NCBI GenBank assembly: GCA_964019415.1
Contig: OZ025868.1
Location: 8,173,649-8,237,648 of the forward strand
Length of the DNA: 64,000 nucleotides
Source: Ianthella basta
Lineage: Eukaryota; Porifera; Demospongiae; Verongiida; Ianthellidae
Direction: 5' to 3'
This document shows positions 1-64,000 of this stretch, piece by piece. Position 1 is the first letter of the stretch; each line of letters starts with the position of its first letter. Made by a program: the position numbers and the translations under genes. The notes beneath the pieces are model-generated. The model made no database searches and had not been told where the DNA came from. It saw only the letters and a program-made list of their open reading frames with translations.

Positions 1-92
1 ATAGACTCTGCTATCCATATGGTTATAAATTATAGGATCACTATATTAAATACTACTCATATACATATTCCCACACACTGCCGTACAAGAGG
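1..92. repeat. Flank paralogous to the region downstream of monooxygenase copy 4
   Basis: This stretch matches about 27553-27633, which lies downstream of copy 4, with small differences. The match stops at 92, where LINE-derived sequence begins. It suggests that another unit of the monooxygenase array lies to the left of the window and that the LINE sits in array-derived DNA. Confidence 0.7.
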
Positions 93-198
93 GTGGAGAG
101 GACTACAGAGTCGAAGATGCGGAGCTTAGTAGACAACTTGATCTTCTTCTGGTGCCAAAGGATGCGATTGAAGGATCCGAAAGACTGAGAAGCCTTGG

Positions 199-1976
199 TT
201 ATACGTGAAGAGACCTCAACAATTGAAGTGCAGTCACTGGAAACAGTACTTCCAAAAGGTACTGGAAGGATGGAACTACCTCAATGGGGTCACTCTCCGC
301 ATGGAGGAGGATGGGGGCTGGGAGTTGGGCATCAGCATCTGGCAGGACAGCAAGAAGCTTAGTCTTCTTACAGTTGATGGTTAAACCCATGTGCCGACAT
401 TTGGAATCAAGGGACTCAAGGAGGGTGGTGAGGCCATCATAGGAATCAGAAACCAGTGCCATGTCATCGGCGTACTCTAGATCTGACACTGATACTGTAC
501 CTCTGATGTTAGCTTCTTCCTGTTTCCTACCAGGTCTGAATCCATAAGGTAGGACAAGCTCAGACCTACACCTGGGCGATGGTTGTTGATGGCAATCCGA
601 ATCACAGCGTCAAAGAAGAGGTTGAACAAGATTGGTGCCAGCACACAACCCTGTTTGACGCCGACTGATACAGAAAACTGATCAGATATCTTGCCATAAG
701 ATCTTACAGCAGCACATGTGTTCTCATGCAGGGCTTTGACGATGGTAAGAAACTTTGGTGGTAGATGGTAGCAGTGCTGTAGAACTGTCCAAAGTATGCT
801 TCTGTTAACAGAGTCATAAGCCTTACGCAGGTCAACAAAGCAAATGTACAAAGGATGGTGATACTCTCTTGCCTTCTCCATCAACACCCTGGGGGAGAAT
901 AGATGGTCTGTACATCCCCTTCCCTTGCGGAAACCATACTGATTCTCACGCAGGAGGACTTCAGCTCTGGGCTTGATCCGGTTCAGAAGAATACGAGCAA
1001 ACACCTTGCTAGGGATGCTCAAGAGGGCAATGCCCCTGTAGTTGTCACACTCAGATCGACTGCCCTTCTTGTGAAGGGGGATGATGATATGATTGAGCCA
1101 ATCTGAAGGGATGCTCTCACTGCTCCAGATGGAGTTGAACAGTGAGGTGAGCCAACGGATGGTTTCAACTCCTCCCAACTTCAACAACTCAGCTGATATG
1201 CCATCAGCTCCAGGGGCTTAGCCGTCTTGAAGTTGTCCAATAGCTTCTCTGATCTCCTCCTCTGTGATACACTGGGTCAGATCTTCATCATCATGAAATT
1301 TATCTCTGTAGGATGGTGTGGCTGCAATGATGTCTGGCAATACTTCAGGGTCAAATTGACTGACCGAGGTGCAGCAGTTGGACACTTCAGCAAAGTGCTC
1401 TGACCAGCGTTGAAGTTTATCAGTGTCACTGGAGAGAATGGACTTGTCCTTGGCAAGGAGGTAAGAAGAGGATGGCTTCGAAACTTGCTTCTTCAAGAGT
1501 CTCAGCTCCTTGATTATGCTTCCACCACAACCTAACAGCTGGGACATCTTGGCTTTGTTCTCTGCTTCTTCTGCCCTGGCACTCCACCAAGCATTCCTTG
1601 CTTTCTCAGCAGCGACCTTGGTTAACCTCCTAAACCTACGGTACTCAGACAAAGCAAATGAATGTTGTTCATTATCAGAGGAGGACATGCCCCGTAGACG
1701 TAACCATGCTTCCTTTTTATTCCTGGAGAGGTTCTTCACTTCATCGGTGATCCAGTCAACCTCATTTTTCTTTGGTAGGGACGGGAGTTGGCCACAGGCA
1801 TCCTGAAAGACTGCTTTGAAAGCAGTCCACTTATCAGCAACATCAGATGGACTGGGACTTGGACTGTTAGGTGTGGTGTGGTGGCTCTCATAGGCAACGG
1901 CTAAAGAGGTACGGAAGGCGGAGACAATGTCCTTTGGCAGACACTTGGTCTGACGAAGGAGGGTGGTGACACTGGC
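199..1976 (-). pseudogene. LINE reverse transcriptase region, inactivated
   Basis: The linker and reverse transcriptase follow the endonuclease. Visible motifs are GADGIS, then IIIPLHKKGS, NYRGIALLS, QYGFRKGRGCTDH, FVDLRKAYDSV (first catalytic Asp), GVKQGCVLAP and, in another frame, YADDMALV (catalytic Asp pair). A TAA at about 1218-1220 replaces a conserved lysine codon just before APGADG. A frameshift near 480-540 separates the thumb side from the YADD motif. The enzyme is therefore not encoded intact. Confidence 0.85.
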
Positions 1977-1979
1977 GAC

Positions 1980-2733
1980 GCTTTGCTTTGCTTTTGAAAC
2001 GAAGAGTGGATATAACGAGCTCATGATCAGATTGATGATGGACTCCACGGTAAACACGTGTATCCAGGATGGAGTTACGGTACTTGGCACTGACCAGAAT
2101 GTAGTCAATCATGTGGCCAGGATTGGAGCGGTCACCATTTCGGAACCAAGTACACTGGTGCTTGGATTTGTGCTGGTACCAAGTGTTAGTGATGAGGAGC
2201 TTGTTAGTGGCACAGAAATCCAACAATCGTTGCCCGTTTTCATTGACTTGACCCATCCCATGAGGGCCAAGGACTGTATGCCAGGTGTTGGTGTCAGTTC
2301 CCACACGAGCATTGAAATCTCCCAAGATAACGACCATGTCAGTAGGCGGAATGGTAGCCAGTACAGAATGCAAGTCATTGTAAAAATCCTCAGATGGTTG
2401 ATTGGATTCAGATGTTGAGGAGACAGGGCTAGTGGGAGCGTAGACAGCAATTACTGTAGTGTAGCTAAGGTGCGATTTCAGGCGAATATGCATTATTCTA
2501 TCGTTAACAGGTGTGAACACACTTCCAGCTGCTTCCCAGGAAGAGCGAGCGTGAGGAGAAAGGGCAATGGCTACTCCACTGGTGTGTGAAGAGTCAGAGC
2601 CAGAATGAAGAATGGTACATGACTGGATTTGAGTAATTCCATGACCCTGCCAGCGTGACTCAGAAAGAGCCAACAAGTCAATGTTCTTGTCAGTCATTGT
2701 CTCAATGATGTGTTGAAGCTTTAAGCTTTGCAC
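1980..2733 (-). pseudogene. LINE endonuclease domain (exonuclease-endonuclease-phosphatase fold)
   Basis: About 250 residues show the family signatures: LLALSESRW near the start, the GDFNARVG strand motif, a later MIDYILVS segment, and SDHELVIS at the catalytic Asp-His end. In the family this domain nicks target DNA to prime reverse transcription. The frame is open from 2733 to past the SDH motif, then the continuation shifts frame in the 1888-2108 overlap. The first Met at 2733 may not be the original start. Confidence 0.85.
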
Positions 2734-2880
2734 ACTGAGAGAACCCGCAGACTGGACATTCCAACAAGCTAGTCTAGTCTTACCCTTCGCATGAAGAAAG
2801 GTATGAGACTTAAACTTTGCAGTGAACTTGGTTTTAAAGGCTGTTGTTTTCTGAACATCATTTGATGAACATGGAACAAA

Positions 2881-2984
2881 TTAGGACGCCAACCCAACTG
2901 ACCTTTGTCGTGCCATTAGCAGGGCCTTAACCCAGTGCCCAGGGATCACCACATGGAGGTTGCACGACTCGATCCCCCCCCACA

Positions 2985-3040
<56 letters not shown>

Positions 3041-3175
3041 GTATACGTACAGTATTTTAGGTGCAATGTGCATCAGGCCTTCTCTAGTGTCAACAATTTA
3101 TACATTTCACTAGACAAACATGTGCACTAGCTGTGACTGACTGTCAGAGCATATTGGGTTTCTTTTACTTGTCAG
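2881..3175 (+). other. Remnant of monooxygenase intron 8 with (CA)n tract
   Basis: After the LINE edge come a C-rich run and about 25 CA units. The sequence from 3036 to 3175 then matches the end of intron 8 in copy 3 (about 15383-15543), including the polypyrimidine stretch before exon 9. It shows that copy 1 once had exon 8 upstream. The breakpoint coincides with the microsatellite. Confidence 0.7.
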
Positions 3176-4482
<1,307 letters not shown>

Positions 4483-5001
4483 GAAGATCTGTGAGGACTG
4501 TACAATAAATATCACATAATAATTATTAAAGAAGCTGCCATTAAGCTGTAATATCATTGCACATTGACATTAGTTTTATAGGAACCAGTTCTAGAACAGC
4601 TGGCTGTATATAGTGATGAGCAATTATCCCATTAGGAGGTGAGTCACTGCTTCAATTTGTTCTGGTCAGTACGTATACCTGTAAAATAATCTGGGAAACC
4701 CTTCACTCTTTGATAAGACTGTAGCTACCAGCTGACTGTGTGTTTTTGACACTTCAAAGCATGACTTTAAGTAATGACCTACTGTTGTCCGAAGTGTTGT
4801 TAGAGTGTGCTGGATATGTTCTGATGAAAATCAATGGTACGACTGCTTTATTTACACATGGTTACCATGATATATAACTGCTGTATTAATGTTTGTGTTT
4901 GTGAGTACAGTATGAATGTACATGTGTTGTTTGTATATGTGTGCATGCATGTGTGTGTGTGTGTGTGCATGCATATTTGTGTGTGTGTGTGCATGTGTGT
5001 G

Positions 5002-5049
<48 letters not shown>

Positions 5050-5555
5050 TTACATGGTGTGCATGCCTGTGGTGTGTCCTCTCACTCGTATATCAGTACT
5101 CTTTCCTTTCCTTCAATACTATTGTGCAATCCCATCCCCTCGCTCCCCACACCCCAACCTCCATCCCCACTTCCTATACACTTCAGGGCTATTGACCTTG
5201 TGCTTCTCCTTAGGAACGTATTGCAATTATGTGCTGCTATCCTCCTAGTAGCTAGAGATGTCAGCACAGTGTGGACATGCTATATGGCAGTTCATTGTGT
5301 ATAGGACCTAGCTGGTATGAGTGGTGGAGTACCTATACATGCATGTTACATGGCTTCTGGTTTTCCTCCCATAGCTGGACAGATGGCTGGCTACATTCCG
5401 TTCCATCACCTCACATTCTAGCAATGGCATGTAATATATAGTCAGTGGCCGGGTTCCAGTACCAGACCAATATCACTGGACCATTCACATGTTCCATATT
5501 AGATGTGTGTATCTCCTCTCCCTCGTGTGGAAGAACAACAGCATAGGGTTAACAC
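4483..5555. repeat. Intergenic segment, duplicated downstream of copy 3
   Basis: No gene seen. After the AATAAA of copy 1, the segment from about 4637 to 5550 matches 17500-18355 closely, including a GT tract (about 4950-5048) and a CTCACTCGTA-to-CACTTCAGGG stretch. Array units were evidently duplicated with their downstream flank. Confidence 0.8.
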
Positions 5556-5702
5556 AAAATATTCGCGGGGAATATTTTCGCGAATCGTAATCTACCCGCG
5601 AATTTCGCGAAAATTTTCTCCCGCGAAACCAGAGGGCTATACGGTATATACGGCTGCAGCACGCCCTTTCAAGCTACATTTCCTCCCAGCCGTGAACGCG
5701 TT
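5556..5702 (+). promoter_or_regulatory. Putative promoter of copy 2 with CGCGAA-rich repeat
   Basis: Five or more CGCGAA/TTCGCG words occur in about 90 bases (5563-5630), followed by an ACGGTATATACGG segment at about 5641 and then the start codon at 5703. The same arrangement precedes copy 4 (19702-19825). A sequence of the same type in reverse orientation occurs at 59036-59125, where no gene start is evident, so this is a dispersed repeat lying in a promoter position. Promoter activity is inferred from position only. Confidence 0.5.
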
Positions 5703-14090
<8,388 letters not shown>

Positions 14091-14652
14091 GAGGAAGCGT
14101 GTGGACTGTATGATAGGCTGTAGCATTGAAAGAAACTGTAGCTTTAGTTGTAACATCACTGCACATTGACATTTGTAGGAACTAGTTCTAGAACAGCTGG
14201 CTGTATACGTATCGCGTAGTTAGAAGCAACTATACTGAATGTACATGTAGCTTGGGCTCTTATAAAGCTGTTCAATTTCAGTTCACTTTAATGGGGATTA
14301 GCTTGAAAGGAGGCATGCAAGCCCCAACGCCCCCCTGCCTAGATCTAGATCTGCCACTGCCCCTGCTTTGAGCTCACGTAGCTATGTACACATGCATGTA
14401 CTTGAGATCCTGACCATTCACACTAGTACCTATAATGTAGATAGGCACTTATTTATGTGCACACATACATTTGCACACACACACACACACACACACACAC
14501 GTACGTACACACACACACACGTACATACACACACACATGCATACAAACCCTCGATCAGAGCTGGTCACGTGCGAGGTCATTACTTATTGTCAACTTCTTA
14601 ATATGACCAGCCACGTATATATATATATACGTATACTTTCCCTCAACACACG
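14091..14652. other. Intergenic region between copies 2 and 3
   Basis: No gene seen. It holds the copy 2 3' flank with a TATAAAG variant near 14259 where copy 4 has AATAAAG, a C-rich low-complexity patch near 14325, a CA-rich tract (14471-14537) and an ATATATATATAC run (about 14614-14633) just upstream of the copy 3 start codon. Confidence 0.6.
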
Positions 14653-15272
14653 ATGGCTCCTACAGCCCTGTGTGTCGCTCTGTTCTTATTCCTCGCTAGT
14701 TACAGCTGCATGCAAGACCTCGCTAGCTATGAGAAGTCCAAGATCCTCATCAGCGGCCAATACGAGTTGTACTGGACCTACACCTTCTTGCAGTGAGGGC
14801 ATTTGACAGATGATGCACCATCTGACATGTATACTTTGTCTTTGTGGTTATGCCATGTGCATGCAATGCTTCAGTTAATGCACCTTGTCCTTGATGTTTT
14901 ACCATACAGGTGTAAGGGACAGGTCTGGTTTTAATCTGACCTACCTCTCAACTGGGAGGAGGTACGATGCTGGCGTACTTGAAGTTGGCCACAGTGTCAC
15001 TCCAGCCATGATTGTACCTGGACAAGCTGTTAGCTACAGCATGTTTGGAGAATGCAATTCCGAGTGTACATCGGTATGCCTCTGGCTTCTGTGCACTTGG
15101 CTTGTTGTATGGATGATCTTAGTTAGGTTAATAATTGTCACCACCATTGTTCTGGTGTCTTCTCTGCAGAACCTTCCCAGTAATGGGATTACTGTGATCT
15201 CTAACACTTTGCATACTCATCTTGCTGGTATGTATCCACACGCACATACGTACACAAAACACAACACGCATG

Positions 15273-15384
<112 letters not shown>

Positions 15385-15744
15385 ATCATGCAGCATGTAT
15401 ATACGTACATTATCTTAGGTAAGATGTGTAACAGGCTTTCTTTAGTGTCATGATCAGCAAGTGATTTATACATTTGACTAGACAAACATGTGCACTAGCT
15501 GTGACTGACTGTCAGAGCCTACTGTGTTTATTTTACTTGTCAGGTGTGGCTCTGACCTTGCGGCAGTTCTCTTCTGATGGTACCGAAGTGATGCCTCCTT
15601 TGGATCAAGATCCCAACTATGACTTTAACTTTCAAGATGCAAGGAGAATTGGCCCACGTCAGATAAACCCTGTATGCCTGTATTACATTATAGGTGTGCA
15701 GTATGTGGGCAATACTGGATGAGTGCATGTTGATGTGTGCACCT

Positions 15745-15762
15745 TGTGTGTGTGTGTGTGCG

Positions 15763-15838
<76 letters not shown>
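15745..15838 (+). repeat. (GT)n microsatellite, intron 9 of copy 3
   Basis: About 46 GT units with a few GC interruptions. It lies on the other side of exon 9 from the CA tract of intron 8. Confidence 0.95.
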
Positions 15839-16397
15839 GGTGTGTTGGTGTGTGTGTTGCAGTGCGCAAATAATTGAGTGCCACTAATGTATTGCTTGCT
15901 TCATTCGCATTGTTGCTTGCAGGGAGACAGACTGGTGTTGGAGTGTGTGTATCAGACTGTAAACCTCACAACATGTTTGTTTGTAAGTTCAATATCTTCA
16001 TACATACAGTGTTCAGAGAAACATCGATCTGTAACAATAGGAGCTCTTTACCTCGTGTAGGGTGGTATTGCTACCACTGATGAGATGTGTCTGAGCTTTC
16101 TTGTTTATTATCCGAGATTCAATGTGGACACGTGCCTCAGTGACCCGACAGCTGATGCAAACCTCCTGTTCTATTCAAGATTAAAGTAAGCAAAGCATTC
16201 TGTGTACTATGCATTTGGTTCTTCTTTCTTTAGTTCCGTTTTTGAGATTTGTAATGTCTGAGTCCATCCAGCACCTGCACCACACAAATATCACACACAT
16301 GGCAACTTGCATTCATCATTGTGCTGTATAGACTTCAGGTTAATTCTTATCCTATACAAATTCGTGCATGAGTGTGGGTAGCATGCATAATAATTAT

Positions 16398-17499
16398 CCT
16401 TATCTGCGGGCTTAAGACCCATGAGATGAGAGAGGTGGAGTACAGCCTTAAGTGACAGCATCAGAGTGTCCGTCCTGGTCTCCCTGCCATAGAATTCCCC
16501 ACCTACACTTGGTAATGTCCATGCAGGTGGCTATATAGCATAAGTTGCACTAGTGCTAAACATGGGCAAGTGCACTAGCAGCTAGCAGAGAATTACATAA
16601 GTTGCTATAATATACGTACCCAGCTAGTGGTTTGTGGTCCACAAGTATAATTATATGACTAGACTTGTAAACAAAGCAAAACCCAAGTTTTCAACCTTCT
16701 GACTGCCAGTCCGGCTTCTGACGATCGAACACTGCATGAGGTGCACGCGCACACATGGAATCGAATTTGCCTATATACTTTTAAGAAGACATCACAAAAT
16801 TAATGTCCTTTTCAGCTCTGATCATGCATGAAGGGTTGTGTGTATGTGTGCATATACTGGCCATGGCTGTGTGCGTGCGTGTTTTCATGTGTTTGTGTGC
16901 ATGGCTTTAAACATAATTCCTCGCTGCACAAGCTAGTGATGCAGGCGTGCATGGATGCAGCTGCCAGACAGGCCATGACAATTAAGGACAAAATTATGAC
17001 ACTTCCTAAAGAACGGAACATCTGCATGACATGGGGCATGGAGGCACTGCCAAACAAGACATATGGCATTTCCAGTACATTTAAAATAGCGTAGGTTCAA
17101 TCATGACATTTCCTGCTATAAAAAAGTTAAAGGATTGGTGCAGGAAATGTGATTTTCACATTTCCTTTCCAATGATTATGTATCCTGAAGTCAGGAAATT
17201 TGACCTTTATTCCTGTAATTGTTCTAGTTATTATAATACATAATTTTATATATGTGTGCAGTAATTGTTGTGTATGTTCCTGTGTGTAAGTATACATGAC
17301 TACAGTATTTCATTACAGATACACTATTAAAATAGGGAATGATGATTGCACCAATTATAGTGTACATTATTTCTCACTGTTTTCACACTCATTTGCAGCT
17401 AGAGTGATGTTCACTCCAATTGCAACTATGCAATACACAACATACCATAAATTTATAGGGACCGTCTGTAAGAGGATAAGCACTTCAGCTTACTCAGGG
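16398..17499. other. Unrelated 1.1-kb segment replacing exons 12-13 of copy 3
   Basis: Homology to copy 1 (to about 4095) ends near 16397, and homology to its downstream flank (from about 4637) resumes near 17500. The block between has no counterpart in the window. An 88-codon ORF at 16828-17094 resembles nothing I recognise. No clear terminal repeats were found. Confidence 0.6.
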
Positions 17500-18355
17500 A
17501 GTGTGAGTCACTGCTTCAATTTGTTCTGCTCAGTACGTATACCTGTAAAATAATCTGGGAAACCCTTCACTCTTTGATAAGACAGTAGCTACCAGCTGAC
17601 TGTGTGTTTTTGACACTTCTAAGCATGACTTTAAGTAATGACCTACTGTTGTCTGAAGTGTTGTTAGAGTGTGCTGGATATGTTCTGATGAAAATCAATG
17701 GTACGACTGCTTTATTATTTACACATGGTTACCATGATAACTGCTGTATTAATGTTTATGTTTGTGAGTACAGTATGAATGTACATGTGTTGTTTGTCTA
17801 TGTGTGCATGCATGTGTGTGTGTATGTGTGTGTGTGTGTGTGTGTGTGTCTTGCATGGTGTGCATATGTGTGGTGTGTGTCCTCTCACTCGTACATCAGT
17901 ATTCTTTCCTTCCCTTCAATACCTTAGCTTTGCACTGTCCCATCCCCTCCCCACACCCCGACCTCCATCCCCACTCCCCTATACACTTCAGGGCTATTGA
18001 CTGTGTGCTTCTCCTTAGGAACGTATTACAATTATGTGCTGCTATCCTCCTAGTAGCTAGAGATGTCAGCACAGTGTGGACATGCTATATGGCAGTTCAT
18101 TGTATATAGGACCTAGCTGGTATGAGTGGTGGAGTACCTATACATGCATGTTACATGGCTTCTGGTTTTCCTCCTATAGCTGCGACAAATGGCTGGCTAC
18201 ATTCTGTTCCATCACCTCACATTCTAGCAATGGCATGTGATATATAGTCAGTGGCCGGGTTCCATCACCAGACCAATATCACTGGACCATTCACATGTTC
18301 CATATTAGATGTGTGCATCTCCTCTCCCTCGTGTGGAAGAACAACAGCTAGATGT
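17500..18355. repeat. Duplicated intergenic flank (pairs with 4637-5550)
   Basis: It starts GTGAGTCACTGCTTCAATTT and ends near GTGTGGAAGAACAACAGC, matching the flank of copy 1 with small indels. The GT tract inside differs in length. No gene seen. Confidence 0.8.
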
Positions 18356-18692
18356 GTGTGATGTTGGGGGAGGAGGTTTTTCTGGCTCTCATAAGCAATG
18401 GTAATGCCCACATGCTCACAAACGCATATGCACGCATGAAGACCTACCTGTGAATCACTCCACCTATACTAATCCCTGCCGCCACCTGCTCCTATGGCTT
18501 TCTATTCTCTGCAGGTGTATTCACTCCACTTTGTTTGGAGCACTCTCAAACATGGCAGAGGAGCTCTCTCTACATTTATCAGGAAGTTACCGTGCCAACA
18601 GGAGCACACACCAACTTCAAAATATAGTGCGTGGGTGTGAATGTGTACACTGCCTCTCATGTAGGAATAGCCAGGTACATTGCACTTTCAAC

Positions 18693-19614
18693 CACTGCAC
18701 CAACTGCGTTAGTTACCAGAGTTGTAAGAGATCTTGTTAACTTGCAATAACAGCTTACTTAACATGGTTTAACAGAGTTGTAAGTTAACAGACTTACTCA
18801 ACACTGTTAACGCAAGTAATGAATGTATAATCATATTCATAATATCAATATTGATATTCATGATGCCATATACAAACTGTTCAAATGTACTGTAGGTTTC
18901 AGGCTAGGAATATAGTTAATGTTTTGGAAATCACTTCAGCCTGGAGCAAGACGAAGGATTGCCAATTGCTCCTATCTTGGCTTGCATGCTGCACGATGAA
19001 TAAACACTTCTCTTTGCACATACTCCCATGTATCAATCAAACAGTGGACATTCAGCTGCCTATATGTACACCATGCATGCATGTATAGACTTCAGGAAGC
19101 TAGGTGTACATGTGTGCTTCTGCGTATGCATGTGCATGCATACTCAAATCATGTGCATTGCTGACTTCCGCATGCTACAGAATGAGTAGAAGAACTAGTA
19201 CTAGAATGCAAAACTAGAATGCAGCAGTCACTACACGCATGCACGGTCATGAATTAAGCTACTGTACTGCTGTATGTATATTTGTGTGCATATAGTAGAA
19301 GGAGAATATACTGTGAGGTATAATAATAATATATATATATGCACATTTGTATGTTGTTAGTACTGTTCTAGCTATGGTGTATATGTGAGGCATGCAAGCC
19401 ATTTACAGGCATGAGAACAGAATGGAGGGCATTTTGTGTACAGTAAGCTGATAGTGAAAAGGCATGACAGCGGATGGAGCCCACTTATACTCTGGAATGG
19501 TTGTAAGGTAGCTATATTGCTTCTCAAGTATATACACAGCCGTGTTAAGTAAGCTGTTATTGCATGTTAGCAAGATCTTTTACAACTCTGGTAACTAACG
19601 CAGTTGGTGCAGTG
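18693..19614. mobile_element. Non-autonomous TIR element, CACTG ends, 3-bp AAC duplication
   Basis: The left end reads CACTGCACCAACTGCGTTAG and the right end is its reverse complement. Inverted similarity extends about 75 bases with a few mismatches. AAC flanks both sides (18690-18692, 19615-19617). CACT ends with a 3-bp target duplication fit the CACTA/EnSpm superfamily. No transposase ORF is visible, so it is a 922-bp non-autonomous element. Confidence 0.7.
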
Positions 19615-19701
19615 AACACTGCATAGCACTCGCCTTCATGACCAAATATGGTCAGTTGGACGTATGCCATCATCTGTCTAAGTTAACCACCCAATGTATA
19701 A

Positions 19702-19825
19702 GCCGCGAATCGTAATCCACCCGCGAAATTCGCGAAAATTTTCTTCCGGGGAAACCTTAGGGCTATACGGTATATACGGCTACACACCCTTTCAAGCTAC
19801 ATTTCCTCCCAGCCGTGAACGCGTT
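19702..19825 (+). promoter_or_regulatory. Putative promoter of copy 4 with CGCGAA repeat
   Basis: It contains the same CGCGAAT/TTCGCG words and ACGGTATATACGG segment seen before copy 2, followed by nearly the same 40 bases before the ATG. The upstream part of the repeat is shorter here. Function is inferred from position. Confidence 0.5.
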
Positions 19826-22800
19826 ATGGCTCCTACAGCCCTGTGTGTCGCTCTGCTACTGCTCCTCGCTAGCCACTGCCAGGCTCAGGATCTCGCTAGC
19901 TATGAGAATTCCAAGATCCTCATCAGCGGCCAATACGAGTTGTACTGGACCTACAGTACAGGGCCGCTGATAGCAGAATGGATATGGCTGTGCGAGTGAA
20001 GACCCTTGGGTGGTTCGGCCTAGGTATCTCCCCTGACGGACAAATGAGCAACTCGGACGTTGTGACCGGATGGGTGACGGCAGGCGGAGCAGCAGTGTTA
20101 CAAGTGAGAGGAATGCAAATGCTGGGATGGTGACGCCACATGTACGTTTACTAACTAATGGCATCAACTGTGTACACATTGTACAGTACAGTATGTATAG
20201 AAACTGTCTACATACCTTCGCCTCGTGTACGTAACCTTCTGCTGCAGGACCGCTTTGCAGAAGGTAGATTCCTACCGCCTGTGGACACCCAGCAGGATTG
20301 GACTATGGTTTCAGGGAGGGAGGAGAACGGATGGACCATTATGGCCTTCAGTCGAGCTCTCCAGACTGGGGATGACCGTGACAGAGATATTGTTCAGGTG
20401 TGTATGCCCACAGCTGTGTTATGTTCTTATACCGCTACACAGTGGATTCTAGATGCAATATGTCACTGGTGCATGGTCAGCCTTGTGTGCATGGGCACCC
20501 TGCACACTTTGCCAAAGGTCTACATGAATCACTAAAGAGCATTAATGTATTAAATCGCTGCAACTGCACAGGTACTGTCATGTTACACAATAAACAGGAG
20601 TACTTTTGTATTATGACTCACTATGACCAGTGTAAATGCTCTGTAGCACATGATGCCATGTTATTCACTATCAATCTGCAGACTGAATAAGTATTATACG
20701 TATTGTACTATCATTAGTGATGATCGATAATGTACTGTAGTATTGTACTGTTTGGTTTGCAGCTGGGGGCACACCATCACAGCCGTGTGTATCACCATAG
20801 ATATTATAGTATAACTCAACAGTGCTCTATACACCCCCCTGGAGAGATGGCCTGTGTATTATACATGTGAGGCTAAATAATTGTATTCATAGTTGTTGAA
20901 TGGAATGCATGGCTATGATCACATGATGCATAGTTGTTAAGTCTTATGACAATAGTGAGTATAGTACTTCCCCTCCCACATGTGGAGGCAGTGCAAACAT
21001 GGCTACTTGTTCCTCATGCATGCATGGACATTTGGTGTAAGCACTGCAATCTGGATTGATTGCATTCTGTAATGATAGGTGTATAATAATTTGCAGAGTG
21101 AAGGGTCCCGTATTAGGTACATAAGTGATGTTGTAGCACATACTCTATAGCTACTGGTGCCACTAGCAGGCAAGTAATTTACTAACACAGAAGATATGCA
21201 GTAGTACTAATGACTTAGGAGGTGTACAAAGACAGTTGTGTTCGCTTCATCATCATGCTTCTTGCTGACTTCCTTTTCGTGTTAATGCTTACACAGGGCA
21301 ACAACAGAATGATCTATGCTTGGAGTGCTGATGGGACTGATCCAGCAGGTGCAGACTCAGTTACATACCACATGACCAATAGGGGGACCCAGGGAGTCAC
21401 TTTCATCGAGGATAATGAGATTATCGACGATCTTGGAAGTGCCGAAAGTGTCACATTTTTGACAAATGATGTGAGTTGATTGCAAAACATAAATGAGTGT
21501 CTTTCTTCTTGTAAAGGCTGCATAGGAATGGGTATACCAATGCAGACGTTCGAACTCTCTTTGGTGACTGTTTGTTGCTTGATATACACTATTATTATTA
21601 TAATATAGGTGTCAATGTGTGTCATAGGAGCTTGCATGTATTGTGTCCAAAATGAACAAATAATTATATTAACTGTATCACAGTTAATCCTGGGAACCTT
21701 GCCTTCAAGAACTTCCAGCACACTATAATATTGATATAAGGCTGGTATGATTGTAATATGTTTATGCACTTGGGGATCAGAGGCATTTTAAGAACAGTCT
21801 GCAGCAGAATCTGCCAGTCTGTTTCAGGTCGGTACATTGTGCAGCACTCCGCCTTCCCCCTATTCCCCTATTACTTGTACCAACACACTGCATTTCTGCA
21901 GTCTAGCCTGCCTATAATTCAGAGACTCTGTATAATTGTTCTCTATTTTAAGTCATACATTCTGTATTTCCCTGTATTGCCCATGGCCAGGGGTATGATA
22001 CTTTACCACATATATACAGAGTTACGTACCTCCTCATCTCTTCTCACAGATTCTCATTCCAAATGCTGATACAACTTACTGGTGTGCAGGCTTTAAACTC
22101 CCAGAAGACATTCAGAACAATACAAAGCATATGATCCGGGTAAGGAAAGTACTATGTATGTATGCATGCGTGGCTGTAAAGGTAGCTCCATAATCAACTG
22201 TAACACTGCATGGCATTCTGCCCATGGCATGGTATGCAGTTGTTGTGATTGATGCATCCCTTTGTGATGTAAGCAGTCATTACATGTATGAGGTTAAGTA
22301 AAATGTCAAGTCGAAAGTCATTGCCTACATGTCTGCAAACACTTGATGATATTCATGACTACATTGTGTGGTAACAGAGCTGATCGTGCCTGTTGTCTCT
22401 GCATGGTTGCCATTAATATTGGTGATAGGCTAGCTGTCACACTCTCATTCATGCAGAATGTGAGAATGTGTTCTGTTCCCTACCATATTCAACAACTGTG
22501 CTTCTCTGTCCTTACAGTATGAGCCTGTTGTCCACCCTGAGGCTGCCGCACATGTCCATCACATGATCCTGTACAGCTGCAATGGCCTAGACAGTCAACT
22601 TGATCAGCTCACTCCAGAGCAGTTGGCCGGTGGGCCCTGTTCTGATGGTGCAACCGCATCAGCCCTAAATTTATGTCGCGGGGAAACCATTATTGCAGCC
22701 TGGGCTGTTGGTGGACAGGTATGCAGTACTGTAGTCAGTTAACTGTGCACCATCTCACTATTATCGCTGTATTGCTTGTATTGGATGTGATGCGATGGAC

Positions 22801-24296
22801 TTGCTATTTTCAGTAAGAGTCAATTAGTGTAGCTCATTAGATCCACTTTACTGCTGGTGCTGACACCAGATTGGCACAGAGCCTTGCATTTCCGAGCATA
22901 AGATCCCAAGGGTGGAGTGCTCGGGTCTAGATATATATGACAGCTACGTAATGTGCACGTGCATTGCTGTAAACCTGTGTGAACACAGCATGGGAATGCA
23001 TGAATACTGCATTGTTACAGTATGGCATTGTTTAGTTTCAGTTTCAGAAGCTAGCTGTCAACTGAGCTACTGTTGCTGCTTTGTGTTTGGTGAATGCTGT
23101 AACTCAGCTGCACGTGTGATGTATTACTTTATACCTTTCAATACAGCCGTACAACTTCCCAGCTGAAGTGAGCTTCTCATTTGGTGGAGCTGGTAGTCCT
23201 AGGTACCTTGTGAATGAGATGCACTACGACAACCCCAATACAATTTCAGGTATGTATGTAGGAGCTTCATGCCTTACACATGACTGTGCGTATATGTACC
23301 CCCGTCCTAGTCTCATAGCCAGACCACCATACTTCTCAGACTTCGCCCTCCCAAAGACATTCTTTGAGAGGAAGGTGGTCTGACTATGTGAGAATCCACA
23401 CACCCCACACTCATACACACACCCCACACCCATGCACACACCCCAACACATTCAAAAATGGTCACCCATTATGCTATGCACAAGGCATGGCAGAAAGAAA
23501 GGGCAAGAGAGGAGTATTTGATCAAAGTCAGCATCAAACCAGGAACTATGCTCTAATGTGGAGTTTCAGCCACCGAGTTAACCTCACCCAGGTTGCTAAG
23601 TGGCTGTAGTGAGTGTATGAAGCTCTACAGCACAGTATAGCTACCTGTATTGATACTAGTTGCACATATAACATATATTTCCCATGCTTAGCTATTGACT
23701 CGTGGCTTATGGATTAGACTGCCCTTAGCTATAAATATTCAATATGACGTGTATAGTTCCCTTGAATGGATACTACACCACCCACACATGCACAAGTGGA
23801 CACAATGGATCTAGCTTGCATTGCCCGCAGTGATGTATATTGTAGATTTATGCATGTAATATGCCCTTTTGTCATTGTTTATTGCTCATTAAAGTAGGAA
23901 GTAAATAATGCACATTCATAATCTCTAAACTGCATTCACATTGTACATCATACGTATGTTTCCCATACAGGTGTAAGGGACAGGTCTGGCTTTAATCTGA
24001 CCTACCTCTCAACTGGGAGGAGGTACGATGCAGGCGTACTTGAAGTTGGCCACAGTGTCACTCCAGCCATGATTGTACCTGGACGAGCTGTTAGCTACAG
24101 CGTGTTTGGAGATTGTAATACCAATTGCACATCGGTATGCTTCTGGCTTGTTTGCAGTTGCTGACATGCCACATTTGTATAGTCAATCACTATTAGCTTG
24201 TCACCTACATTGTTCTGGCACCATTCCTTTGCAGAACCTTCCCAGTAATGGGATTACTGTGTTTTCTAACACCTTGCATACTCACCTTGCTGGTAT

Positions 24297-24297
<1 letters not shown>

Positions 24298-24380
<83 letters not shown>

Positions 24381-24528
24381 ATGCACACACACACACACTC
24401 ACACACACACACACACACACATGCACACGCACACACACATGCACACACACACACACATGGACACTCATGCACACACACACACACTTACACACACACATAT
24501 GCACATGCACTCACACACAGACGCTCAT

Positions 24529-24571
<43 letters not shown>

Positions 24572-24781
24572 CACACACACACACACACATGCACACGCAC
24601 ACACACATGCACACACACACACACTCACACACACACACACACACATGCACACGCACACACATATGCACACACACACACACACATAGACACTCATGCACTC
24701 ACACACAGACGCTCATGCACACACACACGCACACACAAATGCACACAAACACACACAAGCGCACATGCATGCACATACACA
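24298..24781 (+). repeat. Complex CA-rich tract, intron 8 of copy 4
   Basis: About 480 bases of CA repeats mixed with CATG- and CACTCA-containing units, in higher-order blocks. It begins six bases after the exon 8 donor (GTATGTACACAC). Confidence 0.95.
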
Positions 24782-25147
24782 GGAGGGAGAATAGGAGATA
24801 TGTAGTACAATTTTGGGTATAAAATATAAATATAGCAGACTCTCTTGAAACTGCAGTCTAGTTGTCTGTAAGTTTGACTATTCATTCCTAGCATTCTGTC
24901 TGACTGTCAGAGCCTACTGTGTTTCTTTTACTTGTCAGGTGTGGCTCTGACCTTGCGGCAGTTCTCCTCTGATGGTACCGAAGTGTTGCCTCCTTTGGAT
25001 CAAGATCTCAACTATGACTTTAACTTTCAGGATGCAAGGAGAATCGGCCCACGACAGATAAGTCCTGTACGTACATATGCTTGCATAGAATCTGTGTTGT
25101 ATTAGAACTTGGAGTATATGTGTGCATTTTATAGCAACCGGGCATGC

Positions 25148-25392
25148 AGGCCTGGGGGGGGGGGTTCTGGGGGTTCAGAAGAACCCCCCACAGCACTGGA
25201 TAAGTTGCACCTGCCACTAAAAACTCTACACTATAGTCCCACAAACTTGTCATTCCATGTTAACTTCTAATACCTGTAATGGCTCAACTGAACACTGCTC
25301 AGGAGCACTCATAGTATTGCACTGTGTTCCACTTCAGCTGTACAAGAACCCCCCACCCCCCATTTTCTGACCAGGCTACAGGCCTGGCATGC
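25148..25392. mobile_element. Short insertion in intron 9 of copy 4, GGCATGC duplication
   Basis: Copy 5 has the empty site: its intron runs straight from ACCGGGCATGC into ATATTGTTTATACC. In copy 4 about 240 bases starting AGGCCTGGGGGG and ending CTACAGGCCTGG separate these, with GGCATGC on both sides (25141-25147 and 25386-25392). The ends are roughly inverted and carry poly-G and poly-C runs. The class is unknown. Confidence 0.65.
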
Positions 25393-26699
25393 ATATTGTT
25401 TATACCACACTCTGCCTTTGCCCTCAGATGTATTATAGAATGATAATTTTGTACATTGCCCTTAACATATATTATACGTGTACAATGTCATGGTTGATGT
25501 GTGTTTGTATGACTGTTACAGTGTACACCTCGGAGACAGTGTATGCCAGAAATGTCTGTGTTAATCATTACTTACAGGGAGATAGACTGGAGCTGGAGTG
25601 CGTTTATCAGACTGTAAACCGCTCAACGGGTTTGGTTGTAAGTTTAGTGATTACATGGATATGTGGTATATGCAGGGGATTGTCTTTACAGTGCATGCTC
25701 TTATCCCTGTGTAGGGTGGTATTGCTACCACTGACGAGATGTGCCTGAGCTTTCTTATTTATTATCCGAGATCTGCAGTGTCCAAGTGCCTCAGTGACCC
25801 AACAGCGGAGGCTGGCACACTTTTCTACAACAAATTAAAGTGAGTAAAGCATACATACACTCCACTGTGAATTAGAATCTACATGCTTTAGTTTCATGTA
25901 TATTTGGGAGGTGTGTTTTCTGAGCTGTAATCAGTCAACAAACTAAACTTCATGATCACCAAAAATTGCATCCAACCATATCCTCTCAGCTTCTATCGCA
26001 TATCCATGCATGTGGGTAGCACATGTATGCAGGGTTCTGTGTACTGAGGAGGAACCCCCCCCCCCATGCATCAATTTTGCCATTTGCGGCATGTGAAAGA
26101 TGGCAGTACACAATGTGATTTCACCTTTGAGATTGTATAGAAATCATATCTCTGAAGGCCACAATCCAAATTATCACTAGGGACATGACCCCCCCCCCTT
26201 CCCCCCCGGAGGTGTACGTACATTTGGGCACTACATCTTTGCCTCTGAATCCTAGATAAAACTCTGTCTCACTAGCTACCATTTCATTATCCACAAACTA
26301 CTTATATGTGTGATTATGCAATAACTGGGACTGGATGTGAGACTAGATATAATGTATATAGTAAGTATGTGCTCTTACAAATTGCAGCATAGTATCACTA
26401 GTGTACCCTGTTTCACTATGCTTTTAGTGAAGAGCAACAGGCCGAGATTAATTCACTGATCCAGATGTTTGGAATCAATAATTTGAGGGCCATTGTGGAA
26501 AACTTTAACTGGGATGCAGACACTTATCCAAAGTTGCAGAGTGCCTATAAGGAGGCTGGGAAAAACTATCGCTGTGATCTGGTTCAACTTCCAGTAAGCA
26601 CGTGTTGTATGTATGTATACGAATAACATGGAAATGTGTTTCCAGCTACACATGCAGTGGATGTTACTGTTGCTTCTCGTCCTGCCTCTTTCACTGTAG

Positions 26700-26810
26700 A
26701 CATCGGCAGCCCCACCAACCTCAGTATCAACCTCAGTATCAACCCCAGTATCAACCCCAGTATCAACCCCAGTATCAACCCCAGTATCAACCCCAGTATC
26801 AACAACCCCG
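26700..26810 (+). repeat. Extra exon of copy 4: 12-bp minisatellite encoding Thr-(Ser/Pro)-Val-Ser repeats
   Basis: This 111-nt segment is bounded by a good acceptor (TTTCACTGTAG) and donor (CCCCG|GTATGC). It is in phase with exons 12 and 13. It reads TSAAPP, then seven 12-bp units giving T(S/P)VS, then TTP. The intron ends before this exon and before exon 13 share about 37 identical bases, so the exon seems to come from a tandem duplication of the exon 13 acceptor region. A Ser/Thr/Pro-rich stretch just before the hydrophobic tail would act as an O-glycosylated stalk (inference). Copies 2 and 5 lack it. Confidence 0.7.
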
Positions 26811-27176
26811 GTATGCATGTTTGTATGTAAATACAGTGACATGGGATGTGTACATGCTTCTACTCAGTGTTACTGTTGCTTCTCGTCCTGCCTCTTTCAC
26901 TGTAGACATCCGCAGCAGCTGGCCGGAATGTCATGCTTGTAGCTCCTGTTCTGCTGCTTGCTTCTGTACTTGCCCTCCTGGCCAACCTCATTTGAGAGGA
27001 AGCGTGTGGACTGTATAGTATAGGCCATATAGTATTGAAACAAGCTGCAGCTTTAGCTATAATAGTTGCACATTGACATTTGTAGGAGCTACGTACTTCT
27101 AGAACAGCTGTTTGCATGTATAGTGCGGAGCAACTATCCTAGTGGCTATAGTGAATGTACATGTAGCTTGGGCTCT

Positions 27177-27182
27177 AATAAA
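27177..27182 (+). other. Polyadenylation signal AATAAA of copy 4
   Basis: AATAAA sits 182 bases after the copy 4 stop codon. Confidence 0.6.
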
Positions 27183-27699
27183 GCTGTTTACTTGTGACTA
27201 TGTATTTAAGTGCAATTTATCTAGTCTGCAGAGAGATGATCAATATCATAAGACATTGCTTACATGTGACCAGCATGTCTTATTTCCTATATATATAGCT
27301 ATAATGCGAACATACATGCATGCAGTGCTGAATTTGCTACTTATGTACATACAAGTACTAGTGCTCCGAATAATATAATTATACAGCTACAATTATACGT
27401 AATTACGTAAATGTATTAAACTTTATGCAGAACAAACGCTTGTATATATATAAGAAGCTGCATGTGTACGTGAGAGTGCATGAATGCTACTTATATACTA
27501 CCAGCCAGACAGTATAATTACGTATAATTATGTTATAGCGTTGATAGTATAATTATAGACTCTGCTATCCATGTTATAAATTATAGGATCACTATTTTAA
27601 ATACTACTCATATACATATTCCCACACACTGCATGTGTATACATTTGGGCACGTGCATCGCTGGCCACTCAAATGTGTGATTGATGCATGCATGTGCAC

Positions 27700-28022
27700 A
27701 CATGAAACTCCTCCTTCAATTTTCTACCACACTTCACCAAACCTGGAAGAGTACATATATATCGATCATGGCAATACAGGGGGTGATCATGACCTAAGGT
27801 AGTAACCGTAGTTATTAGCGCCTTCGCCACTGGACTCCTTTAGATGAAATGGGTTTTAATTAACATAAATATATTCTTTGCACTTGCAATTGGAGTTTAA
27901 ATTTATGGAGTGAGTCTACAGAATGCTCCCAATTATATAGATAGTTACCATTGGTTTAACGCTCAAATTCAGTGATATATATTTATGCTGGGAACCCACC
28001 CAAAGGGCTTGTATTCAGCTAG
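27700..28022 (-). repeat. Third copy of the hairpin dispersed repeat (reverse)
   Basis: The reverse complement begins TAGCTGAATACAAGCCC and contains GGGTTCCCAGCAT, AAAGGAGTCCAGTGGCGAAGG and CCTTAGGTCATGA, in the same order as 8893-9390. Confidence 0.65.
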
Positions 28023-28323
28023 CATATATAACTGTCGATAACACGACAGCCAGTACATCAAGATGAGTGGCATATATAACTAACTGTGCTCAATTTTCTG
28101 CACAATTTTAATCAAAGTTTCAAAATGGACCTGGTATTAGTCAGTGCAAGTATTAATCTGATGTATGTAACCAAACTCAAAGTCATTTGGATAATTTTAT
28201 GCAAAACGTGTAGGTACAAACTAGTGTATATGGATTCCAGAATTATAATAGATTGTGAAATGGCCAGCAGTAAAAGCACAGAAACAAGTAATGTACGTAC
28301 AGTACCTCAACACCATGAATAAA

Positions 28324-28486
28324 CATCATTTCTGTGGAGTCCATGTACTTGGCATTCCTAATCTCCATGTAGTTCTACGTGGACCCAGTGTGTAGCTACG
28401 ATTAGCAAGCTAGTCCCATGTATACGTAGCTAGAGGTAGATTAGGAATGCAGAGTGAACTCCACGGAAATGTGGTTCATCATGATC
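28324..28486. repeat. Foldback repeat
   Basis: The left arm CATTTCTGTGGAGTCCATGT...GGCATTCCTAATCT and the right arm AGATTAGGAATGC...ACTCCACGGAAATG are inverted copies. Similar words (TTTCTGTGGAGTTCACTT, GCATTCCTAATTCC) recur near 50130-50190 and 50955-51000, so it is a dispersed family. Confidence 0.6.
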
Positions 28487-29170
28487 ATGATCATGTTCAT
28501 GCTCATTTCCGTCAGAGTTTCAATTATTAAATGTGCAGTTCTGGGAAAACATGACTGTATTTTGTACAATATGTCATATATGGCATTGAGCACGTTATAC
28601 CATTGTTAATTTGCTGTGCACTTGCTTAGCTAAGTATAATCAAGCGGCCATGCATGTATATCACCATGCATTCAGGTACGTATAGTTAACGTTAGTAGGA
28701 TGAATCCTTGGCTGGAGCTTGAACACTTTATATATATATACCACACCTTAGAAGCTCTCTATATATAATATCGGATCACTATAGCTAGTACACATGCACA
28801 CGTGTACGTATTATAATAATTATTATGCAAACATTCACTGCTGCATTAGCTACAGTAGTACTATAGTAGTGCAGTGCTGTTCACATGCGTAGCTACGTAT
28901 ACTTGTGTGATTAATGACACATACACGTGTATACATGCATATCAGGCCTAAGAGAGGCAGGAGGTCCTAACACACGTACACACGTACACACACACGCACA
29001 CACACGCGCACACACACGCATACACGCGCGCGCGCGCGTGCACACGTACTCACACGCATGCACGCACACAAATTGTAGTCTCGTCCCCAGCCCACTTCCG
29101 GCCGCCATTTTGCAATGGCCCCTTGCAAAATGGCGGCCGGAAGTGGGCTGGGGACGAGACTACTGGCGAC

Positions 29171-29932
29171 CAGGGGGGGGTCGGACAAGGTCCTGGGATT
29201 GCGCAATACAAGCACCTCAATAATTGCATTCCTGACATTCCAATCGCGTCTCCATATGTTAGCTGACTGTGCTCCAAGGTCGAATGTGCATACCCTGAGC
29301 CATGGCAGGGCCTTGTACTGCATTCGCGCCCCTGGTATGACCCGTACGTACGTAGCCAAGGAGCCATACGGTGGATTGGGCTTAATTCTCTGACCGCTTT
29401 CACGATATAGTTTTGCAAGTTATCGCAGCGTTTCTTGAGGATTGCCAGCACACTTAAGCCATTTCTAGCATCCCTGCTATCGAATGTGACAAATCGTGTA
29501 CAGAACTAAGACGATTGAAAGGACGTGGCTGCCGATTGCACTTCCATTGCAGAAGCAGTCAACCTATCAGTCTTGCAGTCCTGAAGTGATCAATGAGGAC
29601 TCGCTACCAGCTTCTAAGGAGTCACTTCCACAGGAGCCCTTGCTCAGTACTCCAGATTAGGCTCCATCTGCCTCGTAGCCCGCATCAGCGAACACTCGTA
29701 CACCGGTGTTGGAAAATGCTCGCAAAACCTACCTAGATGCTGGGGAAGGGCGGGGAAGGGTCCATTTTCTAATAGCCCTTGTCCAACTGTGTGCTCAGAA
29801 GCAAAGAAACAAGCGATGCGACGTGTTTCTCGAAATATGTCTGCTCTTAGCTAGTATAGGTATAATACACAATAAAGAGCAGCTGCGTCGGCCATTTTGC
29901 GGACACACGTGACCTTGACCGACCCCCCCCTG
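29171..29932. mobile_element. Nested non-autonomous TIR element, CAGGGGGGGG ends
   Basis: The ends are CAGGGGGGGGTCGG(A/T)CAAGG inverted, about 22 bases with one mismatch. ACTGGCGAC occurs on both sides (29162-29170, 29933-29941), a 9-bp duplication. Removing the element rejoins CTGGCGACTATGG, which matches the reverse complement of the other end of the host transposon (CCATAGTCGCCAG near 30592). No intact transposase is seen in 762 bp. Confidence 0.85.
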
Positions 29933-30098
29933 ACTGGCGACTATGGTCGACTTTCTTGGGCCCGGAAGTCCATTCCCAGCAGGAATGTGTGCTGGCCAAT
30001 CAGATTACACAACAGCTCATTAGTGGCATGTTATGCATAACATTCACACCTCTGGCGTTCACACCTACCTAGCAGCATAGACCTATGCTAGCAGCGAG

Positions 30099-30431
30099 AT
30101 GGCAGCTTCGATGGGAGAAGTGAGCTTCCCAAGATTGGGCGCAAGGCTACCTTCGGTCGCAGTGAACAGTGTTATTCTGGAAGCATACGTAATACCCGGC
30201 TACGAGAAGCCCACAGATCAGGAAGAGGCGATTTTGGACTTCTTAAAGGGACGGGACGTCTTCGTTTTCCTCCCAACAGGGGCGGGCAAGTCTCTCTGCT
30301 TCGCCACTCTTCCCTCCGCCTTGCTGCCTTTCTCCAGCTTGGAAAAGCACGTTCGACACACGTACTGGTTACTACTTTCAGTTTCTGCAAGTCGAAGCTC
30401 GATCGTACACTTGGCAAAGGCGAGAACCTAA
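30099..30431 (+). pseudogene. RecQ-like DNA helicase N-terminal fragment
   Basis: The ORF starts MAASMGEVSF and contains PTDQEEAILDFLKGRDVFVF followed by LPTGAGKSLCF. This is the arrangement of a RecQ-family Q-motif region plus Walker A (GxGKS) ATP-binding loop. The sequence diverges right after the Walker A strand and ends 110 codons in, so motifs Ia-VI are missing. It lies inside the TIR transposon, so it is probably the 5' end of that element's own gene or of a captured helicase. Confidence 0.7.
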
Positions 30432-30734
30432 GGGCTACTCTCTATTCGCCTGCAAAAAGAAGGATTTGCCACGCTTCAGGAACACACAGCACAGCGTGGC
30501 ACTTCCATCTTGCCCGTACAAATTTCACACCTCGCTGTTCCCACCAGTGTTACGTAATCAGAACTGGCTTCCAGGCCCAAGAAAGTCCACCATAGTCGCC
30601 AGACCACCTTTTCGGGCCATTGCAAAATGGCGGCCGGAAGTGGGCTGGGGACGAGACTAAGTCGCCAGACCACCTTTTCGGGCCATTGCAAAATGGCGGC
30701 CAGAAGTGGGCTGGGGACGAGACTACACAAATTG

Positions 30735-30976
30735 CTGTTCATGATCACGTGCAAGGTCATTGGCCAATTACGTCGCAACCATACAGGAGATTGTGGAATC
30801 TTTGCAATACAAACCGAAAAGCGGTTGATCACGTTCACCAATGAAATCTCTCCAAACAGGTGACGTAGTAGCGCTAGTGTATATCCCTTGTGGGGGTGCA
30901 CGTGACTGAAACCACTTCTTTTGTTGCAAAGATTGCACAATTTCCTGTACATTTCCGTCAGATCCCAACACTAGCG
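30735..30976 (+). promoter_or_regulatory. Upstream region of copy 5
   Basis: It contains ATTGGCCAAT (CCAAT-type), TGACGTAG (CRE-like), GCACGTGAC (E-box) and a 25-base inverted repeat with three mismatches (30783-30807 against 30924-30948). This region is unlike the CGCGAA-type upstream regions of copies 2 and 4. Roles are inferred from motif type only. Confidence 0.4.
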
Positions 30977-33900
30977 ATGGCTTCTACAGCTCTGTGTGTC
31001 GCTCTGCTACTGTTCCTCGCTAGCCACTGCCAGGCTCAGGACCTCGCTAGCTATGAGAAGTCCAAGATCCTGGTCAGCGGCCAATACGAGTTGTACTGGA
31101 CTTACAGGGCCGCTGATAGCAGAATGGATATGGCTGTGCGAGTGAAGACCCTTGGGTGGTTTGGCCTAGGTATCTCCCTCGACGGACAAATGAGCAACTC
31201 GGACGTTGTGACCGGATGGGTGACGGCAGGCGGAACGGCAATGCTGCAAGTGAGTGAATGCAAATGCTGGGATGGTCACATATATAAGTATAGGAACTGT
31301 CTACATACCTTCGCCGCGTTTACGCAATGTTCTGCTACAGGACCGCTTCGCAGATGCGAGATCTCGACCCCCCGTGGACACCCAGCAGGATTGGACTATG
31401 GTTTCAGGGAGGGAGGAGAACGGATGGACCATTATGGCCTTCAGTCGAGCTCTCCAGACTGGTGATACCCGCGACAGAGATATTGTTCAGGTGTGTATGC
31501 CCACAGCTGTGCTACGCATGTATATGTTCTTAATACAGTACACAGTGGATTCTAGATGCAATATATATGTCACTGGTGCGTGGGCACACCTGCACACCCT
31601 GCCAGAGGTCCACATGAATCGCTAAAAGACATTAACCTATGCATGCAATCGCTATAACTGTAAAAGTATTGTCATGATATGTAACAAGAGTAGTATTCTT
31701 GTATTATCTCTCTCTCACTGATGATCATGTAAATGCTTTGTAGTACAAAGTCATGTAGTGTCCGGATGTTATTCAACATCAATTGGCAGAAGGGGTATAA
31801 ACGTATTGTACTTTAATTAGTGATGATCAATAACGTACTGTAGTATTGTACTGTTTGGTTTGCAACTGGGGGGACACCTTCACAGCCATGTGTATATATA
31901 ACTTGACAGACTGCTCTACATATTCGCATCCCCCTAGATATAGCTGGCCTGCATGCATGCATATGAGGCTAAATAATTGTATTCATAGTTAGTTGAATGG
32001 AATGCACCGCTCTGATCACATGATGCATAGTTGTTAAATCTTATGACAATGGTGAGTATAGTACTTCCCCTCCCAAATGTGATGGCAGTGCAAACATGGC
32101 TCATGCATGCATGATGTAAGCACTGCAATCTGGATTGAATGCATTCTAATAAAGTATATAGGTGTATAATGATTTGCAGAGTGAAGGGTCCCGTATTAGG
32201 TACATAAGTGATGTTGTAGCACATGTAAAGCAGTAACATGTAGATACTCTATAGCTACTGGAGCCACTAGCAGGCAAGTAATTTATTAACACAGAAGATA
32301 TGCAGTAGTACTAATGACTTAGGAGGTGTGCAAAGACAGTTGTGTTCACTTCATCATCATCCTTCTTGCTGACTTCCTTTTCATGTTAATGCTTACACAG
32401 GGCAACAACAGAATGATCTATGCTTGGAGTGCTGATGGGACTGATCCAGCAGGTGCAGACTCAGTTACATACCACATGACCAATAGGGGGACCCAGGGAG
32501 TCACTTTCATCGAGGATAATGAGATTATCGACGATCTTGGAAGTTCCGAAAGTGTCACATTTTTGACAAATGATGTGAGTTGATTGCAAAACATAAATGA
32601 GTGTCTTTCTTCTTGTAAAGGCTGCATAGGAATGGGTATACCAATGCAAACGTTCGAACTCTCTTTGAAGAATCTACCAGTCTGTTTCAGGTCGGTACAT
32701 TGTGCAGCACTCCGCCTTCCCCCTATTCCCTTATCACTTGTACCAACACACTGTATGTCTGCAGTCTAGCCTGCCTATAATTCAGAGCCTCTGCATAATT
32801 GTTCTCTATTTTAAGTCATACATTCTGTATTTCCCTGTATAGCCCAGGGGTATGATACTTTACCGCATATATACAGAGTTACGTACCTCCTCATCTCTTC
32901 TCACAGATTCTCATTCCAAATGTTGACACAACTTACTGGTGTGCCGGCTTTAAACTCCCAGAAGACATTCAGAACAATAAAAAGCATATGATCCGGGTAA
33001 GGAATGTACTATGTATGTGTATGCGTGGCTGTAAAGGTAGCTCCACAATCAACTGCAACACTGCACGGCATTGTGCCCATGGCATGCTATGCAGTACATT
33101 GTTGTGATTGATGCATCCCATGGTGATGTAAGCAGTCATTATGTATGGCATTAAGTAAAATGTGAAGTCGAAAGTCATTGCCTACATGTCTACCAGCACT
33201 TGATGATATTCATGACTACATTGTGTGGTAACAGCGCTGATCGTGCCTGTTGCAGGGCCGTAGCACCAAGATAAAAACTGGTCAGGCCATAGATGACGTG
33301 ACGCAAACTAGGGGGCTGGGGGCATGCCCCCCAGGAAAATGTTTGAAATTTAGATGTTCTGTGAGTACTTTTGGAGCAATTCTAGGCCCATCAACACTCC
33401 AATGAGTATGATAAAATGTAACATAGACCAACAGGCACTTACAGCAGGAAAGGCGATCAAGTGCCATGTAACAGGTAAAACAGTGCTTTGAAATATGAAG
33501 ATTGCACATTAAAAATCGAAATCTAGTGGTTTTTTGGTTGTCTATCCGATGCTAGGCAGCACCAATCTCTCCTTCCCTTGACTAGAAGACACCATCAATG
33601 CAAAGGGTGTGTAAAATGTTTCCTCTAAAAACAGGAGGAGGGCCGGTCCATGCAACAAGGAGGGCTGGTCCATGCAAACCCCAGGTCATTAACATGCGCT
33701 GACTTTGAATACGTTTTCACCATCCCTACATCTGCCAACATTTTGCTGTGCTTGTGGTCTTGCTACCATCCCCTGTTTCTCTGCCAGCATATTATAGTGC
33801 AAGTGTACATGTGAGTGTGCAATAACAAGGGTTGCCACAGGAGACTATCCTATTGCATGCATGCCCATTCAAGCTACGTACATGTTCCCATGTACAAATA

Positions 33901-36503
33901 TATACCACCATGCTGCATGCATACATCCATGTACAGCGGATTTATGCAACCTTGCAACAGTTCCCATACCTGGCTAGTTGTTACCTAGGATACGAACAGG
34001 GTAATATATAATAGGTGAGTACAGTACCAGTCCGTATCCTAGGTAACAACTGTCCATGGTGTGGGAACTGTTGCAAGGTAGCATAAATCCGCTGTACATG
34101 GCTGAAGTGCTACCGTGCTGTCTGATTTTGCACGGCGATCGATTAACACACCATTTTACGCATCAGAAAACGTCAAAAAACATCATACGACATCTGTAAA
34201 ATGGCTGCCTCTGTTAAGGTTGGTTAGAGGACTACGTGTCTGGCTATTCCTTGTTCAAACTAAGTCCTGCAACACTGTAACAAGACCACTCTGCTTTTAT
34301 AACGTTGTTTAACCTTAGGCCAGTACCCCCCCCCAATTTGAAAGTGTGTTTAAAATGCATATCTTCAAGGTAGCATAAATCGCTCACGCTAACATATCTT
34401 CGCCCTGAAGAAGACCAGAGCATCTGATCAAAACGTCGGCAAGGTTTTCAACCCTGTTGTGAAGCTGGTATTAGAGAACCAACCCTTTCTGATGCCTGAG
34501 CCAGCTGAGAAGCCCTCACTTCATATCTTCAATATTTAGAATTTTTGTTCCAGCAGCAAAACCGGTCCGGACCGGCCAGACTGGATACTACGGCCCTGTG
34601 TTGTCTCTGCATGGTTGCCCTTAATATTGGTGATAAGCCAGCTGTCACACTCTCATTCAAGCAGAATGTGCAGAATTTGCATGTTCTATTCCCTACCATA
34701 TTCAATCATTGTGCTTCTCTGTCCTTACAGTATGAGGCTGTTGTCCACCCTGAGGCTGCTGCTCACGTCCATCACATGATCCTGTACAGCTGCAATGGCC
34801 TAGACAGTCAACTTGATCAGCTCACTCCAGAGCAGTTGGCCGGTGGACCCTGTTCTGATGGTGCAACAGCATCAGCCCTAAATTTATGTCGCGGTGAAAC
34901 CATTATCGCAGCCTGGGCTGTTGGTGGACAGGTATGCAGTACTGTAGTCAGTTAACTGTGCAGAATCTCACTATTATTGCTGTATTGCTTGTATTGGATG
35001 TGATGCGATGGACTTGCTAATTTCAGCAAGAGTCAATTAGTGTAGCTCATTAGATCCACTTTGCTGCTGGTGCTGACACCAGATTGGCACAGAGCCTTGC
35101 ATTAATTACTGAGCATAAGATCCCAAGGGTGGAGTGCTCGGGTCTAGATATATATAACAGCTACGTAATGTGCACGTGCATTGCTGTAAACCTGTGTGAA
35201 CACAGCATGGGAATGTATGAATACTGCATTGTTACAGTATGGCATTGTTTAGTTTCAGTTTCAGAAACTGTCAAGCTATTGCTATTGTTACTGCTTTGTG
35301 TTTGGTGAATGCTGTAACTCAGCTGCACGTGTGATGTGTTACTTTATACCTTTCAATACAGCCATACAACTTTCCACCTGAAGTGAGCTTTTCTTTCGGT
35401 GGAGCTGGTAGTCCTAGGTACTTTGTGAATGAGATGCACTACGACAACCCCAATACAATTTCAGGTATGTATATGTGTAGGGGCTTCATGCCTTACACAT
35501 GTACGTATATGCACCCCTGTCCTAGTCTCATGTAGCCAGACCACCATACTTCTCAGACTTCGCCCTCCCAAAGACATTCTTTGAGAGGAAGGTGGTCTGA
35601 CTATGTGAGAATCCACACACCCCACACTCATGCACACACCCCACACCCCTACACATTCAAAAATGGTCACCCATTATGCTATCCACAAGGCATGGCAGAA
35701 AGAATGGGCAAGGGAAGAATATTTGATCAAAGTCAGCATCAAACCAGGAACTATGCTCTAATGTGGAGTTTCAGCCACCAAGTTAACCTCACCCAGGTTG
35801 CTAAGTGCCTGTAGTGAGTGTATGAAGCTCTACAGCACAGTATAGCTACCTGTATTGATACTAGCTGCATATGTAACATATATTTCCCTTGCTTAGCTAT
35901 TGACTCATGGCTTATGGATTAGACTGCCCTTAGCTATAAATATTCAATATGACGTGTATAGTTAGTTCCCTTGAATGGATACTACACCACCCACACATGC
36001 ACAGGTGGACACAATGGATCTAGCTTGCATTGCCCGCAGTGATGTATATTGTAGATTTATGCATGTAATATGCCCTTTTTGTCATTGTTTATTGCTCATT
36101 TAGTGGTAGGCAGTAAAATAATGCACATTCATAATCTCTAAACTGCATTCACATTGTACATCATATGTTTTACCATACAGGTGTAAGGGACAGGTCTGGT
36201 TTTAATCTGACCTACCTCTCAACTGGGAGGAGGTACGATGCTGGCGTACTTGAAGTTGGCCACAGTGTCACTCCAGCCATGATTGTACCTGGACGAGCTG
36301 TTAGCTACAGCGTGTTTGGAGATTGTAATTCGGATTGCACATCGGTATGCTTCTGGCTTGTTTGCAGTTGCTGACATGCCACATTTGTATATATAGTCAA
36401 ACACTTGTCACCTACATTGTTCTGGCACCATTCCTTTGCAGAACCTTCCCAGTAATGGGATTACTGTGTTTTCTAACACCTTGCATACTCATCTTGCTGG
36501 TAT

Positions 36504-36564
<61 letters not shown>

Positions 36565-36677
36565 TGCGCACATATGCATACAGATGCACAGACAATTTCA
36601 AACAGACGCTCACGCAGACACATACACACATGCCCACAAACTCACACATAGATGCTCACAAACATGCACACACACAT

Positions 36678-36771
<94 letters not shown>

Positions 36772-36896
36772 ACGCACACACACGCATGCGCACACACATG
36801 CACAGACACTTTCAAACAGACGCTTACGCACACACATACACACATGCCCACAAACTCACACATAGATGCTCACAAACATGCACACACACATACACG

Positions 36897-36958
<62 letters not shown>

Positions 36959-38776
36959 CACACACACACACAGGAGGGAGAACAGGAGATATGTAGTATC
37001 ATTTTGAGTATAAAATATAAATATAGCAGACTCTCTTGAAACTGCAGACTAGTGATCTGTAAGTTTGGCTATTCATTCCTAGCATTCTGTCTAACTGTCA
37101 GAGCCTACTGCGTTTCTTTTACTTGTCAGGTGTGGCTCTGACCTTGCGGCAGTTCTCCTCTGATGGTACCGAAGTGATGCCTCCTTTGGATCAAGAACTC
37201 AACTATGACTTTAACTTTCAAGATGCAAGGAGAATTAACCAACGACAGATAAGACCTGTACGTACATATGTTTGCATAGAATCTGTGTTGTATTAGGACC
37301 TGGAGTATATGTGCATGTTTTATGGCAACCGGGCATGCATATTGTTTATACCACACTCAGCCTTTGGCCTCAGATGTATTATAGAATGATATTTGTGTGC
37401 ATTGCCCTTAACATATATTATACGTGTACAATGTCATGGTTGATGTGTGTTTGTATGACTGTCACAGTGTATAACTTAGAGACAGTGTATGCCAGAAATG
37501 TCTGTGTTAATCATTACTTACAGGGAGATAGACTGGAGCTGGAGTGCGTGTATCAGACTGTAAACCGCTCAACGGGTTTGGTTGTAAGTTTAGTGATTAC
37601 ATGGATATGTGGTATATGCAGGGGATTGTCTTTACAGTGCATGCTCTTATCCCTGTGTAGGGTGGTATTGCTACCACTGACGAGATGTGCCTGAGCTTTC
37701 TTATTTATTATCCGAGGTCTGCAGTGTCCAAGTGCCTCAGTGACCCAACTGCAGAGGCTGGCACACTTTTCTACAGCAAATTAAAGTGAGTAAAGCATGC
37801 ACTCCACTGTGAATTAGAATCTACATGCTTTAGTTTCATGCATATTTGGGAGGTGTGTTTTCTGAGCTGTAATCAGTCAACAAACAAAACTTCATGATCA
37901 CCAAAAATTGCATCCAACCTTATCCTCTCAGTTCCTATTGCATACCCATACATATGCATGTGGGTAGAACATGTATGCAGGGTTCTATATACTGAGGAGG
38001 AACCTCCCCCCCCCTCCCCCACGCATCAATTTTGCCATTTGCAGCATGTGAAAGATGGCAGTACACAATGTGATTTCACCTTTCAGATTGTATAGAAATC
38101 ATATCTCTGAAGTCCACAATCCAAATTATCACAGGGGACATGACCCCTCCCCCCCTCCCTCCCCCCTCCCTCCCCTGGAGATGTACGTACATTTGGGCAC
38201 TACATCTTTGCCTCCGAATCCTAGATAGAACTCTGTCTCGCTAGCTACCATTTCATTATCCACAAACTACTTATATGTGCGATTGTGCAATAATAGGATG
38301 TGACTGGATATGAGACTAGATATAATATATATTATATGCACTGTAATGTGCTGTATGTGCACTTACAAATTGCAGCATAGTATCACTAGTGTACCCTGTT
38401 TCACCATGCTTTAGTGAAGAGCAACAGACCGAGCTTGATTCACTGATCCAGATTTATGGCATCAGTAATTTGAGGGCCCTTGTGGAAAACTTTAACTGGG
38501 ATGCAGACACTTATCCAAAGTTGCAGAGTGCCTATCAGGAGGCTGGGAAAAACTATCGCTGTGATCTGGTTCAACTTCCAGTAAGCACATGTTGTCTGTA
38601 TGTGTACAAATGACATGGAAATGTGTTTCCAGCTACACATGCAGTGGATGTTACTGTTGCTTCTTGTCCTGCCTCTTTCACTGCAGACATCAGCAGCAGC
38701 TGGCAGGAATGTCATGCTTGTAGCTCCTGTTCTGCTGCTTGCTTCTGTACTTGCCCTCCTAGCCAACCTCATTTGA
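30977..38776 (+). CDS. MOXD1-like: DBH/MOXD1-like copper monooxygenase, copy 5 (complete, 13 exons)
   Basis: Exons: 30977-31249, 31341-31490, 32401-32574, 32907-32996, 34731-34931, 35362-35464, 36181-36344, 36442-36499, 37130-37257, 37524-37583, 37661-37785, 38415-38580, 38687-38776. They join in frame to 1782 nt (593 aa) with GT-AG borders. The layout is signal peptide (about 21 residues), DOMON domain, copper monooxygenase N and C domains, and a hydrophobic tail after SAAAG. All copper-ligand motifs are present: HVHHM, MHYDNP, HTH and DEMCLSF. Exons and introns are closest to copy 4, so these two arose by duplication of a block of about 8 kb. Exon 5 has two codons more than copy 2, and exon 11 has one fewer. 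A secreted, membrane-anchored monooxygenase is inferred; the substrate is unknown. Confidence 0.92.
33253..34598. mobile_element. Composite TIR insertion in intron 4 of copy 5, CAGGGCCGTAG ends
   Basis: The left end is CAGGGCCGTAGCACCAAG and the right end reversed is CAGGGCCGTAGTATCCAG. TGTTG flanks both sides (33248-33252, 34599-34603). Copy 4 has the uninterrupted site GCCTGTTGTCTCTG. The CAGGG(G/C)CGTAG ends and the internal GGGGGCTGGGGGCATGCCCCCC resemble hAT-type elements, although a 5-bp duplication is short for hAT. Internal pieces look unrelated to each other, so it is a nested composite. Confidence 0.75.
33928..34100. repeat. Foldback element with about 70-base arms
   Basis: The left arm CATGTACAGCGGATTTATGC...CCTAGGATACG and the right arm CGTATCCTAGG...GCATAAATCCGCTGTACATG are inverted copies around a loop of about 35 bases. 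It is nested inside the CAGGG element. Confidence 0.8.
36503..36974 (+). repeat. CA-rich tract with a duplicated internal block, intron 8 of copy 5
   Basis: CA arrays surround two related blocks (about 36575-36665 and 36795-36890), each with TTTCAAACAGACGCT, ACACATGCCCACAAACTC and ACATAGATGCTCACAAACAT. The tract starts four bases after the exon 8 donor. Confidence 0.9.
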
Positions 38777-39069
38777 GAGGAAGCGTGTGGACTGTAGCTT
38801 TGATAGCTATCTAGCTAGGCCAACTTTAGCTAACAACGCACATTGACATTTGTAAAAACTATGTAGAGCATGTACGGCTGGCCCGTAGTGAGGAGCAAGC
38901 GACTTTTTGTATGTTCTTTAATGTACCCAACTATTCATACTGTCACAAACAATATTGCTCTCACGCGACCAACACGTGATGAATTGCGGTCCTATGGCGC
39001 TGATTGTGCTGCGCATCGAGAATTGCGCGCCCTATTGCTTCGGCGCGGGACGAACGTTGACACGAGAAC
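38777..39069. other. Intergenic between copy 5 and the next gene
   Basis: It holds the 3' flank of copy 5 without a clear AATAAA, then GC-richer sequence (about 38955-39060) leading into the next gene. No gene seen. Confidence 0.5.
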
Positions 39070-40490
39070 ATGGAAGTCAGGAACGTGAGCAAGAAGAAGC
39101 CATGGGGCTTTCAGCCTCCATTCAGAGACAGTCAGTCACCCGAACAGACATGGCAAACAAACAAGCTCAGTGTTCTGGGCGGAGTGGCGCAGGTATGCAT
39201 GCGTGCTCTGAACACGTACGTACATACTTGTTCCGTGCTTAAGCTTACTCGGTTTATCTTGTAAGTATTATAGCTAGCCAGCTATAGCTCTAATACCTGG
39301 CTATATAGCCACGCACACGTATAGCTATATATACGCGCACATGCGCTACTGTATTGTAACTGTATCAAGCAAGTATATCTAATTACTATCTGTAAAGCCA
39401 CACGCTTAGCTAGCCTTATTAATTAGTGCGCTCTGTACACTGTGATTCGTCGTTCAATTTCTCTAGAGCAAAGATAATGGAATGAGCTCGGAGAGGGTGC
39501 CCTGTGTTATGCCCCACAACTCACCATCTGGTGCATTTGAGTTGGCCGCTGCCTACGCAAAGACCAACTGTGACAGTGCTCACAGCACCAATATTGCTAC
39601 AGAAACAGCCAATTCTCTGATGAAGACTGCAGGGGATGGCAGAGCAGTGGGTTCTCACTCAAAGTGCCCAAGTGGGAATAGGAAAGGGAGTGATATTGAT
39701 GGCAGGGCTACAAGTGTCCCCAAAGTCAAGCGCTTGACAACAACACTGCATGCCCGAGCACTGAAGCGCTCTGCCAAGCTCCTCACACACAAACTAGCAG
39801 TTTCACATGTGCACAAAGACTGCAGCGTTTCACTTCAGGTCCCTAACAAGAAGACCATGAGGTCGTGTTCTAGCACCGAGGAGAAATCACTCCGTAACAC
39901 CGATAGTGTAGGAGTTTCTGAATTCAGTGTGTATGAACTTCCTCCAACTCAGTCAGAGGTGGCTTCCGAGCAACAAGCAAAGGCAAGCAGTAGCAAGAGA
40001 AAGAGAGTGCTCACCCACGAGCAGGTGGGCACTTTGCATGCATCATACACCAGTATAGAAATATTCAAAAAGCATAAGATAGTAGAGGTGTATATTGATG
40101 TGCAATGTATACATTGTATAAACAAAATAAATGTAACACAATGTGTGTTTTGCAATGTGTGGTACGTTCACGACTTCCATGGTTATGTGCTATATACTCT
40201 AGACCACACTTTCTGGCTGATCACTGTTAATCGTATAATATAATTATGGCCTGCATTTTCTGTGCTGTCATGTGTCTAGCTATTCCTAACTAACCCACTT
40301 TCATTTCTGCTGCAACACACTACAGAGGCTCGTGCACAAGGAGGTATTGGTCTTATTTGAAAGACTTTATGCAGAAATTGAACAAATCAGAGAGAAATAT
40401 GGGCATGTTCTGAATAATGTTTACAGCAAAAGTGAGCCAAGCGGCATTCTCTTCTCAGTTATAAGTTTTTATTTGTCATTAGTGCACTAA
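39070..40490 (+). CDS. Hypothetical basic, Ser/Lys-rich protein (3 exons)
   Basis: Exons: 39070-39192, 39467-40024, 40326-40490. They join in frame to 846 nt (281 aa). The N-terminus reads MEVRNVSKKKPWGFQPPF. The middle is low complexity and rich in Ser, Lys and Thr, with KRKR-type basic clusters that could be nuclear signals. The last exon (LFERLYAEIEQIREKYG) looks like a short coiled coil. AATAAA at 40581-40586 closes the gene. I do not recognise a family. A nuclear scaffold or chromosome-associated role would fit the composition but is only a guess. The start is the first ATG of exon 1 with a good donor 123 nt later. Confidence 0.65.
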
Positions 40491-40580
40491 AGTGTTGTTG
40501 TTGCATAGTCTGTAGCTAAAGATGGAGAACACACAATGACATACGTTTGGTGTTATCAATGTCCAAATTGTATTTTAAAC

Positions 40581-40586
40581 AATAAA
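40581..40586 (+). other. Polyadenylation signal AATAAA
   Basis: It lies 91 bases after the stop of the three-exon gene and 227 bases before the start codon of the next gene. Confidence 0.6.
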
Positions 40587-40812
40587 CTTAGCTAACCAGC
40601 TGTGCGTAGCTACACACTCCATGGTGCACAGGTGCTTCCTCTCGTCTCTCTCTCTTTATCACTTGCAGGCACAGTGGCTAAAGATGCAGATGAACTCTGG
40701 TTTGAATGTAATGAAGAATGACGTTCACACCTATACAATTGCAGACCTATTGCATAATTTACCTTGCTTCATGTACTGCCCAGTATCACGTGACCTTATG
40801 CCGCGCCCCAAA

Positions 40813-42216
40813 ATGGCGTCAGGACCAGTGTGTTTGCTTGTAGTTTGCATGTGCTCGCTTGCAGGCTTCGCAAATGGCGCTCAGGAGCATACGGCACCTT
40901 TCAGTGGGAAGCCTGTCCCGGGATTCCCCAAAACCTTAACCATCATCGACAATGGTGTAATCAAAGTTGGCATCGATTCTGCCCGCGGCGGCTCAATCTC
41001 TTACCTTGCTCAGTCCGGGACGGACTACAACGTCATCAACTACCACGACATGGGCAGGGAGGTACAGCTCTCCTTCTACTCGGGCCCGCAAAAGTACGAG
41101 CCCACACCCGGCAGTGATGCGTGCAACACTACGTGGCGACAAGGGGACTGGCCGTGGAACCCCATTGGCGCGGGCGACGTAGTGGGACATGGAGGCGCAG
41201 TGGAACGCGTTGACGTTGATAATAGCAGCGGCCCCGTGTACGTCAAGTCCAGACCCCTTCAGTGGGCGTGCAATAACGTGCCTTGCAACTGCACCTTTGA
41301 AAAGTGGGTAAGCTTCGGAGCAGACAAAACCTCCATCGTTGTGGACGTGCGACTCACCAACTTCCGAACAGACAAGACGCCCTACACAGCATACGGGCAG
41401 GAGCTCCCAGCTATATACACCCTCGGCGACTTGTATCAAGTGGTGACATACAATGGAACTAAGCCCTTCACCAATGACCCAAACCTCCTGAGGCCACCAG
41501 TGACTACTCCACTCCCTGTGGCCGCTACAGAGCACTGGGTTGCTCTGGTGGACAAGGACGGATGGGGGCTGGGCGTGTTTCAACCGGGAACAATTGACAT
41601 TCGAGGTGGCTATTTCGGTGATCATCCAGGCCAGCACTACAAACCGACTGACACTGAAACCGGCTATCTAGGCCCATACCACAGGGAAATCCTTGATTGG
41701 AACATCCAGTACAACTACACGTACCACCTTGTGCTGGGAAACTTGGACACCATACGAGCACACGCCTATCAGCATCAAAAGTACATAGAGAACTGCTACG
41801 TGAATACCTTCACGCAGGATCGTCAGCACTTCTACCTGGTGAATGCAAACGACACTGGTGTGCCTAATGGATACTGGGAGATTGATTTGTCAGCGAATGG
41901 TCCTCAGGTCATTGGACCTCCATGTTTGTGGAACGCAGAGGAACATAAGAAATTAGTGTTCAATGTCTCCTATAGTACTAAGCAGTCTTCAACAGATGCG
42001 CAGGTGTACTGGAACTTCAACGGGATTGAGCCCACTTTTGATGAGGGCCACTCTGTTCACTTTGAGGTTGTAGCTGATGGCAAGTTTCATACATATGATA
42101 TTGACCTCTCCCAGAACGCCAAGTATACTGGTCCTGTTTACGGAATCCGGTTTGACCCAGTTGTAGCTGGAGTGCCTGGGGCCACTGTAAAAGTGGTTTC
42201 CATTGCTTTAATGTAG
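40813..42216 (+). CDS. Secreted intronless beta-rich protein, mutarotase-like N-terminal part suspected
   Basis: A single uninterrupted ORF of 467 aa from the ATG at 40813 (AAAATGGCG context). An in-frame ATG at 40798 would add five residues, and the frame is open further upstream. The start begins with MASGPVCLLVVCMCSLAG, a clear signal peptide. The mature protein is rich in Tyr, Trp, Gly, Asn and Asp with several NxT/NxS glycosylation sites. Segments such as DSARGGSISYL and YHDMGREVQLSFYSGP look like the start of a galactose-mutarotase-like beta-sandwich. The last 120 residues (from VNANDTGVPNGYWEIDLS) look like a second beta-sandwich of carbohydrate-binding type. The catalytic activity is unknown. 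Lack of introns beside genes with 3-13 exons raises gene transfer or retroposition. Confidence 0.85.
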   Translation: MASGPVCLLVVCMCSLAGFANGAQEHTAPFSGKPVPGFPKTLTIIDNGVIKVGIDSARGGSISYLAQSGTDYNVINYHDMGREVQLSFYSGPQKYEPTPGSDACNTTWRQGDWPWNPIGAGDVVGHGGAVERVDVDNSSGPVYVKSRPLQWACNNVPCNCTFEKWVSFGADKTSIVVDVRLTNFRTDKTPYTAYGQELPAIYTLGDLYQVVTYNGTKPFTNDPNLLRPPVTTPLPVAATEHWVALVDKDGWGLGVFQPGTIDIRGGYFGDHPGQHYKPTDTETGYLGPYHREILDWNIQYNYTYHLVLGNLDTIRAHAYQHQKYIENCYVNTFTQDRQHFYLVNANDTGVPNGYWEIDLSANGPQVIGPPCLWNAEEHKKLVFNVSYSTKQSSTDAQVYWNFNGIEPTFDEGHSVHFEVVADGKFHTYDIDLSQNAKYTGPVYGIRFDPVVAGVPGATVKVVSIALM

Positions 42217-43010
42217 CCAGCCTCCTTTAGCCCACATGGTGTGTGTGTGTGTGTCAGTTTGACCTATATTCTCTGCAAAAGGTATATAATTTGTAACCTG
42301 ATCCTGTAGCACATGTACAATGAGTATGTAGTGAATGACTGAAAGTGCGACTTTTATTGTTAACGCCTGAGGTGTGTGTGTGCATTTTATTGTGCATTTG
42401 TTGTGCTGTAGTTAATAGGTGCATGTGGACCATTGATGTGATGGCTGTAGCTAACAGCATGATGATGTTGGAATGCATGCACATTGGGGTATCAATGAGT
42501 GGGCCAGTATGTATGTACATGACATTGTGCATGTGGATAATTGCTTTCCCACTTGGCAACTCCTACTACAGTAACATGTTAACAGGCAGTGATCTGCAAT
42601 GCCAAGTCTTTGCAATTCACAAGCAGCTACAGGCAAGCAGCTACAGGCAAACATGAACCCTATAGCTAGCATGATAGTTTGTGTTTGTACTTGTGTGTGT
42701 GGAGGGGGGGGGGGGGGGGGGGGGAACAATGACGTCCTGCATCAGGTGTCTTGATATACAGGGGGTATGTGCTACTAGGAAGGGTTAATGATTCTTGAGC
42801 TAACACATAGCAGGACAATAGTTGAACAGCAGACTTTCAATCACAATTGCAAAGGTCGACCATGCATGGTTAATTACAAAACTGTGCAGTCATCGTGTAT
42901 AAAATTGCACTAACAGCAACATGCATGCAGAGTGTTCTGCACATGATGCACCATCAGATGATGGTCACATGCCTTGCATACCTGTGTTAGAATTGTAGAA
43001 AACACTAGTA
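42217..43010. other. Intergenic, with a 21-base G tract
   Basis: No gene seen. It holds short GT runs (42237-42254) and an uninterrupted run of G at 42704-42724, which could form a quadruplex or be an assembly-prone homopolymer. Confidence 0.6.
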
Positions 43011-43995
43011 CTACGTAACTCGGTTTGAATTGAGTACAAAATTGTTGCCAATTCTATAGGCAAATGTGAGCCACTTCTGTGGGTCGTCGTGAGTGATCTT
43101 GTGGACATCCTCCTTAGTGATGCCTCTGTTCAACATCACATGTTTCAGAATGTGCCCGTAACCATGGCCACCGTACTGGGCCTGAGGGGAGTGGGTCACA
43201 ATACAGGCTAAATACTGTGGTATTAAAACTGACTAGCTATGTAGGCCAATGTGCATGCTTGCTACAGGCACACACACACATGCACATGGTAATGTACATA
43301 AGTACAACTCATCAGCAGTGGAGGAGGAATCCAAATCAGTCACAGTGGAAGAAGGTGAACTCTCTGCCCTTGACTTCCCAAAATACCAGATTCTACTTTA
43401 CCTCCTCACTGCTCCCCTCTCTGTTGCCATCCCCCTCCTCCCTCCGTGTCCCTTTGCTCCCTCTTCTCACCTTCCTTCTCTCCACATCCTCCTCACTTCT
43501 CCCTCCTCCCCTCCTCCCCTCCATTCTCCTCCTCACTTCATACCCCTTTGTCTCCCCTTCTCACTGTCCTTCCCTCTATGTTCCAGCTGCTCTCCTCACT
43601 TCATCTCCCCTCCCCTCCCTTCCTTCATCACTCTGCACAACAACTCACCAGTCTATGTGTGCACATCTTGAGCAATGAGCACTCTATCCCCAAAGCCTGG
43701 TCCACAAGGAACTTTAGCCATTGGATCCGGTGGACATTGCTAGGCATATCCCCATCCAATAAGTTATCCACAAGAAGCCAGTCCCATAGGCAATATTGAC
43801 TCTAGATAGTTTGGAGCTAGTTGGGAGAAGTCCAGCCGTAAGCCTGCAGTGGTGCTAGTGGTAGGGTACTTCTGCCAACTCAATATTGCTAGGGTAGTGT
43901 CATCCAATACAAGGTTCTGGTAGCAGCTATACCTACAGGGAGTAGCTAGAGGAGAAGGGGATCAAGAAAGGCAAAGATTGATGTAGATTCAACAG

Positions 43996-44075
<80 letters not shown>

Positions 44076-44087
44076 ACACACACAAAT

Positions 44088-44175
<88 letters not shown>

Positions 44176-44495
44176 GAACTGCCTGATGACCCCAAAGGCT
44201 CTCCATAGTCATGTCCATGTCTCTCACATCAGCATCGCAGCATCCAAAGACTTTTGCGCGTGCGGCCTCCACGCGTATCGTCTGACAGACATAACAGGTC
44301 ATCTCGCTAGAGCTATTGCATGCGACATGGACGGTGATAGTGAATCTATTACCTATTAGAGCCATCTATATACCTATTATCTATCAGAGCTATTACCTGC
44401 CTACAAGATCAGGAATATATATATAATTATATCCCTGATCCGACAAGGCTACTCTATAGCTTACCTGTTTGACATTTCCCTTTCAAGTCGGCCAT
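43011..44495 (-). pseudogene. PTER-like: Phosphotriesterase-related (PTER-like) gene, gutted
   Basis: On the minus strand, 44495-44465 reads MADLKGKCQT then a GTAAGC donor, like the start of PTER proteins. Near 43800-43660 come DMPSNVHRIQWLKFLVD and, one base out of frame, GFGDRVLIAQDVHT; a TAG follows where the family usually has Lys. The last exon (43181-43011) reads AQYGGHGYGHILKHVMLN and ends in PQKWLTF plus a tail, the family's C-terminal signature. The middle of the barrel, including the HxH metal motif near the N-terminus, is not found. It is missing the core, has a frameshift and a stop, and is interrupted by a (CA)n tract, so it is a pseudogene. The family is an amidohydrolase-type metal-dependent hydrolase. 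Confidence 0.75.
43998..44173 (+). repeat. (CA)n microsatellite
   Basis: About 85 CA units broken by a short GTGCACACACACAAATGCAAA segment near 44070-44091, inside the PTER-like pseudogene. Confidence 0.97.
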
Positions 44496-44560
44496 CTTGC
44501 ACCACTCACGGGCGCGGGTCTGGAATAAATGGCGTCTGCGGCGGGTATGGGTGCTACATC
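44465..44560. promoter_or_regulatory. Possible bidirectional promoter
   Basis: A CAAGATGGCC word on the minus strand holds the start codon of the PTER-like exon 1 (44493-44495). About 30 bases away on the plus strand AAATGGCGTCTGCGGCGG|GTATGG gives a start codon followed by a possible donor. AAGATGGC/AAATGGCG words at start codons are typical YY1-type initiator motifs. The plus-strand transcript, if any, has no recognised partner exon. Confidence 0.4.
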
Positions 44561-45080
44561 AACGAATGTATTATATTAATAATTGCATCCTACTACGCAC
44601 AGTACAGTACATACGAATAGCTATGAGAGAAGTGTGCAAAGATGCTACGATTCATTATGTGTAAATTGACGAAAGTCTAGGGTAAAATGAATGGCAGGCA
44701 GGTTGGCTAGCTAGCTAAGTGTCGTGGAACACAGCCTAGTTTAGGGATGCCTTGACGAATGGCCGTATCATAAAAAATACTCAACCAAGCCATCTTCCTA
44801 AGAAACGTCCTACTCTGATTTGTGCCTGAGTAGCTTACTCACATTGCCGATGATTGGATACTTGTTCTAGTCTTAGCACTTCACTTGTGTAGCTACATGG
44901 CTAACTAGCGAGTTAGCTGGCTAGTCAGTTATGTTTCATGCACAGAGACATCATTAATTGCATGCACAACAATCTCCATTGTTGAATTGGAGGATGCATG
45001 TACTAATGTTACTCTCCTGTAAGACAGGAGAGGGTGTGGACATTTGCTGCAATTGTAACACATGCAGCTATCGATCTATC
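44561..45080. other. Intergenic, nothing recognised
   Basis: AT-rich sequence with no gene, no strong repeat and no convincing RNA. Confidence 0.5.
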
Positions 45081-45379
45081 TAGGACAGGGCATGCATATG
45101 GTCATAGTGCACATTTATCCATGTACAAAAGGTTACGTGGATAATTATCAGTGGTAACCAGCCTACGCAGAATGCAGATGGCATCAGACAGTCATTCTTG
45201 TGGTAAGGGAAGTTGCACCTATATGTCCCATGGGGAATTGCTTTACGTCAAGAAATGACACCATGTGGCTTCTGTTACAAATTCTGCAGATTGCTAGGAG
45301 GGCTTCACTGCAGCCTCCACTCATTAACAGCTGCTAACTTTTTCCTTGATCCTTCTTCTGCTGTAGCGTGTTAAAGTCC

Positions 45380-46217
45380 TATAGATCCCGTTGCCATGGT
45401 AACGTGCGTCTAAACGATGTTTCTAAACGTCGTAGACACCCAGGTGTTGTTTCGCGCCGTGGTCTATTTCGTCTAGCCGTGTTCTAATTAGACGCGCGGC
45501 GTTCGCGCCTATGCTCTAAATGCCGATTTAGAGCATGGGCTTGGCACGCGCGTCGTTCGCGCCTATATATGCTCTAAATGCCGATTTAGAGCATGGGCGG
45601 GGCACGCGCGGCGTTCGCGCTATCCTATAAATACCGATTTAGAGCATGGGCGTGGCTTAGGCACGTGGTCTATAGCAGAGAAACTGCAGCTGCGACAACA
45701 ATAGTAGCTAACTCCACAACATACGATGCAAAGGTCACTCGGCTTACTTGTTTCGTCGACAAACAGGGTAAAACAACAATCCGGCAGCGGCCTACGAACC
45801 AGAGCCGAGTAAGGAGCGAACTGGTTACGAGCTGGGAACAGGCTTAGGACACCGCTCTGGGAAACGCTGTGGCTGACGGGGCTGACAGTGAGTAACCTTA
45901 CGTTTAGCTTACGCGCCGCATCCACTGCCGGCCTTTAGGAACGTCTGCTGCGAGATAACAAACCAATAACCAAACGACGTTTTCTCGGCCATTGTCAGAA
46001 ATTGCTAACTACTTCCGGAAGACGCGTGATGACGCAAGTACGAGTTGGTAAACTGATTCGCTGCCGCTCCTTGCCCAATCGTTGGGATCTATAACACTTA
46101 AATGCTGACCAATCGGTGTCTCTGAAGATTTAGACCACTCAGCACTCGGGCGCTTCGCGCCCTCGTGCCTCGTGCTCTAAATCTCAGAGACACCTCTTGG
46201 TCAGCATTTAACTATTA
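45380..46217. repeat. Palindrome-rich 830-bp repeat, copy A
   Basis: It starts ATAGATCCCGTTGCCATGG and ends CAGCATTTAACTATTA. The 5' part has three tandem units of about 50 bases, the first two with GCTCTAAAT-GCCG-ATTTAGAGC and the third with a degenerate left arm. The 3' part is a long hairpin: AAATGCTGACCAA pairs with TTGGTCAGCATTT, and GGTGTCTCTGA with TCAGAGACACC, around GGGCGCTTCGCGCCC. It is CpG-rich, unlike its surroundings. The small ORFs in it are probably not genes. Confidence 0.85.
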
Positions 46218-46525
46218 CTTAGCATCTGTTCAAATTATGCATGCTTTGGGCATATGCAGCTGTTTTTTGCTCAACTTTGCTCAGCTACATGTATATATGT
46301 AGTGACACCACATGCAAGTTTGCACATTTTGTTCTTGCATGCTTGAACTCTTCTTTTGTCAATTTCTGCCAATATAATATGGTGAACACAATGACTCTAT
46401 AATACACTTACAAGCATTTATAATTATAAGCATTCATTTTCTGATCTTGCATGCAAATATAAGCTGTAATTGTTGTAGGCACAAAGTTTCAGTGCAGGGT
46501 ATAGTGATTTGGAGTTGCTCATATT

Positions 46526-46715
46526 CAGTGGAACCTGTCTAAGATGGTCACTGTGCTAGGCAGTCGCCTCTCTAAAGCAACTGGTGCCTCCAGCCCCAAA
46601 TAGCACTATAATTAAACTTTGTATACTATTCCTCAGCAGAGCAGCCACCTCTCTATGAAAGTAAACTAACTCAGGCCCACATGTATGTGGCTGTCTTATT
46701 AGAGACGTTCCACTG
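46526..46715. mobile_element. MITE with CAGTGGAACCTG/CACTG ends
   Basis: It begins CAGTGGAACCTGTCTAAGAT and ends GAGACGTTCCACTG. It belongs to the family at 7439-7535 and 13366-13542. It is duplicated at 61475-61664 with the segmental duplication. Confidence 0.65.
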
Positions 46716-47055
46716 TACTGCTCAATTGCAAGGTATAATAATTATAATAGCATCTCAAACGGCAAAATGACTGGTATAATACCAGTTATGCACACAATAG
46801 CAAGTGTCCTTACTGGTGAAGCTAACAACATTCCTATAGACTTGCAAAGTCATGCATAAGTGCGACAGTTGCTATAGTGAAATCTGCAGCTGCCTAATTA
46901 AGACATGCAGCCATGCAACTTCGGGCGTGCAGTGGTGTATATGTGTAATTGATTTAGATACATCTTCCACTACGATGTAACTAAATTTAGATTTCTCCTT
47001 TTACAGAACCTCCTTTACAAGCTGATTCACTAAGTCGACTACGCGTGTGTGCGTG

Positions 47056-47062
47056 TATAAAA
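47056..47062 (+). promoter_or_regulatory. TATA box of gene T1
   Basis: TATAAAA lies 126 bases upstream of the T1 start codon. The duplicate gene T4 has the same box at 62005-62011. Confidence 0.6.
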
Positions 47063-47187
47063 GGAATAGAATTGCATGCTGTGAGACATTTGAGGCTGAT
47101 TTCAAAAGAGCAACAGAAGTAAGGGTTGGCTAACACAGAGAAGACTGGTTTGGACAATTTAACATCTATATATCTCAGTTGTTGAAA

Positions 47188-50100
47188 ATGGCTTCTGGAG
47201 TGGTTGTCAGGATACTAGCAGTGGTAAGTGATCAGCTAGGTGGAAAATGGGCTAACTGTGCAGTGTTAGTGTTTGCCAGTGACTGAGACCTTGTCACTTT
47301 ACTACATGTATAGTTAATTGGATAAAATGACAGTGACTGTACACAATTGTTCAGAATGCATTCAACGACATGTTCATTGTAGCTCTGTCAGTTCATTTAC
47401 TTGTGTTCATTCATATGCCTGGAGAGTGCATGTGGGCGTGACTTAAGCATAATAATTTACATGGAGCAAGTGTATAGTTACGTAACGTCAAGAAAGATTA
47501 GAATTAATTTATAAAAGCTTAGATTCTAGTTCTTTGTCTGTATATCATATCTGATATACAGACAAAGAGATAGATGATCTATAATCATATCTGCGCAGGT
47601 TGCGCTGGTGCTCACTGTGCTGTCTGCAATTGGCTGGATAGTGTTCATTGGTGGATTTGGTTTCCAAACTGCCACAGGGTAAGTGCATGTACATATGTAT
47701 GATACTTATAATGATTATAGATCCCGTTGCCATGGTAACGTGCGTCTAAAGATGTTTCTAAACGTCGTAGACACCCCGGGTGTTGTTTCGCGCCGTGGTC
47801 TATTTCGTCTAGCCGTGTTCTAATTAGACGCGCGGCGTTCGCGCCTATGCTCTAAATGCCGATTTAGAGCATGGGCTTGGCACGCGCGTCGTTCGCGCCT
47901 ACGCTCTAAATGCCGATTTAGAGCATGGGCGTGGCACGCGCGGCGTTCGCGCTATCCTATAAATACCGATTTAGAGCATGGGCGTGGCTTAGCACGTGGT
48001 CTATAGCAGAGAAACTGCAGCTGCGACAACAATAGTAGCTAACTCCACAACATACGATGCAAAGGTCACTCGGCTTACTTGTTTCGTCGACAAACAGGGT
48101 AAAACAACAATCCGGCAGCGGCCTACGAACCAGAGCCGAGTAAGGAGCGAACTGGTTACGAGCTGGGAACAGGCTTAGGACACCGCTCTGGGAAACGCTG
48201 TGGCTGACGGGGCTGACCGTGAGTAACCTTACGTTTAGCTTACGCGCCGCATCCACTGCCGGCCTTTAGGAACGTCTGCTGCGAGATGACAAACCAATAA
48301 CCAAACGACGTTTTCTCGGCCATTGTCAGAAATTGCTAACTACTTCCGGAAGACGCGTGATGACGCAAGTACGAGTTGGTAAACTGATTCGCTGCCGCTC
48401 CTTGCCCAATCGTTGGGATCTATAACACTTAAATGCTGACCAATCGGTGTCTCTGAAGATTTAGACCACTCAGCACTCGGGCGCTTCGCGCCCTCGTGCC
48501 TCGTGCTCTAAATCTCAGAGACACCTCTTGGTCAGCATTTAACTATTACATAGATGCATAATACATAAATGCGCGCATCACATGCACAGTCATAATAACG
48601 TACATGCATATAAGCTGAATGACAATAGGTAATATAACAACACATACTGTATGCTTTGCACACATTAATTTTTGGCTTGCATTTTGATTGTATAAAAATT
48701 GTTTACAGTCCTTGCATTCACATGCATGCACTCTGCATTCTTCTTTCTTAATCACAGACAGCGTCAGCTGTTTCCCTTATTGAATTTTATATCGTCTGGT
48801 ATCACTAGTCCTACTTGGGACCCCTACTGGGTTATCACTGCACTATCACCCGTCCTCTTCATTGTGATGGGAGTGATGGCCATTCTGATGATCGTCAAGG
48901 ATGAGCTGTTCAGGAGATATTTCGTCATCCACATTCTAGCTGTGGTTGTATCCTCTTATTGAGTGTCTATAGTATAATAATATTGACAACTATGACACAT
49001 TGATGCTTCATCTGAAGGGCAAGCAGGTGTTCAATGCGTCCTGTGCCCTTGATGAAATAATTATTTACAACATTTTGGTTTTTGCATCTGGCAAGGAACG
49101 GCCAGTCTTTTCCTAACATTACTAGTGAGTAATATACAGTCCTGCAGCTTGCAACAGTGGCATTTACCTGTCCACTTCAGCTACGTATACAGTGCAGTTG
49201 ATGGTTAAGCTGTAATTTTATACTGTGTGGGTGATGGCCATGTTCGTAATGATGGTGGTATTCTGTGTACTTGCATGGTGCTTTTTCTGACAAATGATGG
49301 GGTTGCGTTTCACCTATAGCAACCACCATTTTTGGTGAGCTAATCATGCACTTTTAATTGTGATGTGGTGCGATCTGCTTTTGGATTGCAATGGAACCCA
49401 AGATCTATATGTTACCAAACTGTGTCTCAAGTCAGTGTTACGTGTGTGTTCCTTGAGTTCAACATCTGCAATAGATCCAGAGGAGATTATCATTATTGCC
49501 AATTCTGATCGATGGCTAGAAAGCTGTGCATAATACATTAATTCTCAATGGATTTGATATTATAATTTTGTATTTGGCCCGTTTGGCTATGAAATGTCCA
49601 ATGCTAATTTAGCCCTTAACTATGCATCCAGGCCTTCATTATCACAGTGATTGTGTTATGCTTCCTGGGGTATACCCTGGTTGCACAGAGGGTCATCATT
49701 CAAACTTTGAATACAGTAACTGCTAGAGTGACAAATGTTCAGTACGTTAGCGCCATCTTTGCAGGAGCACTTATGGAAGTGCTGTTCTTGGCAAGTTTCC
49801 CATAGCTCAGTTCACATATCAGACATCATGCTAGGGAAATGATACAAAGTTAATGTGTACTCTTATAGTAATTATTTTACCTGTGAAACATTTTCCTGTA
49901 CCATTTAAGAATGGTCAGCTGAAAAGGAAATGGAAGTGTCATCTCAACATGTGTCAATCAAAAGTTGGAATTGGAAGTGTCAATCAAAGTGCTGAAATGG
50001 AATTTCAGCACTTTGATATTCCTCGTTTCTGTGGATTGGAGTTCATCCACTAAATTACTTTCATTCCTAATTTCTCTGTAAATGGAGCTCATACATATAC

Positions 50101-50428
50101 CTGTTATCTTGTGCAATTAAATGCATGTTCAGGGGAATTTGGAATGCAAAGCATAAGTGAACTCCATGTGCCCATGCAGAAATGTGATGTATCAAAGTGT
50201 TTACTAATAGTTGCAACTACTTGCTTCTGCACCTTTTCTGCAGGCTGTTCTTAAATGCCTTCTGTGTTATAAATATTATTTAGTAAATATTACTGGTGTG
50301 CTTGCACAATATTATAGTTTTGCTTATCAATCCATCACATATTTTGCCAACTTTGTTTGTAGGGTGGCGCTTGGATCTGCCACTTCCTTGCTTTTCTGTT
50401 TGGAGGGGTGCAGAGTGACAAAGAGTAG
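47188..50428 (+). CDS. Small four-transmembrane protein T1 (5 exons)
   Basis: Exons: 47188-47223, 47599-47678, 48758-48947, 49632-49790, 50363-50428. They join in frame to 531 nt (176 aa). Four hydrophobic segments are visible: about residues 8-33, 62-86, 92-118 and 143-168. The loop between the first two carries the motif DPYW, shared as EPYW or EPYI by T2 and T3. Intron phases are the same in T1-T3. The topology is tetraspan/MARVEL-like, but there are no tetraspanin CCG signatures and I recognise no family. Intron 4 has a GC donor (TTG|GCAAGT) where T2 and T3 have GT. Intron 2 carries repeat copy B. Plasma membrane location is inferred. Confidence 0.8.
47531..47568 (+). repeat. Perfect 17-bp hairpin upstream of exon 2 of T1
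   Basis: TCTTTGTCTGTATATCA, a TATC loop, then the exact reverse complement. It ends 30 bases before exon 2, where the branch point is expected. The same hairpin is in T4 at about 62480-62517. Confidence 0.85.
47716..48548. repeat. Palindrome-rich repeat, copy B, in intron 2 of T1
   Basis: It is nearly identical to copy A (45380-46217), with a handful of substitutions and small indels such as TAAAGATG for TAAACGATG. The flanks differ from those of copy A outside ATAGATCC and AACTATTA, so these mark the element ends. Confidence 0.85.
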
Positions 50429-51518
50429 CTTAGTATCACACCAGCCATGCCACACTGCCTCTAACCAAACATTTCTCTGTAGATTATAGTTTGACTAGCT
50501 GTTTTAGCATAACTGTTGATATGATGTGGCAGATGGCTGTTGCATAGTGTTGCATACCCTATAGACATGTATAAATTTGTCATTCTGCATACTGATTTAA
50601 TGTTCTTAGGCTTAATACATTCAGACACCATGTGCACAATTATTTCATCAACTGTACGTCATGGTTAATGAGCCTTTCAGTAAAAGTTTGTATTTGTAGT
50701 TGAAAGGGTGCCATGAACACAGGAACACTGTTAGAAGCTGTAAATTCCAGTATCCGTCTTCAGTGCATATAATATGTATGCACTTGTGCATGTATAGGAA
50801 TCAGTGCCATATATGTAGCTGGCACACTAGTATACATACTGTGAAGACTAATAATTATAATAAAAATGCCATTTAAATTTAAAAGGGATTAAGTTTAGGA
50901 ATGGCTAGCAGAAAAAGCATGGCAACATTTTAAGCTACTCAACTCTATGAAGTACGTCATTTCTGTGGAGTTCACTTGACATTCCTAATTCCTTGTACAT
51001 GAACTAGCAGGTTAATCATACACACTTTGGGGCTGTGCATTGTTAATCTGATAATGTTCGAATTAATGCTGAAAGACATCATTAGCTCCATGCATGGTAC
51101 ACAATTGATAGTTACGTAGGTAGCCATAGCCATGATTATTATGCAATTAGCATAGTGTTGTTGACAATTTCTTTTATATATCATATGTGAGGCAGTGCAA
51201 ATATATACATAATTTATTATGATGGCTGGTTATGGTTGCTGATCATGAATTATGTATAACACGCAAATGAAGTGAACTAGTAAGAAAATTAGCTAGCTCG
51301 AACTAGCTGCCATGTAATGTGTTCGTGCAGCGGAAGTAGTTGCATAATGAAAACATTGCGCAATAGCGTCTAGTCGGCCGGGGACACATGTAGCGCGGCA
51401 AGATCATGGGGCTGGCCCGGGCCTGCCCAGTATTAGTCAGGCTCGCCCACTATAGTAGGGAAATTCGGTTGACAACTTCCAGGAAAACTGATACAGTTTC
51501 GTCAGAATTTGGCTAGCT
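50429..51518. other. Intergenic between T1 and T2
   Basis: No gene seen. AT-rich. A fragment of the foldback family (TTTCTGTGGAGTTCACTTGA) lies near 50960. A GC-richer stretch near 51360-51460 has no recognisable content. Confidence 0.5.
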
Positions 51519-51525
51519 TATAAAG
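51519..51525 (+). promoter_or_regulatory. TATA box of gene T2
   Basis: TATAAAG lies 105 bases upstream of the T2 start codon. Confidence 0.5.
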
Positions 51526-51629
51526 TTGGGGTTGCGAGCTATATACGCGCAGCAACGTTGAGCGAACGGAGCAGTCACTGTGGGATACATCTGAGACAAG
51601 TCATTTTTACCACGAGAAGACGGTTCCAA

Positions 51630-52165
51630 ATGGGCAACTGGAGAGAATGCAACTATCCTTCTTGGCTCTTTAGGTTGCTAGTGATCGTGAGTTTATAGGC
51701 TACGCATACACAGTGTGATGCTACGTTTGTGATCGCGATATTATATCTTTCTTTTCAATCCTCTGTTGTTTGATTATAGAGTGATTAACCAATAGCGAGC
51801 TTGCGCTTCATAAAACTTATACACGCCTAGCTACGTTTAATCAGCCATCCTGCATACCCAAGTACTAGTGGATGGACGTGGTACAGCTTCTTGCTTTTAA
51901 TGGTCCCACGATTGGCAATGGTAGCTGTGTTAAGTTGTGTAGCCGTGGACGCAGCTAAGCAGTCGCAACAGAATAACTGATCTCTAATCTTGTTCAGACC
52001 AAAGTGTAAATTAAATAAATATATTCCCTCTCCACATGCCTGGCTATAGCCTTCCTGAGTAAAGAATGACATGCATGTTAGATGATAGGACAAGTTCAGA
52101 CAGATACGTGCTCATAGAAGTGAAATGGCAATTATGATAGTTAATGTGTTTATGTGTGTGTTTGG

Positions 52166-52200
<35 letters not shown>

Positions 52201-54930
52201 TGTCCATGTGCCTTGCTTTTAGGTATTAGTATTTTTACGATATTAATTAGTACATTACTTTATTCTTTAATGGCAATTAAGAATCCTGTATTTCAGGTTT
52301 AACCCCAAAGCATAAATAGTATAGGCTTAGCTCTTGGTGATTGCACAGCGTCACTATAGGTTTCTAAAATGGCAAGGACACTCTGCTTAAGCTTGGGGCT
52401 ATATAACCAGCATATTCTATATGGCATACAAATCATTGCATATGCAAACTGCACATATAATCATTGGTGCAAAGCACAATGCTCTTTCATAGCTATTTAC
52501 AGCACTGACTGACTAGCCAGGTTTTATGGCCAGCCTTATTTTAGGGACCTTATGAGCATGCAAGGACTGATGTGTTCAATGTACAGTGGCCAAATCCTTG
52601 CAAAGACAACCTACCTAATGAAAGAATCTTCCTTCTCTGTGCAATTGAAACCCAAAATAGCTTGTCGTGTATGTCGTAGTAACGTCAATTGCATAATCAT
52701 TAGTGCATTAGGCAAACAGTACAGTAGAGACCTGAAGTACATATGGCAACTATCCAAGCATCCATTAAGAGACTATGAGAGCTTAACTCATATTCGCTAG
52801 TTAGATCCTATCTAAACACTTTAGTCTCTAAAAAAACACTTTTCAGTAAATAACTTTAAATTTGCTTCTAAAGTTTGTAACAAGGTGAATGATTGCATGG
52901 TAAATATTAGAATATGTACTAAAGATGTTTCCTTAAAAGATTTGGATCTTAACTATAGCTCCCTCCGGAAATAATATCTAGAACATAATTTCAATTACAC
53001 ATATTTCACTCATAGCATGTGTCACGTGACCTCTCCTTCCGCCCATGCATGAAACATTTGGTCAAACTTGACCCAGAAATGTGTATCACAAGTTGTCACT
53101 AATCAGACACAGAAGCACATAACCTCTTTTTCTTCAAAAAAAAATGGAACCTTTAGGATTGGAGAACTGTTGGCCATTGTAAAAATAAGACTGCGGATGG
53201 TGGCAATTAATCAATAGTTATTGTGCGTTTGTTCACTTTACTGCATGTGCATGATCTCTTGCAGGTTGCACTTCTGTCCACAGGGTTGGCACTGATTGGA
53301 GCAGCGGTGTTTACTATTGGATACAACAATGCAGTCAGCTACAGGTGCATGTATTGCATCATTAATAATAATTCATAATTATGCATATTGGATACATCTC
53401 AAGTCTCCTATAATTATTATATTCAATGTAAAGTAGATTCAGCTCATGCAGACATCTGTTTTAATTCCTGTATCTGAACTACTTGCAGTATCCCCATTGA
53501 CGTCAACAGCACTTCTGCTGTCATGGGCTTCTTCTGGGAGCCCTACATTTCCGCATCGGTCTTATCTTTCATCGCCCTGTTGCTTATGCTGGTGAAGGGG
53601 AGTTTGATGGGCCTTTTCCATTGTTGCAAAACCAGCTACAAGAACTGGTGGATTATTTATGCAGTCACATCACTAGTATCCTTTAGAGTGTATGTTAATT
53701 ATGTCTGTCTGTTCAAATAAATTTACTGTACTACTGCATACTATAAACATGCAACTACACTGTAATACACACACAGTATACACATCAGTGTATCCAGGGC
53801 AGGCCCTTAAGTGTATAAAGAGCGTCTTATGGTACTGTTTTACCTGTGCTGAAAAACCTAAGTATAACCCTTACTCTAATTGAGTTTCAAGATAGTTAAA
53901 GTTACTGCCCACATTCAGTGTATATATTATATTCCTATTCTAGAGCTGAAGAAGGTGATCCTGTACTATATATACATAGTGCCTCCCATATCCTAATTGG
54001 TGTGCCATTGTTCTGTTTCCTCAAAAGCTGTATTGAACTTGACTGAGTACTCCAGGCTTTTGCCATCACAGTGGTATTGCTGTGCTTGAACGGTTATTTT
54101 CTTGTTCAGATGAGAATACTTCTAACGACAGGAAGCCGAGTACAGTTTAATGAAACTGGAGATGGGATTCAATTTCCTCAGTCAGCCATTGATCAGATCT
54201 TTGCAGGGGCATTTATTGAGGTCTTCTTCATGGTAAGCTGTTACACGTATATAAGGATTGGAGTTTATAGTCTAACTTAGCATGACGTACATATTATGTC
54301 AGCATTGGTAGTCCTCTCGCAAGCTTAAGTAAGCAGCATAATTATATAATTATATACTAATAACAGAACATACAACTACATACAATAAAGAAACATCCAC
54401 ACTCTAAGGCCTACAAGCAGGAACATAGGCAATCAGTCAAATACAACCCAAGTCCAAGTCAGCAGCTCTCGAGGAGGGCCTCAGGTGCCAAGCACTGCTG
54501 CAGTGTTGCCTTGTTGTATTGCTACTGCAACTTGCTGGACTAGGTAGGTGTACGACAGTGGGTCCCCTGACTGTGCTCTCAGTTGATGGCCCAAGTCTTT
54601 GAAGAAGGCCGCAGCTTCTGGGCCAAACACTCCACTGGTCTCAATAGCAATGGGGACAAAATGGTGGCTCACAAGCAACTCTGCATATGCATGCATAATT
54701 ATAATATTATTCTGTTAATGGTCCTTCATGTGTAGGTTTGGGCTTGGGTATTCTATACCCTAGCCCATGCTGTTGAAAAGAAAGATGATGACTCTGGCAG
54801 CCATATGAGCAGCAAACGCTTTCCCATAGCACTAACCAGTGTGAGTCATCAGATGATCAATATGTGTTACACATACATAGATATATGCCTGTCACATATA
54901 TACATGTGTATTCCTTACCTAGCTACATAG
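51630..54930 (+). CDS. Small four-transmembrane protein T2 (5 exons)
   Basis: Exons: 51630-51686, 53265-53344, 53489-53675, 54056-54232, 54736-54930. Intron phases match T1 and T3. The protein starts MGNWRECNYPSWLFRLLVI, followed by four hydrophobic segments. The loop after the first has WEPYIS, matching the WEPYW of T3. The loop after the third, with RVQFNETGDGIQFP, matches RVQFSETGAGIEL of T3, so T2 and T3 are closest. The last exon is longer than in T1 and T3 and has an acidic/basic tail (VEKKDDDSGS). A GTGAGT donor at 54841 could instead lead to a further exon I cannot identify, so the C-terminus is uncertain. Intron 4 carries a retroelement fragment. Confidence 0.75.
54340..54700 (-). 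mobile_element. Retroelement C-terminal fragment in intron 4 of T2
   Basis: A minus-strand ORF (54696-54481) reads HHFVPIAIETSGVFGPEA, then LVQQVAVAIQQGNTAAVLGT. This type of sequence recurs at the C-terminal end of reverse-transcriptase polyproteins in marine invertebrates (recognition from memory, not a search). Only about 70 codons remain. Confidence 0.6.
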
Positions 54931-55665
54931 AAGACAATTCTCCGATATACAGCATGCTTTATCCGAGAGAGGGTTGTCTTGCTAGCTAATACACATTGGT
55001 TGAATTAAAATTTTGTTGCTTGCTACTCAGAAGATTCCCTGTCCCATGCCAAATCAGTCCCATTTGCATGCACCATCTTCTAGCTTACATTAGTAACATG
55101 CATCCACTGTCCAGGAACCCCTTGGCAAACACTTGTCCCTCCAAATGCAAGTGGCACATTTTTCATTGTAATTGTGAACTTAGCTAGTGATGTTATATTA
55201 CATTAATCTAAGGCAATTTCATAGTTCAGGTTACATTCACTAATAGTAGCTAGAATTACTGTGATATAGCTATGCTGCATTGTATCACATACATGTGGTC
55301 CATGGCCATGCAGTGCGCATGGTGTATGGGGCTCCACTATCTATTTAAATTAGGCATGCAGGGCTATTAATGACCTATAAAATCATAATGCTTGAAACAG
55401 TAATGTTGCCTCAAGCCTGCATGTTTATTTGCTCATTCCCAAATGCAAGTTGAATTTTTGTAACACTTGCCAATTATAACACTGGCCAGTTATAGTGCAA
55501 TCAAATTATGTATGCATGTATATGTTAAAATAATATTGTGACATCTGTTGTACGAAAGAATTTGATGCTGAATCAGTAAAGGTTTCACAGTTACGTCCTT
55601 GGGTTTATTTTACAAGGCTGTAGCTTTCACTACTAAAATTTTGTCGTACATATTCTGCTTTGCAG
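54931..55665. other. Gap between T2 and recognisable T3 exons
   Basis: A first coding exon for T3 is expected here, ending in phase 0 before GT, but none stands out. AT-rich, no other gene seen. Confidence 0.5.
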
Positions 55666-56976
55666 TTTGCACTTATTTCAGTTGCGCTGGTATTCATTGG
55701 ATGGCTGGTCTTTGTCATAAAATTTATTAATGCAGTGAAAAGCAGGTATGGTATTATGCATGTATGTACAATGATATTTTAACTAACGTGCATATTATTT
55801 ATGATTATGGCTTTTATGGCACCTAATAACAGTTATCTCCCTAAATCATTCTTGTGTATATGCCACTGAAAATACATAGTGAAGATTGCACTGTATTCAT
55901 GGCTAATTCTGACATCCATTTTATTTCCATGCTACAGTATTCCAGTTGGGCGTAGCCTCTACTGGGAGCCCTACTGGACATCCTCTGTCATTTCATTCTT
56001 CTCCTGGACCTCTATGGCTATCATGGGAATTCTGATGATCATCTGCTTCCTCATTAAGGATTTCAGATGGTTCTATGTTGTCATCCATTTACTAGCAGCA
56101 GGAGTATCCTATGCTGTAAATGGTATATACACAAGCTCTTTGTTTCAATGAGCATTATTGTTGGCCTTATAGTAACTGTACGAATTCGAAGTAAATGATT
56201 GCAAGAGTGGGTTGTCATGGCTCATCAATTGGTCAAAGGCAGAATACTGGGCAACTTATACCAGTGGCCCTGGCACAACTCCCTCCGGTTCAGCATCACC
56301 TTCTTAATAAATATTAGCCAGGTCCTATAGAATTTGATAGGTTTACAGACAGTATATAGTATAATTATTGGCCCAGTAACTGTTGTATCTTTGATTATAC
56401 ACAGTATCATTTGCTATAGCTATCAGTCTAAATTGCCAAACGTCCTGTCCATCAGAATTTCAGTGTCATTATACTCTTTAGTCATTCTGCATTGACCATA
56501 ACACACAGCAACCTGGCAGTATCCTAATAATCAATCCATCCATTAATATTGCTTGATGTGTGCTATTGTTACATTCTGAATATTGAACTTGACTGCCTGT
56601 CACAGGCCTTTGCCTGCACTGTGCTAGTGCTCCCCTTTTTGGGATATATTCTAGTCCAGATGAGGATACTCATCCAAACAGGGACTCGAGTTCAATTCAG
56701 TGAAACTGGAGCTGGCATCGAGCTTTCAACAGAAAACATCAATGGTCTCTTTGCAGGAGCTTTCATCGAGGTGTTCTTCTTGGTAAGATCAGAATTTTAC
56801 ATTTAAATTTGAATTTTTGAATGCATGCACACTTTACAATGGCATATCTACATAATGTATGCTACTGAGGTATTTCATTGCTGATTGGCTCACTCTGTTC
56901 CTATACACTGCAGGGTGGAGCTTGGATCTTCTACATATTCACTCATTGCTATGTGCGGTGCAACAGTGAAAACTAG
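55666..56976 (+). CDS. Small four-transmembrane protein T3 (exons 2-5; exon 1 not found)
   Basis: Exons: 55666-55745, 55938-56103, 56606-56782, 56914-56976, in the same phases as T1 and T2. The frame reads FALISVALVFIGWLVFVIKF (first membrane segment), then SLYWEPYWTS, further hydrophobic segments, RVQFSETGAGIEL and a short tail ending SEN-stop. The first exon, which should give the start Met and 12-19 residues, was not identified, so the gene is partial as annotated. It may use a distant first exon or have lost it. Confidence 0.7.
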
Positions 56977-57789
56977 AGTTTAACTGAACATGCACCTTCA
57001 TGCCTGTCAGACGACCTCAGACACATGTGACCACACTAGCTCTTTGATTCACCTTAGGCCATTTGCTTAGTCACACTTAGGTAGACGTACGCACTATACA
57101 TTGCAGTCATCTTTAGCTTTACACATTTTCATTGCTGTCATCTTTGGCTTTAGGCATTATTCATTGCTGTCATCTTTGGCATTATAGTTATAGACATTAT
57201 GCATTGCTGTCATCTTTAGCATTTTGTTCATTTATAGTAAAGAGTAGAAATGTTAACAGCTGTCAATGCTTCTATATACTATGCCACATTGCAAGCAAAC
57301 TGCAGTTAGTTTACTAACTTGTCTATATATAAGTCTTAGTTATTATGACTGCTCTCTTCATGCACAAGTATACAGTAATGTGGCAGTATTAAAAATGTAT
57401 GGAAATGGTAGACCTTAAAAATCAATATTCATTTTGCTGCTGCTGCACAAAACTATGCATATAACACAATATTCAATGTCCTGCTTTTATACTACTTTAC
57501 AGTGGCCTGGATGGGTGTTGCTTGAAACAGCCATAATCTTACCTTTTCCTTCACAAATACGGAGAAATGTGTAAAACAGTGCTAGCCACTATAAAGGCAT
57601 AGTGTCATGGGCAGACCCACGTGCAACACTGCCCCATGCACATTTGGGCAGCAGGATGCACATGAGTCTGGGTACGAGACTACCAGGGTGCACATCTCCC
57701 AGCCTGCTAGACCTTGCTAGCTATGTGTTAGTTACTTGCAACGTACAGCCCACTCTGCACCTTCTTACATTCAGGTGTATATGTAATAT

Positions 57790-57893
57790 ATATAGACCTC
57801 TTGAAGGGGCTGTATTAGGTGATGTTTCCTGAGGCTGAAGGCCGAGGTATGTATCACCAATACAGCCCGTTCAAGAGGTCTATATACAGTATA
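57790..57893. repeat. Foldback repeat
   Basis: TATATAGACCTCTTGAAGGG with GCTGTATTAGGTGAT, then the inverted ATCACCAATACAGCCC with GTTCAAGAGGTCTATATA, around a CCTGAGGCTGAAGGCCGAGG loop. The mismatches are few. Confidence 0.8.
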
Positions 57894-57984
57894 TACGTAT
57901 ACCAATACCAAGGAAACCATGTGCAAATAGGTGATATAATCCTGATGGTGATATATGTGCAAATAGGTATTATAAGCATCTAGT

Positions 57985-58225
57985 TCCCCAGTGAACTTCA
58001 CCTGGGAATACGGCATCCCCCTGCAAACATTGGGCATCTGTGCCACAGTGAACTTCTCCGAGGAATATGGCATACCCTGTAAACATTGGGCATCTGGTGC
58101 CCCAAGGAATTTTCACCGGGGAATACTACATCCCATGCAAACATTGGGCATCTGGTGTCCCAATGAACTTCACCAAGGAATACCGCATCCCCTGCAAACA
58201 TTGGGCATCTGGTGTCCCAATGACT
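57985..58225 (+). repeat. 57-bp minisatellite, about four units
   Basis: Each unit carries AA(C/T)TT..ACC, GGAATAC, CATCCC, TGCAAACATTGGGCATCTG and a TG(T/C)CCCAA end. The last two units are nearly identical. Confidence 0.85.
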
Positions 58226-59035
58226 TGACACCTCATACCTCATGCACGATTATCTATGCTCTGATGATCCTTGGCAACTGTGAAGTGTGACAAGCGACTT
58301 GCAATTGCTAAGGAGCACAAAAGCATCGATCGAAAGGCACTCCGTGTCGATTGCGGCGAACCAGGCCGCTACTCAGGACCCGGCCACTATTCAGACCCGA
58401 CCACTATTCGAGCCCCGCAGCCTCGATTCGAGCCCGGCCTCTATACGGACAAATGCAGTATGTGTATAGCTTGCAATGGGAAAGAAGTAAAATGATCTCC
58501 TAGCTCATCAAACCTTGGTCATCAAATTAAGGGTTTTGCCAAAAGACACAGTGCAGGCACTTTGGGAGGCTGTCCTGCTTGCTCAGCTGCAGACCGACAT
58601 GAAGGATTAATTAAAAGGAATGCAAGATAGCCAATATGCCTATACACACACACGAGTATAATGGAAAGTTCAGTGTTGTGCAAATCCATACCACTGTACA
58701 TGTGATGTCATTGGACTAAGGTAATATAGACATGGAGTGCCAATTGCTATAGTTCCAGTATAATACAATGTTCATAAAGTATACTCCTTTGAAATGTTTG
58801 TCAACTCATGGATGCCAGAGGTGTATGTAGGCATGGTAGGATTAATGCAGGGACTGGAGGCATTGTATATATATAGGAGTGACATGCAGGATCAAACACT
58901 CAGCTAGAAAATGAATAATTATATGGGCATTCGGCATGCTTGAACCTTGCATAATTATCTGTATGATCACTGCAGTATCAAAAGTAATGTGGTTGAAGAC
59001 AAGCTCTTCTTTTACATTATTGCCAAGATGCACAT

Positions 59036-59125
59036 ACCGTATATTGCAAAATGTTCGCGACCAATAATTTTCGCGAATTTCGCGAATGAAGCAAATCCGC
59101 GAAAATTTCTGTCACGAATTTTATA
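59036..59125. repeat. CGCGAA-rich dispersed repeat
   Basis: It starts ACCGTATATTGC and contains GTTCGCGACC, TTTTCGCGAATTTCGCGAA and CCGCGAAAATTTC. It is the reverse-orientation counterpart of the sequences before copies 2 and 4. Confidence 0.7.
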
Positions 59126-60383
59126 TGCATATAGTACCTATGATATAATAATTACTTGTATAGCCTGCAGTGCTCTCATGCACTAAGATACCATTGACAA
59201 GCCTTATACGAATGTGTTAAGGATGAATGTATGGAAACAAGTCCTGTGTGCATGTGGAACAGCTATTGCATAGGACAGGGCATGCATATGGTCATAGTGC
59301 ACACTTATCCATGTACAAAAGGTTACGTGGATAATTATCAGTGGTAACCAGCCTACGCAGAATGCAGATGGCATCAGACAGTCATTCTTGTGGTAAGGGA
59401 AGTTGCACCTATATGTCCCATGGGGAATTGCTTTACGTCAAGAAGTGACACCATGTGGCTTCTGTTACAAATTCTGCAGATTGCTAGGAGGGCTTCACTG
59501 CAGCCTCCACTCATTAACAGCTGCTAACTTTTTCCTTGATCCTTCCTCTGCTGTAGCGTGTTAAAGTCCTATAGATCCCGTTGCCATGGTAACGTGCGTC
59601 TAAACGATGTTTCTAAACGTCGTAGACACTCCGGGTGTTGTTTCGCGCCGTGGTCTATTTCGTCTAGCCGTGTTCTAATTAGACGCGCGGCGTTCGCGCC
59701 TATGCTCTAAATGTCGATTTAGAGCATGGGCTTGGCACGCGCGTCGTTCGCGCCTATGCTCTAAATGCCGATTTAGAGCATGGGCGTGGCACGCGCGGCG
59801 TTCGCGCTATCCTATAAATACCGATTTAGAGCATGGGCGTGGCTTAGCACGTGGTCTATAGCAGAGAAACTGCAGCTGCGACAACAATAGTAGCTAACTC
59901 CACAACATACGATGCAAAGGTCACTCGGCTTACTTGTTTCGTCGACAAACAGGGTAAAGCAACAATCCGGCAGCGGCCTACGAACCAGAGCCGAGTAAGG
60001 AGCGAACTGGTTACGAGCTGGGAACAGGCTTAGGACACCGCTCTGGGAAACGCTGTGGCTGACGGGGCTGACAGTGAGTAACCTTACGTTTAGCTTACGC
60101 GCCGCATCCACTGCCGGCCTTTAGGAACGTCTGCTGCGAGATGACAAACCAATAACCAAACGACGTTTTCTCGGCCATTGTCAGAAATTGCTAACTACTT
60201 CCGGAAGAAGCTAGTCTGGCTTGCTAGACCGTCCCGTAAGCGCCCGGTAGGCGTGGAAGGGAAGGGACGGTCTAGCGGCAGTATAGATTAAATAACACCT
60301 TTTCGACCAATCAGATCCGTTTCCCCGGAATTCCGGGTAATAGTATTCATTGACGATTGAAGAAGACGGGGCAAGCGTGTGCG

Positions 60384-60509
60384 ATGAGTTCGGAGCCGGA
60401 TCGTTGCTGCTATCTTTGCATTGGCTCCGTAGAGCAACCGTACTACTTGGTTAAGCGAGGCGCGCTAACATCAGCTGGTGGAGGCTCTCTCGCAGCTCGT
60501 AACATTTAA
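60384..60509 (+). other. 41-codon ORF with a Cys-rich start, inside the transposon
   Basis: It begins MSSEPDRCCYLCIGS. The CxxC spacing suggests the start of a zinc-binding domain from a longer lost ORF. Too short to assign. Confidence 0.35.
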
Positions 60510-60591
60510 CTGCAGCGCCGAAGTCAGAAACAATGGAGCTCCGTGCCTCTGCAAAGGTTGTTACAACGCGGTAATGCGGCTAAAGAGTACA

Positions 60592-60825
60592 CTACCAACA
60601 CAGAAGGTATTGCCGAACATTCCTCCATAGTACTCGCAACAATGCGGCGAGCACTCGGATATGATGGACTTCCCATGTCCAGTGACTCGGCAGTAGGCTC
60701 TCGAACGTATCCTTACGGCTGATGACGCTCTTCAAGGCTTCCTTCTGACGTCTCGTTAGGACCGACATTGACTTGCGCAGTGCACTCAAAGCGAATGATA
60801 CAGCCCCTTCGAAGGACTCCTCCAT
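60592..60825 (-). pseudogene. RecQ-like helicase N-terminal fragment inside the transposon
   Basis: The minus-strand ORF starts MEESFEGAVSFALSALRKSM and contains LTRRQKEALKSVISRKDTF. This fits the RecQ Q-motif region (an Arg/Lys-Gln-Lys/Glu-Glu-Ala block, then GKD before the Walker A loop), but the Walker A loop itself is lost. The match is weaker than for 30099-30431. Confidence 0.5.
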
Positions 60826-61474
60826 GATCAGCCGGTACTAGACAGGTGCGACGTAATAATTGGCACGATAATGCAAAGGTGTTATCTAATCTATACTGCC
60901 GCTAGACCGTCCCTTCCCTTCCACGCCTACCGGGCGCTTACGGGACGGTCTAGCAAGCCAGACTAGGAAGAAGCGTGATGACGCAAGTACGAGTTGGTAA
61001 ACTGATTCGCTGCCGCTCCTTGCCCAATCGTTGGGATCTATAACACTTAAATGCTGACCAATCGGTGTCTCTGAAGATTTAGACCACTCAGCACTCGGGC
61101 GCTTCGCGCCCTCGTGCCTCGTGCTCTAAATCTCGGAGACACCTCTTGGTCAGCATTTAACTATTACTTAGCATCTGTTCAAATTATGCATGCTTTGGGC
61201 ATATGCAGCTGTTTTTTGCTCATCTTTGCTCAGCTACATGTATATATGTAGTGACACCACATGCAAGTTTGCACATTTTGTTCTTGCATGCTTGAACTCT
61301 TCATTTGTCAATTTCTGCCAATATAATATGGTGAACACAATGACTCTATAATACACTTACAAGCATTTATAATTATAAGCATTCATTTTCTGATCTTGCA
61401 TGCAAATATAAGCTGTAATTGTTGTAGGCACAAAGTTTCAGTGCAGGGTATAGTGATTTGGAGTTGCTCATATT

Positions 61475-61664
61475 CAGTGGAACCTGTCTAAGATGGTCAC
61501 TGTGCTAGGCAGTCGCCTCTCTAAAGCAACTGGTGCCTCCAGCCCCAAATAGTACTATAATTAAACTTTGTATACTATTCCTCAGCAGAGCAGCCACCTC
61601 TCTATGAAAGTAAACTAACTCAGGCCCACATGTATGTGGCTGTCTTATTAGAGACGTTCCACTG
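61475..61664. mobile_element. MITE, duplicated copy of 46526-46715
   Basis: Same sequence as 46526-46715 apart from single bases; carried by the segmental duplication. Confidence 0.65.
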
Positions 61665-62004
61665 TACTGCTCAATTGCAAGGTATAATAATTATAATAGC
61701 ATCTCAAACGGCAAAATGACTGGTATAATACCAGTTATGCACACAATAGCAAGTGTCCTTACTGGTGAAGCTAACAACATTCCTATAGACTTGCAAAGTC
61801 ATGCATAAGTGCGACAGTTGCTATAGTGAAATCTGCAGCTGCCTAATTAAGACATGCAGCCATGCAACTTCGGGCGTGCAGTGGTGTATATGTGTAATTG
61901 ATTTAGATACATCTTCCACTACGATGTAACTAAATTTAGATTTCCCCTTTTACAGAACCTCCTTTACAAGCTGATTCACTAAGTCGACTACGCGTGTGTG
62001 CGTG

Positions 62005-62011
62005 TATAAAA
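62005..62011 (+). promoter_or_regulatory. TATA box of gene T4
   Basis: TATAAAA, identical in position and context to that of T1. Confidence 0.6.
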
Positions 62012-62136
62012 GGAATAGAATTGCATGCTGTGAGACATTTGAGGCTGATTTCAAAAGAGCAACAGAAGTAAGGGTTGGCTAACACAGAGAAGACTGGTTT
62101 GGACAATTTAACATCTATATATCTCAGTTGTTGAAA

Positions 62137-63897
62137 ATGGCTTCTGGAGTGGTTGTCAGGATACTAGCAGTGGTAAGTGATCAGCTAGGTGGAAAATGGG
62201 CTAACTGTGCGGTGTTAGTGTTTGCCAGTGACTGAGACCTTGTCACTTTACTACATGTATAGTTAATTGGATAAAATGACAGTGACTGTACACAATTGTT
62301 CAGAATGCATTCAACGACATGTTCATTGTAGCTCTGTCAGTTCATTTACTTGTGTTCATTCATATGCCTGGAGAGTGCATGTGGGCGTGACTTAAGCATA
62401 ATAATTTACATGGAGCAAGTGTATAGTTACGTAACGTCAAGAAGGATTAGAATTAATTTATAAAAGCTTAGATTCTAGTTCTTTGTCTGTATATCATATC
62501 TGATATACAGACAAAGAGATAGATGATCTATAATCATATCTGCGCAGGTTGCGCTGGTGCTCACTGTGCTGTCTGCAATTGGCTGGATAGTGTTCATTGG
62601 TGGATTTGGTTTCCAAACTGCCACAGGGTAAGTGCATGTACATATGTATGATACTTATAATGATTATAGATCCCGTTGCCATGGTAACGTGCGTCTAAAC
62701 GATGTTTCTAAACGTCGTAGACACCCCGGGTGTTGTTTCGCGCCGTGGTCTATTTCGTCTAGCCGTGTTCTAATTAGACGCGCGGCGTTCGCGCCTATGC
62801 TCTAAATGCCGATTTAGAGCATGGGCTTGGCACGCGCGTCGTTCGCGCCTATGCTCTAAATGCCGATTTAGAGCATGGGCGTGGCACGCGCGGCGTTCGC
62901 GCTATCCTATAAATACCGATTTAGAGCATGGGCGTGGCTTAGCACGTGGTCTATAGCAGAGAAACTGCAGCTGCGACAACAATAGTAGCTAACTCCACAA
63001 CATACGATGCAAAGGTCACTCGGCTTACTTGTTTCGTCGACAAACAGGGTAAAGCAACAATCCGGCAGCGGCCTACGAACCAGAGCCGAGTAAGGAGCGA
63101 ACTGGTTACGAGCTGGGAACAGGCTTAGGACACCGCTCTGGGAAACGCTGTGGCTGACGGGGCTGACAGTGAGTAACCTTACGTTTAGCTTACGCGCCGC
63201 ATCCACTGCCGGCCTTTAGGAACGTCTGCTGCGAGATGACAAACCAATAACCAAACGACGTTTTCTCGGCCATTGTCAGAAATTGCTAACTACTTCCGGA
63301 AGACGCGTGATGACGCAAGTACGAGTTGGTAAACTGATTCGCTGCCGCTCCTTGCCCAATCGTTGGGATCTATAACACTTAAATGCTGACCAATCGGTGT
63401 CTCTAAAGATTTAGACCACTCAGCACTCGGGCGCTTCGCGCCCTCGTGCCTCGTGCTCTAAATCTCAGAGACACCTCTTGGTCAGCATTTAACTATTACA
63501 TAGATGCATAATACATAAATGCGCGCATCACATGCACAGTCATAATAACGTACATGCATATAAGCTGAATGACAATAGGTAATATAACAACACATACTGT
63601 ATGCTTTGCACACATTAATTTTTGGCTTGCATTTTGATTGTATAAAAATTGTTTACAGTCCTTGCATTCACATGCATGCACTCTGCATTCTTCTTTCTTA
63701 ATCACAGACAGCGTCAGCTGTTTCCCTTATTGAATTTTATATCGTCTGGTATCACTAGTCCTACTTGGGACCCCTACTGGGTTATCACTGCACTATCACC
63801 CGTCCTCTTCATTGTGATGGGAGTGATGGCCATTCTGATGATCGTCAAGGATGAGCTGTTCAGGAGATATTTCGTCATCCACATTCTAGCTGTGGTT
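62137..63897 (+). CDS. Small four-transmembrane protein T4 (partial: exons 1-3 of 5)
   Basis: Exons: 62137-62172, 62548-62627, 63708-63897. The coding sequence equals that of T1 exons 1-3 as far as read, including MASGVVVRILAV and the DPYW loop. Exons 4 and 5 lie beyond the window. It comes from duplication of the T1 block and has the same TATA box, intron 1 hairpin and intron 2 repeat (copy D). An uncollapsed second haplotype in the assembly would look the same. Confidence 0.8.
62665..63498. repeat. Palindrome-rich repeat, copy D, in intron 2 of T4
   Basis: Counterpart of copy B. Same ends and nearly the same sequence. Confidence 0.85.
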
Positions 63898-64000
63898 GTA
63901 TCCTCTTATTGAGTGTCTATAGTATAATAATATTGACAACTATGACACATTGATGCTTCATCTGAAGGGCAAGCAGGTGTTCAATGCGTCCTGTGCCCTT

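Follow-up and report, generated by a model that had tools for sequence, protein, structure and literature searches.

A composite transposon in the window

The DNA analysed here, referred to as the window, is a stretch of 64,000 nucleotides from the sponge Ianthella basta. It contains a 1,650-bp element at positions 29076 to 30725, which has inverted ends and is flanked by a duplication (Table 1). The outer ends (29076–29121 and 30680–30725) are inverted repeats with one mismatch (48 nt, 98%), while the left end and the inner right end (30614–30659) match perfectly over 46 bp. The termini read 5'-TA...TA-3', and the 9 bp of CACAAATTG are identical on both flanks. A first-pass annotation of the window had described a transposon relic with terminal inverted repeats, a perfect 9-bp duplication and the start of a RecQ-type helicase gene; our comparisons recovered the ends, the duplication and a helicase frame running through the Walker A motif. 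In the 209-Mb genome, the 13-base terminus occurred 202 + 199 times and the 26-base terminus 87 + 93 times, compared to 2 + 2 and 0 + 0 occurrences of the reversed controls.

Table 1. Features of the element in the window, with positions counted from the first base of the window.
Feature	Position	Strand	Basis
Left target-site duplication CACAAATTG	29067..29075	.	sequence read
Left terminal inverted repeat, of which 46 bp remain, TAGTCTCGTCCCC...	29076..29121	+	46 bp identical to both L069 ends
Extra inverted end, directly followed by the recurrent insertion spot CTGGCGAC(T)	29120..29162	-	repeat comparison
Nested transposon B, 762 bp, CAGGGGGGGG...CCCCCCCCTG	29171..29932	.	own 9-bp duplication
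First helicase exon remnant, ~71 codons, through Walker A GAGKS	30099..30312	+	
Internal-deletion junction; 5,089 bp of the L069 long form absent	30312..30313	.	matches to 1–459 and 5549–5893
Presumed first exon remnant of the opposite, DUF6589-bearing gene	30313..30573	-	
Inner right terminal inverted repeat, same length as in L069 (86 bp)	30574..30659	-	
Second right-end copy, 66-bp tandem, junction at CTGGCGACT	30660..30725	-	direct repeat, 98%
Right target-site duplication CACAAATTG	30726..30734	.	sequence read

The window copy is a composite, consisting of a deletion-derived short element, a nested 762-bp transposon and doubled ends. The nested transposon B is flanked by its own 9-bp duplication, ACTGGCGAC, at 29162–29170 and 29933–29941, and the right end is present as a tandem pair of 66 bp each (30594–30659 and 30660–30725). 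The extra inverted end at 29120–29162 may represent the right end of a further nested copy that was almost wholly deleted. The first-pass annotation had described neither the nested transposon nor the extra end or the tandem repeat. Elsewhere in the window, a lone end-like sequence, TAGTCTCGTACCCAGAC, was found on the minus strand at 57666–57682 with one mismatch to the A-type end pattern searched, and weaker end-like sequences with three mismatches each lie at 23308 and 38302.

Long members contain two genes

The first-pass annotation had suggested looking for long members with a full RecQ helicase and a second conserved reading frame, and we indeed found such members. One of them, L069 (C13:7457564-7463456), is 5,893 bp long and flanked by the 9-bp duplication CTCCATGAT; its ends show no mismatches over the first 81 bp as determined by script, or 86 bp as judged by eye. 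Its two genes are convergent, with the DEAD and Helicase_C exons on one strand and DUF6589 on the other (Pfam E-values of 1.9e-19 for DEAD, 4.6e-17 for Helicase_C, and 7.4e-31 and 2.6e-9 for DUF6589). Two diverged relatives contain the same two genes: L073 (6,517 bp, duplication GTGAAAGAC) with terminal inverted repeats of 130 bp at 99% identity, and L074 (7,295 bp, duplication TTTTACCTA), in which both genes are on one strand. For another L069-family copy, located on C18, the duplication TGTTGTTAG was read from the ends alone. Additional helicase-DUF6589 pairs, L071, L072, L075, L084, L085 and L086, were identified as gene pairs rather than from full boundaries. L070 (C14:2048400-2056200) was dropped as a candidate long member, because the locus contains a short form of 757 bp whose duplication matches at eight of nine bases, and the left end of the C22 copy (L076) was absent from its predicted position, so that we claim no duplication for it. 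A hairpin-like short insert with the ends TAGCCTCGTACCCAG was observed in L071 near 5210–5330 and may be a miniature form from a related family.

The helicase frame of L072 is unbroken over 588 aa, and its best relative of solved structure is 1oyw (E 4.4e-47), which we take to be E. coli RecQ. RecQ_Zn_bind was detected in L069 and L072 below the cut-off. An intron follows the DEAH box; L069, L073, L074, L075 and L084 share the position of its donor, and its acceptor was read in L069, L073 and L075. The L072 helicase does not contain this intron. A Mutator-like (MULE) identity was considered in view of the 9-bp duplication. Among the 14 long-form frames scanned, the only families above the cut-off were DUF6589, DEAD, Helicase_C and ResIII, and none contained a MULE-type transposase domain.

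The short form originated by internal deletion

The open reading frame at 30099–30431 of the window (110 aa) contains QEEAILDFLKGRDVFVFLPTGAGKS and scores 26.3 bits against Pfam DEAD, just above the cut-off of 26. Positions 29934–30313 of the window match 58–459 of the L069 element with 88.6% identity, and positions 30312–30659 match 5549–5893 with 94.0%. Because the first match stops at the deletion junction, the helicase portion ends at about codon 71. The frame is therefore helicase for these first codons, as had been annotated, but its last 39 codons lie past the junction, where they run antisense to what is presumably exon 1 of the second gene. The same structure is present in a clean short form of 783 bp (C38:322-1104, duplication ATAAACTAT), which consists of L069 1–459 (90.0%) joined to 5549–5893 (94.5%) and thus retains the starts of both genes. 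At least 33 of 152 matches to the 110-aa frame, counted by eye among those listed and including that of the window itself, are at least 90% identical over at least 102 residues. The outcome that the annotation had named as speaking against it, an ordinary transposase with the helicase fragment confined to one copy, was not what we observed. Outside the element, another RecQ-like helicase fragment, which is frameshifted, lies on the minus strand of the window at 60567–60759; the L071 helicase aligns with it in two segments of 40% and 58% identity.

The helicase and DUF6589 genes are linked and their trees agree

A search for DUF6589 yielded 58 genome matches, which fall into 40 clusters. Using the L072 helicase as the query and scoring 74 of 830 candidate matches, which renders the count incomplete, we found a RecQ-like match at a distance of up to 8 kb in at least 27 of the 40 clusters, whereas random uniform placement gave at most three linked clusters in 2000 trials. 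The 27 do not count as independent observations, since several belong to the same family. Of the 27 clusters, 21 are convergent and six are on the same strand, three with the helicase and three with DUF6589 upstream. No RecQ-like match within 8 kb was found for the other 13 clusters among the 74 of 830 candidates scored, and two of these (C18:4003956 and C1:8784817) gave weaker helicase matches in the search with the 110-aa frame.

Pairwise distances of the two proteins over nine loci are correlated (r 0.71 over 36 pairs, permutation p 0.0008), and FastTree trees built from rows in which each locus was matched to one query, rather than from free alignments, show identical unrooted topologies for the helicase and DUF6589 if the outgroup L082 is set aside, with low supports of 0.54 and 0.58 in the helicase tree and 0.42 in the DUF6589 tree. 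Across these nine loci of a single genome, the two proteins have thus diverged in parallel. L082, the sole outgroup helicase, was placed beside L072 with a support of 0.69, so that the element helicases may or may not have a single origin. In 30 comparisons among six loci, pS was 0.74–0.89, which indicates saturation, and pN was 0.34–0.51, so the proteins are conserved despite saturated synonymous sites.

Viewed by itself, the short form looks like an ordinary transposon that has captured the start of a host helicase gene, with the DUF6589 loci as chance neighbours. Transposons do capture gene fragments, and the annotation had also considered such a capture by the window element. We regard this explanation as highly improbable, since the linkage far exceeds chance, the trees of both proteins share their topology, L069, L073 and L074 each contain both genes, enclosed by matching ends and 9-bp duplications, and the junction of the short form is a deletion relative to L069. 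The linkage, the common topology and the deletion origin rather indicate that the helicase is an old, co-inherited part of the element that was not captured by the window copy, although a far older capture may lie at the root of the group as a whole. Two long RecQ-like helicase frames that resemble each other were also observed at L082 (C11:2786800-2788500) and L083 (C21:3030500-3031700), on contigs without a DUF6589 match; L082 has a weak B-box match. They possibly belong to another mobile element.

The DUF6589 protein as a candidate transposase

In the DUF6589 protein, the motif GDNxDK shows no variation among the five loci compared, and GDxxT, DWH, DAxxEGDG and EHxNxxxK are invariant in nine loci; GDxxT reads GDQLT in L069, L071 and L072. 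The protein is likely the transposase, with the D in GDNxDK, the D in GDxxT and the E in EHxNxxxK selected by us as candidate catalytic residues, the acidic residues of DAxxEGDG being equally invariant. The order D, D, E and the hydrophobic stretches that precede the first two candidate residues, as judged by eye, would suit a DDD/E transposase. This would tie a family of "unknown function" to DNA transposition. Sequence comparison of DUF6589 with solved structures gave six matches up to E 1, the best at E 0.023 and none of them meaningful, and the first exon of the L071 DUF6589 gene showed a weak match to the zf-AD zinc finger (E 0.02, below the cut-off). No DUF6589 relatives were confirmed in collections of viral contigs and genome contigs. 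DUF6589 was not mentioned in the literature searched, in which a text search for PF20231 matched a nanophotonics paper.

Target-site duplications and relation to AcademH

Combining each left end in the loci sampled with all right ends that follow it within 8 kb, we obtained 61 facing end pairs, 38 of which match at eight or more of nine flanking bases, three of the 38 being one C4 locus repeated; shuffled pairing gave 313 matches in 20000. The longest exact duplication was 9 bp in 36 of the 61 pairs. The duplications tend to start with G and end with C, as seen in 36 of 72 end positions (raw counts from 36 A duplications, namely the 38 minus two C4 repeats and two imperfect ones, plus two further ones read at ends).

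AcademH is said to be a lineage of the Academ superfamily, reportedly in work by Kojima (2020, Mob DNA 11:15). AcademX, the other Academ lineage named beside it, has an XPG-type nuclease, and XPG_I gave only three genome matches, none of them near a DUF6589 match and too few to bear on whether DUF6589 is an Academ transposase. As summarised in a passage of PMC10045372, AcademH encodes a helicase and generates 9- or 10-bp duplications, whereas AcademX encodes a nuclease and generates duplications of 3 or 4 bp. The families described here resemble the former and differ from the latter: they encode a helicase, which is of the RecQ family, show exact 9-bp duplications and possess terminal inverted repeats (86 bp in L069); their gene order is variable. 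AcademH has been reported from animals and fungi, according to a title in the reference lists of PMC10799480 and PMC10045372, and an excerpt of PMC10799480 assigns fungal DEAD, Helicase_C, PIF1 and Helitron_like_N domains to AcademH, KolobokH or Helitron. Excerpts from PMC10294476, PMC9783078 and PMC8290104 contained nothing decisive for the comparison. The annotation had considered an undescribed element type and knew of none built around such a helicase, but the AcademH description in the passage of PMC10045372 already covers helicase-encoding elements.

KolobokH, like the families here, encodes a RecQ helicase, and in a Kolobok from a rhodophyte the helicase gene is located on the complementary strand (both in a section of PMC9587614). 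The same section gives TTAA duplications and 5'-RR...YY-3' termini for Kolobok and mentions KolobokH from fungi only. Because the 38 duplications are varied 9-bp sequences and not TTAA, and the termini are TA and not RR, we rejected a Kolobok identity, and membership of KolobokH appears extremely improbable.

Compared with the published description of AcademH, the families here are probably members of it on the basis of the helicase and the 9-bp duplication. They might instead form an undescribed superfamily apart from Academ, characterised by a DUF6589 transposase, a co-inherited RecQ partner and repeated insertion into its own ends at GTCTGGCGACT, with only the helicase and the duplication length in common with AcademH. 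The lack of DUF6589 in the literature searched and the comparison with AcademH by description only would agree with this, but AcademH shows the same pair of traits (PMC10045372, same passage) and has been reported from animals, as judged from the cited title, and we consider a separate superfamily unlikely. With good confidence, we thus interpret the window element as a non-autonomous relic that arose by internal deletion within a two-gene family with terminal inverted repeats; this family encodes a RecQ helicase and a DUF6589 protein and most likely belongs to AcademH.

Full-length members encode a superfamily-2 RecQ-family helicase and a DUF6589 protein, most often convergently, an arrangement which places both gene starts near the inverted ends. 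A deletion joining position 459 to 5549 generated the 783-bp form with both 86-bp ends and the first pieces of the genes, and this form then multiplied. In the mechanism that we propose, the DUF6589 protein would cut and insert with a 9-bp stagger, the RecQ helicase may serve as an accessory factor for unwinding or for processing ends or gaps, and the short copies may be mobilised in trans because they have kept their ends. Why some cut-and-paste transposons carry a helicase would thereby become an assayable question.

Repeated insertion at a subterminal spot

A- and B-type elements were inserted more than once into the subterminal spot GTCTGGCGACT of A-type elements, resulting in doubled ends. 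Such sites were observed in the window (29162–29170 and 30660–30668), at C18:6338950-6345000 (L078, L079) and at C5:266705-266813 (spot GTCTGGCAC). The C18 site is in a near twin of the window copy (96% over its positions 42–1584), which contains another A-type element in the same subterminal stretch, with the duplication GGTCTGGCG and its far end about 5.9 kb off. The B copy of this twin is flanked by TCTGGCGAC if the right end is read as ...TTG (L010). Because the two B duplications of the window and C18 differ, the B copies would represent separate insertions at one spot, GGTCTGGCGACT. Transposon B itself is a non-autonomous element of about 760 bp with the ends CAGGGGGGGTCGG and 9-bp duplications in many copies; 20 of these duplications were picked by eye, with some rows repeating copies seen in overlapping loci. 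At least about four dozen of its 107 matches, as counted by eye, cover most of the element with 90–98% identity.
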